From NCBI RefSeq assembly GCF_014250675.1, contig NZ_JACHTG010000004.1, forward strand, positions 124,001 to 188,000: a stretch of 64,000 bases of DNA, given 5' to 3'. Shown one piece after another: positions 1 through 64,000 of the stretch. Source of the stretch: Cetobacterium sp. 8H (GTDB lineage: Bacteria; Fusobacteriota; Fusobacteriia; Fusobacteriales; Fusobacteriaceae). Made by a program: the position numbers and the translations under genes. Within the stretch, counting starts at the first letter, position 1. Each line of letters opens with the position of its first letter. The notes under the pieces are model-generated. The model was not told where the DNA came from. It searched no databases and saw only the letters and a list, made by a program, of their open reading frames with translations.

Positions 1-841
1 TATTAAATTGGTGTTGTCTTATTAATCCTTTTAAATCTCTTCCGTAAGATCCTGCTTCTCTTCTAAAACAAGGTGAATAAGCTGTATAGTACTTAGGTAA
101 GTCACTTTCATTTAAAATCTCTTGTCTATGAATATTAGTTAATGTAATTTCAGAAGTTGAGATTAAGAACATATCATCTGTAGTTTTATACATATCTTCT
201 TCGAACTTAGGAAGTTGCCCTGTTCCTTCACAGATTTCTCTTCTTACAATAAACGGTGTTAAATGCTCTGTATATCCATGCTCTGTTGTGTGTGTATCTA
301 GCATGAAACTGATTAAAGCTCTCTCTAATCTTGCAGCAGCTCCTCTGTATATTGTGAATCTTGATCCTCCTAATTTAGCACCTCTTTCAAAATCTAAAAT
401 TTCTAGATTTTCACCAATCTCCCAGTGCTCTTTTGGTTGGAAAGAAAATTCCTTAGGTGTTCCCCATCTTCTTATCTCTACGTTATCATCCTCATCTTTT
501 CCGATTGGAGTACTTGAATGATACATATTTGGTAAAGTCATTTGGAAGTAAGTTACTTTTTCTTCTACTTCAGACAGTTTTGCATCTAACTCTTTTATTT
601 TTGCAGAAACGATTCCCATTTCAGCTATAATTTCAGAAGCATCTTCTCCTGCTTTCTTTCTTCTTGCCACTTCTGCGGACTCAGTATTTCTTTTATTTTT
701 TAGCATCTCTACTTCAGTTAAAATCTCTCTTCTTTCCGAATCAAGTTTCACAAACTCCTGAAGGTCAATGTTACTTCCTCTGTTTACAAGCATTTCTTGT
801 AATGCATCAATGTTTTCACGAATAAATCTTAAATCTAGCAT
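1..841 (-). CDS. serS: Seryl-tRNA synthetase, 3' part missing (window edge)
   Basis: Charges tRNA-Ser with serine in the cytoplasm. The first 280 codons are visible, starting at ATG 841 with an AAGGAG Shine-Dalgarno just upstream; the gene runs off the window start. Residues 1 to about 110 form the long N-terminal helical arm typical of SerRS (MLDLRFIREN start, many E/K heptads). The class II catalytic domain follows, including motif 2 with FRREAGSYGRD close to the cut. The DUF2344 gene lies 34 bp upstream on the same strand, so the two are probably co-transcribed. The family assignment is firm; the C-terminal third cannot be judged here. Confidence 0.95.
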   Translation of the reverse strand, partial: MLDLRFIRENIDALQEMLVNRGSNIDLQEFVKLDSERREILTEVEMLKNKRNTESAEVARRKKAGEDASEIIAEMGIVSAKIKELDAKLSEVEEKVTYFQMTLPNMYHSSTPIGKDEDDNVEIRRWGTPKEFSFQPKEHWEIGENLEILDFERGAKLGGSRFTIYRGAAARLERALISFMLDTHTTEHGYTEHLTPFIVRREICEGTGQLPKFEEDMYKTTDDMFLISTSEITLTNIHRQEILNESDLPKYYTAYSPCFRREAGSYGRDLKGLIRQHQFN

Positions 842-875
842 AGCTCTTCTCCTTTATACTTAATTTATATATTTG

Positions 876-1463
876 TTATATTTTATACCCTTTTTTTACT
901 ATATGAACATCTTTAACATCCACTTCAGCTAAAATCAAAAACGAATTTGGTGAAGTATTAACCAGTTCTAATTTTATAGTATTCCCTTCTCTTGAAAAAT
1001 CTTTTACTCTTTCCCCTAGATTTCTTTCAGAAACCTTTCCTTTTTTCTCTTTTACTTCTATAATTTCATCTCTATTGAAAAGCTCTTCTAGTTTATCTAT
1101 ATCTTCTTTTCTTCCACTAATTTCAAAGATAGCATTTGTGTAAATATCCACTATACTTCTCTTATCTTCAATTGTTTCTACCTTTTTTACAGAGAATCCA
1201 GGAACTGCTGCGCTGTTCATTCTAGACATTACCTCTTCATTTGTCATCATTTCTGACAGCTCTATATCCATAATCTCACCATAAGCTTCTGTTCCTAAGG
1301 ATACAGGGTTCCCTAGCGAAATTTTTGGTCTAGGATGAAACCCTTGACTGTATTTCATAGGTATGTGAGCTTTTTTTAATAATCTATCTGCAAATCTAAG
1401 CATATCCAGGTGAGAAATAAATCTCATCTCCTCGCACTTATCAAAAAATATTCTCTTTTTCAT
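876..1463 (-). CDS. DUF2344 / TIGR03936 radical-SAM-linked protein
   Basis: A 195-residue protein matching the DUF2344 (TIGR03936) family. The N-terminus shows the family signature with MRFISHLDMLR near residue 13 and YSQGFHPRPKISLG near residue 38. In many bacteria this domain is fused to, or encoded beside, a B12-binding radical SAM protein, and its biochemical role is unknown. Here it stands alone: upstream is lpxD across a terminator, downstream is serS. A GAGGT ribosome site precedes the ATG. Family call is confident; function is open. Confidence 0.85.
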   Translation of the reverse strand: MKKRIFFDKCEEMRFISHLDMLRFADRLLKKAHIPMKYSQGFHPRPKISLGNPVSLGTEAYGEIMDIELSEMMTNEEVMSRMNSAAVPGFSVKKVETIEDKRSIVDIYTNAIFEISGRKEDIDKLEELFNRDEIIEVKEKKGKVSERNLGERVKDFSREGNTIKLELVNTSPNSFLILAEVDVKDVHIVKKGYKI

Positions 1464-1540
1464 TTAGTTACCTCATTTTTTTTATTTTATATATTGTATC
1501 ATGTTACACCTTTAAATTAAATACCTTTCTTGAAAAAAAT

Positions 1541-1582
1541 AAAAAATCTAAAAGAATTTTTTCAACTCTTTTAGATTTTTTT
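1541..1582 (-). terminator. Intrinsic terminator after lpxD
   Basis: A 14-bp perfect inverted repeat (1541-1554 with 1568-1581) lies immediately downstream of the lpxD stop. The minus-strand transcript would form the hairpin and finish in a run of U. It closes the long ktrB-to-lpxD run. Confidence 0.8.
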
Positions 1583-2581
1583 CTAATATTTTTTTTCTAA
1601 TTCTTTGACTCTTTTTAATAATTCTGGAAGTTTTTTCTGTGCTGCTTTTATTCTCAAATCATCTTTTAAATTAACCAAAGGATGACCTGCAACTACTTGA
1701 TTATCTGCCACATCTCCAATTATTCCAGATTTAGCTCCAACCATTACATTGCTTCCTATTTTTATATGTCCACCTATTCCAACTTGGCCTCCGATAGTAG
1801 TATTATTCCCTATTTCAGTACTTCCGGCTATTCCAACTTGAGAAATGATCAAACAATTTTCTCCGATGATATCATTGTGAGCTACTTGAACTAGATTATC
1901 TATCTTTGTGTATTTCTTTATAATAGTATCCCCAATAGCACCTCTATCAACTGTTGTATTTGCACCAATCTCTACAAAATCTTCTAATATAACACTTCCA
2001 ATCTGATCAATTTTAGTGTTATTTCCATTCACTTTAACAAAGCCAAATCCATCCGATCCTATCACAGCTCCTGGCTGTAATACGCATCCTTTTCCAATTT
2101 TTGAAAACTCTCTGATTGTTACGTTTGGATAAATAACTGTGTCATCACCTATCTCAACACCTTCACATATTGTTACATTTGGATATATTTTTACATTTTT
2201 TCCGATAACTACATCATGGCCTATATATGTATTTAAAGGTATTTCTGTTCCCTCTCCAATTGTAGATGATTCTTCAATCATATTTTCCATTTTTTTTAAT
2301 TTCTTTTTGAAAAAACCTAAAAGCTTTGGCATTAATGTTCTTGGGTTTTCTGTAACTAAAAGATATGTTTTTCCATTTTCAGGTAAATCAACTCCCATAG
2401 GTACAAGTATAGCACTCGCCTTTGTTTCATTTAATTTTTTTAAAAATTTTTCATCAGATGCAAATGTTAAACTTCCTTCTTGGGCTTGAAAAAAGGGAGC
2501 TAGTCCAGAAATTTCTAAACTAGTATCTCCCTTAATTTCACATCCAAGTAGAGAAGCCAACTCATTTATATTATAAGTCAT
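1583..2581 (-). CDS. lpxD: UDP-3-O-(3-hydroxyacyl)glucosamine N-acyltransferase
   Basis: Third step of lipid A synthesis: transfers a hydroxyacyl chain from ACP to the 2-amino group of UDP-3-O-acyl-glucosamine. At 332 residues it has normal LpxD length. The N-terminal UDP-binding domain (about 1-95) is followed by left-handed beta-helix hexapeptide repeats (about 100-290, many I/V-G-x-x-x units) and a C-terminal helix. The conserved VDRGAIGDT segment and [12 protein letters not shown], which carries the catalytic His, are both present. It is the last gene of the outer-membrane run, 21 bp after the Skp-like gene; AAAGGAG precedes the ATG. No other lpx gene is in the window. Confidence 0.96.
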
Positions 2582-2602
2582 ATCTCTCCTTTAATTTATT
2601 CT

Positions 2603-3097
2603 TTAATTTTTTGTATCTATTTTTTTACTTTTTTCCATAACGTTTAAAACTTTAGGTGTTATATTTTCTCCACCAAACTTTATTGCTCCTTGCTCTAAAA
2701 CATAGTCATATTTTTCTGATCTAGCTACATTTTGAATAGAAATATTTATAAGTCTATCTATTTCTTGCATTTTCTTTGCTTCTTCATTTGATAATTTTGC
2801 TTGAGATTCTCTTACAGATTTTTGGAAAGCTGATACTTTATCTTCAAAAGCTTTTTTTTCAGTTTCAGTTACATCTTTACCTTTTCCTTGTAATTCAACT
2901 TGAAGTTTCTGAAGTTCAATCTCTTTCTTTTGTAAAGTAGACTCTAATTTTTGTTTTTCTTTTGTTAAATTGTCTCTTAAAATCTTAGTTTGAGAATATT
3001 TTGTAAACAACTCTTGACTATTTACATATCCTACTTTTAGTGCGAATGCTGATGTTGATAACGCTGCTAGCATAGCTATCATTGCTATTTTCTTCAT
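2603..3097 (-). CDS. OmpH/Skp-family periplasmic chaperone
   Basis: A 164-residue secreted protein. Residues 1-19 form a signal peptide ending ...TSAFA before LKVGYVN. The mature part begins with the beta strand VGYVNSQELF and continues as a long charged helical hairpin (about 45-125), as in the Skp trimer that carries unfolded outer-membrane proteins to BamA. It sits between bamA and lpxD, the same order as in many Gram-negatives. Length and layout fit Skp/OmpH; low sequence conservation is normal for this family. Confidence 0.88.
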   Translation of the reverse strand: MKKIAMIAMLAALSTSAFALKVGYVNSQELFTKYSQTKILRDNLTKEKQKLESTLQKKEIELQKLQVELQGKGKDVTETEKKAFEDKVSAFQKSVRESQAKLSNEEAKKMQEIDRLINISIQNVARSEKYDYVLEQGAIKFGGENITPKVLNVMEKSKKIDTKN

Positions 3098-3126
3098 TTT
3101 AATTCCTCCATATACTTAAAATTTTA

Positions 3127-5196
3127 TTAGAACGATTGTCCCATATTGAAGTAGAATTTCATTCCACTCTCTTCAGAATTACCTACTGGCCATCCAAAGT
3201 CAAATCTTAATGGTCCAACTGGTGTATTTACTCTTAAACCTACCCCAACTGTAGTTGCTACGTCATCTGGGAATTTTTGATCTCTTTTTTCATTTAAATA
3301 TCCCGGATCTTCTCCTTGGTAATCCCAAGCTCTTCCTACATCAGAGAACACAACAAATCCTAAAACATCATTTATTTGAGTTCTATTCTCTATTGTTCCT
3401 GTTAGCTTTTGAGTTCCTTGATAGAATCCACCATCATATCCTCTTAAAGTGCTTCCTCCACCTACCCAGAATCTTTGAGATTCAGGTGTTGTAGGAGTCA
3501 TTATCCCTCCAACAGCTCTGTATGCAAAAGTGTTACTTTTAAATAATCCTCTATGATATTTTCTTAACTCTAAAGTTGTATTAGCAAAAGTTCCTGAATC
3601 TATAGTATCAGCATATCCTAATTCCACTTGATATTTTCCATACCAACCTGCAGTTGGATTCCAGTAGTTATTTCTTGTATCATAAACTATCGACGGATAG
3701 ATACTAAATACTCCATAACTTCTCTTGTCTCCCCATTTAGAAAGTAAATCAGGATAATTTAATAACTCATCATCATCTGACTTCTCTGTTATATACTCTG
3801 CCTTAGTCCCTATTCCTAGTCTCAAGTTTTTACTTAATCCTTTTCCTATATTTAATTTAGCTCCATAAGTGTCTGTTTCATTGAATAAAACACTGTCACT
3901 ATTTTCATATTCATTTTTATAAAGACTCCAACCCCAAGAGATTCTATCTGTTCCTTTAATCCATGGATCTGAGAAGTTAAGTGAGAAACTTGTATAATTT
4001 TCATCTGACTTTTCAAATGTAACACCTAATTCTTGACCTTTTCCTTTCCAGTTCATATCTTTTATCGATAACATCCCTAAAAGACCAATCTCAGAACCAT
4101 ATGAAATAGCTCCTTGTAACGTTGCTGTTCTTTCTTCTTCTATAAGAAGAACTAAGTCTACTCCATTATCTTGTCCCTGTGCATTCTTTGTTTCATATTT
4201 AACATTTTTAAAATATCCCGTTCTCATAAGGTTAGATACTGTCTCATTATAATCGTTTATATTAAATACTTCACCTGGTTTAATTTCAATTTCTCTTTCT
4301 ATTACATAATCTCTTGTTTTTAAAAGATTATCTGTAGCTTTTCTTCTTTGCCCTTTTTGTTTTGTAACCATTTTAGTGAAATCAATTTGATCAACTACTC
4401 CTTCATTGATTACGATTTGTAAATCGTTAGCTCCACTTAGGTCAATATCTTGAATTTCAGCTAAAACATATCCATCTTCGTTATATTTTTTTAAAATTTT
4501 ATCTCTGGCATCTCTTAAGTTATTTAAATTCAAAACCTTTCCAGGTTCTATATTTATAAGTTTTTTAAGTTCCTCTGTTGAATATTTAGTATTTCCTGTT
4601 ATTGTTATTCCGTTTATAATTGGATTTTCAATTACAGAATATACAACAACTAATCCTTCTGGATATTGGTATACATCTGGTATAACTTCTCTATACATAC
4701 CTGTTTCTAAAAGCTCTCTTTGACCTTTTAAAATTTTATTTTTTGAAAAATACCCACCAGCTTTAATTGGAATTCTTTTTGCAACATCATTTACCGGAAC
4801 ATTTACACTACCTATTATTTCTAAACTTGAAACAATTAAAGAAGTGTCAACTTTTTCTCTTTCTGAAGATGGAATTATTCCCTTCTTCTCAAGTAATTCT
4901 TTTGTATCCTTTTTTTCCTTTACATCTACTACTAACTTTATTCCCCCATCATAAACTTGCGGATAGATTGCTAACTCATCGATATAATCACTCTTTTTTA
5001 TATTGTTATAATCTCTTAATAATCCTTCTGTTGAGAATATTTGTCCTTTTTTTAAACTCATTTGTTGTATTAACACATCTTGAGGTATCTCATTTAAATT
5101 TCTAAACTCTACCCCTTTTACTAAATATTCTCCTTCTGCTCCAAACGAAACGACTGAAGCTATAAGAGATACTAATCCTATTAGGTGCTTTCTCAT
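3127..5196 (-). CDS. bamA: Outer-membrane protein assembly factor BamA
   Basis: Central component of the beta-barrel assembly machine. Residues 1-20 are a signal peptide (cut likely after SFGA). Reading by eye I count four POTRA repeats, about 24-95, 121-190, 192-266 and 267-355, each ending in a hydrophobic strand, then a 16-strand-type barrel (about 358-689) of the Omp85 family. The barrel contains the conserved FWVGGGSTLRGY segment (xRG motif in the L6 loop) and ends in a terminal Phe, as expected for an outer-membrane barrel. E. coli BamA has five POTRA domains. It is flanked by tamB and the Skp-like gene, with 17 and 29 bp spacers. Confidence 0.96.
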   Translation of the reverse strand: MRKHLIGLVSLIASVVSFGAEGEYLVKGVEFRNLNEIPQDVLIQQMSLKKGQIFSTEGLLRDYNNIKKSDYIDELAIYPQVYDGGIKLVVDVKEKKDTKELLEKKGIIPSSEREKVDTSLIVSSLEIIGSVNVPVNDVAKRIPIKAGGYFSKNKILKGQRELLETGMYREVIPDVYQYPEGLVVVYSVIENPIINGITITGNTKYSTEELKKLINIEPGKVLNLNNLRDARDKILKKYNEDGYVLAEIQDIDLSGANDLQIVINEGVVDQIDFTKMVTKQKGQRRKATDNLLKTRDYVIEREIEIKPGEVFNINDYNETVSNLMRTGYFKNVKYETKNAQGQDNGVDLVLLIEEERTATLQGAISYGSEIGLLGMLSIKDMNWKGKGQELGVTFEKSDENYTSFSLNFSDPWIKGTDRISWGWSLYKNEYENSDSVLFNETDTYGAKLNIGKGLSKNLRLGIGTKAEYITEKSDDDELLNYPDLLSKWGDKRSYGVFSIYPSIVYDTRNNYWNPTAGWYGKYQVELGYADTIDSGTFANTTLELRKYHRGLFKSNTFAYRAVGGIMTPTTPESQRFWVGGGSTLRGYDGGFYQGTQKLTGTIENRTQINDVLGFVVFSDVGRAWDYQGEDPGYLNEKRDQKFPDDVATTVGVGLRVNTPVGPLRFDFGWPVGNSEESGMKFYFNMGQSF

Positions 5197-5213
5197 CCCG
5201 ACTTGCCCTCCAA

Positions 5214-8200
5214 TTATTTTTTATTAGAAAAAATATCCTTTATGTTATTATATTTTTTTTCAAACTTAAAATCAACATAATAATTTAAATTTCCCTTTTT
5301 CTTGTTATCGACCATATTTGCTTCATTTAACTTTGAAACACCAGTACCATAAGACCAACCTGATTGATAACGTCTTTCAATTTTAAAATCAAATTGATTT
5401 ACAGAGTTTGAAAACTCTCCCTGTTGATTTTCACCACCATCTCCACCTATATCATACTTAGTTCCATCTATAATTCCTAATTTCAAAATCCAAAAATATT
5501 TATCTTTGTATATTGGGTTTTCAGCTTCAAGATAAGCTCCAAACCCAAACATATTTGGATCCTGCATTTTCGGATCTTCTGAATTCGCTAATACTTCTTG
5601 GTTAAAAATATCTGATACAATTCTGAATTTAGATATATGTAGTGTATCCTTTATTGTCCTTGATATTGGTCTCAAAAGAGTACTAGAAATTTGGCTATCT
5701 ATTATTGTTTTAAATAAAAGTGCTACAACGTTTCTTTCATTTCCGTTCTCACCTGTATTTCCATCAAATAAATTTTTCAAACTACTACTCTGTGTCCCTT
5801 GATTTGTTATTATGTTTAATCTTAAACTATTTAGCTCTCCTTGTAAAGAAATTTCTATATTTCCACTAGAACTCATAGAAGAAACATCAAAAATTAAATT
5901 GGGATTAAAGTCTGCTAAATAACCATTTCTCTTGTCTGAAAGCAGTAGCGCTCTTGTTACAGTAAAATCTTCACTTCCCAAAACAAATTTTCCTTTTTGA
6001 ATCTCTAACTCTCCTATTGCAGCTATTTTTTCATTTTTTCCTGTCACGTTAAATCTACCCAATAGTTTTCCTTGTACATCTTGAGCAAATGTTGAAATAT
6101 CTGGGATATTGATATCTATTCCATCCTTTATTAAAACTCCCACATTAAATTCTGGAGTTTGTTCTATTGGATTTTTTATTTCAAAATCTTTACCAAGTTT
6201 TTTACTTTCTCCAATAAGAGATCTCGTTTTATCTATTATAAAATTTAAAATTGTAATAATAAGACCTTTATCCTCTTTTAAAATTCCAGTTATTTCTCCT
6301 TCATTTATAACAATATTTCCTGACACTTTATTTTCAGAATAAACTAAATGCGTAGATAGATCTATCCTAAAAAAGTTTTTCATTTCATATATAAAGTTTT
6401 CTAAACTAAAATCAAATGCATATTCTAAATCCTTATAAAACTCACTATTTGCCTTAATTTCATCAACAGATGGTAGTTTAACATATCCTTTACCAGATAC
6501 TTTTCCATTGTTTAAATATCCACTCATCTCTTTTACAGATAAATTTTTATTGTTTATTCCTAATTGCATACTGAAATTTTTTAATGTTAACAATGATTTT
6601 GGAATACTAAAATTTATATTTTTCAAATCGATATATCCAAAATTTTCTTTTAGATCACTTGAAATTTTCAAATCAAAATTTGCAATTCCACTTATATTTT
6701 GAACATTATCTTTTGAAAAAATAGCATTTAAAAAACTTAAATCTATATTATTTGAAAATAGATCAAACTCATATTTTCCACTAGAAAAACTATATATTCC
6801 AGATCCTTTTATCTCATTTTTTTCATAATATGCTAAAAATTCTTTTAATTCTAATTGATTTTTATCTCCATCTAAATCCAATGATATATTGTCAAATTTA
6901 AACCCTTTTATTCCAAAATTCCCATTGGACAATTTAACAAAATAATCTGGATTTTCTAATGATCCTTCTATTCCACCTTGAACTTCAATACTTCCACTCA
7001 TATCTTTAGTATTTATAATGCCTTTAAAATCTTCAATCTTTACTGTTTGATTTTCTATAGAATAATTTACTGTATTCTCAATTAAATCAACCATTCCTTG
7101 AGATGTTATAATTTTTTTCCCATCTAAACCCAACAACGTCAATCTTGGGATATCTATTTTATTTTCTACATTGTTTTTAGTATAGTCTATATCTCCTACT
7201 AAGTTAGGTAATTGCTCTCCATTTAAATAAACTCTATCTATATTTAATCCAGCTTTAACAGATATATCTCCATCTGATATTTTTCCTATAACTCTAGAAA
7301 GTAATCTATATTTTAATGAATTATAGTTATAATATCTAGGTAAGTTTTCTTCTAATATATTAAGGATAAACTCCCCATTCTTCTCTTTAATATTATATTT
7401 AAGTTTACCTAAGCTTTGATTCACTTTAAAATCTTGAGCTAAAACGATATTGTCTTCATAGGTGATTTTTCCCTTTAAAGCCAACAACTGTTTATTTGGC
7501 ATCTCCAAATTAGCATCTAATATATTGGCATTAGCTACTAAATTATCAAAATCTCCTTGAACTTTTCCTTCTACATTATCTAATATTAAATCTATCTTTG
7601 TTTTTTGAAACTCACTACTCTTTAATCCACTTATATTATAATCTAAATCTAAATATTTGTTTTCTAAATCAATCTGTCCAGAAATTTTAAAAATTTCATT
7701 TCTTAAGTCAGATATTTCTAAATTTTTATTTTTTAAAGTTGTGTTCAATTTTATCCCTTGAACTTTAATCTTTTTATATTTTATCTCTCTAATCTCTCCA
7801 TTTATTTGAGCTTGAAGTTCTTTATCATTTAATAACGAGATATTTGCATATGCATCCAAAAGCATATCTGCATTTTCTATTCTTATATCTTTTGCTACAC
7901 CTCTAAGAATAAATTTGTCTTTTTCTCCAGCTATTTCACCAATAAAGTCTAGCTTGCTTTCTACATTAAGCTTTTTAAACAAATTCTTTTCTCTTAAATT
8001 TCTACTATGAATTTTAAAAAAATATTTAAGATTTTGTGTATTTAGGTCTCCATCAACCAAAAATACCTTTTGCCCTTCTAAGCTAACCATAGATATCTCT
8101 TCAAATTTTATAGTCTGTTTATCACCTTTTGCTTTTATAAAAAAATCATAATCTCCTATTATATTTTTAGCTTTTAAATCCATAATCTCTAAATTTTTTG

Positions 8201-9554
8201 TATTAAAATTATAAGACAATGCTAATTTAGAGTCTTGATATAGTTTTAAAAGACCATCTTTTTTTTCATAGATACCTTTTAAATCTAAATAGTTAGTTTT
8301 AATATCAAATTTTAAATCTTCTGAACCTAAGTCTAATAACGTTTCATAAGAAAGTTTCTTTTCATAATCTACTCCAGGAATATATAATGAAATATTATCT
8401 CCAGTTAATTTCAACATGTTATCTTGGAAAATAACCTTTCCATTTAAATTATTAATATCTAGGCCAAACGTTTCAAATTTTTCACCCTTATAATCAACCA
8501 CCACTTTGAAGCCTGTGTCTTTTTTATAAAATAATCCTACATCCACATTTGAAAACTTTAAATTTTCTAAAGGTAGTTTCAAATTTCCTAATAATCTATA
8601 TTTTGCTGCAGTTGTGTAAGGTAAATCTTTAAATTTGAATTCAACTTTTACACCATCTTTCTCTGAATAGAAAACATCAAATTTCCCTTTATTTTTATCC
8701 AATAAATAATCAAAGTTTACAAAAATTTTATCTGTTTCAAATTTTATTTTTCCATTTATCTTCTCTATATTCCCATCTAATCCATCATATATGACATTTC
8801 CATTATTTAGTTCAGCGTCTCCTATAAGTCCTCTTGTAGCTATTGTTAAATCCATATTAAACAGCCCTGAAGCCTTACTTATCTCTGTATCATCATAACC
8901 ATATTGAATCAGCTCTGGTGTAACTTGAATATTTTTTAAAACTATATTCATATCTAAAGGTTCATTCAAATTATTAAATCTGTATTCATATTTTTCTTTA
9001 TTTGAGTTACCTTTAAATTCTAAATCTATTCCCGTTGTTTTATTGAAACTAACAAATCCATTTACATCTTCTAAATTTTTAACGATTTCTCTAGAATAAC
9101 TTCTATCTGTAAATAATAGTTTTGCATTTTTTACAGTTATTTTATCTATCGGAACTCCTATTCCTGCTTTCGAGTCTGATGAACTATCTCCACTTGAAAA
9201 TGCTTTTATTATATTGACATCACTACCATTTCTATCTATATGAACCCAAGGTTTATTAATGTCTATCTCTTCTAATCTAAATTGTTTTAAAGATTTTTTA
9301 GAATATATTATTTTTATTTCTGGAGCTTCTACTATAACCTTTTTTTTATCAGATAGCACTACTCCAGTTGCATCAATCTCACCAAATTTTGGAAATTTAA
9401 TCTCTTGAATTGAAATTGTTGGCCCCACAGCTATTTTTAAAATAATCTCCACAATTTTAGGAAGTTCATATTTTACCAACAAGCCTCCACTCAAAAGAAT
9501 AAAAAAAGAAAGAGATATGATTATTAGTTTTTTGTATTTTTCAAAAATTTTCAT
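5214..9554 (-). CDS. tamB: TamB-like translocation/assembly module protein (DUF490)
   Basis: A 1446-residue envelope-spanning protein. A single N-terminal membrane anchor (about residues 9-29) is followed by a very long repetitive beta-rich region typical of the AsmA/TamB/VPS13-like bridge proteins, rich in K/N/D and repeats such as xxLxxxxGxIxF. The last ~350 residues match the DUF490/TamB domain (GELEIQKGKF..., then RPISRTIKDTL). Members are implicated in lipid transport between the inner and outer membranes and in barrel assembly. No TamA gene is present; BamA lies directly downstream. Normal length for the family. Confidence 0.9.
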   Translation of the reverse strand: MKIFEKYKKLIIISLSFFILLSGGLLVKYELPKIVEIILKIAVGPTISIQEIKFPKFGEIDATGVVLSDKKKVIVEAPEIKIIYSKKSLKQFRLEEIDINKPWVHIDRNGSDVNIIKAFSSGDSSSDSKAGIGVPIDKITVKNAKLLFTDRSYSREIVKNLEDVNGFVSFNKTTGIDLEFKGNSNKEKYEYRFNNLNEPLDMNIVLKNIQVTPELIQYGYDDTEISKASGLFNMDLTIATRGLIGDAELNNGNVIYDGLDGNIEKINGKIKFETDKIFVNFDYLLDKNKGKFDVFYSEKDGVKVEFKFKDLPYTTAAKYRLLGNLKLPLENLKFSNVDVGLFYKKDTGFKVVVDYKGEKFETFGLDINNLNGKVIFQDNMLKLTGDNISLYIPGVDYEKKLSYETLLDLGSEDLKFDIKTNYLDLKGIYEKKDGLLKLYQDSKLALSYNFNTKNLEIMDLKAKNIIGDYDFFIKAKGDKQTIKFEEISMVSLEGQKVFLVDGDLNTQNLKYFFKIHSRNLREKNLFKKLNVESKLDFIGEIAGEKDKFILRGVAKDIRIENADMLLDAYANISLLNDKELQAQINGEIREIKYKKIKVQGIKLNTTLKNKNLEISDLRNEIFKISGQIDLENKYLDLDYNISGLKSSEFQKTKIDLILDNVEGKVQGDFDNLVANANILDANLEMPNKQLLALKGKITYEDNIVLAQDFKVNQSLGKLKYNIKEKNGEFILNILEENLPRYYNYNSLKYRLLSRVIGKISDGDISVKAGLNIDRVYLNGEQLPNLVGDIDYTKNNVENKIDIPRLTLLGLDGKKIITSQGMVDLIENTVNYSIENQTVKIEDFKGIINTKDMSGSIEVQGGIEGSLENPDYFVKLSNGNFGIKGFKFDNISLDLDGDKNQLELKEFLAYYEKNEIKGSGIYSFSSGKYEFDLFSNNIDLSFLNAIFSKDNVQNISGIANFDLKISSDLKENFGYIDLKNINFSIPKSLLTLKNFSMQLGINNKNLSVKEMSGYLNNGKVSGKGYVKLPSVDEIKANSEFYKDLEYAFDFSLENFIYEMKNFFRIDLSTHLVYSENKVSGNIVINEGEITGILKEDKGLIITILNFIIDKTRSLIGESKKLGKDFEIKNPIEQTPEFNVGVLIKDGIDINIPDISTFAQDVQGKLLGRFNVTGKNEKIAAIGELEIQKGKFVLGSEDFTVTRALLLSDKRNGYLADFNPNLIFDVSSMSSSGNIEISLQGELNSLRLNIITNQGTQSSSLKNLFDGNTGENGNERNVVALLFKTIIDSQISSTLLRPISRTIKDTLHISKFRIVSDIFNQEVLANSEDPKMQDPNMFGFGAYLEAENPIYKDKYFWILKLGIIDGTKYDIGGDGGENQQGEFSNSVNQFDFKIERRYQSGWSYGTGVSKLNEANMVDNKKKGNLNYYVDFKFEKKYNNIKDIFSNKK

Positions 9555-9578
9555 ATCTCTTTCCCTCCTATTTCTTAT

Positions 9579-10283
9579 TTATAACGGTTTTTTTAATGCT
9601 ATTCCCGCTCTTCTTGGATATTTTTTATCAGTAGTTCTTTCTTTTAATATTTCTACAACTAATCTTTCATCTCTATAATTAGGTAAGTTGTATCTATGAA
9701 TTGTAACTATTTTAGCTCCAAGTATATCTAATGCCGCTCTAGCTTCATCTTCCTCTTCTGTTCCAGCCATCTTTTGTGCTAAGAAATGACCATCTATTCT
9801 TATAAAAGGAATCATATACTCTAAAATTACGTTTAATTTACTAACACCTCTGCAAAGACCTATATCAAAGCTTTCTCTGTTTGAATCGTCAATATAATCT
9901 TCTGCTCTTGAATTAACAACTGTCACATTTTCTAGATTTAAAAGTTCCTTCACTTTTTGTAAAAATATTGTTTTCTTTCCAACAGAGTCCATAAGTACAA
10001 ATTCTATATTTGGATTGAATATGGCTAATACCATCCCAGGAAACCCTGCTCCTGTCCCAATATCTATTGCTTTTTTACATTTTTTTTCTATCAATAAATT
10101 CTGTAGTAATAATGAATCTAAAAAATGCTTTTCTAAAGCATCTTTAGCATCTCTTATTGCTGTTAAATTTGTATGTGAGTTGTATTCCATCAAATATTTT
10201 AAATATTTTATTAAATTATCAACTTTTGCATCTGTATAATCTAATCCTATTTTTTTTATTCCATCAATTAAATACTCTCTCAT
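9579..10283 (-). CDS. rsmG: 16S rRNA (guanine527-N7)-methyltransferase RsmG
   Basis: Methylates G527 (E. coli numbering) of 16S rRNA with S-adenosylmethionine. The 234-residue protein carries the Rossmann SAM motif DIGTGAGFPG near residue 76, and the RsmG segment CRGVSKLNVILEY with FLAQKM downstream. It starts 1 bp after the mnmG stop codon, so the two are translationally close, an arrangement (gidA-gidB) conserved in many bacteria. tamB follows after 24 bp. Confidence 0.95.
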   Translation of the reverse strand: MREYLIDGIKKIGLDYTDAKVDNLIKYLKYLMEYNSHTNLTAIRDAKDALEKHFLDSLLLQNLLIEKKCKKAIDIGTGAGFPGMVLAIFNPNIEFVLMDSVGKKTIFLQKVKELLNLENVTVVNSRAEDYIDDSNRESFDIGLCRGVSKLNVILEYMIPFIRIDGHFLAQKMAGTEEEDEARAALDILGAKIVTIHRYNLPNYRDERLVVEILKERTTDKKYPRRAGIALKKPL

Positions 10284-12173
10284 TTATTTATTTCCCCTCA
10301 TTTTTAAATACATTAAAAGTACTTGAATATCCGCTGGTGAAACTCCTGATATTCTTGAAGCTTGTCCTATATTGTAAGGTCTAACTTGCTTCAATTTATC
10401 CTTGGCTTCTTTTGGCATATTCTCTAAAGAGTCATAATCCATATCTTCAGGAAGTTTTTTATTTTCTAAACCTTTGTGCTTTTCTATCATTTTTAATGAC
10501 TTTTGAATATATCCAGAATACTTAACTTGAACCTCTACTTGATATTCAGTATCTTCATCATATTCTCCTAAGTCAAACTTTTCTATTAATTCAGATATAT
10601 ATTTTATATCTGAATAGAAAACTTCTGGTCTTCTCAACAGTTCAATAAGAGTTATTCCTGATTTTATCTCTGGCTCATTAGCTTTTAATAAAACTTCATT
10701 AACTCTTGGATTGCTACTACCTACGTGTTGTTTTTCTAATTTTTCAATTATAGCTAAAACGTCAGCTTCTTTTTTCTGAACTCTTGCATATTCTTCTTTA
10801 GGAACTAATCCTATTTCATAACCTAGCTTAGATAGTCTTAAATCTGCATTATCTTCTCTTAAAACTAGTCTATACTCACTTCTTGCAGTAAACATTCTAT
10901 ATGGTTCGTTTGTTCCTTTTGAAACTAAATCATCTATTAAAGTTCCTATATATGAATCTGCTCTATCTAAAATAATAGGCTCTTTTCCAAAGACTTTTCT
11001 AGTTGCATTTATACCTGCTATAAGTCCTTGAGCTCCTGCTTCTTCATAACCAGATGTTCCATTTATTTGTCCAGCTAAAAATAAGTTTTCTACTTTTTTT
11101 GTCTCTAAGCTGTATTTAATTTCTTCTGGAATTATATAATCATACTCAATTGCGTATGCATATCTCATTATTTTAGCATTTTCTAACCCTTCAATTCCCT
11201 TTAACATCTTGTACTGAACGTCTGTTGGTAAAGATGATGAAAATCCGCTTATATAAACTTCATTTGTATCATACCCTTCTTTTTCCAAGAATAAATGGTG
11301 TCTATCTTTATCTGGATATCTAAAAACTTTATCTTCAATAGATGGACAATATCTTGGTCCAGTTCCTTGAATTGTTCCATTGAATAATGGAGATCTGTCT
11401 TTATTTGAAATTATTGTATCATGAACTTCTTGGTTGGTAAATACCATATGACATGGAATCTGCTTCCTAGTTAGTACCTCTTCTGCTGTTGTTCTGCTTG
11501 AAAATTTAAGAACGCCTTCATCTCCTGGTTGAATCTCTACTTTTGAATAATCTATTGTTCTAGCATCTATTCTTGGCGGTGTTCCTGTTTTAAATCTTCC
11601 TAATTTTAAGCCTGCTCCTAATAATGATAACGGTAATTCTTCAGAAGATAGTTCTCCCATTCTTCCACCTTGGAATTGATTCTCTCCTATGTGAATAAGT
11701 CCTCTCATAAATGTTCCTGTAGCAATAACAACTGCTTTAGCTCTATACTCTACACCTTCTTTTATTTTCACACCTATAACTTTACCATCTTCAATTACAA
11801 GGTCTGTTACCATTCCTTGAATAACATCTAAATTTTCAGTATTTTCAAGAGTTTTTTTCATCTCTTTACTATAATTTACTTTATCCGCCTGTGCTCTTAA
11901 AGATCTAACAGCTGGACCTTTCTTTGTATTTAAAACTCTTATTTGGATAAATGTCTTATCTATATTTCTACCCATCTCTCCACCTAAAGCATCTACTTCT
12001 TTAACTAGATGAGATTTAGCTGGACCTCCAAGTGATGGATTACATGACATGTATCCAATATTATCTAATAATATTGTAAAAATTGCTGTCTTCGCACCCA
12101 TTCTTGCTGCTGCTAATGCTGCTTCACATCCTGCATGTCCTGCCCCGACAACTATAACATCAAAATTTTGCAT
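10284..12173 (-). CDS. mnmG: tRNA uridine-5-carboxymethylaminomethyl modification enzyme MnmG
   Basis: FAD-dependent partner of MnmE in making cmnm5U at the tRNA wobble base. The 629-residue length is standard. The dinucleotide-binding motif [12 protein letters not shown] is at the N-terminus. The family signature [25 protein letters not shown] follows at about residues 43-67 in two overlapping parts, and the conserved [11 protein letters not shown] containing the second redox Cys is near residue 275. The C-terminal helical domain ([11 protein letters not shown]) is intact. It lies between ktrA (15 bp) and rsmG. Confidence 0.97.
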
Positions 12174-12188
12174 TCTTTGCTCCTCTCA

Positions 12189-12845
12189 TTACTTTAAATT
12201 CTTTAATTCAGTTGCTGTTTTTGCATCAGTTATAACTAGCAAAATATCTCCTTGCTCTATAACTGTATCTGCTGACAAATTTGGAATAAAATTCCTATTT
12301 TCTTTTTTTATTCCCACTATATTCACATTATACTTCTTTCTTATATCTAACTCAATAAGAGTTTTATTCCAAAACATCTCTGGTGATTTAATCTCTGCAA
12401 GTAAAAAATCTTTTGAAAATCTAAAATGCTCAATCATATTTGGATCCATTGCGGCTAAAGCTGCTCTTTTTCCCATATATTCTTCTGGATAAACAACTTG
12501 ATTAGCACCTATTTTTTCTAAAACTTTTCCATGTCTTCTTGAAACTGCTTTAACAATAATCTTTTTAACACCTAAATCTTTTAAATTTAATGTTACCATG
12601 ATGCTTGGTTCAATTGCCCCTATACATACAAAAGCCACATCAAATCCTTCCAATCCTATTTTATTAAGCTCTTTATCATCCGTAGCATCTGCAGCGATAG
12701 CATTTTCAACTATACCGCTATTCACAACTTCCTGTATTATATCTTCAGATTCATCAATTGCAAGTACTTCCTCATTTGCTTTATACAGTGTTTCTGCAAC
12801 ACTTGAACCAAATCTTCCCATACCAATTACTACATATTGCTTCAT
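12189..12845 (-). CDS. KtrA/TrkA-type K+ uptake regulatory subunit
   Basis: Cytoplasmic gating ring of a Ktr/Trk potassium transporter. The 218 residues hold an RCK_N Rossmann domain starting VVIGMGRFGSSVAETL (GxGxxGxxxA nucleotide site), then an RCK_C/TrkA-C domain from about 140 (LAEIKSPEMFWNKTL ... GDILLVITD). Single-RCK length fits KtrA/KtrC rather than the double-length TrkA. Its membrane partner is encoded 19 bp upstream. Confidence 0.92.
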   Translation of the reverse strand: MKQYVVIGMGRFGSSVAETLYKANEEVLAIDESEDIIQEVVNSGIVENAIAADATDDKELNKIGLEGFDVAFVCIGAIEPSIMVTLNLKDLGVKKIIVKAVSRRHGKVLEKIGANQVVYPEEYMGKRAALAAMDPNMIEHFRFSKDFLLAEIKSPEMFWNKTLIELDIRKKYNVNIVGIKKENRNFIPNLSADTVIEQGDILLVITDAKTATELKNLK

Positions 12846-12864
12846 ATTAAAATCTCCTCCATAG

Positions 12865-14214
12865 TTATCCTACTAAAATATTTTCTTTTGGATATCTTAA
12901 ACTTTGCTTTATTTTTTTCTTACCTAAAGCAAGTGCAAAAGTCATAGGTCCTAATCTTCCTATAAACATTGTTATTATTATAAGAATTTGAGATAAAGGA
13001 CTTAAATTAGCCGTTACCCCTAAAGATAGTCCTACAGTACCAAATGCTGAAATTACTTCAAAAGCTACTTTTTCAAACCCAATTCCATCTTCAATAGTCA
13101 TTACTAGCATTGTTATTATAGACACATAAATTATTGATATAACTAATATTGCTAGAGCTCTATTCAATATATCCCAACTAATACGTCTATTAAAAACATT
13201 TATATGTTCTCTTCCTTGAACAACACCAATAACATAAAGAACTATTACTCCTATTGTTGTTGTTTTTATTCCTCCACCTGTAGATCCTGGTGAGGCTCCA
13301 ATAAACATCAAAATGCAAAACATAAATACTGTTGCAGGTTTTAATGTTGCCATAGGAACTGTATTAAATCCTGCTGTTCTTGTTGTCACACTTTGGAAAA
13401 AAGAAGATAATATTTTATCAAAAAAACTTAAATTTCCAATTGTTGTCGGATTTTTATATTCAAGTAGAAAAAATAAAACCATTCCCATAAAAGTAAGGAA
13501 CATAGAAACTAATATTGCAACTTTAGAAGTTAGAGTAAATCTTTTAACATCTCTTCTTACAGCCATTAAAACTGAGTTAATAACTGAGAATCCAATCCCA
13601 CCTAAAATTATTAGGTAAGCAATTGTCATATTCATTAAGATACTTCCATGATAATTTTCTAAATTATTAGAAAATAATGAGAATCCAGCATTACAAAAAG
13701 CTGAAATAGAATGAAAAATTCCATAATATAAAGCCTTTGAAAATCTAAACTCTTTTAAAAATTCTAGTGTTAAAAAAAACGCTCCTACAATCTCAATCAA
13801 TAAAACTATTATTACTATTTTTTTTATAAAATCTACTATTTCTCCACTACTTTCTGCATTTCTCTCTTCTTTTATAAGCTCTCTCTCTTTATAGCTCATC
13901 TTTTTCCCTATTAATAAAAAGAAAAGAGATGAGAATGTCATAACACCTAATCCACCTAATTGAATAAATAGAAGTAGTATTAACTGCCCTTGAAAGGATA
14001 AAACTTTACTAATATCAATGACAGACAATCCTGTTACACAAATCGCTGATGTTATTGTAAAAATTGCAGTTAAAAAACTTATGCTTTGTCCTTCTTGTAA
14101 AGAGAAAGGCATATATAATAATATTGAACCAAAAACTATTGCTGCAAAAAAAACTAATATTAATTTACGAGATAATGAAAGTTTTTTTATAGGCATTAAA
14201 AGTTTACTTATCAT
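12865..14214 (-). CDS. KtrB/TrkH-type K+ transporter membrane subunit
   Basis: Potassium-translocating subunit of 449 residues with four membrane-pore-membrane repeats. The four selectivity-filter loops are readable: CVTGLSV, FCNAGFSLF, TTRTAGFNTV and FGTVGLSLG, each with the conserved Gly. The flexible gate segment after the third repeat (GGSTGGGIKTTT) is also present. Length fits KtrB. The start at 14214 is preceded by TAGGAGG. This is the first gene of the long minus-strand run and has a consensus promoter upstream; ktrA follows. Confidence 0.93.
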   Translation of the reverse strand: MISKLLMPIKKLSLSRKLILVFFAAIVFGSILLYMPFSLQEGQSISFLTAIFTITSAICVTGLSVIDISKVLSFQGQLILLLFIQLGGLGVMTFSSLFFLLIGKKMSYKERELIKEERNAESSGEIVDFIKKIVIIVLLIEIVGAFFLTLEFLKEFRFSKALYYGIFHSISAFCNAGFSLFSNNLENYHGSILMNMTIAYLIILGGIGFSVINSVLMAVRRDVKRFTLTSKVAILVSMFLTFMGMVLFFLLEYKNPTTIGNLSFFDKILSSFFQSVTTRTAGFNTVPMATLKPATVFMFCILMFIGASPGSTGGGIKTTTIGVIVLYVIGVVQGREHINVFNRRISWDILNRALAILVISIIYVSIITMLVMTIEDGIGFEKVAFEVISAFGTVGLSLGVTANLSPLSQILIIITMFIGRLGPMTFALALGKKKIKQSLRYPKENILVG

Positions 14215-14244
14215 TCATTCCTCCTATGAAAAAATGCTTTTGAA

Positions 14245-14273
14245 ATTATACATTATTTTTATCATTTTTTCAA
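14245..14273 (-). promoter_or_regulatory. Sigma-70-type promoter for the ktrB operon
   Basis: On the minus strand, TTGAAA (14273-14268), a 17-bp spacer, and TATAAT (14250-14245), 30 bp before the ktrB start. This is the only strong promoter I see for the eight-gene run. Confidence 0.7.
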
Positions 14274-14289
14274 GTTTACTATAATTAAT

Positions 14290-14317
14290 AAGGATAGAAT
14301 TTAACAATCCTATCCTT
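14290..14317 (-). terminator. Terminator after the ankyrin lipoprotein gene
   Basis: Inverted repeat AAGGATAG (14290-14297) with CTATCCTT (14310-14317), followed on the minus strand by a modest U-rich tail. It separates the ankyrin/typA/truB unit from the ktrB promoter. Confidence 0.55.
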
Positions 14318-14337
14318 ATCATCAATAATATTAATTT

Positions 14338-15138
14338 CTACTTATAGGAAATATAATTAGGATTTACCCCTTTATCTACAAGTGTTCTCAAGATATCGCT
14401 GTATCCTAATTTTTTTGCTTTTAAATAAACTTCACCCAAAATATTTTCTCCATATATATTTGTTTCTTTTGGATTATACTCACCTTCTAAAAGAATTTTC
14501 ATAACTTCTCTTGAATTAGCATAATATATTGGATAATTTAATTTTTTATCTTTTAAAAGATATTGTTTTCGATCTCTACTTAACATCTCTTTTATAATTT
14601 TTTCATTCTCTATATTTACTGCCCAAAATATTGGATACCATTCACTCATATCTAATATATTCAGACTAGCTCCATTTTTTATCAATGATATTGCTAAATC
14701 TGCTGGTCTTGTTTTTATATAGAAATTTAAAAGAAGTTCTCCATCTCCGCCAACTTGATTTAAATTAGCTTTTTCATTTATAAATAAATTTAAAGCCTCT
14801 ATACTATTTACATAGAATATTGGTGGCCTAGATGGAAGGGTGATATTTGTTCCTATAACTTTTTTAGATGGTAAATCTTTGTTTATATCTGCACCATTGG
14901 CTAATAAACTAGATATTACTTGAAGAGAATCCTCTTTTAAGGCTAAACTTAAAAGAGTATCTCCATTTTTTAATTGTTGATCTATGTTAAAACCATTTTT
15001 TATTGCCCTATTTAAAATATATACATTATCCACTACAACAGCTGCTATAATTTCATCCTCTGTGTATACTCTCTTATCTCCGTTACTACATCCTAGTAAA
15101 GTTAACAACACAATAATACTAATTAACAATCTCTTCAT
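14338..15138 (-). CDS. Ankyrin-repeat lipoprotein
   Basis: A 266-residue protein with a lipoprotein signal peptide: hydrophobic residues 3-15 and a lipobox LLGC, so lipidation at Cys17 and membrane anchoring are likely. The mature part holds several ankyrin-type repeats. The clearest is NGDTLLSLALKEDSLQVISSLLANGADIN (about residues 58-86, read as overlapping pieces NGDTLLSLAL and LLANGADIN); others end in LIKNGASLN and LVDKGVNPN. Ankyrin repeats are protein-binding scaffolds; no partner is indicated. It starts 16 bp after typA, so it is likely co-transcribed with it. No specific function can be assigned. Confidence 0.8.
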   Translation of the reverse strand: MKRLLISIIVLLTLLGCSNGDKRVYTEDEIIAAVVVDNVYILNRAIKNGFNIDQQLKNGDTLLSLALKEDSLQVISSLLANGADINKDLPSKKVIGTNITLPSRPPIFYVNSIEALNLFINEKANLNQVGGDGELLLNFYIKTRPADLAISLIKNGASLNILDMSEWYPIFWAVNIENEKIIKEMLSRDRKQYLLKDKKLNYPIYYANSREVMKILLEGEYNPKETNIYGENILGEVYLKAKKLGYSDILRTLVDKGVNPNYISYK

Positions 15139-15154
15139 AGACTACCTCATATTT

Positions 15155-16960
15155 TTATTTTGAGTTCTTTCTTCTATCACTATCTTTTAAGAATTTTTTT
15201 CTTAATCTGATGTTTATAGGAGTAATTTCTACTAACTCATCATCAGCTATATAATCTAAAGCTTGCTCTAATGTGAATCTCTTTGGAGTTGCAAGTTTTA
15301 TAGCATCATCACTTCCTGAAGCTCTCATGTTTGTTAATTTTTTAGCTTTACATACGTTTACAACTAAATCGTTGTCTCTGTTATGCTCTCCAACAAGCAT
15401 CCCTTCATAAACTGCTACTCCTGGATCCATAAATAAAATTCCTCTATCTTGTAATCCACCAAGTGCGTATCCTACAGTTGATCCTTGCTCTAAAGAGATT
15501 AAAACTCCTTTTGGTCTTGTAGGAATTGGTCCTTTATATAACTCGAAATCATAGAATGAGTGGTTTAAAATACCTGTTCCTTTTGTATCAGTTAAGAATT
15601 CATTTCTAAATCCGATAAGTCCTCTTGCAGGAACTTTAAACTCAAGTCTAGTATATCCATCAGTACCTGGAGTCATTGATATCATTTCTCCTTTTCTGAT
15701 TCCCATCTTCTCGATAACTACTCCTACGAATGCCTCATCAACGTCAACCATAGCTAATTCGATTGGCTCGTATTTTTCTCCATCTATTTCTTTTAATAGA
15801 ACTCTTGGTTTTGAAACTTGAATCTCATAACCTTCTCTTCTCATATTTTCTAATAATATTGAAAGTTGAAGTTCTCCTCTTCCTTTAACTACGAATGCGT
15901 CTGCGTTTTCTGTAGCTTCTACTCTCATACTTACGTTTGTTTGAAGCTCTTTTTGTAATCTATCCCAAATGTTTCTAGATGTTACAAACTTTCCTTCTTT
16001 TCCTGCGAAAGGTGAGTCATTTACCATAAATGTCATAGCAAGTGTTGGCTCATCTATATCGATAACTGGAAGTGCAATTGGAGTTATGTTATCAGCGATT
16101 GTTTCTCCGATATCTATGTTATCTAATCCTGCTACAGATAATATGTCTCCTGCAAAAGCTTCCTGTATTTCTACTCTTTTTAATCCTTCATAACCATAAA
16201 GAACAGAAACTTTTCCTCTTACTTGTTTTCCATCTCTTTTTATTAAGATTACTTCTTGGTTTCTTTTTAAAGTTCCATTATATAATCTTCCAACAGCTAG
16301 TTTTCCAACATAGTTGTCATACTCAATGTTTGTTATTAAGAATTGAGTTGGTTGATCGTCGTCTCCTTCAGGATCTTCAACATGCTCTAAAATTGTTTCG
16401 AATAAAGGTAACATATTTTCACTCTTATCTTCTAACTCTTTCTTAGCAAATCCTGCTTTTCCAGAAGCATATACTACTGGGAACTCAAGTTGTAAATCGT
16501 TTGCATTTAACTCGATGAATAGATCATATACCATGTATAGAACTTCTTCTGGTCTTGCATTTGGTCTATCAACTTTATTTACAACAACTATTGGTCTATG
16601 TCCTTGCTCTAAAGCTTTCTTTAATACATATTTAGTTTGAGGCATTGGTCCCTCAAATGCATCTACTAATAAAACAACACAGTCAACCATTTTCATGATT
16701 CTTTGAACTTCTCCTCCGAAGTCCGCGTGTCCAGGAGTATCTACAATGTTTATTTTGTAATCCTTATATCTTACAGATGCGTTCTTAGAGAATATTGTGA
16801 TTCCTCTCTCTTTTTCGATATCATTAGAGTCCATAACTCTTTCAGAAACTTTCTCAAGTTCGTGAGCTCCAAAAACTCCTGATTGTCTTAACAGACAGTC
16901 AACCAATGTTGTTTTTCCATGGTCAACGTGGGCAATAATTGCAATGTTTTTAATTTTCAT
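15155..16960 (-). CDS. typA: Translational GTPase TypA/BipA
   Basis: Ribosome-binding GTPase related to EF-G that assists 50S assembly and stress adaptation. At 601 residues it has family length. G1 is AHVDHGKTTL (residues 10-19); the switch I region has ERGITIF; G3 is DTPGHADFGGE; G4 is NKVDRP. The TypA-specific domain V and C-terminal domain are present (LISLEQGSTVGYALGGLQDRG). It lies 23 bp downstream of truB on the same strand. Confidence 0.96.
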   Translation of the reverse strand: MKIKNIAIIAHVDHGKTTLVDCLLRQSGVFGAHELEKVSERVMDSNDIEKERGITIFSKNASVRYKDYKINIVDTPGHADFGGEVQRIMKMVDCVVLLVDAFEGPMPQTKYVLKKALEQGHRPIVVVNKVDRPNARPEEVLYMVYDLFIELNANDLQLEFPVVYASGKAGFAKKELEDKSENMLPLFETILEHVEDPEGDDDQPTQFLITNIEYDNYVGKLAVGRLYNGTLKRNQEVILIKRDGKQVRGKVSVLYGYEGLKRVEIQEAFAGDILSVAGLDNIDIGETIADNITPIALPVIDIDEPTLAMTFMVNDSPFAGKEGKFVTSRNIWDRLQKELQTNVSMRVEATENADAFVVKGRGELQLSILLENMRREGYEIQVSKPRVLLKEIDGEKYEPIELAMVDVDEAFVGVVIEKMGIRKGEMISMTPGTDGYTRLEFKVPARGLIGFRNEFLTDTKGTGILNHSFYDFELYKGPIPTRPKGVLISLEQGSTVGYALGGLQDRGILFMDPGVAVYEGMLVGEHNRDNDLVVNVCKAKKLTNMRASGSDDAIKLATPKRFTLEQALDYIADDELVEITPINIRLRKKFLKDSDRRKNSK

Positions 16961-16983
16961 ATTTTTTCCTCTCTATTAAATAA

Positions 16984-17856
16984 TTAATAATACTTATATC
17001 CTTTTAATAATCCTTTTGTAACCTCGCCTAAGCCTATAAACTTTCCTTTAGAATAAACTCTATACCTTCCGTCATCTAATCTCTTTTTACATCTTTGACC
17101 GTTTACAAACAATTTTAAATCCTGCTCATCTTCAATCTCTGTTTTTGTAAATTGAAAATAATTTTCAACAGATATTAAAAAACTCATATCTCCATTTTGA
17201 GTTAAATCTTCAATTTGCTCTAATGTGAATGATCTATCTAAACTTTCTTCTCCTACTCTAGTTCTTCTAAGTCCTGTCATAGTTGCAAAAGTTCCTAGCT
17301 TTTCACCTAAATCAAAAATTAAACTTCTTATGTATGTCCCTTTAGAAACTTGGCAATCTATTTTTGCTGTTTTACCATCAAATTCTAAAGTTTTTAAAGC
17401 CGATATTCTGACATCTCTAGCTTTTCTCTCTATCTCTACTCCCTCTCTAGCAAGTTCATAAAGTTTTTTTCCATCAACTTTTATAGCAGAATACATTGGT
17501 GGAACCTGTTTTATATCACCCTTAAATGTTTCCAAAGCTTTTTCAAACTCTTCTTGAGATACTTTAAACTCTTCTATCTTTTCTAAAACCTTACCTTCAA
17601 TATCGTAGGTATCAGTTCTAAAACCTAACTCCAAGTCTGCAACATACTCTTTTTCAAAGCCCTCTATATCCTGTGCTAATTTAGTTGCTTTTCCTACACA
17701 TATTACTAATATTCCTGTAGCTAGCGGATCTAAAGTTCCCGTATGTCCTATTCTTCTCTCTTTTAAAGTTCTTCTTAAAACCCTTATTACATCAAAGGAA
17801 GTGATGCCTTTTGGTTTATCTATAACAATTATTCCTTCCAATTCCAATTCCTCCAT
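16984..17856 (-). CDS. truB: tRNA pseudouridine-55 synthase TruB
   Basis: Makes pseudouridine 55 in the T loop of elongator tRNAs. The 290-residue protein opens with GIIVIDKPKGITSFDV and carries the catalytic-Asp motif HTGTLDPLATGIL near residue 38, followed by the conserved VPPMYSAIKVDGKKLYELAR. The C-terminal PUA-like domain ends at residue 290. It appears to be the first gene of a truB-typA-ankyrin unit, with its own promoter upstream. Confidence 0.96.
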   Translation of the reverse strand: MEELELEGIIVIDKPKGITSFDVIRVLRRTLKERRIGHTGTLDPLATGILVICVGKATKLAQDIEGFEKEYVADLELGFRTDTYDIEGKVLEKIEEFKVSQEEFEKALETFKGDIKQVPPMYSAIKVDGKKLYELAREGVEIERKARDVRISALKTLEFDGKTAKIDCQVSKGTYIRSLIFDLGEKLGTFATMTGLRRTRVGEESLDRSFTLEQIEDLTQNGDMSFLISVENYFQFTKTEIEDEQDLKLFVNGQRCKKRLDDGRYRVYSKGKFIGLGEVTKGLLKGYKYY

Positions 17857-17870
17857 TTAGTTCAAATGAC

Positions 17871-17899
17871 ATTATATCATACACTATACTTTTTTTAAA
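17871..17899 (-). promoter_or_regulatory. Extended -10 promoter for truB
   Basis: On the minus strand, TATAAT at 17876-17871 preceded by TGA (extended -10, TGnTATAAT), with TTTAAA 17 bp further upstream (17899-17894). The only gap between truB and its upstream neighbour is 52 bp, so the promoter nearly abuts the preceding stop codon. Confidence 0.55.
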
Positions 17900-17908
17900 C
17901 ATTTATTT

Positions 17909-19489
17909 TTATTTAGCCGTAATCTTATAGTTATTGCTTGGACTCCAAAGTAAATATTCTTTTACTCCCAAATCATTCATAGCTTTTATCTGTTCTCTTA
18001 TCTCTTTTTCATTATAATTTATATGCCCTTTTACCCAAGTAGCTGTGAATGCTTGAATCCAAGGTCTTATCACCGATGGATTAGATATATTCTCATTTCT
18101 ATTAATCGAATCTTTTACAGAATGATATATTATTTTATAAGGTTGTGCATCAGGAACAGGTACTCCATATGCTCCATTTCCATAATGACTCGGATACATC
18201 ATCGGACAAATATAGTCTACAACTTGGCTTACAGTTTCCCAGTGCTGACCTAGTCCCATATCATCATTAAACGTTCCTACTTGCCCATAGACATCAGCAC
18301 TGATATAAACATTTAACGGAGTTAATCTCTCTTTTGCATATTTTAAATACTTTTGAATTGTTTCAGGTTTAGATTCATTTTTTGTATTTCTATAATTTAA
18401 TTTTGAATCCAGTTTTCCTCCATTGGATGCCGGAAATCTTACATAATCAAATTGGATTTCATTGAATCCTACTTTTGCAGCTTCTTCTGCTACTGTTAAA
18501 TTATAATCCCAAAGATTTCGATCGTGTGCTGATACCCAAATTATTCCATCGCTATTTGTAAAAGGTTTTCCAGTATCTCTTGATATTATAACCTTATCTG
18601 GATTTGCTTTTGCATAAGTAGGATCTTTAAAAGAAACTATTCTAGCTATTGTATATATATTATTATCCTTCATTTTTTTCATAAAAGAGTTAATATCTTT
18701 TATTGGGTAATTCTTCTTTAAAGGTATTCCAAATTTTTTAGGAGCTTCCATTTGAAAAGAAAGAACTCCATTGTCATCTTTTATATCTATAACAAAAGCA
18801 TTTATCTCTGTTTCTTTAGCTAGTTTTATAAGTCTTTCTAACTTCTTTTCGCTTCCTATTGTATAGATATTTAAATATACTCCTTTAACTTCTACTCTTG
18901 GGTTATTTTGAAAATTATTTACAGGATAATTTGTATCAAAATCTATGTTTTTCCAATTTTGTGCTAATGTTTCATTTAGCTTATCCGCTAAATCTACTTT
19001 ACTTATCCAACCCACTTTATTTTTCAAATCTTTTCTATAACTTATTTTTAAAACTGATTTCACTTTTCCATCTTTTTCTAAATCTAAACTTTCTAAAACC
19101 TCTATTTTCGTTCCTTTTTTTAAAGTATCAATCTTATCTTTTTGAGTACTATCTTTATATACAAAAAGCGTTTGATTTTTTATGAATTTATATTGTTTTG
19201 TATCCTTAACTTCTTCTGTTATTTGAATTGATTCTATAGGTTTTGCTGGTTCTGGTGCTTGTATCTCTTCTGTTACTTCTAAACTAACATCTTGAGGTTT
19301 TTTTTTTACTTCATCAACACTTAATTTATTTTGAGATAATAAATCTACTTTTATTTCATCCACAACCATTTCTGGTTTTGGTTCCTCTCTATTAAAAACT
19401 AATTTTTTTACCCCACAAGAAATTGTAAAAATAAAAATTGTTAATAAAATAATAAATCTAAAAAATTTTCTTTTGTCTTTAATTCTCAC
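17909..19489 (-). CDS. Putative glycoside hydrolase (DUF4015), SH3-like domain, lipoprotein-like N-terminus
   Basis: The start chosen is GTG 19489, because a TTGGAGG ribosome site lies 5 bp before it; the in-frame TTG at 19501 is part of that site. The protein (about 526 residues) begins with a hydrophobic segment ending FTISCG, a possible lipobox. A low-complexity P/E/K linker follows, then a bacterial SH3-like region (about 100-170), then a TIM-barrel-like domain of the DUF4015 'putative glycoside hydrolase' family (FVIDIKDDNGVLSF, IQFDYVRFPA, ISADVYGQ, YICPMMYPSHY). Substrate unknown; an envelope or cell-wall role is inferred from the SH3 domain and the signal. Confidence 0.8.
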   Translation of the reverse strand: MRIKDKRKFFRFIILLTIFIFTISCGVKKLVFNREEPKPEMVVDEIKVDLLSQNKLSVDEVKKKPQDVSLEVTEEIQAPEPAKPIESIQITEEVKDTKQYKFIKNQTLFVYKDSTQKDKIDTLKKGTKIEVLESLDLEKDGKVKSVLKISYRKDLKNKVGWISKVDLADKLNETLAQNWKNIDFDTNYPVNNFQNNPRVEVKGVYLNIYTIGSEKKLERLIKLAKETEINAFVIDIKDDNGVLSFQMEAPKKFGIPLKKNYPIKDINSFMKKMKDNNIYTIARIVSFKDPTYAKANPDKVIISRDTGKPFTNSDGIIWVSAHDRNLWDYNLTVAEEAAKVGFNEIQFDYVRFPASNGGKLDSKLNYRNTKNESKPETIQKYLKYAKERLTPLNVYISADVYGQVGTFNDDMGLGQHWETVSQVVDYICPMMYPSHYGNGAYGVPVPDAQPYKIIYHSVKDSINRNENISNPSVIRPWIQAFTATWVKGHINYNEKEIREQIKAMNDLGVKEYLLWSPSNNYKITAK

Positions 19490-19620
19490 TATAGCCTCCA
19501 ATTATTATTTATTCAATATATTTTATCAATTTTATCAAAAAAAATCTACTAAATAATCCTTGTTAATAATATATATATAATGTTACTATTGACTTAACAA
19601 TTTAACTAGAGGAGGAACCA

Positions 19621-22398
19621 ATGAAAAAAAACTATTTATTTCCTGTATTTTTGTTTTTAATACTAAAAACTTTAATTTTTACTCAAGAACCTATTCAGTT
19701 TACCAATTCAAAAAATCTAGTTAGCGGTGAACTCAACAATGGTTTAAAATACTACTTATTTAAAAATAAAAAACCTGAGAACAGAGCTTCTTTAAATTTA
19801 GTTGTTAATGCAGGGTCTCTTCTAGAAACTGATGAACAACAAGGTTTAGCTCATTTTTTAGAACATATGGCTTTCAATGGTACTACAAAATATAAAAAAA
19901 ATGATTTAGTCAAATATTTACAATCTCTTGGTTTAAGTTTTGGTGGAGATCTTAATGCTTATACAAGTTTTTCAGAAACTGTTTATGAGTTACAAGTTCC
20001 TACAACTAATACTGATTTAAAAGCCGGCCTTGAAGTTTTAAAAGAATGGTCTTCTGAAATTACCCTTGATCCTAAAGATGTTGAAACTGAAAAAAATATC
20101 ATTATTGAGGAGTGGAGACTTCGTCAAGGTATTAACCAAAGAGTAGGAGATTTACAAAGAAAAATTTTATATGGAGATTCTTGGTATTCTAAACGTTTTC
20201 CTATTGGATTCCCTGAGACTATAAATAATGCTGATTCTAAAAAACTAAGAGACTATTATAGTAAATGGTATCAACCTAAGAATATGGCTGTTGTTGCTGT
20301 TGGAGATTTTGATATAAAAGAGGTTGAAAATTTAATCATTGAAAATTTTTCATCCCTAAAAAATACTTCTTCGGATCTCCCTAAAGATTTTAATATCAAA
20401 TTACCTGATCGTGATTCTGTAACTATTTTTACTGATCCTGAGTTAACAACAACTAATTTAAATATTATGTGGAAAGAAAATATCTCTCCTTTAAATAATA
20501 GTTTATCTTATGAAAAGTTTTTAGCTAAGACACTTCTAAATTCAATATTAAATACTAGATTCTCAATATTATCTAAAGCTAAAGATGCTCCATTTGTATA
20601 TTCTTCTATTTATAACTTCCCTTTAAACAAAGAAACTGGAATATATGCTGTTTCATCTCTTGTTAAAGAAGATAATTTAGACTCATCAATCACTGATATT
20701 ATAAATAATATTAAATCTATCTCTTTAAATGGTGTCTCTAATGATGAATTAAATAATGAAAAATTAAATTTAATAAATAATTTAAAAACTCTTGTAAATA
20801 ATAAAGATAGTATTGTAAATGATAACTATATTCAAGCTATACGAAATTTTATATTAAGTGATGATTCTTTTATCGAAACTGATGAAGAGCTACATCTTAC
20901 TGAAACTTATATAAAAAATATTACTTCAGATACTCTTAAAGATATTTGTACTCAGCTTTTAAAAAGTAATTATGATGTTTTAATAACTTCTAGAGATAAC
21001 CTTAAAAGCTCTTTACCTACTGAAGAAAATATAACTACACTAATAGATAAACTTAGTAATCAAAAAGAGATTAATATCTCTAATAATAACTTTAGCCTTA
21101 AACTCGCTCCATTGGATTTAAAACCTGGCACAAGTAAACTTATATTATCAGAAGATAACTACAAGGAGTTCTTGCTTTCTAATGGTATAAAAGTTCTTTA
21201 TAAAAACACTGATTTTGATAAAGATAAAATCTATATCAAACTTACTAAATTAGAAGGTAGCTCTGCCTTAGAGGAAAAAGAATATCTTAATGCTCTTTTC
21301 TTACCTGATATTTTAAACAACTCAGGTTTAGGTAATATTGATTATAAATCCTTAGAAATTTATTTTAAAGGTAAAAACTTTAATGTTTCACCCTTTATTA
21401 GTGATTATACACAAGGTTTTGCAATCTCCACCAATAAAGAAAATCTTATTGAATCTTTAAATTACTTTAGAACTCTTATCTCTAAACCTATTATTGATGA
21501 GAATATTCTTAATTCAACATTGAAATCTAATAGTGAAATTATTAAAAATCGAGATTTTTCTCCAAAATCTGTATTCAAAAAAAATCTTCTTTCAACTTTA
21601 AATTCTAATCACCCTAGAAGAAGAATGTTAGAATTAGATGATTTAAATTCAATTTCTGAAGAAAATTTAAGCAATGTTTTTAATAAATTATTTACAAACT
21701 TTAAAGATTATAAAATTACTGTTACTGGCTCTATCGAAGAATCTGAACTTATAAATATTCTAGATACATATTTTGCAAATCTTCCAACTAAAAATGGAAG
21801 TGTTGAACCTAAAAATTTAAATGTTATCTACCCTAAAGATTCTGTTAGAAAGACTATTGTTCAAGGAGTCGATAAAAAATCTACTGTCGTTTTAACATAT
21901 CCGTACCATGGTGAATTCTCTTTAGAAAACAGACTTCTTTATGGAGCATTTTCTAATCTTTTAAACATTCTACTGATTGAAGACGTCAGAGAGAAGATAG
22001 GTGGTGTTTATTCAATCTCCTCTAGTTCTGAGTTAGAAAAATTAAACTTTGGCGAAAACTATCTTCAAATAGTCTTTAGCACTGATACTAAAAGAACTGA
22101 TGAAGTCATTAAAAAAGTAAAAGAGGTTATCAACAATATCCAAAAGGGTGAATTCTCAAAAAATAAAATTGAAGACGTACAAAAAAATTATGAACTCAAC
22201 TTTGAAACAGCAATAAAAACAAACTCATTTTGGAATAATTTCTTGGAGAAAAAAAATTTAATATCTGACTATGAATTTTATACTCCTATGAGGTATAATA
22301 GTATTGTAAATTATAATTCGATTGTTGAGTTTTCAAATAAAGCAATCGATAAAAATAACTGCATTGAGGTAGTTCTTCTACCTGAGAAGGAGGATTAA
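19621..22398 (+). CDS. M16 family zinc metallopeptidase (pitrilysin-like, secreted)
   Basis: A 925-residue insulinase/pitrilysin homologue. Residues 1-22 look like a signal peptide. The inverted zinc motif HFLEH is at residues 78-82, and the third ligand Glu lies about 77 residues later in ETEKNIIIEEW. A second, inactive M16-like half occupies roughly 500-925 and includes the conserved R-Y-like segment (VREKIGGVYSISS). It resembles the two-half PqqL-type periplasmic peptidases. Strong GAGGAGG before the ATG. First gene of a four-gene plus-strand unit. Confidence 0.9.
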   Translation: MKKNYLFPVFLFLILKTLIFTQEPIQFTNSKNLVSGELNNGLKYYLFKNKKPENRASLNLVVNAGSLLETDEQQGLAHFLEHMAFNGTTKYKKNDLVKYLQSLGLSFGGDLNAYTSFSETVYELQVPTTNTDLKAGLEVLKEWSSEITLDPKDVETEKNIIIEEWRLRQGINQRVGDLQRKILYGDSWYSKRFPIGFPETINNADSKKLRDYYSKWYQPKNMAVVAVGDFDIKEVENLIIENFSSLKNTSSDLPKDFNIKLPDRDSVTIFTDPELTTTNLNIMWKENISPLNNSLSYEKFLAKTLLNSILNTRFSILSKAKDAPFVYSSIYNFPLNKETGIYAVSSLVKEDNLDSSITDIINNIKSISLNGVSNDELNNEKLNLINNLKTLVNNKDSIVNDNYIQAIRNFILSDDSFIETDEELHLTETYIKNITSDTLKDICTQLLKSNYDVLITSRDNLKSSLPTEENITTLIDKLSNQKEINISNNNFSLKLAPLDLKPGTSKLILSEDNYKEFLLSNGIKVLYKNTDFDKDKIYIKLTKLEGSSALEEKEYLNALFLPDILNNSGLGNIDYKSLEIYFKGKNFNVSPFISDYTQGFAISTNKENLIESLNYFRTLISKPIIDENILNSTLKSNSEIIKNRDFSPKSVFKKNLLSTLNSNHPRRRMLELDDLNSISEENLSNVFNKLFTNFKDYKITVTGSIEESELINILDTYFANLPTKNGSVEPKNLNVIYPKDSVRKTIVQGVDKKSTVVLTYPYHGEFSLENRLLYGAFSNLLNILLIEDVREKIGGVYSISSSSELEKLNFGENYLQIVFSTDTKRTDEVIKKVKEVINNIQKGEFSKNKIEDVQKNYELNFETAIKTNSFWNNFLEKKNLISDYEFYTPMRYNSIVNYNSIVEFSNKAIDKNNCIEVVLLPEKED

Positions 22399-22400
22399 TT

Positions 22401-22730
22401 ATGCCACATTTAAAATTCAGAGGTATTGAAAAAAAAATTCTTATTGAAAATAGTAAGGAGTTAATTGATGGATTAACTGAAATTATAAAATGCGACAGAA
22501 CTTGGTTCACTATTGAACATACAGAGACTGAGTATATTTTTGATGGAGATATCGTTCCAGGTTATATTTTTGTTGACGTAGCATGGTTTGATAGAGGTCA
22601 AGAAACAAAAGATTTAGTTGCTTCATTTATCACAACATTTTGTAAAAAATTAAAAAATAATAACGACACTACCGTTATCTTCTATCCCCTAGAAGGTTCT
22701 AACTATTATGATAATGGCGAGCACTTCTAA
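22401..22730 (+). CDS. DUF1904 family protein
   Basis: A 109-residue cytosolic protein matching DUF1904, a small family with a tautomerase-like fold. Typical features are the start PHLKFRGI, with Pro2 exposed after Met removal, the central FDGDIVPGYIFVDVAWFDRGQE, and the tail VIFYPLEGSNYYDNGEHF. It begins 2 bp after the M16 stop and ends 5 bp before aroK. Biochemical role unknown; a Pro2-dependent tautomerase activity is only a guess from the fold. Confidence 0.8.
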   Translation: MPHLKFRGIEKKILIENSKELIDGLTEIIKCDRTWFTIEHTETEYIFDGDIVPGYIFVDVAWFDRGQETKDLVASFITTFCKKLKNNNDTTVIFYPLEGSNYYDNGEHF

Positions 22731-22735
22731 GGTTT

Positions 22736-23254
22736 ATGAAAGATAACATTGCTCTAATAGGCTTTATGGGCAGCGGTAAAACTACTGTTGGCCGAATACT
22801 TGCAAGAAGCCTAGACATGAAATTTATAGATATTGACAGATGCATATCTATTCGTGAAAAGAAAACTATCCCTGAAATTTTTGAAGAGCTTGGAGAGAAG
22901 TATTTTAGAGATTTAGAAAGAGAAATTATAGAAGAAGAGTCTAGAGATAATAACATCGTTATTTCCACTGGTGGTGGTGCAATAATTGATAACGTTAATA
23001 TAAAAAACTTAAAACAAACTTCTTTTGTTGTTTTCTTAGATTGTAATGTCGAAACTATTTATGAAAGAGTTCGACGTAGCAAAAACAGACCTCTTTTAAA
23101 CAACTCCGAAAACTTATTTGAAAAAATTAAGGATCTTCACGAGAAACGTCAAACCTTATATAAAATTTCTGCTGATTTTTCGATAGAAATAACTTCAGAA
23201 ACAAATCTTTATGACAGTGTTGAAAAAATTAAAAACGCTTACATTCTAAGCTAA
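22736..23254 (+). CDS. aroK: Shikimate kinase
   Basis: Phosphorylates shikimate at the 3-OH in aromatic amino acid synthesis. The 172-residue length is standard. Walker A GFMGSGKTTVGR is at residues 9-20; the shikimate-binding FIDIDR and the FEELGEKYFRDLE segment follow, and STGGGAI is near residue 77. The lid region has RSKNRPLL. No other aro gene is nearby. Confidence 0.94.
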   Translation: MKDNIALIGFMGSGKTTVGRILARSLDMKFIDIDRCISIREKKTIPEIFEELGEKYFRDLEREIIEEESRDNNIVISTGGGAIIDNVNIKNLKQTSFVVFLDCNVETIYERVRRSKNRPLLNNSENLFEKIKDLHEKRQTLYKISADFSIEITSETNLYDSVEKIKNAYILS

Positions 23255-23264
23255 GGGGGTTTCT

Positions 23265-24035
23265 ATGAACAAATTGTATGGAAAGACTATTTTAATTACA
23301 GGTGCTACAAAAGGAATTGGAAGAAGTTGTGCTTTAGCTTATGCTGAAAAAGGTGCAAACCTTATTCTTACTGCTAGAAGCTCTGACCTATTGGATTCTT
23401 TAAAAGAAGAACTAATAAGAAAGTACGGAATTAAAGTTTATACTCTTGTTATGGATGTTAGTGTTAGTAAAGATGTGGAAGAAAAAATTAGTTCTCTTCC
23501 TGAATCTTTTAAAAAAATTGATATCCTTATCAACAATGCCGGTTTAGCTCTTGGACTAGACAAAGTTTATTTAGCATCACCAAAAGATATTGATACCGTT
23601 GTGGATACTAATGTTAAAGGTATGTTATATGTTACTAGTGCTGTTGTTCCTCTTATGCTAAAGCATAAAAGTGGACATATTGTTAATCTTGGCTCTATTG
23701 CTGGGGACGCTGCTTATGCTGGTGGAGCAATCTACTGTGCTACTAAAGCCGCTGTAAAAACATTTTCTGATGGCTTAAGAATTGATTTAGTTGATACAAA
23801 CATTAAAGTTACCAACATAAAACCTGGACTTGTTGAAACTGAATTCAGTAAAGTAAGATTTAATGGTGATCTTGAAAAAGCTTCAAATGCTTACAAAGGA
23901 ATTAATCCTTTAACTCCTGATGATGTTGCTGATGTTATAATTTATGCTACTGGACTTCCTGAGAATGTTCAGTTAACAGAGATAGCAATGACACCAAATC
24001 ATCAAGCCGATGGTAGAACTGTTCATAGAAAATAA
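23265..24035 (+). CDS. Short-chain dehydrogenase (YdfG-like NADP-dependent)
   Basis: A classical SDR of 256 residues. The cofactor motif is TGATKGIGR (residues 12-20), NNAG follows near 90, and the catalytic Ser-Tyr-Lys set is in GSIAGDAAYAGGAIYCATK. An Arg after the second strand (LTARSS) suggests NADP(H) preference. Sequence pattern is closest to YdfG-type 3-hydroxy acid / serine dehydrogenases. Last gene of the M16-DUF1904-aroK unit, followed by a strong terminator. Substrate not determinable. Confidence 0.88.
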   Translation: MNKLYGKTILITGATKGIGRSCALAYAEKGANLILTARSSDLLDSLKEELIRKYGIKVYTLVMDVSVSKDVEEKISSLPESFKKIDILINNAGLALGLDKVYLASPKDIDTVVDTNVKGMLYVTSAVVPLMLKHKSGHIVNLGSIAGDAAYAGGAIYCATKAAVKTFSDGLRIDLVDTNIKVTNIKPGLVETEFSKVRFNGDLEKASNAYKGINPLTPDDVADVIIYATGLPENVQLTEIAMTPNHQADGRTVHRK

Positions 24036-24040
24036 AAAAT

Positions 24041-24070
24041 ATGGGGTAGTCCAGTATCGGACTACCCCAT
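24041..24070. terminator. Bidirectional terminator between SDR and focA
   Basis: Perfect 12-bp inverted repeat ATGGGGTAGTCC (24041-24052) and GGACTACCCCAT (24059-24070), with A-rich and T-rich flanks. It can serve both converging genes. Confidence 0.8.
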
Positions 24071-24085
24071 TTATATTATTAATTA

Positions 24086-24847
24086 TTAATCATTCATATA
24101 TAATTTTTTATAGATTAAAGGTAAGAATATAGCTCCTGATAAAAAGTTTCCAATTGTAACAGCTAAGAAATGTAATCCCATTCCTCCAAATGTGTAAGCA
24201 CTTGTCATTAATATTTTTCCTATACTTAGGTAATACATATTTGCAACCACGTGCTGGAAACCTCCAAGAATAAATAACATAATTGGGAACCAAATAGCTA
24301 ATATTTTTCCTGATAAGTCTTTTGATGCTAATGCAAACCAAACTGCTATCGCTACTAGTACATTACATAAAAATCCGCTTGCTATAGCTTCTACAAACCC
24401 TAAGTGAACTTTGTGCTCTGCCACTCCAACAACAAAGTTTGCAAAATCAACTGATGCGTAACTTCCACCAATATAAGTTACATATGCTATAAATACTGAT
24501 CCAATAAGATTCCCTACCCAAACGGCACATAAGTTTTTTACATATGTTGCTTTTTCTACTTTTCCTTTTGTAAATGCTAAAAGTCCTAAACAATCTCCAG
24601 TAAATAATGATCCTCCAACTAAAACAACTAACATAAGACCTGTTGGGAAAACAGAAGCTCCTACGAACTTTCCTGCTCCTCCACCTATTGTAAAGTTAGC
24701 AATTAAATTTCCTAAAGCTGACAAAGCAATGTAAACTCCTCCCATAAGTCCTAGTAACATCGTTTTTGTAAAAGAGTAATGCCCTTTGTTTTCTCCTAGT
24801 TGAAGAACTTGTTCTGTTGTTTCTTTGTTTGTTAAATAAACCTTCAC
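24086..24847 (-). CDS. Formate/nitrite transporter (FNT/FocA family)
   Basis: A 253-residue, six-helix FNT channel. Family landmarks: the N-terminal gating helix, the GLMGGVYIALS helix, the broken-helix loop GGSLFTGD, the conserved Lys in KVHLGFVEAIASGFLCNV, and the central His in FQHVVANMYY. Formate is the likely substrate in a fermentative anaerobe, but nitrite or hydrosulfide cannot be excluded. It has its own consensus promoter and is monocistronic. Confidence 0.9.
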   Translation of the reverse strand: MKVYLTNKETTEQVLQLGENKGHYSFTKTMLLGLMGGVYIALSALGNLIANFTIGGGAGKFVGASVFPTGLMLVVLVGGSLFTGDCLGLLAFTKGKVEKATYVKNLCAVWVGNLIGSVFIAYVTYIGGSYASVDFANFVVGVAEHKVHLGFVEAIASGFLCNVLVAIAVWFALASKDLSGKILAIWFPIMLFILGGFQHVVANMYYLSIGKILMTSAYTFGGMGLHFLAVTIGNFLSGAIFLPLIYKKLYMND

Positions 24848-24882
24848 TTTTTTCCTCCTGATTTTTTTTCGTACAGTTTGGG

Positions 24883-24911
24883 ATTATACACCCTTTCCCC
24901 ATTTTTTTCAA
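24883..24911 (-). promoter_or_regulatory. Promoter for the formate/nitrite transporter
   Basis: On the minus strand, TTGAAA (24911-24906), 17-bp spacer, TATAAT (24888-24883), with AGGAGG between it and the start codon. Confidence 0.75.
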
Positions 24912-24920
24912 GCAAATAAT

Positions 24921-24950
24921 AAAAAACTCAGCCTTTTTTAAAGCTGAGTT
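24921..24950 (-). terminator. Intrinsic terminator after brnQ
   Basis: AACTCAGC (24925-24932) pairs with GCTGAGTT (24943-24950); on the minus strand the hairpin runs into six or more U. It ends the agcS-WYL-brnQ unit. Confidence 0.75.
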
Positions 24951-24990
24951 CTATTTCAATATATTAAGTATATATAAACTTATTTTTATA

Positions 24991-26223
24991 TTATCTCTTA
25001 ATAAGTTTACCTATTCCATAGGCTATTATAGCAGGAATTAACCATGCAAATCCTATATTCGAAAGAGGAATAAATGCTAAATTCACTTTTAAAACTTCTG
25101 CAACACTTATAAACAAAGTTACAAAAGTAACTAATTTGAAACAATTTTTATTCTCAACTCCAAAAATATTTAAAACAATTAAAACAATCGTAACTGGATA
25201 CAATACAATTAAAACCGGAACAGCTAAACTTATTATATAATCTAGCCCTGCTACTGCTAGTACCGATGAAAATATACAAGTCACTACTGCAATCATTTTA
25301 TATGAAACATTAAACAGTTTTGCAAACCAGTCACTAACCAAAGCTGTTAATCCAACCGAAGTTGTTAGACAAGCTGCCCCTACACAAACTCCAAATCCGA
25401 TTTTTCCTAAACTACCTAATGTTAACTCTGCTATTGTTAAAGCTGTTTGAGCTGTAGATAAATTCTCCATTCCACTTATTTGAGATCCTAGATAAATTAA
25501 ACTGAAATATATTAACCCTAAACCTGATGCAGCTATTATTCCTGAACCAGTTAAAAATCCTTTTTGATCTTTTGGATTTGTAACTCCCTTTGCTTCTAGT
25601 CCTTTTATAATTATAACACCAAATAAAACAGAAGCTAAAGCATCCATAGTTTGATATCCATTTATAAATCCATACGAAAATTGACTTCCTTGAATTTTAC
25701 TTGCAACCGATTCTCCTATCGGATTTATGAAACCTAAAATAGTTATCAAAGCTAGTATTACCAAAATAATAGGCGTTAAAATCTTTCCTAATACATCAGT
25801 AACTTTTGATTCATTTAAGACTAAAAAAAGTGTTACCCCAAAAAATATTACAGAGCTCACTATTGCTAAAACTTTAGGATCTACTCCATTAAACAATGGT
25901 AATACTCCCATCTCAAAAGTTGTCGACCCTGTTCTTGGAATTGCAAATAATGGCCCTATAACCAATATTAGAGTGGTCAAATATATTTTATTAAATTTAG
26001 ATGAAACTTTATTTGCAAACTCATCTAGCGTCCCAACTTTAGTAAAAGCAAGAATTCCTAATAACGGTAGTCCAACCCCTGTTAAAAAAAAACCTATTCC
26101 TGCTACAAACCAACTTGTTCCAACAGCCACTCCCAATGACGGTGGAAACAATAAATTTCCAGCACCAAAAAACATTGCAAACAATGCTAATCCCAAAACT
26201 ACAATCTCTTTTTTCTTGTTCAT
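24991..26223 (-). CDS. brnQ: Branched-chain amino acid transporter BrnQ (copy 1)
   Basis: A 410-residue, 12-helix LIVCS-family carrier for Leu/Ile/Val, Na+- or H+-coupled. The start ALFAMFFGAGNLLFPPSLG is the family signature. GPLFAIPRTGSTTFEMG (near 95) and YQTMDALASVLFG are also conserved. It is clearly paralogous to the gene at 28772, which faces the other way. It lies 28 bp downstream of a WYL regulator, so the regulator and the carrier are likely co-transcribed. Confidence 0.93.
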   Translation of the reverse strand: MNKKKEIVVLGLALFAMFFGAGNLLFPPSLGVAVGTSWFVAGIGFFLTGVGLPLLGILAFTKVGTLDEFANKVSSKFNKIYLTTLILVIGPLFAIPRTGSTTFEMGVLPLFNGVDPKVLAIVSSVIFFGVTLFLVLNESKVTDVLGKILTPIILVILALITILGFINPIGESVASKIQGSQFSYGFINGYQTMDALASVLFGVIIIKGLEAKGVTNPKDQKGFLTGSGIIAASGLGLIYFSLIYLGSQISGMENLSTAQTALTIAELTLGSLGKIGFGVCVGAACLTTSVGLTALVSDWFAKLFNVSYKMIAVVTCIFSSVLAVAGLDYIISLAVPVLIVLYPVTIVLIVLNIFGVENKNCFKLVTFVTLFISVAEVLKVNLAFIPLSNIGFAWLIPAIIAYGIGKLIKR

Positions 26224-26251
26224 AACTTCCTCCCCTGATTGAATAAACTAT

Positions 26252-27097
26252 TTAGTATCCATATATATTATAGGCCTCTAAAAATGAACTTTTCAATTCA
26301 TCTCTAAGCTTTTGTGGCTCTAATATTTTTGCTTCTTTTAAAAATGAGGAAAAATAAACTTTTGCATTTTCTAAAGTCATTTCAAAATAATAGATATCAT
26401 CTTCCTTTTTTAGAAGCTTTGGCTTATAATTTGTCAAACTTTTTAGCATACTTTCTCCCACCGGAGTAAATATAGCCTTAACAACTATTCTCTCTCCTAA
26501 AAACGGATCAAAGTTCTTTCTCATTCCATCTATATATTTTTTATCTCTTACCAGTATTTTTTCATTTAATATTCCTAAGAGATTTACATCTTTTAACTTT
26601 ATACTTCTATATTTTTTATTTTCATCATCATATGCAAAAATAAAATTTTCATCCCCTTGATCCTCTCTCTTAATAAAATATGGCGACAGTGTTAAAATAT
26701 CTCCTAAATAATCAACTTTAATTTTAACTTTATTTTGTATTGCATCCAATAAAAGCTTATATGTTTCTTGAAATATAAAAATCTCTCTTTGATATTTAAA
26801 CTGGGATGAGTATACCTCAAATAATTCTCTAAAAAATTCAGCCTCAATTTCAACATGATTTGCCTTCAATATATCATAATAAATAGCTTTATTTAATACA
26901 TTTAAATCAAACTGTATAACTTTTTTTAGCGGTCTACCCTGAGGTTCCATAAATTTATCTATATCAAATTTTTTACTATATTTAAATTTATCTAAAATAA
27001 AGTTACACAATTTATTATTGTTTATACCAAACTCTTCCGAATCTTTTTTTAAAAGCCTCCAAATATCTTCAGAAACAGTAACCCTAATTTTTTTCAT
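26252..27097 (-). CDS. WYL-domain transcriptional regulator with ribbon-helix-helix-like N-terminus
   Basis: A 281-residue protein. The first ~35 residues (KKIRVTVSEDIWRLLKK ...) look like a ribbon-helix-helix DNA-binding arm rather than the usual winged helix. From about 115 to 190 there is a WYL-type beta-barrel domain (IKVDYLGDILTLSPYFIKR, KKYRSIKLKDV), and a WCX-like C-terminal domain (ERIVVKAIFTPVGE) follows. WYL proteins often sense nucleotides or other small ligands. Placed between agcS and brnQ with 22 and 28 bp spacers, it may control amino acid uptake; this is inference from position. Confidence 0.75.
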   Translation of the reverse strand: MKKIRVTVSEDIWRLLKKDSEEFGINNNKLCNFILDKFKYSKKFDIDKFMEPQGRPLKKVIQFDLNVLNKAIYYDILKANHVEIEAEFFRELFEVYSSQFKYQREIFIFQETYKLLLDAIQNKVKIKVDYLGDILTLSPYFIKREDQGDENFIFAYDDENKKYRSIKLKDVNLLGILNEKILVRDKKYIDGMRKNFDPFLGERIVVKAIFTPVGESMLKSLTNYKPKLLKKEDDIYYFEMTLENAKVYFSSFLKEAKILEPQKLRDELKSSFLEAYNIYGY

Positions 27098-27119
27098 ATT
27101 CCTCCCATAACACCTTCAA

Positions 27120-28469
27120 TTATGGGTTTATTTTAACATATCCTTTTATTTTTTGCTCATATTTTTCTAAATATTCTACAGCTTCATTTACTAAAGGACA
27201 AATAACTCCTATATTAATAACTGTCATAATTCCTAATCCAAAATCTGCTAATGACCATACAAAGAAGTTTTGTTCAATTCCACCAACATATACCATCCAA
27301 ACTACCAATAATTGATAACATGTATTTAATTTAGAGCTCTCATTTATATATTGAAGAGCATTTTTACCATAGAAAGTCACTCCCAGTATTGTACTGAATG
27401 AAAAGAAAAATAAAATTATAACAGTAAACGGAATTCCAATCCATCCAATATGTGATTTTAAAGCTTCTTGGAAAAGCACCATCCCATTTAATCCTTGGAT
27501 TGAATTTGAATCTGCTAATAATATTACAAAAGCTGTTGCACTACATATTACTAATGTATCCACAAAAACACTAAGCGATTGAACCATTCCTTGCTTCACT
27601 GGCTCATCTACGTCTGCTAAAGCAGCTGCATAATTTCCATTTCCACTTCCAGCTTCATTAGAAAACAATCCTCTTTTAACACCTTGCATTATAACTCCAC
27701 CTAAAGCTCCACCTGCAATTTGGTCTACTCCAAATGCCGCAGAAAATATCTTTCCAAACATTGCTGGAATTCCTGTTAAATTTGTTAAAATTACATATAA
27801 AACAACTGCTATATACAAAAATGCCATCGCTGGAACTATTTTATTTAAAGCCATTACTATCTTATCTTTTTTACTTTTTCCAAATATTGTTATTGCAACA
27901 ATTATAGCTAATATAACAGATATTATTTTAGGATTTACACCATATGCTCCAGAAACAGATTCTGTAACTGAATTAGACATGACTTGAATTACTCCAATGT
28001 AACATATTATTGAAGCAATAGCATATATTGTTCCAATCCATTTTTTACCTAATCTATTTTTTATAATCCAAGGCGTTCCACCTCTATAATTTCCATCTTT
28101 ATCCTTTTCTCTATGAACAACTGCTAAAACTGACTCTAGAAACGCAGTTGATGCTCCTAACAATGCAACTAACCACATCCAGAATAAAGCTCCTGCTCCT
28201 CCCACAGAGATTGCTGCAACTACTCCTGCAATATTTCCAGCTCCAACTCTACATGCTGTTCCAAGATAAAATGCTTCTAAAGAGCTAATCTTTTCTCCAT
28301 CTGTTGTTTCTCCTTTTAGTGTTGCTACAATCTTTCCAAATAACCTTATTTGCATAAATTTTGTTCTATAACTAGCATAAACTGCCATTCCAATTAGCAT
28401 GATCACTAAGATATTTTTTCCCCACAAGAAATTATTTGTTGAATCAATAATTGTTCTTATCATTTCCAT
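27120..28469 (-). CDS. Alanine/glycine:cation symporter (AgcS family)
   Basis: A sodium:alanine/glycine symporter of about 449 residues. Start chosen at ATG 28469 (MEMIRTII): AGGAG sits about 9 bp before it, whereas the in-frame GTG 28478 touches the ribosome site. Family landmarks: TACRVGAGNIAGV near residue 70, GGTPWIIKNRLG, and SNEAGSGNGNYAAA, the conserved substrate loop. Many membrane helices. It is the first gene of a likely agcS-WYL-brnQ unit. Confidence 0.9.
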   Translation of the reverse strand: MEMIRTIIDSTNNFLWGKNILVIMLIGMAVYASYRTKFMQIRLFGKIVATLKGETTDGEKISSLEAFYLGTACRVGAGNIAGVVAAISVGGAGALFWMWLVALLGASTAFLESVLAVVHREKDKDGNYRGGTPWIIKNRLGKKWIGTIYAIASIICYIGVIQVMSNSVTESVSGAYGVNPKIISVILAIIVAITIFGKSKKDKIVMALNKIVPAMAFLYIAVVLYVILTNLTGIPAMFGKIFSAAFGVDQIAGGALGGVIMQGVKRGLFSNEAGSGNGNYAAALADVDEPVKQGMVQSLSVFVDTLVICSATAFVILLADSNSIQGLNGMVLFQEALKSHIGWIGIPFTVIILFFFSFSTILGVTFYGKNALQYINESSKLNTCYQLLVVWMVYVGGIEQNFFVWSLADFGLGIMTVINIGVICPLVNEAVEYLEKYEQKIKGYVKINP

Positions 28470-28478
28470 TTCTTTCAC

Positions 28479-28771
28479 CTCTCCTAGTCTTATTTATATA
28501 TTCAAAATGATATCATCTTATATTTATCTTTTGTAGATAACAATTTTTTTATTTTTTTGTTCGTATTTTTATTATAATAACCCATTGATTTTAAAGGGTT
28601 TATCAAATTTAAAATCTTATTTTTTGTTCTAAGTACCATTTTTTAAGTACTTTAATACCTTTTTTTCAATATATTTCTCTTGATTTTTGTTATTTTTTTT
28701 GGTACAATCATCCTAATAATTTGATAAGGGTTAAAAAATTTATATATTTTTTACTTTACTAGGAGGTTTTA
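28479..28771. promoter_or_regulatory. AT-rich divergent intergenic region with palindromes
   Basis: Between the agcS and second brnQ start codons. It holds the brnQ promoter, a TATAAT on the minus strand at 28576-28571 that may serve agcS, and an inverted repeat GATTTTAAA (28587-28595) / TTTAAAATC (28608-28616) with a 12-bp centre. Two copies of AAGTAC occur around 28631 and 28648, 11 bp apart. These are candidate operator sites; no RNA gene or ORF is evident. Confidence 0.45.
28680..28708 (+). promoter_or_regulatory. Promoter for second brnQ
   Basis: TTGATT (28680-28685), 17-bp spacer, TACAAT (28703-28708), followed about 50 bp later by AGGAGG and the ATG. Confidence 0.65.
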
Positions 28772-30028
28772 ATGAACAGAAAAAAAGAGGTTTTAATTTT
28801 AGGTTTTGCTTTGTTTTCTATGTTTTTCGGTGCCGGTAACTTATTATTTCCACCTTCTGTTGGTGTTGCAGTTGGGGAAAATTGGTTTCAAGCTGGTCTA
28901 GGGTTTTTTCTAACGGGTATTGGACTACCATTATTAGGAATTCTTGCTTTTACTAAAGTTGGAAGTTTAGATGAGTTTGCAAATAAAGTTTCTAATAAGT
29001 TTAATATATTATATTCAACGATTTTAATTTTGGTTATTGGACCATTATTTGCTATTCCAAGAACAGGATCTACTACTTTTGAAATGGGTGTTCTACCTTT
29101 ATTTCCGAATCACAATCCATTGTTCATAGCTATTGCTACATCTGTTTTATTTTTCGGATTAACACTTTTCTTAGTTTTAAACGAATCTAGTATTACAGAT
29201 ATTTTAGGAAAATTCTTAACCCCAATAATACTTACAATCCTTATTCTTATAACAGTTCTAGGGATTACTAACGATTTAGGTACACCTGTGAAATCTGTTA
29301 TACAAGGAAATCAATTTTCTTATGGTTTTATTAGTGGATATCAAACAATGGATGCTTTAGCTTCAGTTTTATTTGGTGTTATTATTATAAGAGGACTTGA
29401 GGGAAAAGGAATTACAGACTCTAAAGAACAAAAATTTTTCTTAAGTAATGCTGGATTTATTGCAGCAATAGGATTAGGGTTTATCTATCTTAGCCTTATC
29501 TATCTTGGAGCTCAAATAAGTAGTTTAAAAGGTCTTAGTACAGCTCAAACCACTTTAACTTTAGCACAATTAACTCTAGGTCATATTGGTAAAGTTGCTT
29601 TTGGTGTTTGTGTTGCAGCTGCATGTCTAACTACATCTGTTGGTTTAGTTGCACTTGCGAGTGAATGGTTCTCTAAACTTATAAATATATCTTACAAAAA
29701 ATTAGCTGCTATTATCTGCCTATTTTCAGCAGTTCTTTCTGTAGCTGGATTAGATCATATTATTAGCTTATCTGTTCCTGTGCTTGTTGTTCTTTACCCA
29801 GTAACTATCGTTTTAATATTACTTAATATTTTTGGTGTAAAAAATCATTTGAGTTTTAAGTTTGTTGTTATTACAACTTTACTTATAAGCATTGCAGAAA
29901 TTTGTGGATTAAACCTTTCTTTCATTCCTTTTGCTAAAGAAGGATTTGCTTGGGTTATTCCAGCTTTAGTTGTTTTTATTCTTAGTACATTGATTAAAAG
30001 TGATGTAACTGTTAGCGAAAGTATCTAA
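28772..30028 (+). CDS. brnQ: Branched-chain amino acid transporter BrnQ (copy 2)
   Basis: A 418-residue LIVCS carrier that aligns end to end with the copy at 24991-26223: same start pattern (FSMFFGAGNLLFPPSVG), the same IPRTGSTTFEMG and SYGFISGYQTMDALAS segments, with scattered substitutions. Monocistronic, with its own promoter and a bidirectional terminator. The two copies probably differ in regulation or substrate preference; this cannot be told from sequence. Confidence 0.93.
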   Translation: MNRKKEVLILGFALFSMFFGAGNLLFPPSVGVAVGENWFQAGLGFFLTGIGLPLLGILAFTKVGSLDEFANKVSNKFNILYSTILILVIGPLFAIPRTGSTTFEMGVLPLFPNHNPLFIAIATSVLFFGLTLFLVLNESSITDILGKFLTPIILTILILITVLGITNDLGTPVKSVIQGNQFSYGFISGYQTMDALASVLFGVIIIRGLEGKGITDSKEQKFFLSNAGFIAAIGLGFIYLSLIYLGAQISSLKGLSTAQTTLTLAQLTLGHIGKVAFGVCVAAACLTTSVGLVALASEWFSKLINISYKKLAAIICLFSAVLSVAGLDHIISLSVPVLVVLYPVTIVLILLNIFGVKNHLSFKFVVITTLLISIAEICGLNLSFIPFAKEGFAWVIPALVVFILSTLIKSDVTVSESI

Positions 30029-30040
30029 ATATAAAGAAAT

Positions 30041-30077
30041 AAAAAAGTGGGTTCTCATTAGGAACCCACTTTTTTTT
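30041..30077. terminator. Bidirectional terminator between brnQ and purine permease
   Basis: AAGTGGGTTC (30045-30054) pairs with GAACCCACTT (30062-30071), flanked by A6 on the left and T8 on the right, so it works for both converging genes and touches the permease stop codon. Confidence 0.85.
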
Positions 30078-31362
30078 ACTTAAACATTAATTCTATTATT
30101 GAAAAGAAACCTATAGCCCACATTATTGGCTTTATGTCTTTTATTTTTCCATTGAATAAAGATACTAATATGTATGATACAAATCCAAAAGCGATTCCAA
30201 TTGAAATACTATATGTTAATGGCATCATTATTATTATTAAGAAACAAGGTATAGCAACTTCTATTTTATGGAAATTTATATCTAGTAGATTTTTAAACAT
30301 ATATACTCCTACTAATATTAATGCTGGTGCTGTTGCAAAAGCTGGTACAATACCTATTATTGGAGAAAAGAACAATGATACTACAAATAAGAAAGCTGTC
30401 GTTAAAGCTGTTAAACCTGTTCTTCCACCTACGGCTATTCCTGATGCTGACTCTACAAACGTTGTTGTTGTTGATGTTCCTAAAAGTGATCCAATTACTG
30501 TTGCCATTGCGTCTGCTTCTAATATCTTACTTACATTTTTTATTTTACCTTTCTCATCAATCATTTCTGCCTCATGAGCACAAGCCATTATTGTTCCTAG
30601 AGAATCAAATAAATCAACAAACATAAATGAAAATATCGATCCTAAAAATATTGGTTGAATAGCTCCTATTATATCTAACTTAAGTGCTATTGGTGCTATA
30701 CTTGGCGGCATCGAAACTACACTTGTAGGTAAATCAACTGCACCAAATACTATTCCTAAAACTGTTGTTATAACTATTCCGATAAGTATTCCACCCTTTA
30801 CATCTCTCATTTCTAGTAGTCCCATTATGGCAAATCCTACTAGTCCTAAAACAACACTTATATTAAACTTACCAAGTCCTACAATAGTAGCTGGATTACT
30901 AATAATTAAACCCATTCCCTGCATTCCTATAAAAGCTATAAAAAGTCCTATTCCTGCTCCTACAGCAAGTCTTAATTCAGAAGGTATCGCATCTATTATT
31001 TTTTCTCTTAATCCTGAAAAAGTAAGTGCTAAGAAAATTATTCCCGATATAAAAACTACTCCTAGAGCTTGTTGCCAAGTAGCTCCATTCCCTAATACCA
31101 ATGTAAATGTGAAGAACGCATTTAATCCCATCCCCGGTGCCATTGCTAATGGAGCATTAACCCAAAGTGCAGTTATTCCTGTACCAATAGCTGATGCTAG
31201 ACAAGTTACAGTTATTAAAGCTCCTTTATCCATACCTGTCATAGATAAAATTGATGGATTAACAAATATTATGTACGCCATTGTTAGAAATGTTGTTACT
31301 CCTGCTATAACCTCTTGTTTTACCGTTGTTCCATGCTCTTTTAATTGAAACAATCTTTCCAT
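30076..31362 (-). CDS. NCS2 AzgA-type guanine/hypoxanthine permease
   Basis: A 428-residue, 14-helix purine:cation symporter of the AzgA/PbuG branch. Landmarks: VKQEVIAGVTTFLTMAYI at the start, MAPGMGLNAFFTF, the segment FMFVDLFDSLGTIM, and TTTFVESASGIAVGGRTGL in the second inverted repeat. Substrate prediction as guanine or hypoxanthine (rather than uracil/xanthine) comes from the AzgA-type motifs and from the guanine-class riboswitch in its leader. AGGAGG precedes the ATG. Confidence 0.9.
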   Translation of the reverse strand: MERLFQLKEHGTTVKQEVIAGVTTFLTMAYIIFVNPSILSMTGMDKGALITVTCLASAIGTGITALWVNAPLAMAPGMGLNAFFTFTLVLGNGATWQQALGVVFISGIIFLALTFSGLREKIIDAIPSELRLAVGAGIGLFIAFIGMQGMGLIISNPATIVGLGKFNISVVLGLVGFAIMGLLEMRDVKGGILIGIVITTVLGIVFGAVDLPTSVVSMPPSIAPIALKLDIIGAIQPIFLGSIFSFMFVDLFDSLGTIMACAHEAEMIDEKGKIKNVSKILEADAMATVIGSLLGTSTTTTFVESASGIAVGGRTGLTALTTAFLFVVSLFFSPIIGIVPAFATAPALILVGVYMFKNLLDINFHKIEVAIPCFLIIIMMPLTYSISIGIAFGFVSYILVSLFNGKIKDIKPIMWAIGFFSIIELMFK

Positions 31363-31403
31363 TTTTTCCTCCTGAATTTATTTAAATTTTTTATTTATTT
31401 TAA

Positions 31404-31431
31404 TAAAAAAGGCCTATATTTAATATAGGCC
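31404..31431 (-). terminator. Riboswitch-controlled intrinsic terminator
   Basis: GGCCTATAT and ATATAGGCC (31411-31431) form a 9-bp hairpin; the minus-strand transcript then has six U. Its 5' arm GGCCTATA can instead pair with TATGGGTC at the 3' edge of the aptamer, giving a mutually exclusive antiterminator. Confidence 0.8.
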
Positions 31432-31461
31432 AGAAAAAGCTTAAACAAAAAATAAGCTATG

Positions 31462-31524
31462 ACCCATAGAGAGCTATTTGAGGTAGCTCGTAGAAACTCT
31501 CCACCGTATCTGGAGTATATATGG
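31462..31524 (-). ncRNA. Purine (guanine-class) riboswitch aptamer
   Basis: Read on the minus strand, this matches the purine riboswitch fold. P2 is CTCCA/TGGAG with loop GATACGG; J2/3 has the invariant GTTTCTAC; P3 is GAGCTA/TAGCTC with loop CCTCAAA, and L2 GG can kiss L3 CC. J3/1 is TCTATGG. The specificity base (C74 in B. subtilis xpt) is C, which predicts guanine/hypoxanthine rather than adenine. P1 is somewhat imperfect (CCATA/TATGG with extra bases before P2). The terminator and permease follow, so the expected logic is OFF with purine. Confidence 0.88.
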
Positions 31525-31548
31525 TAATTTTATTCATTCTTTGCTTTA

Positions 31549-31578
31549 ATATTAGTTTATCTTATCGTCTTTTGTCAA
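31549..31578 (-). promoter_or_regulatory. Promoter of riboswitch-permease transcript
   Basis: On the minus strand, TTGACA (31578-31573), an 18-bp spacer, TAATAT (31554-31549). The predicted start site lies about 17 nt before the aptamer. Confidence 0.65.
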
Positions 31579-31594
31579 GTATTTTTAATTTTTT

Positions 31595-31623
31595 TTGCTT
31601 TTTACAAACAAAAAAAATATAAT
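31595..31623 (+). promoter_or_regulatory. Promoter for threonine aldolase
   Basis: TTGCTT (31595-31600), 17-bp spacer, TATAAT (31618-31623), about 25 bp before the GGGAGG ribosome site. Confidence 0.65.
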
Positions 31624-31660
31624 GGTGTAGTTACAAATTTAATCACGGGAGGAAATGTTT

Positions 31661-32683
31661 ATGAAAAAATCTTTTGCAAGTGACAATTATAGTGGTGTTC
31701 ATCCTAGAATTTTAGAAAAAATATCAGAAGTTAACCTTGGACATGTTTCAGCTTACGGAGCTGACGATGTAACAAAAGAAGCTATTAATGAAATTAAAAA
31801 TATTTTCGGAGATGTAGAAGTTTTCTTCGTTTTTAATGGAACAGGTGCCAATGTTTTATCTTTAGAAGGACTTAAAAATAAAGTGTCCGCTGTTATTTGC
31901 CCAGAGAGTGCTCATATTGTTCAAGACGAAACTGGTGCTCCTTCTAAAATAACCGGTATGCAACTATTAACTGTTCCAAGTGATGACGGTAAATTAGATT
32001 TAGATGCAGCTGAAAAATGGCTAACTTTTAAAAATACTTTTCATAAACCTAATGCTGACATCATCTCTATTAGCCAAACAACTGAATCTGGAACTATCTA
32101 TACTTTAGATGAGATTCGAGCAGTTTCTAAATTTGCTAAAAAACACAATATGTTTCTTCATATGGATGGAGCTAGAATTTCTAATGCGGCTGTGGCTTTA
32201 GGATGTTCATTTAAAGAAATGACTGGGGACTTAGGGGTTGATGTTTTATCTTTTGGTGGAACAAAAAATGGACTAATGTTTGGAGAAGCTATTATATTTT
32301 TCAACAAAGAACTAGCTAAAAATTTTGATTGGATAAGAAAACAAAATCTTCAACTTTATTCTAAAATGAGATTTTTATCTGCTCAATTTATTCCGTATGT
32401 AAAAGAAAACTTATGGTTTGAATGTGCTAAAAATGCAAATGATATTGCTAAATATTTGGAAAAAGAATTAATTTCTATCGATATTTCTATAACAAATGAA
32501 GTTTTAGCTAATGCTGTTTTTGCTATTCTTCCTCCTGAAATTATTCCTTCTTTACAAGAGCATTATCACTTCTATATATGGAATGAAAACAAGCATGAAG
32601 TGAGACTTGTAACCTCTTTTGATAGTACAAAAGAAGATGTAAATAATTTCATAAAAAAAATTAAAGAATTACTAGGAAAATAA
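31661..32683 (+). CDS. Low-specificity L-threonine aldolase
   Basis: PLP enzyme splitting L-threonine (or allo-threonine) to glycine and acetaldehyde. Start chosen at ATG 31661 (MKKSFASDNYSG), 8 bp after GGGAGG; the in-frame ATG 31655 is too close to that site. About 340 residues. Landmarks: the aldolase start FASDNYSGVHP, GTGANVLSL near the cofactor phosphate, HMDGARISNA for the PLP-ring Asp, and the Schiff-base Lys in SFGGTKNG. Monocistronic. Confidence 0.93.
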   Translation: MKKSFASDNYSGVHPRILEKISEVNLGHVSAYGADDVTKEAINEIKNIFGDVEVFFVFNGTGANVLSLEGLKNKVSAVICPESAHIVQDETGAPSKITGMQLLTVPSDDGKLDLDAAEKWLTFKNTFHKPNADIISISQTTESGTIYTLDEIRAVSKFAKKHNMFLHMDGARISNAAVALGCSFKEMTGDLGVDVLSFGGTKNGLMFGEAIIFFNKELAKNFDWIRKQNLQLYSKMRFLSAQFIPYVKENLWFECAKNANDIAKYLEKELISIDISITNEVLANAVFAILPPEIIPSLQEHYHFYIWNENKHEVRLVTSFDSTKEDVNNFIKKIKELLGK

Positions 32684-32832
32684 TTCTTTTCTATGATATA
32701 ATTTATTTATAGTACAGGGAGTTTCCTTTTATTCTTTGTATGCTTTTTTTAAAAAATATTATTGATTTAATGAACTAAATGTGAAATAATATTACATATA
32801 TTTCGCATTTCAATTCGAAAGGAGATTTGACT
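32684..32832 (+). promoter_or_regulatory. Leader of the EIIA gene with a 12-bp palindrome
   Basis: An extended -10 (TGATATAAT) ends at 32702, giving a leader of about 120 nt. Within it AAATGTGAAATA (32777-32788) can pair with TATTTCGCATTT (32799-32810), 12 pairs with one G-U, just before the GGAG ribosome site. A second candidate promoter, TTGATT (32762) with AATAAT (32785), overlaps the palindrome. It may be an operator or an RNA switch. Confidence 0.5.
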
Positions 32833-33330
32833 ATGGGATTATTTGATTTCTTTAAAAAGAAAAAAGAGGATGAGTGGTTTAATATTTATTCACCACTAAA
32901 CGGAAAAGTTATTCCTCTAAGCGAAATACCAGACGACGCTTTTTCACAAAAAATGATAGGAGATGGATGTGGAATTGATCCTACTGAAGGTTCAGTATGC
33001 GCACCTGTTGCTGGAGAAATTGATATTTTTGCAACTAACCACGCTGTTAGTTTTGAGGTTTCTAATGGACTTGAACTAATCGTTCACTTTGGAATTGACA
33101 CAGTAAAATTAAATGGTGAAGGATTCACTAGAATTGCTGAGCCAGGATCAAATGTTGAGGTTAAAGATGAACTTATTAAATATGATTTAGCTTACATCAA
33201 AGAACATGCTAAATCTACTAAGACTCCTGTTATCATAGCTAATATGGACATTGTTGAAGCTATTGAAGTTGTTGCTTCTGGCGATGTTAAAGTAGGAGAC
33301 CTTTTAATGAGAGTTAAAATCAAAAAGTAA
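32833..33330 (+). CDS. PTS glucose-type EIIA domain protein
   Basis: Phosphocarrier of the phosphotransferase system. Start taken at ATG 32833 (MGLFDFF), 8 bp after GGAG; TTG 32827 is less likely. The 165-residue protein shows the EIIA-Glc fold: YSPLNGKVIPLSEIPD, DGCGIDPTEGSVCAPVAGEI, FATNHAVSFEVSNG with the first conserved His, and LIVHFGIDTVKL with the phosphorylated His. It is free-standing, like Crr in Gram-negatives, with no EIIC/EIIB next to it, so it may serve several permeases and regulate others. Confidence 0.92.
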   Translation: MGLFDFFKKKKEDEWFNIYSPLNGKVIPLSEIPDDAFSQKMIGDGCGIDPTEGSVCAPVAGEIDIFATNHAVSFEVSNGLELIVHFGIDTVKLNGEGFTRIAEPGSNVEVKDELIKYDLAYIKEHAKSTKTPVIIANMDIVEAIEVVASGDVKVGDLLMRVKIKK

Positions 33331-33336
33331 TTTTTA

Positions 33337-33380
33337 AGAAGGTGCCTCTTTGTATTAATATAAAGATGGCACCTTTCTTA
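33337..33380 (+). terminator. Terminator after EIIA gene
   Basis: AAGGTGCC (33339-33346) pairs with GGCACCTT (33368-33375), with an inner TCTTT/AAAGA extension; a short T-rich tail follows. Confidence 0.65.
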
Positions 33381-33423
33381 CTAAAATAAAAAAAGCATTA
33401 CACGGATTTTTAAGGAGGAGAAA

Positions 33424-34266
33424 ATGAGAGTATTAGATTTAAATTTAGTTACTGATGAAGTAGCTAGACTTTGTATTGAAGCTAACTACTTTATTGGTAG
33501 CGATGTTTTAAACAAAATCAAAGAGTGTCAAAAAACAGAAACAAGCGAATTAGGAAAGGTTATTTTAGGTCAGATCATTGAAAATGATGAGATTGCTGCA
33601 AATGATAATGTTCCTATGTGTCAAGACACTGGACTTGTTGTTGTATTTTTAGAAATTGGAACTGAAGTGAAGATTGATGGGGATATCTACGCTGCTGTTA
33701 ATGCTGGAGTTGCAAAGGGGTATAAAGATGGATATCTAAGAAAATCTGTTATCAGACATCCTTTAGATAGAGTTAATACTCAAGATAATACTCCTGCTGT
33801 TATTCATACAAAACTTGTTCCAGGGTCTGATAAGGTTAAAATAATTGTTGCTCCAAAAGGTGGAGGTTCTGAAAACATGAGTGCTTTAAAAATGTTTAAA
33901 CCTGCCGATGGAGTTAAAGCAATTAAAGAGTTTGTTGTTGATACAATTAAAAATGCTGGTGGAAACCCTTGCCCTCCTATCGTTGTTGGTGTAGGAATTG
34001 GTGGAAACTTTGAAAGATGTGCTGAACTTGCAAAAGAATCTCTTTTAAGAGAGATTGACGATGTAAACCCAGATCCTATTGCTGCTGCTTTAGAAGCTGA
34101 ACTTTTAGAATTAGTAAACAATACTAATGTAGGTCCACAAGGTCTTGGAGGAACAACTACAGCTCTTGCTGTTAAAGTTGAGACTCAAGCTTGTCACTTC
34201 GCTTCATTACCTGTTGCTATTAATTTAAACTGCCATGCTGCTAGACACAAGGAGGTTACATTATGA
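33424..34266 (+). CDS. Class I fumarate hydratase, alpha subunit
   Basis: N-terminal (FeS) subunit of an iron-sulfur fumarase or tartrate dehydratase-type hydro-lyase, 280 residues. The cluster Cys candidates are in [10 protein letters not shown], in [11 protein letters not shown] and near the C-terminus (LNCHAARH); [14 protein letters not shown] is conserved. It overlaps the beta-subunit gene by 4 bp (ATGA), indicating coupled translation. A malic enzyme gene follows, so fumarate-malate interconversion is the likely role rather than tartrate. Confidence 0.92.
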
Positions 34267-34805
34267 TCAAACTAACTACTCCGTTGAGAGATGAAGATAT
34301 AAAAAATTTAAAGTCAGGAGATGCTGTAACTATAACTGGTGTTATATACACTGCTAGAGATGCCGCTCATGCTAGACTTGTAAAACTTTTAGAAGAAGGA
34401 AAAGAACTTCCTTTTGATGTAAAAGGTCAAATCATTTATTATGCTGGTCCTACACCTGCAAAACCTGGTCAACCTATTGGAAGCTGTGGTCCTACAACAA
34501 GTTATAGAATGGACTCTTACTCTCCTGCTATTTTAGATCAGGGATTAAAAGGGATGATTGGTAAAGGTGCTAGAGATTCTAAAGTTAAAGAATCTATCGT
34601 CAAAAATCACGCTGTTTACTTTGCTGCTGTAGGTGGAGCTGCTGCTCTTATCGCTAAATCTGTAAAAAGCAGTGAAATTATTGCTTATGAAGATTTAGGT
34701 GCTGAAGCTATAAGAAGATTAGAGGTTGTTGACTTCCCTGCTATTGTTATTAACGATTGCAATGGAAACGACCTTTATGAGATTGCTAGAAATAGCTCAA
34801 AATAA
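34263..34805 (+). CDS. Class I fumarate hydratase, beta subunit
   Basis: C-terminal (swivel) domain of the two-subunit iron-sulfur hydratase, 180 residues. The signature GPTPAKPGQPIGSCGPTTS is near residue 61. The remainder (GKGARDSKVKESIVKN, YFAAVGGAAALIA) matches the fumerase_C family. In aerobic-type enzymes both parts are fused; the split form is common in anaerobes and archaea. Confidence 0.92.
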   Translation: MIKLTTPLRDEDIKNLKSGDAVTITGVIYTARDAAHARLVKLLEEGKELPFDVKGQIIYYAGPTPAKPGQPIGSCGPTTSYRMDSYSPAILDQGLKGMIGKGARDSKVKESIVKNHAVYFAAVGGAAALIAKSVKSSEIIAYEDLGAEAIRRLEVVDFPAIVINDCNGNDLYEIARNSSK

Positions 34806-34830
34806 AATAAATTTAAAGGGGTAAGATATT

Positions 34831-36006
34831 ATGTCTACAGTTTTTGAAAAATCATTAGAATTGCACGAAACTCATTTAGGTAAAATTGAGGTTATCTCAA
34901 AAGTTGCTGTTAAAAATAAAGAGGATTTAAGTTTAGCTTATTCTCCAGGAGTAGCAGCTCCTTGTTTAGCTATTAAAGAAAATGTTGAAAACGTTTATAA
35001 ATATACATCTAAAGGAAATATGGTAGCTGTTGTTACTGACGGTTCAGCTGTTTTAGGTCTTGGAAATATCGGTCCTGAAGCTGCACTTCCTGTAATGGAA
35101 GGAAAAGCTATCCTTTTTAAAGAATTTGCAAATGTTGATGCTTTCCCAATATGCTTAGATACACAAGATACTGAAGAGATTATAAAAGCAGTGAAATTGA
35201 TTGCTCCTGGTTTCGGAGGAATAAACTTAGAAGATATTTCTGCTCCTAGATGTGTAGAAATTGAAACGAGACTAAAAAATGAACTTGATATTCCTGTTTT
35301 CCATGATGATCAACATGGAACTGCAATAGTTGTTGTTGCTGCACTTATCAACTCATTTAAACTTGTTAATAAATCTTTTGAAACAGCTAAATTTATAGTG
35401 AGTGGTGCTGGAGCTGCAGGAAGTTCTATCATTAAACTACTTATCAAAATGGGTGCTAAAGATATCGTTGTAAATGATATCGATGGTATTATAAATAAAG
35501 ATGATAAAGAAAACTATAATTTCTTAAAGGCTGAAATTGCTGAAATCACAAATCCAGAAAATATCAAAGGTGGACTTGCTGAGGCCGTTAAAGGTAGAGA
35601 CGTATTCATTGGTGTTTCTGCAGCTAATATCCTTTCAGTAGACATGGTTAAAACTATGAATTCAGATGCTATTGTATTTGCTATGGCTAATCCTAGCCCT
35701 GAAATCATGCCTGAAGATGCTATTGCTGGTGGTGCAAAAATTGTAGGTACTGGAAGATCTGACTATCCAAATCAAGTTAATAATGTTTTAGCTTTCCCTG
35801 GTATCTTTAGAGGTGCTTTAGATGCTAAAGCTAAAAAAATAACAGAAGAGATGAAGATTGCTGCTGCTGTTGGTATTGCTAAGTTAGTTTCTGACGAGGA
35901 GTTAAATTCAGAATATGTTATCCCTAATGCTTTTGATTCAAGAGTAGCTACTGTTGTTGCTGATGAAGTAAAAAGAATTGCTAAAGAACAGAATATAACA
36001 AGATAA
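34831..36006 (+). CDS. NAD(P)-dependent malic enzyme (malate dehydrogenase, decarboxylating)
   Basis: Oxidatively decarboxylates malate to pyruvate and CO2. The 391-residue length fits the short bacterial type. Landmarks: LAYSPGVAAPC near residue 36, the KGNMVAVVTDGSAVLGLG substrate region, DDQHGTA with metal-binding Asp, and the dinucleotide site VSGAGAAGSSI near 190. Third gene of the fumarase operon (25 bp spacer), ending at a strong terminator. Confidence 0.94.
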   Translation: MSTVFEKSLELHETHLGKIEVISKVAVKNKEDLSLAYSPGVAAPCLAIKENVENVYKYTSKGNMVAVVTDGSAVLGLGNIGPEAALPVMEGKAILFKEFANVDAFPICLDTQDTEEIIKAVKLIAPGFGGINLEDISAPRCVEIETRLKNELDIPVFHDDQHGTAIVVVAALINSFKLVNKSFETAKFIVSGAGAAGSSIIKLLIKMGAKDIVVNDIDGIINKDDKENYNFLKAEIAEITNPENIKGGLAEAVKGRDVFIGVSAANILSVDMVKTMNSDAIVFAMANPSPEIMPEDAIAGGAKIVGTGRSDYPNQVNNVLAFPGIFRGALDAKAKKITEEMKIAAAVGIAKLVSDEELNSEYVIPNAFDSRVATVVADEVKRIAKEQNITR

Positions 36007-36007
36007 T

Positions 36008-36040
36008 AAAAAAGGTTAGCTTTAAGCTAACCTTTTTTTA
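36008..36040. terminator. Bidirectional terminator after malic enzyme gene
   Basis: Near-perfect palindrome AAAAAAGGTTAGCTT / AAGCTAACCTTTTTTT. It sits between two converging genes and touches the stop codon of the minus-strand gene. Confidence 0.85.
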
Positions 36041-37342
36041 CTTTCCATCCTCATCAACTTCGTTTTCTTGCCTCTCTTTTTTTATAACAAGCAATTGGTC
36101 TATCTTAAAGTTGTCTACATCCACTACTTCAAAACTATAATTATCATATTCTATAAAAGCACCTTTTTTTGGAATACTTTTTAACATATACATCATAAAT
36201 CCTGCTATTGTTTCATAACTATCCTCTTCAGGGAAGGATTCAATTTCTAGAACTTTCTTTACATCTTCTACTGCTGTAACTCCATCTATAAGCCAAGATC
36301 CCTCTCCTCTTTTTATTATATACTCCTCTTGCATAGGATAAACAACATCTCCCATTAGAGTTGATACAACGTCATTTAAAGTTATTACTCCAACAACATG
36401 AGCATATTCATTCAGTATAACTGCAAAGTCTTCTCTTGCCTCGTTAAATCTATCTAACATATCTGATAAAGTTAATGTATTTGGAATTATCAATATATTT
36501 CTAATTGTTATCTCTTTTATATTTTGAAGACCACTTAACTCTCCCTTTAAAATTCTTGGAAGAATATCTTTTGATCCTACATATCCATATATTGAATCTA
36601 TATCACTTTCACAAACTAAAAACTTTGAGTGAGGATATTCAGCTATTTTTTGCTTTATACTTTCTTCAGTTTCTTCAAGAGTAAAATAAACAATTTCATC
36701 TCTTGTTGTCATTGCAGAAGAAACCCATCTCTGCTCAAGCTCAAATACGTTCTCAATTAAATGATGTTCTTTTGTATGTACTACGCCCGCTTCAGCTCCT
36801 GCATCCACCATAGCAAATATATCATCATGTGTTATCATGTCTTCTCTTGAAGTTGGAGTATTGAAAATTTTAAATACTAAATTTGCTATTCCACTAAATA
36901 CAAAAACAATTGGAGTTAAACATTTTATAGTTACACCCATAGAATTAACTAATGCTATTGCTATAGTTTCTGGATAAACCATCGCTAACCTTTTTGGTAT
37001 TAAGTCTGCAAACTCTATAAAAGCTCCTGTTACAAAAGCAAAAGATATTAGAAAGCTCAATGTTGAGTTTGTTATATAATTACTTAAAAATGGTGTTAAA
37101 ATTCCATCTCCAATTATACCGGCTAAGATTGCAACTATATTTAATCCTATTTGTACTGTTGTAAAAAAATTCCCCGGATTATTCTGCAAGTCTAAAACTT
37201 TTCTTGCTTTCTCATTTCCCTCATCAACTAAAAGTTGTAATTTTATTTTTCTCGCTCCGGCCAAAGATATTTCCGCCATTGAAAAAAACGCACTTATTAA
37301 AATCAAACAAAGTATTGATATTAATTTTCCTGTTATTCCCAT
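36038..37342 (-). CDS. HlyC/CorC-family membrane protein (DUF21, CBS pair, CorC_HlyC)
   Basis: A 434-residue inner-membrane protein. Residues 1-~190 are the DUF21/CNNM-type transmembrane domain (FFSMAEISLAGARKIKL, NPGNFFTTVQIGLN). Two CBS domains follow (about 205-330), and a CorC_HlyC ligand-like domain occupies the C-terminus (EGSWLIDGVTAVEDV). Family members are linked to Mg2+/Co2+ efflux or homeostasis, although some have been called hemolysins. The start overlaps the dapF end by 10 bp. Confidence 0.88.
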   Translation of the reverse strand: MGITGKLISILCLILISAFFSMAEISLAGARKIKLQLLVDEGNEKARKVLDLQNNPGNFFTTVQIGLNIVAILAGIIGDGILTPFLSNYITNSTLSFLISFAFVTGAFIEFADLIPKRLAMVYPETIAIALVNSMGVTIKCLTPIVFVFSGIANLVFKIFNTPTSREDMITHDDIFAMVDAGAEAGVVHTKEHHLIENVFELEQRWVSSAMTTRDEIVYFTLEETEESIKQKIAEYPHSKFLVCESDIDSIYGYVGSKDILPRILKGELSGLQNIKEITIRNILIIPNTLTLSDMLDRFNEAREDFAVILNEYAHVVGVITLNDVVSTLMGDVVYPMQEEYIIKRGEGSWLIDGVTAVEDVKKVLEIESFPEEDSYETIAGFMMYMLKSIPKKGAFIEYDNYSFEVVDVDNFKIDQLLVIKKERQENEVDEDGK

Positions 37343-38175
37343 ATAATCTCTCCTTTAAATGTAGTCTCTGCCATTCCTGTCATAAATATTTCATCGTTGG
37401 CTTTCAGTTGGATCTTTAAAATTCCACCCTCTGTTTCTACATTAACTTTTTTTTCTACCAATCCTAATAGATTGGCTATAAATACCGATGAACAAGATCC
37501 CGTTCCACAAGCTAATGTTCTACCAGCACCTCTTTCCCAAGTTTTAATACGTATATTACTTCTATCTATCACCTCAATAAAATTTACATTTATTTTATTT
37601 GGAAAAATACTCATCTTTTCTATTTCTTCTCCAAAATTATTAGCTTCAATTTTTTCTAAATCCTCGCATATTATTACAGCATGGGGAACTCCTACCAATA
37701 CTGCTGAGAATAATAATTCTTTATTTAAAACTTTTATTTTTTCATTTAAAATAACTTCTTTTTCTATAGCAACTGGTATCTCTTTCGGATTTAATTTAGC
37801 ATTTCCCATAAATATAGTCACATCTATAACTTTTTCGTTTTCTATATTTAAATACGCTATTTTTATCCCATCTCCTGTTTCTATTTTCAATTCTTTTTTG
37901 TCTACTAATTTTTCCTCATAAACAAATTTTGAAAAACATCTGATTCCATTACCACACATCTCACCCATAGATCCATCAGAATTATAATAAACCATCTTTA
38001 TATCAGCTATTTGGCTAGGTTCTGCAATCATTATTCCATCTCCACCTATTCCATAACGCCTATCACAAAGTACCTTTGCCATCTTAGAATAATCATTATA
38101 GCTATTTTTTATGCCATCAAACAATATAAAATCATTTCCTGCACCTTGCATTTTATTAAATTTCAAACTAATCAC
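37333..38175 (-). CDS. dapF: Diaminopimelate epimerase
   Basis: Interconverts LL- and meso-diaminopimelate for lysine and peptidoglycan synthesis. The 280-residue length is standard. Both active-site Cys are present: MCGNGIRCF near residue 73 and LACGTGSCSS near residue 218. The start KFNKMQGAGNDFILFD is the family signature. It is co-transcribed with the overlapping CBS-domain gene. No other dap gene is nearby. Confidence 0.96.
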   Translation of the reverse strand: MISLKFNKMQGAGNDFILFDGIKNSYNDYSKMAKVLCDRRYGIGGDGIMIAEPSQIADIKMVYYNSDGSMGEMCGNGIRCFSKFVYEEKLVDKKELKIETGDGIKIAYLNIENEKVIDVTIFMGNAKLNPKEIPVAIEKEVILNEKIKVLNKELLFSAVLVGVPHAVIICEDLEKIEANNFGEEIEKMSIFPNKINVNFIEVIDRSNIRIKTWERGAGRTLACGTGSCSSVFIANLLGLVEKKVNVETEGGILKIQLKANDEIFMTGMAETTFKGEIIWE

Positions 38176-38338
38176 CTCATTAATAAATAGTTATCCTATT
38201 ACTCTATATTTTACCTCATTGTTCCATTTAAAGCAAGTGCTTGTAATTTGTTTGATTAGACTTTACTTTTAATATATTTTGTGTTAGTATTTCTCTTGGT
38301 GTTATTCTAATACTCAACATAATAAACAGGGAGATTTT

Positions 38339-39928
38339 ATGAACAAAGAAAGAGAAATCAAAAATCACGTCGAACTCCTTCATAAAGGAAACAAAGGTTT
38401 ATATGCCCTTTCAATTCTAGTTGGTATTACAACTGGTATAACTGTCTCTATCTATAGATATGGTTTAAATTTGGCTGGGGATCTAAGAGATCACTTTTTG
38501 ACAAAAGATGTTCTTTCTAATCCTTTGAAACTATTTTTTATCTGGTCTATATTTATAGCTATCGGTATTTTTGTTGATTATTTATCTCGAAAATTCCCAA
38601 CAACTGGAGGAAGTGGTATTCCTCAAGTTAAAGCACTTATTCTAAGAAAACTAGATTATCTATTTTGGGTAAAAGAATTTGGGGTTAAATTCTTTGGTGG
38701 ATTACTAGGGATTGGAGCCGGTTTATCTTTAGGAAGAGAAGGTCCATCTGTACAATTAGGTTCTTATCTTGGATATGGATGCTCTAAACTTTTTAAAAGA
38801 AATTATACTGACAACAAATATCTTGTAACTGCTGGATCTAGTGCTGGACTTTCTGGAGCTTTTGGAGCCCCTCTATCTGGAGTTATATTCAGTATGGAAG
38901 AACTTCATCGTTTCTTTTCATCTAAATTAATTGTTTGTACTTTTTTAGCAAGTATTTTCTCTAATTTTATATCTAGAAGAATATTTGACATGAATCCAGC
39001 ATTTAGTTTAGCAACAAAGTATCCATCTAATACAAACCCATACTTACAATTTACTTTATTTATAATATTTGGGATTATTTTAGCATTTTTTGGAAAACTT
39101 TTTACTGTTTCACTAATTAAATCTCAAGATATTTTTAAAAATACGAAATTACCAAGGATAGTTAAAATTTCTTCTATTATGACACTATCTTTTATTATAT
39201 GTTTTGTTATGCCTGATATGGCAGGTGGTGGACATCATCTTGTTGAAACATTACCTTTTAAGAATCAAACTATTTTATTTTTAATATTTATGTTTTTTAT
39301 CAAGTTATTTTTTACTACTATATCTTATGCTACTGGATTTCAAGGTGGTATTTTTCTTCCAATGTTAGTACTAGGAGCTATTTTAGGTAAAATTTATGGA
39401 CTTGCTTTAATCTCTATATTTGGTTTCACTCCAGACTTCATCATCCATTATATGATACTGGGAATGGCTGGTTACTTTGTAGCTGTTGTAAGAGCACCCA
39501 TTACTGGGGTTATTCTTATACTTGAAATGACTGGTAGTTTTGATCATCTACTAGCTATTGCGACTGTTTCAATCGTTGCTTATTATGTTACTGAGCTTTT
39601 AAAATTAGAGCCTATCTATGAAATTCTTTATGAGAGAATGCCTAAATTTAAAACTGAAGATGATTTAGAAGAGGAAAAACATGAACAATTAGAAAAAACA
39701 CTTATCTGTATTCCTGTTGCTGCTGAATCTGAATTTGATGAAAAACTTATTAAAGATATCAGCTGGCCAAAGAATACTCTTGTTGTAGCAATTAGAAGAG
39801 CTGAAACAGAGTATATTCCAAAAGGAAATACAAAGATTTTAGCTGGGGATGTTTTAGTTCTATTGCTCCCTAAAAAACAAGCTAGTAAAATAAATGAAGA
39901 GTTATTCAAAATGGGAACAGTTCACTGA
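38339..39928 (+). CDS. ClC-type chloride channel/antiporter with C-terminal TrkA-C domain
   Basis: A 529-residue ClC protein. The anion-path motifs are readable: GGSGIPQVK (inner Ser), GREGPSVQLG with the gating Glu, and GFQGGIFLPMLVLG. The second conserved Glu side (SMEELHRF) fits an H+/Cl- antiporter. After the membrane domain (about 1-440) there is a TrkA-C/RCK-C regulatory domain (about 455-529; ILAGDVLVLLLPKK), not CBS domains. Monocistronic. Confidence 0.92.
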   Translation: MNKEREIKNHVELLHKGNKGLYALSILVGITTGITVSIYRYGLNLAGDLRDHFLTKDVLSNPLKLFFIWSIFIAIGIFVDYLSRKFPTTGGSGIPQVKALILRKLDYLFWVKEFGVKFFGGLLGIGAGLSLGREGPSVQLGSYLGYGCSKLFKRNYTDNKYLVTAGSSAGLSGAFGAPLSGVIFSMEELHRFFSSKLIVCTFLASIFSNFISRRIFDMNPAFSLATKYPSNTNPYLQFTLFIIFGIILAFFGKLFTVSLIKSQDIFKNTKLPRIVKISSIMTLSFIICFVMPDMAGGGHHLVETLPFKNQTILFLIFMFFIKLFFTTISYATGFQGGIFLPMLVLGAILGKIYGLALISIFGFTPDFIIHYMILGMAGYFVAVVRAPITGVILILEMTGSFDHLLAIATVSIVAYYVTELLKLEPIYEILYERMPKFKTEDDLEEEKHEQLEKTLICIPVAAESEFDEKLIKDISWPKNTLVVAIRRAETEYIPKGNTKILAGDVLVLLLPKKQASKINEELFKMGTVH

Positions 39929-39944
39929 TCTTCAAAATAATTTA

Positions 39945-39973
39945 TTGACTTTTTTGAGAAATGATTATACTAT
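39945..39973 (+). promoter_or_regulatory. Promoter for fabG
   Basis: TTGACT (39945-39950), 17-bp spacer, TACTAT (39968-39973); a TATACT two bases earlier gives an alternative -10 with a short spacer. Confidence 0.5.
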
Positions 39974-40006
39974 TAAATGACACATGTATTTTATAGGAGG
40001 TCTATT

Positions 40007-40732
40007 ATGAATAGAATAGAAGGTAAAATTGCCTTAGTTACTGGTGGGGCTAGAGGAATAGGAAGAACTATAGTTGAAAAACTAGCTTCTGAAGGTGCTG
40101 AACTAGTTATCTCTTGTGATATGGGAGAGGCAACTTTTGAACAAACAAATGTTAGACATGAAATTTTAAATGTAACAGATAGAGAAGCTATTAAAGAGCT
40201 TGTAAAAAGAATAAAAGACGAGTTTGGAAGAATTGATATTCTAGTTAACAATGCTGGAATAACAAAAGATGGTCCTTTCGTTAGAATGAGCGAAGAGGCT
40301 TGGGATGCTGTAATTAATGTTAATCTAAAAGGTGTTTTTAATGTTACTCAAGCTGTTGCACCTTTAATGACAAAAAATAAAAAAGGATCAATAGTTACAA
40401 TTTCATCTGTTGTAGGACTATATGGAAATATAGGACAAGCTAACTATTCAGCTACTAAAGGTGGAGTTATCGCTATGACAAAAACTTGGTCTAAAGAATT
40501 AGCTAGAAAAGGAGCTCAAGTTAGAGCGAACTGTGTAGCACCAGGATTTATCTCTACTCCAATGACTGATATTTTACCTGAAGATGTTATTCAAGGTATG
40601 CTTGATAGAACATCTCTAGGAAAACTAGGAATGCCTGAAGATATTGCAAATGCTGTTTTATTTTTAGCAAGTGATGAATCTTCTTATATAACTGGGCAAA
40701 CTATCGAAGTTAGTGGTGGATTAGCTTTATAA
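40007..40732 (+). CDS. fabG: 3-oxoacyl-ACP reductase, FabG type
   Basis: NADPH-dependent SDR of the fatty acid elongation cycle. Start set at ATG 40007 (MNRIEGKIAL), 6 bp after AGGAGG, rather than the upstream in-frame ATG 39977. About 241 residues. The cofactor motif is TGGARGIGR (near 13); NNAG near 80; catalytic Ser in TISSVVGLYG with YSATK (Tyr/Lys). It is not next to other fab genes, so a different 3-oxo substrate (for example a PHB-type acetoacetyl-CoA reductase) remains possible. Confidence 0.85.
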   Translation: MNRIEGKIALVTGGARGIGRTIVEKLASEGAELVISCDMGEATFEQTNVRHEILNVTDREAIKELVKRIKDEFGRIDILVNNAGITKDGPFVRMSEEAWDAVINVNLKGVFNVTQAVAPLMTKNKKGSIVTISSVVGLYGNIGQANYSATKGGVIAMTKTWSKELARKGAQVRANCVAPGFISTPMTDILPEDVIQGMLDRTSLGKLGMPEDIANAVLFLASDESSYITGQTIEVSGGLAL

Positions 40733-40748
40733 TTTAAGAAATGATTTC

Positions 40749-40783
40749 AAGGCAAGAATAAACACTATTCTTGTCTTTTTTAT
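40749..40783 (+). terminator. Terminator after fabG
   Basis: GGCAAGAATA (40751-40760) pairs with TATTCTTGTC (40766-40775; one G-U), then a run of T. The following gene starts only about 20 bp later, so some readthrough is possible. Confidence 0.7.
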
Positions 40784-40796
40784 TTAGGAGGATTCA

Positions 40797-42083
40797 ATGA
40801 GAAAAAAAATTACCTTGCTTTTATCAATATCAACTATTTTTTTAGGATGTTTTATAGTTGGTAAGGATTTTTATATAAAATCTATTTTAACAGAAAATCT
40901 GTCTAATACTTTCAAGCAAGATGTAACAATTACATATGCGCATTTAAGTATTCTTTCACAAAAGATTAGCTTAAAAAATACAACTTTTAATAAAACTGGT
41001 ATTTCAATAAAGAATGCTAATTTTGATATTAATTTTAAAGATTTTTTTAATAGTAGTGATTTAAATATTAAAACTTTAAATCTAGATAGTATATCTTTAG
41101 TTGAGAAATCAAAAAATAAAGATATGCTTGAAGACCCTAAGAGTGAACCATTAGTTGATAATTCCGTTGAAGCATTTTTTAAAGAGATCGAAAGAAAGAC
41201 CTCTATTAAAGATAATTTTTCTAGAATATTTTCATCTAACTTCGATAAGTCAAAAGTTGTAAGCTCTGTTTCAGAAAATCTAATGAATTTTTTGCTTAAT
41301 AACACAGACTATATAGATGTTATTATTCAAAAAGAAACTAACCTTATTTTAAAAGATGATATCTCTAAAATTTCAATTTTTTATAAAGAGTTTATGCAAA
41401 ATTTAGAAAATGAGAAATTTAATCCTACAATTAAAAGAGAAATAACAATTGATAGATTAAATTTTAACGGTAATATTAACAATTTTTCTTTTGATGGTAA
41501 TATTGAAAATTTAACTAATAATTTTTCTAAAGCTACCGCTTTACCAATTATGGTTAATCTTAGCCAAGGAGATGCTAAAGGACAAATTTTTGGAAATATC
41601 AATTTAAATCTTTTAAACGGTTCTTTATATTTAAAATTTTTTAATTTTGATTTAAACAGACTCCCTATTTTATCAAAATATGTTTTACAAGGAAATATCT
41701 CTTTTGTGGAAGTTATAAATATTAATAGATCTATGATATCTATTAACGGTTCTTCCGATATTTCAAATCTTATAATAAAAAAAGATTCTATTATTGATAA
41801 TTTAAAAACGAATAATTTAAATAAAGAGATTTTAAATAGCATTATCACAGTAAGTGAGAGCAACTTAAATAAAATTACTATTTCTAATAATTTTTCAACA
41901 ACATCTAATATTATTGGAATTAAAACTTCTCTACCTGGGCAGCTTAGAGGCTCTTTAATAAAAAATAGAACCGAGCTTACGAAAGCTTTTGAAAAGGCCA
42001 TTGAAAATCACTATAATGATTCTTTTCAAGAGAAAAAAAATAATTTTAAAAACTTTTTTAAGAGTATAAAAGATATTTTTTAA
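40797..42083 (+). CDS. AsmA-like envelope protein of unknown function
   Basis: A 428-residue protein not recognised with a precise family name. It begins with a membrane anchor or signal (residues 5-22, containing FLGC, which could be read as a lipobox). The rest is rich in N/K/I/S with beta-type alternation (SILSQKISLKNTTFNKTG, IDRLNFNGNINNFSFDGN) and resembles AsmA/DUF748-type bridge proteins. The C-terminal third includes ISINGSSDISNL and ends with a basic helix. A periplasmic-facing lipid transport or assembly role is a guess from the fold type. Strong AGGAGG before the ATG. Confidence 0.6.
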   Translation: MRKKITLLLSISTIFLGCFIVGKDFYIKSILTENLSNTFKQDVTITYAHLSILSQKISLKNTTFNKTGISIKNANFDINFKDFFNSSDLNIKTLNLDSISLVEKSKNKDMLEDPKSEPLVDNSVEAFFKEIERKTSIKDNFSRIFSSNFDKSKVVSSVSENLMNFLLNNTDYIDVIIQKETNLILKDDISKISIFYKEFMQNLENEKFNPTIKREITIDRLNFNGNINNFSFDGNIENLTNNFSKATALPIMVNLSQGDAKGQIFGNINLNLLNGSLYLKFFNFDLNRLPILSKYVLQGNISFVEVININRSMISINGSSDISNLIIKKDSIIDNLKTNNLNKEILNSIITVSESNLNKITISNNFSTTSNIIGIKTSLPGQLRGSLIKNRTELTKAFEKAIENHYNDSFQEKKNNFKNFFKSIKDIF

Positions 42084-42092
42084 AATTTCTAC

Positions 42093-42121
42093 TTGTATTT
42101 AAAGTTTTTTAATGATATAAT
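42093..42121 (+). promoter_or_regulatory. Promoter of the SRP RNA gene
   Basis: TTGTAT (42093-42098), 17-bp spacer, TATAAT (42116-42121); the RNA begins about 8 bp downstream. Confidence 0.7.
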
Positions 42122-42129
42122 TATTCTAG

Positions 42130-42251
42130 TCACAAGTGTTGTGGCAGGAGCCTTATGGCGTATTATTATCGAACCGTGTCAGATCTGGAAGGAAGCAGCA
42201 CTAAGGTATTTAATGCGGGTATAAGTTTACTCTTGTTATAGCCTTGTGACC
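42130..42251 (+). ncRNA. ffs: Signal recognition particle RNA, small bacterial (4.5S) type
   Basis: About 120 nt. The ends GTCACAAG (42130-42137) and CTTGTGAC (42244-42251) pair to close the hairpin. The universally conserved domain IV is at 42176-42205, with GTGTCAGATCTGG, the GGAA tetraloop and AGCAGCACTAAG, the Ffh-binding symmetric and asymmetric loops. A T-rich stretch follows directly and can act as terminator. No Alu domain is seen, so it is the short form. Confidence 0.95.
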
Positions 42252-42290
42252 TTTTTATTTTTTAAAATAAACTTATTAAAAACTATAAAA

Positions 42291-42316
42291 AAAAGCCAGA
42301 TTTAAATCTGGCTTTT
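42291..42316. terminator. Terminator after efp (bidirectional palindrome)
   Basis: Perfect 26-bp palindrome centred on 42303/42304 with AAAAGCCAGATTT and AAATCTGGCTTTT halves. It ends the efp unit on the minus strand and could back up SRP RNA termination on the plus strand. Confidence 0.8.
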
Positions 42317-42320
42317 AAAT

Positions 42321-42884
42321 TTATCTTTTGATTCTCTCTACATATTCGTTTGATCTAGTATCAATCTTGATCCACTCATCTTGCTCTACGAATAGAGGAA
42401 CTTGAATTTCAAATCCTGTATTGATTTTAGCTGACTTCATTACTTTTCCTGAAGTATCTCCTCTTAATCCTGGCTCTGTATAAGTTATTTGTCTCTCAAC
42501 AAATGTAGGTAACTCTACTGCAACTGGAGTTGACTCATAGTAAACAACCTCTAATTCCATTCCTTCTTCTAAATAGTTTAAAGCGTCTCCTAAATCCTCA
42601 TCTTTTAACTCGATTTGATCCCAAGTTTCTGGGTTAGAGAATACATAGAAATCTCCATCGTTATAAGAGTATACTGCTTTAACTTTATCTAATCTGATAT
42701 CGTCCATTTTATCGTCAGCTTTGTAAATAGAATCTGATATATTTCCATTTAATAAGTTCTTCATTTTGTACTTCATCATAGCTGAGTTTCTTCCTGATTT
42801 GTTATATTCTGCTTTTAGAATTACATAAGGTTCGTTTCCGATTCTTACTGTACTTCCTGCTCTTAATTCTTGAGCGTTTTTCAT
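42321..42884 (-). CDS. efp: Elongation factor P, EarP-modified (Arg32) type
   Basis: Relieves ribosomes stalled at polyproline. The 187-residue length is standard for the three-domain protein (KOW-like, OB, OB). The modification loop reads YNKSGRNSAMMKYK, which places Arg at position 32 and not the Lys34 of the EpmA-type loop. Arg32 is the site rhamnosylated by EarP in Pseudomonas and Neisseria, and the earP gene lies 11 bp upstream. C-terminal signature region is intact (LRGDTSGKVMKSAKINTG). Confidence 0.96.
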   Translation of the reverse strand: MKNAQELRAGSTVRIGNEPYVILKAEYNKSGRNSAMMKYKMKNLLNGNISDSIYKADDKMDDIRLDKVKAVYSYNDGDFYVFSNPETWDQIELKDEDLGDALNYLEEGMELEVVYYESTPVAVELPTFVERQITYTEPGLRGDTSGKVMKSAKINTGFEIQVPLFVEQDEWIKIDTRSNEYVERIKR

Positions 42885-42895
42885 AATTAAACCTC

Positions 42896-44059
42896 CTAAT
42901 ATTTTAAAATAAATCTATTTAATTTATCTATAAGATTACACTTAGAAATAATAAACTCTGAGTATTTTTCAGAAAATTTCTTAATCTCTTCAAAATTTTT
43001 GAAAAAATCATTGAAATTCTCAGAACCAATCTCAAAAGAATTACTTTCTCTGAAATTATAATCTTTTAATAGCTTCGTATATTCTTCTAAAAAGTCTATA
43101 TCTTCCTTTTTTAGAACTTCTTTAAATCTGTCTATGAAACCTTCTATCTTATCCATATGTGCTAACTCTTCTTGGAGATATATATGCCAAACAAAAGGCT
43201 TTCCTGTAAGTAATGCTCTTATGAAAGAGTCTTCTCCTCTTACAAAATTATAATCAACTATATTTATTAACTCTTCATACTCTTCTTGTTCCAAAAATGG
43301 CATAAATTTAATTGTTATATTTTTTATATTATAAGTTTCATCATCTAATTTTACAACATCTATTTTTTTGAATAGTTCTAAAAAGCTAATTTGACTTTTT
43401 TCTCCTAATATCAACAAACAATTTTGTTTACCATTATTTATTAAGGCATCCACTAATGGAAAGAAATTTTTTTCATAGCTAAAGACTGTTCCCAATAACA
43501 TATCTTTATAATCTAAACCTTTCAAATATTTTTCTAAATAGATCTCTTTATTAGATAAAACTTTGTTTTTTCTTTCTAAAAAAAGACTATCTACGATTAC
43601 TCCACCAGTTTTTTCTGTAAAACCAGGCATAAAGAAATATTTCTTTAATTTAGGAGCTCCCATTTGAGATTCCATCAAGTGTACATCTTCTATCCATTCT
43701 TCTCCAGATAGATATTCTAAGTTTATTAAAATAGATGATTGCTCCTTAGCTTTTTCCAAATACTCCCCTAAAACGTTACACCCAAAGGCCTCTATTATAA
43801 CATTTGCAGGAGAAAAAGTACATACATTTTTAGCTAAAAAATCCTCTGTCATATAAATAATATCGTCTATTTCTTGACATTCAATATTTTTTGCTTTTTT
43901 ATTTATTTTTAAAAACTCATCAAGTCTATTTAAAACAACTCTTATTTTAACTTCATCTCCATGAATTTTTTTCATCTCTTTTGCTAATCTATAAACAACT
44001 CCGATATCCCCATAATTATCTATTATCTCACAGAAAATATCTAAACTTCCAATTAACAT
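42896..44059 (-). CDS. earP: EF-P arginine rhamnosyltransferase EarP (DUF2331)
   Basis: Transfers rhamnose from dTDP-rhamnose to Arg32 of EF-P. The 387-residue GT-B-type protein has the family start SLDIFCEIIDNYGDIGVVYRLA read in two parts: SLDIFCEIIDN and YGDIGVVYRLAKEM, with the two conserved Asp (14 and 18). In the C-terminal half YNFVRGEDSFIRALLTGKPFVWH carries the nucleotide-sugar site, seen in pieces NFVRGEDSFIRA and GKPFVWHIYLQEE. Its ATG overlaps the stop of the upstream flavin oxidoreductase (TAATG). Pairing with an Arg32 EF-P supports the call. Confidence 0.93.
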   Translation of the reverse strand: MLIGSLDIFCEIIDNYGDIGVVYRLAKEMKKIHGDEVKIRVVLNRLDEFLKINKKAKNIECQEIDDIIYMTEDFLAKNVCTFSPANVIIEAFGCNVLGEYLEKAKEQSSILINLEYLSGEEWIEDVHLMESQMGAPKLKKYFFMPGFTEKTGGVIVDSLFLERKNKVLSNKEIYLEKYLKGLDYKDMLLGTVFSYEKNFFPLVDALINNGKQNCLLILGEKSQISFLELFKKIDVVKLDDETYNIKNITIKFMPFLEQEEYEELINIVDYNFVRGEDSFIRALLTGKPFVWHIYLQEELAHMDKIEGFIDRFKEVLKKEDIDFLEEYTKLLKDYNFRESNSFEIGSENFNDFFKNFEEIKKFSEKYSEFIISKCNLIDKLNRFILKY

Positions 44060-45018
44060 TAATTCACCTTTATTCCTGTTCTTTTAAAATAATCTTTTTT
44101 TGCATGCTGGACCCAATTAGGTCTAGCAATCATAGCTCTTCCTACAGCAACTAGGTCCAACATATCATTTTCTATTAGATAACTTGCCTGTTCCTCTGTC
44201 TTTATATTTCTCACACCTATAACAGGAATTTTTACATATTTTTTTATCTCTACACCCATATAAACAACCCAGTCTAGTTGAAATTCTTCTGGAACATCTA
44301 CTTTTTCCAATTGTTTTTTTTCTGGATCCGGAACTCCAGAAGACACATGTATCAAATCTACTCCTATTTTTTCCAAATATTTAGCAATTTCTATTCCATC
44401 CTCTAATGTTGGTTCATTTCCACCCATTCTATATCCAAGAATAAAATCATCACAAAATAAATCTTTTGTCTTTTCTACTAGCTCTTTTGTAAAAAACATT
44501 CTTTTTTCAAAAGTCCCGCCATATTTATCCTCTCTTGTATTCCAAAGTCTTGAATTAAGTTGAGATAATAAATAGGTGTGTGCTCCATGTATTTCTATTC
44601 CATCAAATCCTGCTTTTTTAGCTCTTTCAAATGCATCTACAAATTTTTGCAATATATCATCTAAAACTTTTTCTGAAACTGTTGCAATTTCATCTTTAAA
44701 TCCTGCATGATGAATCTGAATTAGCATAGGAACATTATATTTTTTTCCAATTTCTGCAATTTTAGAAAGTCCTTCAATAAAAGAGTCATCCCAAATTCCA
44801 ATTTGATTATCTCTTAATTTTCCGTCTTCAGAGACACAGCTCGCCTCTACAATTATAAGTCCCGTTTCTCCTTCAGCTACATCTTTATACCACTCTAAAA
44901 GTTCTTCAGTCACATATCCGTCTTTACCAACCATTGAAAATCTAACAAGTGGAGGTAACACAACTCTATTTTTTAAATCTATATTCTTTATTTTTAAAGG
45001 AGTAAATAAATTTATCAT
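44059..45018 (-). CDS. NADH:flavin oxidoreductase, old yellow enzyme family
   Basis: A 319-residue FMN TIM-barrel of the OYE-like family. Landmarks: LKNRVVLPPLVRFS at the start, LIQIHHAGFKD with a substrate-binding His, FDGIEIHGAHTYLLSQLNS, the NTREDKYGG segment, and the phosphate-binding VGRAMIARPNW. There is no C-terminal FeS/FAD extension, so it is the short YqjM-like kind, probably an ene-reductase. It is translationally coupled to earP by a TAATG overlap. Why it shares an operon with EF-P modification is unclear. Confidence 0.88.
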   Translation of the reverse strand: MINLFTPLKIKNIDLKNRVVLPPLVRFSMVGKDGYVTEELLEWYKDVAEGETGLIIVEASCVSEDGKLRDNQIGIWDDSFIEGLSKIAEIGKKYNVPMLIQIHHAGFKDEIATVSEKVLDDILQKFVDAFERAKKAGFDGIEIHGAHTYLLSQLNSRLWNTREDKYGGTFEKRMFFTKELVEKTKDLFCDDFILGYRMGGNEPTLEDGIEIAKYLEKIGVDLIHVSSGVPDPEKKQLEKVDVPEEFQLDWVVYMGVEIKKYVKIPVIGVRNIKTEEQASYLIENDMLDLVAVGRAMIARPNWVQHAKKDYFKRTGIKVN

Positions 45019-45090
45019 TTTTCCTCTCTTTCATTTTCATTTTTATATTGTATTTTATCATAATTTTAAAAAAAAAGAAAATATAATATA

Positions 45091-45119
45091 TTTCTTATTA
45101 TTGAAATTCATGGTATAAT
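45091..45119 (+). promoter_or_regulatory. Extended -10 promoter for the ABC-F gene
   Basis: TGGTATAAT (TGnTATAAT, -10 at 45114-45119) with TTTCTT 17 bp upstream, about 60 bp before the ATG. Confidence 0.5.
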
Positions 45120-45181
45120 ACTAAAGATATTTGATTAAAATTAAATTAATAATATATAAATATTTAGGAGGAAATTTTTAA

Positions 45182-46804
45182 ATGATAGCAACTAGCAATC
45201 TTGGTATGAGATTTTCTGGTAGAAAGCTTTTTGAGGATGTAAATGTTAAATTTACTCCTGGAAACTGTTATGGACTTATTGGTGCTAACGGTGCTGGAAA
45301 ATCAACATTTGTAAAAATTCTTTCAGGGGATCTTGATCCTACTGAGGGAGAGGTAATATTTGATAAAAAAAAGAGAATGGCTGTTCTTCAACAGGACCAC
45401 TTTTCTCATGAGGATGATTCTGTTATAAACGTAGTTTTAATGGGACATACAAAACTTTGGAAAATTATTGAAGAAAGAAACGAAATATATTCTAAGAGTG
45501 AATTCTCTGATGAAGATGGTATGAGAGCCGCTGAATTAGAAGGTGAATTTGCTGAGTTAAATGGTTGGGAAGCTGAAACAGAAGCTGAAATGCTTTTAAC
45601 TGGTCTTGGAATTATGGCTGATTCTCACTACAAATTAATGAGAGAATTAAGTGAGCCTGAAAAAGTAAAAGTTTTACTTGCACAAGCTCTATTTGGAAAT
45701 CCTGATGTTTTATTACTAGACGAGCCTACAAACGGTCTTGATATTCAAGCAATCTCTTGGTTAGAGAATTTCTTAATGGGTCTAGAAGATACTACTGTAA
45801 TCGTTATATCACATGATAGACACTTCTTAAACAAAGTGTGTACTCACATCGCTGATATCGACTATGGAAAAGTTAAAATGTATGTTGGAAACTATGATTT
45901 CTGGTATGAATCAAACCAATTAATGCAAACATTAATTAACAATAAGAACAAAAAATTAGATCAAAAAAGACAGGAACTTCAAGAGTTCATTGCTAGATTC
46001 AGTGCAAACGCATCTAAATCTAAGCAAGCTACATCTAGAAAGAAACAACTTGAAAAGTTACAACTTGAAGATATGCAAATTTCTAATAGAAAATATCCAT
46101 TTATCGAGTTTAAACCTGAAAGAGAAGCTGGAAACAACCTTCTTAGAGTTGAAAATCTTACAAAAATTGTTGATGGAGTTAAAATTCTTGATAACTTATC
46201 ATTTACTATAAACACTAACGATAAAGTTGTATTTATATCTCAAAATGATATCGTTAAAACTACTCTTTTCTCTATCCTTGCTGGTGAAATGGAAGCAGAT
46301 AGTGGAGAATTCACATGGGGAGTTACAACAACTCAAGCATATATGCCTAAAGATAATACAGCATTCTTTGAAAACTGTGATTTAGACCTTATAGATTGGT
46401 TAAGACAATACTCACCAGATCAACATGATGCTTTCGTTAGAGGTTTCTTAGGAAGAATGCTATTCTCTGGAGAGGAAGCAACTAAAAAAGCTAAAGTTCT
46501 TTCTGGAGGAGAGAAAGTTAGATGTATGTTATCTAGAATGATGCTAACTAATGCAAACGTTCTATTATTTGATAACCCTACTGACCACTTAGACCTTGAG
46601 TCTATAACTTCTCTTAATAAAGCTTTAACAAGCTTTAAGGGAACTATCTTATTTGGAGCTCATGACCATGAGTTTATCCAAACAGTTGCAAATAGAATAA
46701 TTGAAATTACTCCAACAGGAATTATTGATAAACTAGTGGAATATGACGATTATATCGCTGATGAAGAATTACAAGAAAAAATAAAAGAGATGTACAACGT
46801 TTAA
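45182..46804 (+). CDS. ABC-F family ATPase, YbiT-like, with degenerate second site
   Basis: A 540-residue soluble protein with two ATP-binding domains and no membrane segments, of the YbiT-type ABC-F group that acts on the ribosome. First domain: Walker A GANGAGKST (34-42), Walker B LLLDEPTNGLD with Glu181, but its signature is LSEPEK instead of LSGGE. Second domain: Walker A is degraded (SQNDIVKTT, 353-361), the signature SGGEK (441-445) is intact, and the catalytic Glu is replaced by Asn465 in LFDNPTDHLD. The linker (about 245-305) is helical and basic. Strong AGGAGG. Monocistronic. Confidence 0.88.
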   Translation: MIATSNLGMRFSGRKLFEDVNVKFTPGNCYGLIGANGAGKSTFVKILSGDLDPTEGEVIFDKKKRMAVLQQDHFSHEDDSVINVVLMGHTKLWKIIEERNEIYSKSEFSDEDGMRAAELEGEFAELNGWEAETEAEMLLTGLGIMADSHYKLMRELSEPEKVKVLLAQALFGNPDVLLLDEPTNGLDIQAISWLENFLMGLEDTTVIVISHDRHFLNKVCTHIADIDYGKVKMYVGNYDFWYESNQLMQTLINNKNKKLDQKRQELQEFIARFSANASKSKQATSRKKQLEKLQLEDMQISNRKYPFIEFKPEREAGNNLLRVENLTKIVDGVKILDNLSFTINTNDKVVFISQNDIVKTTLFSILAGEMEADSGEFTWGVTTTQAYMPKDNTAFFENCDLDLIDWLRQYSPDQHDAFVRGFLGRMLFSGEEATKKAKVLSGGEKVRCMLSRMMLTNANVLLFDNPTDHLDLESITSLNKALTSFKGTILFGAHDHEFIQTVANRIIEITPTGIIDKLVEYDDYIADEELQEKIKEMYNV

Positions 46805-46810
46805 TTTATA

Positions 46811-46842
46811 AAAAAGCAGAGGTCATATGACCTCTGCTTTTA
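46811..46842 (+). terminator. Terminator after ABC-F gene
   Basis: Perfect palindrome AAAAGCAGAGGTCA / TGACCTCTGCTTTT (46812-46841) with A-rich left and T-rich right flank. Confidence 0.8.
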
Positions 46843-46859
46843 ATCCATAGGGGGCTTTT

Positions 46860-47390
46860 ATGTTTGAACTTTTTTTTACTTTTTTTAAAATTGGAATGTT
46901 TACTTTCGGTGGGGGATACGCTATGATTCCTTTAATCGAAAAAGAAATAATGTCTAATAAAAATTGGATTGATAAGGATGAACTTCTAGAAATAATCTCT
47001 ATCTCTCAAATGACACCTGGACCGATAGCAATAAATGCAGCTACTTTTATTGGTAAAAAAAAGTTAGGATTTTTAGGTTCTATTTCGGCAACTCTTGGTG
47101 TTATCACTCCGTCGTTAATTGTAATTACAATTATTTCAGCTTTTTTTTCTCAGAGTTTTTTAAATCCTGTCATGCAAAAATTATTTATAGGACTAAGAGC
47201 TGGGATTGCTGCTCTAATTTTATCTTCAGTTTTAAAATTATCTAAAAATATATTAAAAGATTTTTTTAGCTATTCAATTTTTTTCATATCACTTATAGGT
47301 TTAATATTTTTTAATATATCTCCTATTTTTCTAATTCTATTTTTTGGAATTGGATCAATTATATTTTTTAGTTTTAAGGAGGAGAGATGA
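46860..47390 (+). CDS. Chromate transporter family protein, half-size subunit 1
   Basis: A 176-residue membrane protein equal to one half of a full ChrA carrier. It has the CHR signature FFKIGMFTFGGGYAMIPL at the start and SQMTPGPIAINAATF near 55, then hydrophobic helices. It overlaps the next gene by 4 bp (ATGA), so the pair is coupled. Short CHR pairs are thought to act as heterodimers; substrate need not be chromate and could be sulfate or another oxyanion. Confidence 0.88.
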   Translation: MFELFFTFFKIGMFTFGGGYAMIPLIEKEIMSNKNWIDKDELLEIISISQMTPGPIAINAATFIGKKKLGFLGSISATLGVITPSLIVITIISAFFSQSFLNPVMQKLFIGLRAGIAALILSSVLKLSKNILKDFFSYSIFFISLIGLIFFNISPIFLILFFGIGSIIFFSFKEER

Positions 47391-47920
47391 TTTATTTTAT
47401 ACTGTTTTATGAATTTTTTAAAATTGGAATGTTTTCTTTTGGTGGAGGACTTGCTATGTTACCACTTATGCAAAACGTTGTTTTTAAATATAGTTGGCTA
47501 ACTGAACAGCAATTTTTAGACATCATAGCTATTTCACAGGTTACACCTGGCCCAATAGCTATCAATACAGCTACTTTTGTAGGCCATCAAGTCGCTGGGA
47601 TACCTGGAGCTATAACTGCTACATTGAGCTCAGCTTTACCATCATTTTTAGTTATTTTAATTGTTGCTAGTTTATTTGATAAAATAAGGACCAATTCAAA
47701 AAAAGAGTTTTTCTTTAAAGCGGTTAAACCTGTTACACTAGCATTAATAACTTTTGCTGGAATTATCATTGCAAAACCAACATTTTTAGTTAACGACTAT
47801 TCTCAAAGTATTAAAGCACTATTTATTTTTCTTATAGTTTTTTTAGGTATAAAATATATAAAAATAAATCCAATTATTATTTTACTTACTTCTTCTTTTT
47901 TAGGTATATTTTTATTTTAG
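47387..47920 (+). CDS. Chromate transporter family protein, half-size subunit 2
   Basis: A 177-residue partner of the preceding protein with the same two motifs, FFKIGMFSFGGGLAMLPL and SQVTPGPIAINTATFVG. The two proteins are clear paralogues from a tandem duplication. It is followed 15 bp later by a TauE/SafE-type permease, probably in the same transcript. Confidence 0.88.
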   Translation: MIYFILFYEFFKIGMFSFGGGLAMLPLMQNVVFKYSWLTEQQFLDIIAISQVTPGPIAINTATFVGHQVAGIPGAITATLSSALPSFLVILIVASLFDKIRTNSKKEFFFKAVKPVTLALITFAGIIIAKPTFLVNDYSQSIKALFIFLIVFLGIKYIKINPIIILLTSSFLGIFLF

Positions 47921-47935
47921 TCTAGGGAGGTCTCA

Positions 47936-48700
47936 ATGTTTTTTACTTATTTTTTAATAGCAACATTTGCAACAATTTTAGGTTCATTAGCAGGTTTAGG
48001 TGGTGGTGTTATTATAAAGCCTATTCTTGATACCTTAGGGCATTACGATCTTTCTACAGTTGGTGTTCTATCATCAATTACAGTTTTTTCTATGGCCTTA
48101 GTTTCAACTTTTAAACAGATAAAATCTGGTTTTAAAATTGAAATAAATATGGTTCTTCTTTCTCTAGGATCTATTCTTGGAGGTGGAATTGGAGAAACAA
48201 TCTTTGATTTTTTCCTCACTTTATTTGTTGATCAATCTACAGCTAAAGGAATCCAAGCTCTTATAATAGCACTTTTACTTCTTGTTGTTTTATTTAAAAA
48301 TAAACTTCCTAAATATCATATACAAAATAACCTTATTATTTTTATGGTTGGAATTGTTTTAGGAGCTATTGCTGCTTTTCTTGGAATTGGTGGTGGTCCT
48401 ATAAATGTTGCTGTACTTATTATGTTTTTTTCATTCTCAACAAAAAACGCAGCTATTAGTTCCATTTTTATCATTTTATTATCTCAACTATCAAAAATTC
48501 TTTTAATTATGCTCACTACAGGTTTTTCCTCATATAATTTAAATATGCTACCATTTATGGTTATTGGTGGAATAAGTGGAGGATTTATTGGTGCTAGTTT
48601 AAATAAAAAATTAAAAAATAAGCAGATTGAAAAAATTTTTAATATTTCAGTTATATCAATTATTTTACTAAATATTTACAATGTTTATATTTCATTTTAA
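47936..48700 (+). CDS. TauE/SafE family permease
   Basis: A 254-residue membrane protein of the sulfite/organosulfonate exporter family. It shows the internal repeat typical of these carriers: GSLAGLGGGVIIKPIL in the first half and GAIAAFLGIGGGPINVAVL in the second. Substrate unknown; its place after the two CHR genes hints at oxyanion or sulfur-compound transport. AGGGAGG precedes the ATG; a terminator follows. Confidence 0.85.
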   Translation: MFFTYFLIATFATILGSLAGLGGGVIIKPILDTLGHYDLSTVGVLSSITVFSMALVSTFKQIKSGFKIEINMVLLSLGSILGGGIGETIFDFFLTLFVDQSTAKGIQALIIALLLLVVLFKNKLPKYHIQNNLIIFMVGIVLGAIAAFLGIGGGPINVAVLIMFFSFSTKNAAISSIFIILLSQLSKILLIMLTTGFSSYNLNMLPFMVIGGISGGFIGASLNKKLKNKQIEKIFNISVISIILLNIYNVYISF

Positions 48701-48701
48701 A

Positions 48702-48730
48702 AAAATAGAGACTAAATTTTAGTCTCTACT
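48702..48730. terminator. Terminator after the TauE gene
   Basis: TAGAGACTAAA (48706-48716) pairs with TTTAGTCTCTA (48718-48728). It lies between converging genes and overlaps the last codons of the OLD nuclease gene. Confidence 0.7.
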
Positions 48731-50036
48731 TATATATTTCTCTAATTTTTTCCTCTAGTTTTAACGGAAGCCGATACTCCTCTTCACTTATTTTTTGAAG
48801 AGTATAATATGGTTTATTTTTATAGTTCTTTTTCTCTCGATCTTGTGAATATACCTCTTCTTCAATATCATTTTCAAACTCTATATAATTCCCTATATAT
48901 CTATTAATCATCTTTCTTATTGCCCTATTTTTATTATTCGAACTCTCTATCTCTGTATCACTTCTCCAAAGGTGATTATCTTTATCATAAACAGCTACAT
49001 ATGGTATTTTATATGCATTTAATATTTTTATAAACTGCGGTATTATACTTTTACTTCCACATTCAATGATAGAGTAATTATAATTATAAATCTCCAATTT
49101 TTTCGCTAGATATGAAATTGCAATCTTATCAGTTTGTCCTTCTACAAGAATAACTTTTTTGGCAAAAAACATCTCGCCTCTATCTGGATTTATCCAGTAG
49201 TTCATGTTGAAGTTTTTTATTTCATCTCCATAAAACAATTGCCCTGTATGCTGATATATCACCACTTGTCTTTTTATTTTTTTTACTAAACAAATTGATT
49301 TATATTGTTTTAATCCTACAAAATAACTTGAATGAGTTTCTATAACTATTTGAACTCCTATATTAGACAGTTTTATAAGTATTGAATACAGCTCTCTACT
49401 TGCTTGAGGATTTAAATGTAGTTCTGGTTCCTCAAAAATTAATACTGCATTATATAATCTGTCTTTTGAATTTTCTGTATAATTTTTCATTTCATTTAAC
49501 ATATTTTTCAAAAAACTAAATAAAATTTTTCTTTGAAGACTCTGAGATATTCTATTTTCAGACAAAAATTCTATCTTTCCCTTTAAGTCGTTAGATATTC
49601 TCGTATTTTTAATTTTATTCATACTTAAAATTTCTCTAACTTTTATTAGCGAATCTTTTATTTCTGTTTGTTTAGCTGAAACCTTTATAACTTGAATTGA
49701 AGAGAGCTTTAAACTAAACTCATCTTTACTTAATTCCTTTTCTATACCGTGGTTTATAAAAAAATATTTCTCTTCTAAATTTGAGTTTTTTATAAATTTA
49801 ATTGTAAAGAACCCTTCACTTTTAGAAAAAAATTTTATTTTTATCTCTATATTTTTATTCTCATTTTTAAAATCAGATTTTTTAACTTCATAAAATCCTA
49901 ATCCAGCTGACAGTGCATTTATTGCACTCGTTTTCCCATGGTTTGATTCCCCTATAAAAATCATTAATTTTTCAAAACTTATACTTAAATAATCTATACA
50001 TTGCCAATTTATAATTGTTATCTTTTTTATATCCAC
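48726..50036 (-). CDS. OLD-family AAA ATPase with C-terminal TOPRIM nuclease domain
   Basis: A 436-residue protein (GTG start at 50036 with GGGGTGGG just before it). The ABC/SMC-type ATPase has Walker A GESNHGKTS (29-37), Walker B LIFEEPELHLNP (199-210) and H-loop VIETHSSYF (231-239). The TOPRIM domain follows: ILVEGQTDK with Glu299, and VYDKDN with Asp351/Asp353. It is the single-protein OLD layout but shorter than the ~580-residue P2 Old. No helicase (GajB-like) gene is adjacent; an ankyrin protein gene lies 19 bp upstream. A role in DNA repair or phage defence is plausible, not shown. Confidence 0.83.
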   Translation of the reverse strand: MDIKKITIINWQCIDYLSISFEKLMIFIGESNHGKTSAINALSAGLGFYEVKKSDFKNENKNIEIKIKFFSKSEGFFTIKFIKNSNLEEKYFFINHGIEKELSKDEFSLKLSSIQVIKVSAKQTEIKDSLIKVREILSMNKIKNTRISNDLKGKIEFLSENRISQSLQRKILFSFLKNMLNEMKNYTENSKDRLYNAVLIFEEPELHLNPQASRELYSILIKLSNIGVQIVIETHSSYFVGLKQYKSICLVKKIKRQVVIYQHTGQLFYGDEIKNFNMNYWINPDRGEMFFAKKVILVEGQTDKIAISYLAKKLEIYNYNYSIIECGSKSIIPQFIKILNAYKIPYVAVYDKDNHLWRSDTEIESSNNKNRAIRKMINRYIGNYIEFENDIEEEVYSQDREKKNYKNKPYYTLQKISEEEYRLPLKLEEKIREIYK

Positions 50037-50055
50037 AGTCCCACCCCAGAAAATA

Positions 50056-50439
50056 TTATTTTAAGATTTCTATTATACTTTCTATTTCTAAAATATTCAT
50101 ATTTTCCTTTAAATAATTAGCTTGCTCTATTGGCGACATCCCTGCTAAGTTTTTCTTATTTACATCCGCACCTTTTTCTTTCAAAAATATAACCATTTCT
50201 GTATCTCTATTAAATACTGCTAAATTTATTGGAGTATTTCCTCCCATTGGTTCTTGAATGTTTATATCTGCACCATTTTTTAGAAATAACTCTACCATTT
50301 TTATATTCCCTAATAATACAGCCTTATGAATTGGATATCTATACTCTCCTGCTCTATCGTTTACATCCACACCTTCATTCAATCTTTCTTGTAATTTTTC
50401 TAAATTTTCATTTTTTAATGCATTTTTAAATTCAATCAT
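50056..50439 (-). CDS. Small cytosolic ankyrin-repeat protein
   Basis: A 127-residue protein made almost only of ankyrin repeats: EYRYPIHKAVLLGNIKMVELFLKNGADIN in parts (YPIHKAVLLGN, ELFLKNGADIN) and GNTPINLAVFNRDTEMV, FLKEKGADVN, then a capping LAGMSPIEQAN. No signal peptide. It reads into the OLD nuclease gene 19 bp downstream with no terminator between, so the two are probably one transcript. It may bind or restrain the nuclease; this is inference from position only. Confidence 0.78.
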   Translation of the reverse strand: MIEFKNALKNENLEKLQERLNEGVDVNDRAGEYRYPIHKAVLLGNIKMVELFLKNGADINIQEPMGGNTPINLAVFNRDTEMVIFLKEKGADVNKKNLAGMSPIEQANYLKENMNILEIESIIEILK

Positions 50440-50494
50440 ATTTCCTCCAAAAATCTTTTTTATATTTTACATCTAATATCTTTTTTTGTATATA

Positions 50495-50522
50495 AAAAAG
50501 TCCTCAATATTGAGGACTTTTC
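50495..50522 (-). terminator. Intrinsic terminator after gltX
   Basis: AAAAGTCCTCAAT / ATTGAGGACTTTT palindrome (50497-50522); minus-strand transcript ends in U6. It separates gltX from the ankyrin/OLD unit. Confidence 0.85.
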
Positions 50523-50527
50523 TTTTG

Positions 50528-52036
50528 TTATATGTTATATAATTTTTTCATTCTTTCTATTCTAGCAATAGTTCTTTCTTTTCCTATAATAGAAACTAAG
50601 TTATATAAGTCTGCACCTTTTGGTAACCCTGTTAATACTGCTCTTAAAGGCATATATACTTTTCCAGGTCCCTCTCCAATTTCGTCTAAAGTTTCTTTTA
50701 ATAGTTCTTTAGCTCTTTCTATAGATATCTCCTCATCACAAGTAGCTACCTTATCTTGGAATAGATTTATAGATTTTTTTCCAATCTCATCTTGAATTAC
50801 AGTGTAAAGTCTTTCAATTCCTTTAACTTCCTTCTTATCTGTTTCTTCAGTTACTACTGGTAAAGAATATTCATCTTTGAAGTAAACTTCTGATTGTTCA
50901 ACAATCTCTTTCATTGTCTGACATCCTTCTCTTAAGATATCTACTATTCTTGAAATTGTATTAAACTCTTTTTCAGAAACTTCTTCTCCTACAAGTCCTG
51001 CATTTTTAAAGAATGGTAAAGTTAACTCTGTTAACTCTTTTAAATCCTTCATTCTCATATGCTGGTTGTTAACCCATCCTAATTTAACAAGGTCAAATAC
51101 TGGTCCTCCTAAAGAAACTTTATCAATATCAAAATTCTCTTCAAATTCTTTTAATGTAAATATCTCTTTATTTTCTCCAAATGAATATCCCATTAATCCT
51201 AAGAAGTTTACGATACCCTCTTTTAAGTATCCTTCTTCTCTGTACCAATTTAATGATACTGGATTTTTTCTTTTAGAAATCTTTGTTCTATCTGAGTTTC
51301 TAAGAAGAGGCATGTGTATAAATTCTGGCTCTTGCCATCCAAATGCCTTATATAATTGGATATGCTTAGGTGTTGATGCTATCCACTCTTCAGCTCTTAT
51401 AACGTGAGTTATATTCATTAAATAGTCATCTACAACGTTTGCAAGGTGATAAGTTGGATATCCATCAGCTTTTAATAGAACTTGGTCATCTATCTTATTA
51501 TTTTCAAATACGATATCTCCTCTTAATCTATCTTTGATTATTGTTTCTCCTTCATAAGGCATCTTTAGTCTTATTACATAAGATTCCCCTGCAGCTAATT
51601 TAGCTTCTATCTCTTCTTGAGTTAAAGATCTACAGTGACCATCATAACCTGGAGCTTTTCCCATAGCCTTCTGTCTTTCTCTTAATTTTTCTAATCTATC
51701 TTGTGTACAGAAGCAGTAGTAAGCTTCCCCTTTATCTACTAATTTCTTTGCATACTCTCCATATAGGTGGAATCTTTCTGATTGTCTATATGGTCCTACT
51801 GGGCCTCCTACATCTGGACCCTCAGCATAATCTAATCCTAACCATTTTAGAGCATCAAATATCATTTGCTCTGAACCTTCAGTATATCTATTCTGGTCAG
51901 TATCCTCTATTCTTAATATAAAGTCTCCGCCATTTTTATAAGCAAAAGCTAAGTTGAATAACGCAATATAGGCTGTTCCTACGTGTGGATCTCCTGTTGG
52001 AGAAGGCGCGATTCTTGTTCTTACTCTTCTTTCCAT
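50528..52036 (-). CDS. gltX: Glutamyl-tRNA synthetase
   Basis: Class I synthetase charging tRNA-Glu. The 502-residue length is standard. The HIGH-equivalent is [14 protein letters not shown] at residues 9-22, and RIEDTDQNR follows. KMSKS-equivalent is TKISKRK near residue 252. The C-terminal anticodon-binding domain is complete. Whether it also mischarges tRNA-Gln cannot be read here. Own promoter and terminator. Confidence 0.97.
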
Positions 52037-52071
52037 TATAATCTCTCCCTTTTTTGTAATTTGTATCCTAT

Positions 52072-52100
52072 ATTATAATCCATATAAATAATAATTTCAA
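52072..52100 (-). promoter_or_regulatory. Promoter for gltX
   Basis: On the minus strand, TTGAAA (52100-52095), 17-bp spacer, TATAAT (52077-52072); about 35 bp before the ATG. Confidence 0.75.
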
Positions 52101-52109
52101 GATGAGTTA

Positions 52110-53214
52110 TTAGTTTTTATTTTTACTCCATCTTAAATACCCATTTATAAAATCATCAATATCTCCATCCATAACTGCTCTTATATTTCCTGATTCAACT
52201 GCAGTTCTATGATCTTTTACTAAAGTATAAGGTTGGAAAACATATGATCTTATTTGACTTCCCCACCCAATCTCACTTTGTTCTCCTTGAATCTTTTTAA
52301 GTTCTTCCTCTTTTCTTTTCATTTCGATCTCTAATAGTTTTGATTTTAAAAGTTTCATAGCAGTTTCTCTATTACTTAGCTGTGATCTTTCTCTTTGACA
52401 TGTTACAACTACTCCAGAAGGTATATGAGTTATCCTTACTGCTGAATCTGTCATATTAACGTGCTGTCCCCCAGCACCTGAAGCTCTGTAAGTATCTACT
52501 CTAAGATCTCCCGGATCAATATTAATCTCAATAGTATCATCAACTTCCGGCATTATATCAACTGATGCGAAAGATGTATGTCTTTTTTTGTTAGCATCAA
52601 ATGGTGAAATCCTAACAAGTCTATGAACCCCTTTTTCACCTTTTAGATAACCATATGCTCTAGTTCCTTCAACTAACAGAGTTACTGATTTTATTCCTAC
52701 AGAATCTCCAGCCATATAATCCATCTCTGTAACTTTAAATCCTCTTGAATTGAACCATCTCATATACATTCTATAGAGCATATCTGCCCAATCACAAGCT
52801 TCTGTTCCTCCTGCTCCAGAGTGAATAGTAACAATAGCATTATTTCCATCATACTCTCCATCTAAAAGCATCTTAGTATCAAAATTTTCTATCATATGAG
52901 CTAATTTATTATGCTTTTCTTCTAACTCTTCAACAAAGTCTTCCTCTCCTGAAGTTACGAAATCTATTAAAATCTCTTCGTCAAAAAACATTGTTTCTAT
53001 ATTTCCAAACTCTCTAACAACATCTTTCTCTTCATTCATTTCTTTTATTATTTTACCGCTAGTGGCTTTGTCATTCCAAAACCCCTCTTTCATTGTTTGT
53101 TCCTCTAAATTAGCTATCTTACTATTTCTACCAGCTAAGTCAAAGAGACCTCCTGATTGCCTCTATCTGCTCTTTAAATTGAGCATATTCTCTTTTTAAT
53201 TCTAAAATATCCAT
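52110..53214 (-). CDS. prfB: Peptide chain release factor 2, programmed +1 frameshift
   Basis: Releases peptides at UGA and UAA. The start is ATG 53214; codons 1-24 run to 53143, then an in-frame TGA (53142-53140). The stop is preceded by AGGAGG, TCT and CTT, giving the classic CTT TGA C slip site with an internal Shine-Dalgarno. Shifting +1 reads GAC and continues 16 codons to the ATG at 53093 and on to 52110, for 367 residues in total, normal for RF2. The GGQ loop (ASGAGGQHVN) and the SPF tripeptide (RISPFDAN) are present. In the tatD-acpS-NuoE-like-prfB run. Confidence 0.96.
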
Positions 53215-53232
53215 ATTAAAAACCTCCTAATA

Positions 53233-53652
53233 CTATTTTAAATTTAATAAAATTGTTTCTAATTCTAATAAGCTACTATATCTATAATTTTTATTTCCTA
53301 TAGTAAGGTTTGCAGGTTTAGAACAATGCCCCAAACAGTTTCGTTCCTCTATAACAAAATCTACCTTACCTCTTAACTCTTCAATTTTTTCTTTTAAACC
53401 TTTTTGAACACAATTTCTTCCTATGCAAATTTGTACATAGTATTTTGTTCTAACTTTTTGAAGTTTAGGATAAAATTTTATTGTTCCTTCTAATGAGAAT
53501 TTAAATACATCTATCTTTTTAGCTATATAATCTAGAGTTTCATCTGGAATGTACCCTAGTTCATCCACAACAAAACATAAAATTTTATAATCATTTTTTT
53601 TATCTTCTAATAACTCTATATACTCATCTAATTTTTCATAAAACTCTTTCAT
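53233..53652 (-). CDS. NuoE-like thioredoxin-fold [2Fe-2S] protein
   Basis: A 139-residue protein of the complex I 24-kDa / HydC / HndA family. An N-terminal helical bundle (1-~60, ILCFVVDELGYIPDETLDYIAKK in parts) precedes a thioredoxin-like ferredoxin domain. The four cluster Cys are CIGRNC (residues about 88 and 93) and CLGHC (about 124 and 128), the usual C-x4-C ... C-x3-C. Such proteins normally pair with a NuoF-like FMN subunit, and none is adjacent here. Its partner may be elsewhere in the genome. Confidence 0.85.
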   Translation of the reverse strand: MKEFYEKLDEYIELLEDKKNDYKILCFVVDELGYIPDETLDYIAKKIDVFKFSLEGTIKFYPKLQKVRTKYYVQICIGRNCVQKGLKEKIEELRGKVDFVIEERNCLGHCSKPANLTIGNKNYRYSSLLELETILLNLK

Positions 53653-53663
53653 TTTTTTCCTTT

Positions 53664-54029
53664 CTACATCTCTATAATAATAGCAACAGCTGTGGCATAT
53701 TCTTTACAATGAGAGATTGAGAGTTGTATATCTAGTTTATTTTCTCTCTCCTTAAGAGCCCCTAAAAATTTCACTACAGGTTTTCCTAAATCGTCATTTA
53801 ATATTTCAATATCGATTAAATTAAACCCTCTAACTCCTGTTCCTAAAGCTTTTGAAATAGCTTCTTTTGCTGAGAATCTTCCAGCATAACTTTCTATTTT
53901 TCCACCTTTTTTATCCAATTGAGTTATTTCTTTAATCGTAAAAACTCTCTCTTTGAAACCTTTTTTTGATAGTGCTTTCTCTATTCTTGATATTTCAACT
54001 ATATCATTTCCTATTCCAAGTACTTTCAT
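53664..54029 (-). CDS. acpS: Holo-[acyl-carrier-protein] synthase
   Basis: Transfers 4'-phosphopantetheine from CoA to apo-ACP. At 121 residues it has normal AcpS length. Metal/CoA motifs: GIGNDIVEISRI at residues 5-16 and GRFSAKEAISKALG near residue 50. The final strand SISHCKEYATAVAI is conserved. It starts 3 bp after the tatD stop. Confidence 0.95.
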   Translation of the reverse strand: MKVLGIGNDIVEISRIEKALSKKGFKERVFTIKEITQLDKKGGKIESYAGRFSAKEAISKALGTGVRGFNLIDIEILNDDLGKPVVKFLGALKERENKLDIQLSISHCKEYATAVAIIIEM

Positions 54030-54032
54030 GAT

Positions 54033-54801
54033 CTAAACTATCCCATATAATTTTTTTGCATTTTCTGTAGTTACCTTTATCACTTCTTCTAATGTAATAC
54101 CCTTTATTTCAGCTATTTTTTGTGCTACATATTCAACATATATAGGTTCATTCCTTTTTCCTCTAAAAGGTTCTGGAGTTAGGTATGGACAGTCTGTTTC
54201 AATTACAATTCTATCTAATGGAATATCTTTTACTACAGCCACTGTTTTTTTTTGCATTTTTAAATGTCAACGTTCCACCAATCCCTAGATAAAATCTATC
54301 TACTAATTGCTTTGCAGTTTCTATTGATCCTGGATAGCAATGAATTACCCCCTTTATATCTGGAAATTCATTCAATACTTCAACTGTATCCTCCATGGCA
54401 TCTCTTGTATGAACTACTACTGGTTTTTGAACTCTTTTTGCCAAAGCCAATTGTCTTCTAAATCCATCTTTTTGAACCTCTTTAGGTTCTGTCATCCAAT
54501 GATAATCTAATCCAATCTCTCCAATAGCAACAATCTTAGGATCTTTAGCTAACTCCTCTAATCTATTCTCTGTATTTTTATCATAACCTGTTATATCTGT
54601 AGGATGAACTCCAATAACTCCATAAATAAAATCATACTTCTGAGCTAATCTTAAAGTTTCTTCTGAACTTTTTAAGTCATATCCTATATTCACACAAAAC
54701 TCTAATTTATCTTTTATTCTTTCTATAACATCTTCTCTATCTAAATTAAACTGTTCATTATCTAAATGACAATGTGTATCAACTAGTCTCATATTTTTCA
54801 C
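54033..54801 (-). pseudogene. tatD: TatD-family metal-dependent hydrolase, frameshifted at an A9 run
   Basis: Two overlapping frames together make a complete TatD/YcfH-type nuclease. The first part (from ATG 54801) covers VDTHCHLDNEQF through GVIHCYPGS and GGTLTFKNAKK. The second part continues TVAVVKDIPLDRIVIETDCPYLTP, read as VKDIPLDRIVIE and TDCPYLTPEP, to 54033. The break is in nine A on the coding strand (54253-54245); removing one A restores a single 255-residue protein with all metal ligands (HCH, E, H, H, D). It could be a sequencing error, a slippage-prone or phase-variable site, or a real lesion. Confidence 0.85.
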
Positions 54802-54915
54802 CTCTTTAAATTATAAAACTTTTATAATATTTTACCATATTAATCATTAATTTTCTATAATTCCATTAATCCTATTTTTTATTTGTGTTTTTTTATGAGA
54901 AAAGTAAAGATTTTG

Positions 54916-54944
54916 TTGTTCTATTTTCAAAAAAATGATAAAAT
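54916..54944 (+). promoter_or_regulatory. Promoter for the pyrophosphatase gene
   Basis: TTGTTC (54916-54921), 17-bp spacer, TAAAAT (54939-54944), with TGA just before the -10 (extended -10). Confidence 0.6.
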
Positions 54945-54982
54945 AATTAATAGACTTATGAATAAAAAGGAGAGTATTTTAC

Positions 54983-56590
54983 ATGGAACCAATTTTAATT
55001 TTTGGACATAGAAATCCAGATACAGACTCTATCTGTTCTGCAATTTCATTAGCTAAACTAAACGAATTAAAAGGAGAATCTGCACAGGCGTGTCGATTAG
55101 GAAACATCAGTAAGGAAACTGAGTTCGTTTTAAATAAATTTAACATAGATGCACCAAAACTACTTTCAACAGTAAGTGCTCAAATATCAGATCTTACTCG
55201 TATTGAAAAGAAAACTATCAATCACAAGGACTCTTTAAAGAAAGCTCTTGAGATTATGACAGAAGAAAATTTTTCAAGCTTACCTGTTGTAAACAGTAAA
55301 AATCATCTAAAAGGTATGATTCACATATCAGATATTGCTAATGCTTATCTAAATATTGATTATTCAGACCTTTTCTCTAAATATTATGCTACTTACGAAA
55401 ACTTAAAAGATGTTCTTGAAGGAGAAGTAATTAGTGGTGAATATCCTACTGGTAAAATCGAAGCAAATTTAAAAGGTGTTAGTGAATATAGAAACCTTCT
55501 TGCTGGAGATATCGTTATCACAACAACACTTCTTGATTCTATAGACGATTTAATTGAATTAGGTGCTAAAATGATTATCCTTTGTTGTGACAAAGATGAT
55601 GTTATTTTACCTAGAGATTCTAAAACACCTATTTTGAGAGTTAATAAATCATTATTTAAAGCAATACCTTTAATTTCTCAATCTGTTTCTATATTATCAA
55701 TTTTAAACAATGAGAAATTCTATTCTTTCTCTATCGATGATTATCTTGCAGATATTAAAGATATTATGAAAGAATCTTCACAAACAAATTTCCCAGTTAT
55801 TGATAAAAATGGTGAGGTTTATGGAACTATTAGAACTAAAAATCTAATTAATTTCACTAGAAAAAAAGTTGTTTTAGTTGACCACAACGAAAGTACACAG
55901 TCAGTTGCTGGATTAAATGATGCTAAAATAATTCAAGTTGTTGATCACCATAAATTTGGTAGTTTTGAAACTAATGAACCAGTTAAAATCAATGCTGAAA
56001 CTGTAGGATGTACTTGTACTATAATCTTAGACTTATACAAAGAAGCTGGCATTGTTCCAACTAAAGAGATTGCTGGACTAATGATGAGTGCTATCTTATC
56101 TGATACTCTTATGTTCAAATCTCCAACTTGTACAGAAAAAGATATTCTAGCTGTAAATGAATTATCAAACATTGCTGGTATTGAAAACTTTGAAGAGTAT
56201 GGAATGGAAATGCTTATTGCAGGTACTTCTTTATCTGATAAAACACCAAACGAGATTTTAACTATGGATCAAAAAGAATTCTCTATGAATGGTATAAAAC
56301 TTGCTATTTCTCAAGTTAATACTGTAGATGTTAAAGGAGTTTTAGATCAACAATCTGCTCTTGAAAAAGTTATGACTGATACAAATAATCAAAATGGATA
56401 TCAACTATCAGTTCTAGTTATTACAGACATTGTAAAGGCTGGTTCTATGTTACTTGTTGTTGGAGATTCAACTATTGTTGAAAGAGGTTTCCATACAACT
56501 TTAGCAAACAACACTGCTTGGGTTGATGGTGTTGTTTCTAGAAAGAAACAAGTTGTTCCTTTCTTAATGGCTGCTTCTCAAGGAGTGTGA
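54983..56590 (+). CDS. Manganese-dependent inorganic pyrophosphatase with CBS and DRTGG domains
   Basis: Family II PPase, 535 residues. The DHH core starts FGHRNPDTDSICSAI (7-21) with metal-binding His and Asp residues; the second half of the DHH domain has VDHHKFGS near 315. A regulatory insert of about 240 residues lies between: CBS (about 70-125), DRTGG (about 135-235), CBS (about 245-300). In related enzymes the CBS domains bind AMP/ADP (inhibit) or diadenosine polyphosphates (activate). The C-terminal DHHA2 domain is complete. Own promoter; ygiQ-type gene follows after 6 bp. Confidence 0.94.
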   Translation: MEPILIFGHRNPDTDSICSAISLAKLNELKGESAQACRLGNISKETEFVLNKFNIDAPKLLSTVSAQISDLTRIEKKTINHKDSLKKALEIMTEENFSSLPVVNSKNHLKGMIHISDIANAYLNIDYSDLFSKYYATYENLKDVLEGEVISGEYPTGKIEANLKGVSEYRNLLAGDIVITTTLLDSIDDLIELGAKMIILCCDKDDVILPRDSKTPILRVNKSLFKAIPLISQSVSILSILNNEKFYSFSIDDYLADIKDIMKESSQTNFPVIDKNGEVYGTIRTKNLINFTRKKVVLVDHNESTQSVAGLNDAKIIQVVDHHKFGSFETNEPVKINAETVGCTCTIILDLYKEAGIVPTKEIAGLMMSAILSDTLMFKSPTCTEKDILAVNELSNIAGIENFEEYGMEMLIAGTSLSDKTPNEILTMDQKEFSMNGIKLAISQVNTVDVKGVLDQQSALEKVMTDTNNQNGYQLSVLVITDIVKAGSMLLVVGDSTIVERGFHTTLANNTAWVDGVVSRKKQVVPFLMAASQGV

Positions 56591-56596
56591 TAAATA

Positions 56597-58303
56597 ATGT
56601 TTCTACCTACTACAATGGAAGAGGTTAAAAAGCTTGGTTGGAATTCTCTAGATATTATTTTAATATCTGGAGACACTTACTTTGATACCTCTTATAATGG
56701 TACTGCTATTATCGGTAAATGGTTGCTAAAACATGGATATAAAGTTGGAGTGATTGCACAACCTGATATTAATTCAGATAAAGATATTACAAGACTAGGG
56801 GCTCCTAATTTATATTGGGCTGTTTCTGCTGGTTGTGTTGACTCTATGGTTGCTAACTATACTGCAACTAAAAAAAGAAGAAAAAGTGACGATTTTACTC
56901 CTGGTGGAATTAATAACAGAAGACCTGACAGAGCTACTATACAGTATACAAACTTAATTCGTCGTTTCTTTAAAAATAGCCCTGTTCCTATTGTTTTAGG
57001 TGGAATAGAGGCCAGTTTAAGAAGAGTTGTCCATTATGATTATTGGAGCAATTCTCTTAGACGTCCTATTCTTTTTGATGCTAAAGCCGATATCCTTTCA
57101 TACGGAATGGGAGAAAAGTCAATGCTTGCTCTTGCTGATGCTCTTAAATCAAATAAAGATTGGAGAGATATAAGAGGGCTTGCATATATTTCTAAAGAAG
57201 CTCATAAAAACTATTTAGAGCTTCCAACTTATGAAGAATGCCTTGAAAAAAAAGAAAATTTTGTCAAAGCTTTTGAACTTTTTTATAACAACTGTGATCC
57301 TATCACAGCTAAGGGTATATCTCAAAAGAATGCTGATAGATATTATATACAAAATCCTCCTTCAGAAAGCTTTACAGCCGAGGAGATGGATGATATATAC
57401 GGACTTGATTTTGAAAGAGATGTTCACCCGTTCTATAAAAAAGATGGACATGTTAAAGCTCTTGATACAATTAAATACTCTGTAACTACACATCGTGGTT
57501 GTTATGGAGAATGTAATTTTTGCGCTATTGCTGTACATCAAGGAAGAACAGTTATGTCTAGATCAGAAGATTCAATTATCAAAGAGGTTACACATTTAGC
57601 AGGTTTAAAAGGATTTAAAGGAAATATCTCCGATGTTGGAGGCCCAACTGCTAATATGTATCAACTAGAGTGCTCTAAAAAACTTAACCACGGAGCTTGT
57701 TCTCATAAAAGATGCCTTTATCCTGAGACTTGTTCAGCACTTAAATTAAACCATTCAAAACAGATTTCTCTTTTAAGAAAATTGAAATCAATTGATAAAA
57801 TAAAAAAAATATTTATTGCATCTGGAATTAGATATGATATGATTTTAGATGATGATAAATTTGGTGATAAGTATCTTGAAGAAATTATAAAAGATCATAT
57901 CTCAGGACAAATGAAAATTGCTCCTGAGCATACAGAGGATAAAATTCTTTCTCTTATGGGAAAACAAGGAAAGAGCATGCTAAAAGAATTTAAAGATCGT
58001 TTTTATGAGTTAAATAAAAAACATGATAAAAAACAATTTTTAACTTATTATCTTATTGCTGCTCATCCTGGGTGTAACGAAAAAGATATGTTAGATTTGA
58101 AAAGATTCGCATCCTCTGAACTTAAAATAAGTCCAGAGCAGGTACAAGTTTTTACTCCTACTCCATCAACTTATTCTACACTTATGTATTATACTGAAAT
58201 GAATCCTTTCAATAATCAAAAATTATTTGTTGAAAAGGATAACGGTAAAAAGCAAAAACAAAAAGATATTATCACTCAAAACAATAAAACTAGGAGGTAT
58301 TAA
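56597..58303 (+). CDS. YgiQ family radical SAM protein
   Basis: A 568-residue protein of the YgiQ/UPF0313 family. The N-terminal part (FLPTTMEEVKKLGW, DVILISGDTYFD in variant form) precedes the radical SAM centre: TTHRGCYGECNFCAIAVHQGR, in pieces HRGCYGECNFC, with the CxxxCxxC cluster near residue 305. The C-terminal DUF3362-like tail contains further conserved Cys. Substrate unknown. Its stop codon lies within the ribosome-site region of der, so the two genes are tightly coupled. Confidence 0.9.
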   Translation: MFLPTTMEEVKKLGWNSLDIILISGDTYFDTSYNGTAIIGKWLLKHGYKVGVIAQPDINSDKDITRLGAPNLYWAVSAGCVDSMVANYTATKKRRKSDDFTPGGINNRRPDRATIQYTNLIRRFFKNSPVPIVLGGIEASLRRVVHYDYWSNSLRRPILFDAKADILSYGMGEKSMLALADALKSNKDWRDIRGLAYISKEAHKNYLELPTYEECLEKKENFVKAFELFYNNCDPITAKGISQKNADRYYIQNPPSESFTAEEMDDIYGLDFERDVHPFYKKDGHVKALDTIKYSVTTHRGCYGECNFCAIAVHQGRTVMSRSEDSIIKEVTHLAGLKGFKGNISDVGGPTANMYQLECSKKLNHGACSHKRCLYPETCSALKLNHSKQISLLRKLKSIDKIKKIFIASGIRYDMILDDDKFGDKYLEEIIKDHISGQMKIAPEHTEDKILSLMGKQGKSMLKEFKDRFYELNKKHDKKQFLTYYLIAAHPGCNEKDMLDLKRFASSELKISPEQVQVFTPTPSTYSTLMYYTEMNPFNNQKLFVEKDNGKKQKQKDIITQNNKTRRY

Positions 58304-58304
58304 A

Positions 58305-59624
58305 TTGAAACCAATTGTTGCAATCGTCGGAAGACCAAATGTTGGAAAATCAACACTATTTAATAAATTGGTTGGGGATAGAGTCGCTATAGTTGACGAC
58401 CAACCAGGAGTTACAAGAGATAGACTGTACAGAGAAACTGAATGGGCTGGAAAAGAGTTCGTTCTTGTAGATACAGGAGGACTAGAGCCTAGAAATAATG
58501 ATTTCATGATGACTAAAATAAAGCAGCAAGCTGAGGTTGCTATGAACGAAGCTGACGTTATACTTTTTGTTGTTGATGGAAAAAATGGACTTAATCCACT
58601 AGATGAAGAGATTTCATACTTATTAAGAAAAAAGAAAAAACCTGTAATTTTATGTGTTAATAAAATTGATAACTTCCATGCTCAGCAAGATGATGTTTAT
58701 GATTTCTGGGGACTTGGATTCGAGCACTTAATCCCTATTTCTGGAGAACATAAAGTAAACCTTGGAGACATGCTTGATTTAGTTGTTAGTTTAATTGATG
58801 AGCATGTTGAGGAATACGAAGAAGTTGATGGTTTAAAGCTAGCTATTATTGGAAGACCAAATGCTGGAAAATCATCTCTTGTTAATAGATTATCTGGAGA
58901 AGAAAGAACAATAGTAAGTGATATCGCAGGTACAACAAGAGACGCTATCGATACTCTTATCGAATATGATGGAAATAAATATGTTCTTATCGATACTGCT
59001 GGTATCAGAAGAAAATCTAAAGTTGAAGAAAGTTTAGAGTACTATTCAGTGCTAAGAGCTATTAAAACTATCAAAAGATCAGATGTTTGTATTTGGATGA
59101 TAGATGGTAGCGAAGGGTTAACTGAGCAGGATAAAAGAATTGCTGGTATTGCACACGATGAGAAAAAACCTATCATTATCGTTATAAATAAATGGGATAC
59201 TATTCCTGATAAGAAAAATGATACTATGAAAAAAATGAGAGAGGAATTATATGCTGAGTTACCATTCTTATCATATGCTCCTATTGAGTTTGTTTCAGCT
59301 TTAACTGGACAAAGAACTACAAAATTACTAGAGCACTCTGAAGCTGTATTTGCTGAATATAACAAAAGAGTTTCAACGGGATTACTAAACACTGTTATAA
59401 GTGAAGCTGTAATCATGAATAAGCCACCTACAAGAAAAGGTAGAGTTGTTAAGATCAACTATGCTACGCAGGCTGCTACAGCACCTCCGAAGTTCGTTTT
59501 ATTCTGTAACTACCCTGATCTTGTTCACTTCTCTTATGGAAGATATATTGAAAATAAACTTAGAGAAGCTTTCGGATTTGAAGGAACTCCTATCAGTGTT
59601 ATTTTCGAGCACAAGCATAGTTAA
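58305..59624 (+). CDS. der: Ribosome-biogenesis GTPase Der (EngA)
   Basis: Essential 50S assembly factor with two tandem GTPase domains and a KH-like C-terminus. The start is set at TTG 58305 (MKPIVAIVGRPNVGKST), 7 bp after AGGAGG, giving 439 residues; an earlier in-frame ATG at 58227 lies inside ygiQ and is unlikely. First domain: GRPNVGKS, DTGGL, NKID. Second: GRPNAGKSS near 184, DTAGIRRKSK, NKWD. The KH-like domain ends at 59624. A two-component system follows after 10 bp. Confidence 0.96.
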   Translation: MKPIVAIVGRPNVGKSTLFNKLVGDRVAIVDDQPGVTRDRLYRETEWAGKEFVLVDTGGLEPRNNDFMMTKIKQQAEVAMNEADVILFVVDGKNGLNPLDEEISYLLRKKKKPVILCVNKIDNFHAQQDDVYDFWGLGFEHLIPISGEHKVNLGDMLDLVVSLIDEHVEEYEEVDGLKLAIIGRPNAGKSSLVNRLSGEERTIVSDIAGTTRDAIDTLIEYDGNKYVLIDTAGIRRKSKVEESLEYYSVLRAIKTIKRSDVCIWMIDGSEGLTEQDKRIAGIAHDEKKPIIIVINKWDTIPDKKNDTMKKMREELYAELPFLSYAPIEFVSALTGQRTTKLLEHSEAVFAEYNKRVSTGLLNTVISEAVIMNKPPTRKGRVVKINYATQAATAPPKFVLFCNYPDLVHFSYGRYIENKLREAFGFEGTPISVIFEHKHS

Positions 59625-59634
59625 GGTGTAATAT

Positions 59635-60291
59635 ATGAAAAAGGTTCTTATTGTTGAAGATGAAATTTCCCTTGCTAAAGTAATTTCTGACTCTTTGATT
59701 AAAGAGGGGTTTTCAACCGTTATAATCACAAGAGGAGATCATGCTTTAGACAGTTTCTATACAGAGAAACCAGATGTTATATTATTAGATATAAATCTTC
59801 CTGGAATGAGCGGATGGGATATTTGTAAACAGATAAAAGCTATCTCACAAGTTCCAATAATAATGGTTACTGCAAGAGATAGTGAATTTGATGAAATAAA
59901 AGGACTTGAGTTAGGGGCTGATGACTATATCACCAAGCCCTTTACTCCAAAACTTCTTACCATAAAATTAAAAAAAATATTTAAATTAGAAAATACTACA
60001 TTCTTTAAAGTTGAAGGTATAACCTTTGATTTCAACACATACAAGCTGACAAATCCTGAAGAAGAATATATTCTTCCCAGAAGAGAGGCTCAACTTTTAG
60101 AATTTTTATTAAGAAATCAAAATATAATTTTTTCTAGAGATACTCTTTTAAATGAGGTTTGGGGCTTTGAATTCTTTGGAGATGAAAGAGCTGTTGATAC
60201 AATCGTTAAAAGATTAAGAAAAAAACTGGGTCCTTGTGACTCATATATAAAAAGTGTAAGAGGGGTTGGATATGTCTTTAAAACAGATTAA
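59635..60291 (+). CDS. OmpR/PhoB-type response regulator
   Basis: A 218-residue regulator. The receiver domain (1-~118) has the acidic pair VEDE near 7-10, the phospho-acceptor Asp in VILLDINLPG near 51, Thr in MVTARD and Lys in YITKPF. The C-terminal winged helix (about 125-218) ends RVRGVGYVFKTD-like (SVRGVGYVFK). The kinase gene overlaps its last codons. Target genes are unknown. Confidence 0.93.
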   Translation: MKKVLIVEDEISLAKVISDSLIKEGFSTVIITRGDHALDSFYTEKPDVILLDINLPGMSGWDICKQIKAISQVPIIMVTARDSEFDEIKGLELGADDYITKPFTPKLLTIKLKKIFKLENTTFFKVEGITFDFNTYKLTNPEEEYILPRREAQLLEFLLRNQNIIFSRDTLLNEVWGFEFFGDERAVDTIVKRLRKKLGPCDSYIKSVRGVGYVFKTD

Positions 60292-61627
60292 TTTTCCAAT
60301 AAAACTAAATTTCTTTAAAAAACTATTCCTATTAACAATAGGGGTAGTTTTTTTAACTATTATTATTGGATTTTCTTTTAACTTGATATTTTTTGATAAA
60401 TTTTATATTTATAGGAAAAAAAATAATATTACAAATGTTAGAAATCAAATTGTAAAAAATATGGATAATAAAGAAAAATTAAATTATTATATTCAATTTG
60501 CTCAAGATAGCTACGGAGTAAGGATAGATTTAACATCTATACAAAATAATCGAATGCATATGATGAGTTCAAAAAAGATATATAACTCTTTAAAAATTAA
60601 TGAATCTGTTTTTAAAGTGAGAGAGATGGATGGATCTTCTGGCGTAATGTTCTTAAGGTACTATGAGAAGCTTCCTAATGGTTATCTTCTAAGTATAAGA
60701 AGCTCTCTAGCAGTTTTAGCGGAACATGTTCACGATATGTTTATTTTTAATATTTTTACAGCACTTATCTCTCTTTTAATAAGTAGCATTTTGGTATCTA
60801 TATTTTCTAGAAAAGTCACAAAAAATATTACACATCTAAAAACTAATGCTCAAAAAATTGCTAAACTTGAATATCCTGAAAACATTATAATTAAAAGTGG
60901 AGACGAAATAGAAGAGTTAAGTTATAGTTTAAACGACATGTCACAAGAGCTTTCTATTGCTATTGAAAATTTGAAATCCTTTGTCTCTAATGCTTCTCAT
61001 GAACTAAAAACTCCAATATCCGTTCTTTGTCTTTATTCACAAGCACTTGCTAGGGATAGCGTTGACGAAAAGAATAAAAAAGAATATTATAAAATAATGC
61101 TTGAAAAGTCTCTTGAAATGAGATCTTTAACTGAAAGTTTATTAACTTTATCTAAAATAAATTCACCTGATTATAAATTAAAATCTGAAGAGATTAATTT
61201 AGAAACTTTGATTTTATCGTCTATTGAGCAATATGATTATTTAGAATTTGAAAAAAACATTGATATAAAACTAACTCTTTCTAAAACTACTATAAAAGGT
61301 GACTATAATCTTTTTAAAATTACTGTTAATAACCTCATACAAAATATGCTAAAGTATTCTCCAGACAACAACAACGTTCAAATCACTTTAAATGATTTTT
61401 CTATATCTTTTGAAAACGTAATTCTATATAAATTAAAAGGCAGTGTTGAAGATCTTTTTCAACCTTTTTATAGAGATTGTAGCTCTTCAAATGAAAAAAT
61501 TGAAGGTAGTGGCTTAGGACTATCCTTAGTCAAAAAGATTTTAGAATTACATAAATTAGATTATAATTTAACTATAGACAACAATGTTTTTAAATTTACG
61601 ATTAATTTAAAAGAAAAGACTGATTAG
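60272..61627 (+). CDS. Membrane sensor histidine kinase
   Basis: Partner kinase, about 451 residues; start set at ATG 60272 (MSLKQINFP), 6 bp after AGAGGGG, overlapping the regulator gene by 20 bp. Two membrane segments (about 20-42 and 155-180) bracket a periplasmic sensor of about 110 residues; a HAMP linker follows. The H box is SNASHELKTPISVL near 245; the N box is degenerate-looking (TVNNLIQNMLKYSP); the G2 box is GSGLGLSLV. The usual DxGxG (G1) box is not seen. A terminator follows at once. Signal unknown. Confidence 0.9.
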   Translation: MSLKQINFPIKLNFFKKLFLLTIGVVFLTIIIGFSFNLIFFDKFYIYRKKNNITNVRNQIVKNMDNKEKLNYYIQFAQDSYGVRIDLTSIQNNRMHMMSSKKIYNSLKINESVFKVREMDGSSGVMFLRYYEKLPNGYLLSIRSSLAVLAEHVHDMFIFNIFTALISLLISSILVSIFSRKVTKNITHLKTNAQKIAKLEYPENIIIKSGDEIEELSYSLNDMSQELSIAIENLKSFVSNASHELKTPISVLCLYSQALARDSVDEKNKKEYYKIMLEKSLEMRSLTESLLTLSKINSPDYKLKSEEINLETLILSSIEQYDYLEFEKNIDIKLTLSKTTIKGDYNLFKITVNNLIQNMLKYSPDNNNVQITLNDFSISFENVILYKLKGSVEDLFQPFYRDCSSSNEKIEGSGLGLSLVKKILELHKLDYNLTIDNNVFKFTINLKEKTD

Positions 61628-61652
61628 AGATTTCTAATCAGTCTTTTTATTT
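61619..61652. terminator. Bidirectional terminator between kinase and atpC
   Basis: GACTGATTAGA (61619-61629) pairs with TCTAATCAGTC (61634-61644), with A-rich left flank and T5 on the right. It ends both the der/two-component unit and the atp operon. Confidence 0.8.
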
Positions 61653-61660
61653 AAAAGTTA

Positions 61661-62068
61661 TTATAACATTTTTTCAGCTATCTTAACTTTTGTTAATGCT
61701 TGAGTTAAAGTTTTTTGCACATTTGCAAAATCTATATCCTCAGCTAATTTTTCAAGTTTTTCTTTAGCGATTTGAGCTTCTCTTCTAGCAGCTTCAAGAT
61801 CTATATCCTTAACGTCCATAGCTTCGTCTGCTAAAATTGTTACTATATTGTTAGAGATTTCAAGAAATCCTCCAGATACATAGTAAAAATTCTCTTGCCC
61901 ATTAACTCTAACCTTCATTTCTCCTGTAGATAATCCAGCAACAAATGGTGAGTGATTAGGTAATATTCCCATATCTCCTTCTGTTGTTCTAATCATTACA
62001 AAATTAACTTCTTGTGATAGAATTTTTTCTAAAGGTGTTACTAGCTCTAGCTTAAAAGAGTTTGCCAT
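61661..62068 (-). CDS. atpC: F-type ATP synthase epsilon subunit
   Basis: Central-stalk subunit, 135 residues. The N-terminal beta sandwich has the conserved MGILPNHSPFVAGLS near residue 33, and the C-terminal helical hairpin (about 90-135) is complete. It is the last gene of the atp operon; it starts 1 bp after the atpD stop. Confidence 0.95.
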   Translation of the reverse strand: MANSFKLELVTPLEKILSQEVNFVMIRTTEGDMGILPNHSPFVAGLSTGEMKVRVNGQENFYYVSGGFLEISNNIVTILADEAMDVKDIDLEAARREAQIAKEKLEKLAEDIDFANVQKTLTQALTKVKIAEKML

Positions 62069-62069
62069 A

Positions 62070-64000
<1,931 letters not shown>

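What the first reader, a model, noticed from the sequence alone, without database searches (positions are those of the whole stretch)
31404..31524. Guanine-class riboswitch with a readable antiterminator
The aptamer has the P2, P3, loop-loop and J2/3 elements of purine riboswitches, with C at the specificity base. The terminator 5' arm (GGCCTATA) can pair over 8 bp with TATGGGTC, which includes the 3' strand of P1. Ligand-bound P1 would free the terminator, so purine should switch the permease off. P1 is imperfect and there may be two extra bases between P1 and P2.
Basis: partly seen in the sequence, partly recalled or inferred. Interest (0 to 1): 0.55.

Follow-up and report, generated by a model that had tools for sequence, protein, structure and literature searches.

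The report
Guanine riboswitch before a purine permease
This is an ordinary but genuine RNA switch in a Cetobacterium bacterium that very probably senses guanine and turns off the gene of a purine importer when guanine is plentiful; it belongs to a well-known family.

Summary
Minus strand 31544-31447 matches Rfam Purine (RF00167) at 56.1 bits, cut-off 37, with C at the specificity base (31469). A 9-bp terminator and U-tract follow at 31431-31403, then an NCS2/AZG-like permease (31362-30076). Nearest named relatives are Cetobacterium. The aptamer precedes this permease in all 10 same-genus genomes with an 89-96% identical copy. The proposed antiterminator (P1 3' strand with terminator 5' arm) is marginal on this sequence alone (25 of 500 shuffles as good), but own partners beat all 20,000 partner permutations across 17 leaders. 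Predicted action: guanine or hypoxanthine stabilises P1, the terminator forms, the permease is off, as in xpt-pbuX. One correction: J1/2 has three bases; the suspected extra bases are an A-A mismatch at the foot of P2. One weakness: a rival fold of the bare aptamer has equal or slightly better computed energy. The genome holds ten purine aptamers, eight guanine-type and two adenine-type; one of the latter precedes a paralogous permease, with its Shine-Dalgarno starting in P1. New member of a known kind; ligand binding untested.

The parts
31549..31578 (-). sigma-70-like promoter: TTGACA (31578-31573), 18-base spacer, TAATAT (31554-31549)
   Evidence: TTGACA at a corresponding place in 11 of 11 same-genus leaders, the window included. 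The same scan finds 2.1 such sites on average in shuffles, so the support is the conservation.
31447..31544 (-). purine riboswitch aptamer (full RF00167 match with flanks)
   Evidence: 56.1 bits, cut-off 37
31520..31524 (-). P1 5' strand CCATA
31499..31515 (-). P2 hairpin, 5 bp, loop GATACGG; A-A mismatch 31516/31498 at its foot
31490..31497 (-). J2/3 GUUUCUAC (ligand pocket, U47 and U51 present)
31471..31489 (-). P3 hairpin, 6 bp, loop CCUCAAA that meets L2
31469..31469 (-). specificity base C74 (guanine class)
31461..31468 (-). P1 3' strand plus three bases, UAUGGGUC; alternative partner of the terminator 5' arm (antiterminator)
31438..31458 (-). small hairpin AGCUUA...UAAGCU nested inside the antiterminator loop
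   Evidence: folds in 10 of 11 same-genus leaders (1 of 300 mononucleotide shuffles as good here), absent in L069
31403..31431 (-). intrinsic terminator, 9-bp stem 31431-31411 and U-tract
30076..31362 (-). regulated gene: NCS2/AZG-like purine permease, 428 aa, with AGGAGG before the ATG
   Evidence: PF00860 E 1.2e-45; AZG1 chain E 2.1e-72; no NCBIfam model above its cut-off

Best explanation
This is a guanine-class purine riboswitch acting as a transcriptional OFF switch on a purine permease gene. Transcription probably starts just downstream of TAATAT, near 31542. With little guanine or hypoxanthine, P1 is weak (5 bp). When RNA polymerase has made GGCCUAUA, the P1 3' strand pairs with it instead (with the small hairpin nested inside), so the terminator cannot form and the permease is made. 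When guanine or hypoxanthine binds (C74 pairing with the purine), P1 is locked, the terminator folds at 31431-31411 and transcription stops. Shown here: aptamer match, pocket bases, terminator, permease family, conservation, and own-partner preference of the antiterminator across relatives. Inferred: start site, ligand, direction and co-transcriptional timing.
For: RF00167 match at 56.1 bits. The aptamer lies upstream of the ortholog in 10 of 10 same-genus genomes with an 89-96% identical permease. P1/P2/P3 and kissing-loop pairs on 16 distinct aptamers: 14 of 19 pairs changed on both sides against 7.2 in shuffles, 0 of 500 reaching it; 93.8% of cells paired against at most 53% when slid. Antiterminator: own pairing summed -156.2 kcal/mol against a permuted mean of -110.7 (SD 9.2), 0 of 20,000 permutations as good, for 17 leaders; also 0 of 20,000 for 10 divergent ones. 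Stepwise folding: when the transcript ends at GGCCUAUA the minimum-energy fold is P2+P3+antiterminator (-26.2); when it ends with the terminator stem it is P1+P2+P3 plus terminator (-34.2). C74, U47 and U51 are present. The permease resembles solved adenine/guanine permeases AZG1/AZG2.
Against: No binding or transcription data. It is the lowest-scoring of the ten purine aptamers of this genome. The bare aptamer has a rival fold (GGAGAG of P2 with CUCUCU of P3/J3-1): -15.0 against -14.9 kcal/mol when the RNA ends at P1, -17.5 against -16.0 eleven bases later, and -35.5 against -35.4 for the whole leader with the terminator formed in both. On this sequence alone the antiterminator is marginal (25 of 500 shuffles). 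In the swap test own pairing was strictly the best in only 3 of 22 leaders (many partners are near-identical), and in L060, L074 and L051 it was no better than the swapped mean. One of five pair measures did not exceed shuffles (further pair types, 157 of 500). My platform script labelled six orthologs 'ON' because it took the antiterminator for a terminator.
Confidence: 0.92

Rival explanations
1. Purine riboswitch whose real ligand is not guanine/hypoxanthine (adenine, xanthine, 2'-deoxyguanosine).
For: The solved relatives of the permease are named adenine/guanine permeases. Adenine-type relatives exist in the same genome (L004, L008).
Against: C at the specificity base, whereas the two adenine-type aptamers of this genome carry U there. 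J2/3 GUUUCUAC is unchanged; the 2'-deoxyguanosine classes differ in J2/3 (recalled, not from a call).
Confidence: 0.04
2. A decayed aptamer: the rival hairpin or the short P1 prevents switching and the terminator simply attenuates constitutively.
For: Lowest score of ten in the genome; rival fold of equal or slightly better computed energy.
Against: Pocket bases, loop-loop G-C pairs and antiterminator are intact. P2 and P3 co-vary in relatives, and the canonical fold with P1 is the minimum in 19 of the 22 leaders folded (exceptions L059, which is the window's, L060 and L075). The energies ignore the loop-loop contact and the ligand.
Confidence: 0.04
3. An ON switch, with the ligand helping read-through.
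For: Adenine-type aptamers with terminators before add and ade in this family look like ON switches.
Against: In those the P1 3' strand lies inside the terminator stem; here the terminator starts 37 bases further on and its 5' arm pairs with the P1 3' strand.
Confidence: 0.02

Closest known systems
Bacillus subtilis xpt-pbuX guanine riboswitch (RF00167)
   Same: Three-way junction, kissing loops, J2/3 GUUUCUAC, specificity C, antiterminator/terminator OFF logic (the logic of xpt-pbuX is stated in passages of PMC10907184, and PMC12268651; its sequence features are recalled).
   Different: P2 is one layer shorter with an A-A mismatch at its foot; P1 has only 5 bp; a small hairpin is nested in the antiterminator (xpt details recalled).
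B. subtilis pbuG guanine riboswitch
   Same: Controls a hypoxanthine/guanine permease of the same NCS2/AZG type (recalled; pbuG as part of a purine regulon appears in a reference title seen).
   Different: Different phylum; sequences were not compared here.
Adenine riboswitches pbuE and add
   Same: Same aptamer family.
   Different: U instead of C at the specificity base (recalled) and ON logic. Adenine-type aptamers are found elsewhere in this genome, not at this site.

Membership tests
Purine riboswitch (RF00167) | covariance-model score above the curated cut-off | tested here: met
   56.1 versus 37 bits
Purine riboswitch (RF00167) | P1/P2/P3 three-way junction with G-C kissing-loop pairs | tested here: met
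   the unconstrained fold of the bare aptamer prefers a rival by 0.1 to 1.5 kcal/mol
Purine riboswitch (RF00167) | conserved pocket bases U22, U47, U51, A21-U75 (numbering recalled) | tested here: met
   these columns are invariant in alignment A2, with the caveat that its rows were picked by a pattern containing U51, C74 and U75
Guanine class | C at position 74 | tested here: met
   31469; one search typed base 74 without scoring it
Guanine class | binds guanine/hypoxanthine, not adenine | not testable with these tools
   needs in-line probing or ITC
Transcription-terminating OFF riboswitch | intrinsic terminator whose 5' arm can pair instead with the P1 3' strand | tested here: met
   marginal on the single sequence
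Transcription-terminating OFF riboswitch | ligand raises termination | not testable with these tools
   needs single-round transcription
2'-deoxyguanosine riboswitch | altered J2/3 (recalled) | tested here: not met
   J2/3 is the standard GUUUCUAC

The most novel reading that the evidence does not exclude
The window element is one half of a matched pair. Two 42%-identical AZG-like permeases of one genome sit behind two specificities of the same aptamer. The window copy has guanine-type C74 with a terminator. The paralog (L008) has adenine-type U74 and no terminator; its Shine-Dalgarno begins inside the P1 3' strand (UAUUAGGAGG), which predicts a translational OFF switch for adenine. The nine parsed copies of that second type, from eight genomes of this genus and one of another genus of the family, share this layout; a tenth (L110) could not be parsed. 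A natural adenine-class repressing switch was not found in my searches.
Probability: 0.45. Interest if true: 0.45.

Novelty: new member of a known kind. Interest (0 to 1): 0.2.

Why it matters
It confirms a textbook regulatory RNA in a genus for which my full-text search for Cetobacterium with riboswitch listed three papers, none about its riboswitches by title. It also shows that this genome puts ten genes or operons behind this one aptamer family, and a same-genus relative 15, with guanine-type and adenine-type versions before import, synthesis and breakdown genes. That makes the genus a good natural set for studying how one aptamer is wired to different outputs.

Tried and rejected
Adenine, 2'-deoxyguanosine and ON-switch readings: rejected on C74, J2/3 and architecture. 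Single-sequence proof of the antiterminator: marginal, so I rely on the swap test, in which the terminator was simply the lowest-energy hairpin before a T-run; its arm is doubtful in L074, L075 and L078. A whole-leader alignment used mis-set coordinates for several minus-strand loci and was used for no count. The first aptamer parser mis-set base 74 in several loci because its P3/L3 lengths were too rigid; it was replaced. The automatic platform classes are unreliable for C74 loci: of 147, 118 were given a downstream terminator, 16 were called ON and 13 got none. Six of the 16 (L103, L104, L131, L132, L183, L189) are orthologs of the window element in which the antiterminator was mistaken for a terminator; the other ten were not resolved.

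Full report
Observation. The minus strand of 31544-31447 matches Rfam's Purine model over its whole length at 56.1 bits, against a curated cut-off of 37. Reading the parts directly, P1 is CCAUA/UAUGG, J1/2 is UAU, P2 is CUCCA/UGGAG with loop GAUACGG, J2/3 is GUUUCUAC, P3 is GAGCUA/UAGCUC with loop CCUCAAA, and J3/1 is UC. The last C (31469) is the specificity base of the guanine class (numbering and role recalled). A 9-bp stem with U-tract follows at 31431-31403; it is the only terminator-like site found in 31300-31700, where shuffles give 0.1. The promoter-like TTGACA-18-TAATAT ends at 31549. Shuffles give about two such sites in this stretch, but TTGACA sits at a corresponding place in 11 of 11 same-genus leaders, the window included.

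Correction of detail. The suspected two extra bases between P1 and P2 are not there: J1/2 is three bases, and 31516 and 31498 are an A-A mismatch at the foot of a 5-bp P2.

Where it is. The permease query returned Cetobacterium records as its nearest relatives (96%, 90%, 90%, 90%, 90% and 86% identity). The genome is held as G000 (2.57 Mb). The gene behind the leader is a 428-aa PF00860 permease. No NCBIfam model passes its cut-off. The solved relatives found by sequence are the adenine/guanine permeases AZG1 and AZG2 (3 distinct sequences listed).

Conservation. Ten of the eleven other same-genus genomes carry an 89-96% identical permease; the eleventh, G001, is 82% complete and its best match is 57% identical. 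In all ten the Purine model hits just upstream on the same strand. Of 11 loci given to (of the 19 found) 10 have it; the miss is Fusobacterium mortiferum L048. Of 16 mostly more distant loci 9 have it (L072 weakly, 44.3 bits), and L073, L079, L080 and L082-L085 do not. Nineteen aptamers picked by a pattern (16 distinct) support the aptamer pairs: 93.8% of cells paired, 14 of 19 pairs with two-sided changes, none of 500 shuffles reaching these two values, and slid versions at 34-53% paired. One measure, further pair types, did not exceed shuffles (157 of 500). The pattern contained U51, C74 and U75, so their constancy in that set is by construction.

The switch. Own pairing of the P1 3' strand with the terminator 5' arm was compared with swapped partners for 22 leaders. 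For a set of 17, after dropping five near-identical ones, the summed energy was -156.2 kcal/mol against a permuted mean of -110.7 (SD 9.2), with 0 of 20,000 permutations as good; for ten divergent leaders it was also 0 of 20,000. Striking cases are GGUCUC/GAGACC in L072 and GGGCCA/UGGCCC in L071. Against this, own pairing was strictly best in only 3 of 22 (many partners are near-identical), L060, L074 and L051 pair no better with their own partner than with the average one, and on the window sequence alone 25 of 500 mononucleotide shuffles do as well. Folding prefixes of the window transcript gives P2+P3+antiterminator when the RNA ends at GGCCUAUA (-26.2), and P1+P2+P3 plus terminator when it ends with the terminator stem (-34.2). 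This is what a co-transcriptional switch needs, though timing and ligand were not modelled. A small hairpin between P1 and the terminator is nested in the antiterminator loop. It folds in 10 of 11 same-genus leaders; one pair near its base is G-C in the window and L060 and A-U in the other eight.

A weakness. The bare window aptamer has a rival hairpin of equal or slightly better computed energy: -15.0 against -14.9 at the end of P1, -17.5 against -16.0 eleven bases later, -35.5 against -35.4 for the whole leader. Of 22 leaders folded alone, only the window's and L060 prefer this rival; L075 prefers another non-canonical fold. The computation ignores the kissing loops and the ligand.

The wider set. 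The genome has ten purine aptamers above cut-off. The first genes found behind them are two PbuX/NCS2-type permeases (L001, L005; L001 just under the pbuX cut-off), purE (L002), two amidohydrolases of the deaminase/chlorohydrolase group (L003, L007), adenosine deaminase (L004), a Crp-like regulator (L006, 237 bases downstream, so its link is uncertain), GMP synthase (L009), and two AZG-like permeases (L008 and the window's L010). In the 61 genomes searched 45 have at least one match, with up to 17 in one genome. I fetched 174 loci out of 243 matches (my sum of the column). Of these, 172 could be parsed (misses L110 and L156) and two more, L219 and L222, were dropped as mis-parses. Of the remaining 170, 147 have C74 and 23 have U74. 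The 23 lie before adenosine deaminase (9), adenine deaminase (3), the L008-type permease (9) and a PnrA/Bmp-type lipoprotein (2, in tandem). Gene names rest on a family search for one member of each group and on like N-termini for the rest. In the first two groups the P1 3' strand lies inside the terminator stem, which predicts ON logic. In the third there is no terminator and the Shine-Dalgarno begins within P1, which predicts translational OFF. I found no report of a natural adenine-class OFF switch in searches; these cover only open-licence papers, and I saw only listings and passages.

Literature seen. PMC2258182, PMC10907184 and PMC12268651 were seen as passages found by term. They give the xpt-pbuX OFF and pbuE ON logic, B. 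[quoted passage not shown] Other papers were seen only as search listings.

Verdict. A genuine guanine-class riboswitch with standard terminator logic; a new member of a known kind.

Noticed in passing
L008 (G000:C3:46553-46650, +) and L111, L130, L134, L138, L182, L194, L197, L215: Adenine-type (U74) purine aptamers directly before an AZG-like permease. No terminator, and the Shine-Dalgarno UAUUAGGAGG begins in the P1 3' strand: predicted translational OFF switch for adenine.
   Followed up: partly
L004 and L025, L030, L108, L109, L135, L137, L181, L184; L157, L162, L221: Adenine-type aptamers before adenosine deaminase and adenine deaminase, with the P1 3' strand inside the terminator stem: predicted ON switches of pbuE type.
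   Followed up: partly
L150 and L161 (G014:C3:142883-142984 and 143038-143139): Two tandem U74 aptamers before a PnrA/Bmp-type lipoprotein. The kissing-loop pair is swapped in both: L2 ends GC and L3 begins GC, so one G-C has become C-G.
   Followed up: no
L140/L034 (G002:C11:87050-87339) and L168/L163 (G014:C38:7237-7525): Pairs of divergent purine riboswitch matches back to back on opposite strands.
   Followed up: no
window 42142-42241 +: Bacterial small SRP RNA (RF00169, 55.6 bits).
   Followed up: no
L072:3066-3142, L081:2817-2892, L070:4086-4235: ZMP/ZTP and fluoride riboswitch matches above cut-off, and a glycine riboswitch match below its cut-off (91.8 of 110 bits), near permease relatives in other genomes.
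   Followed up: no
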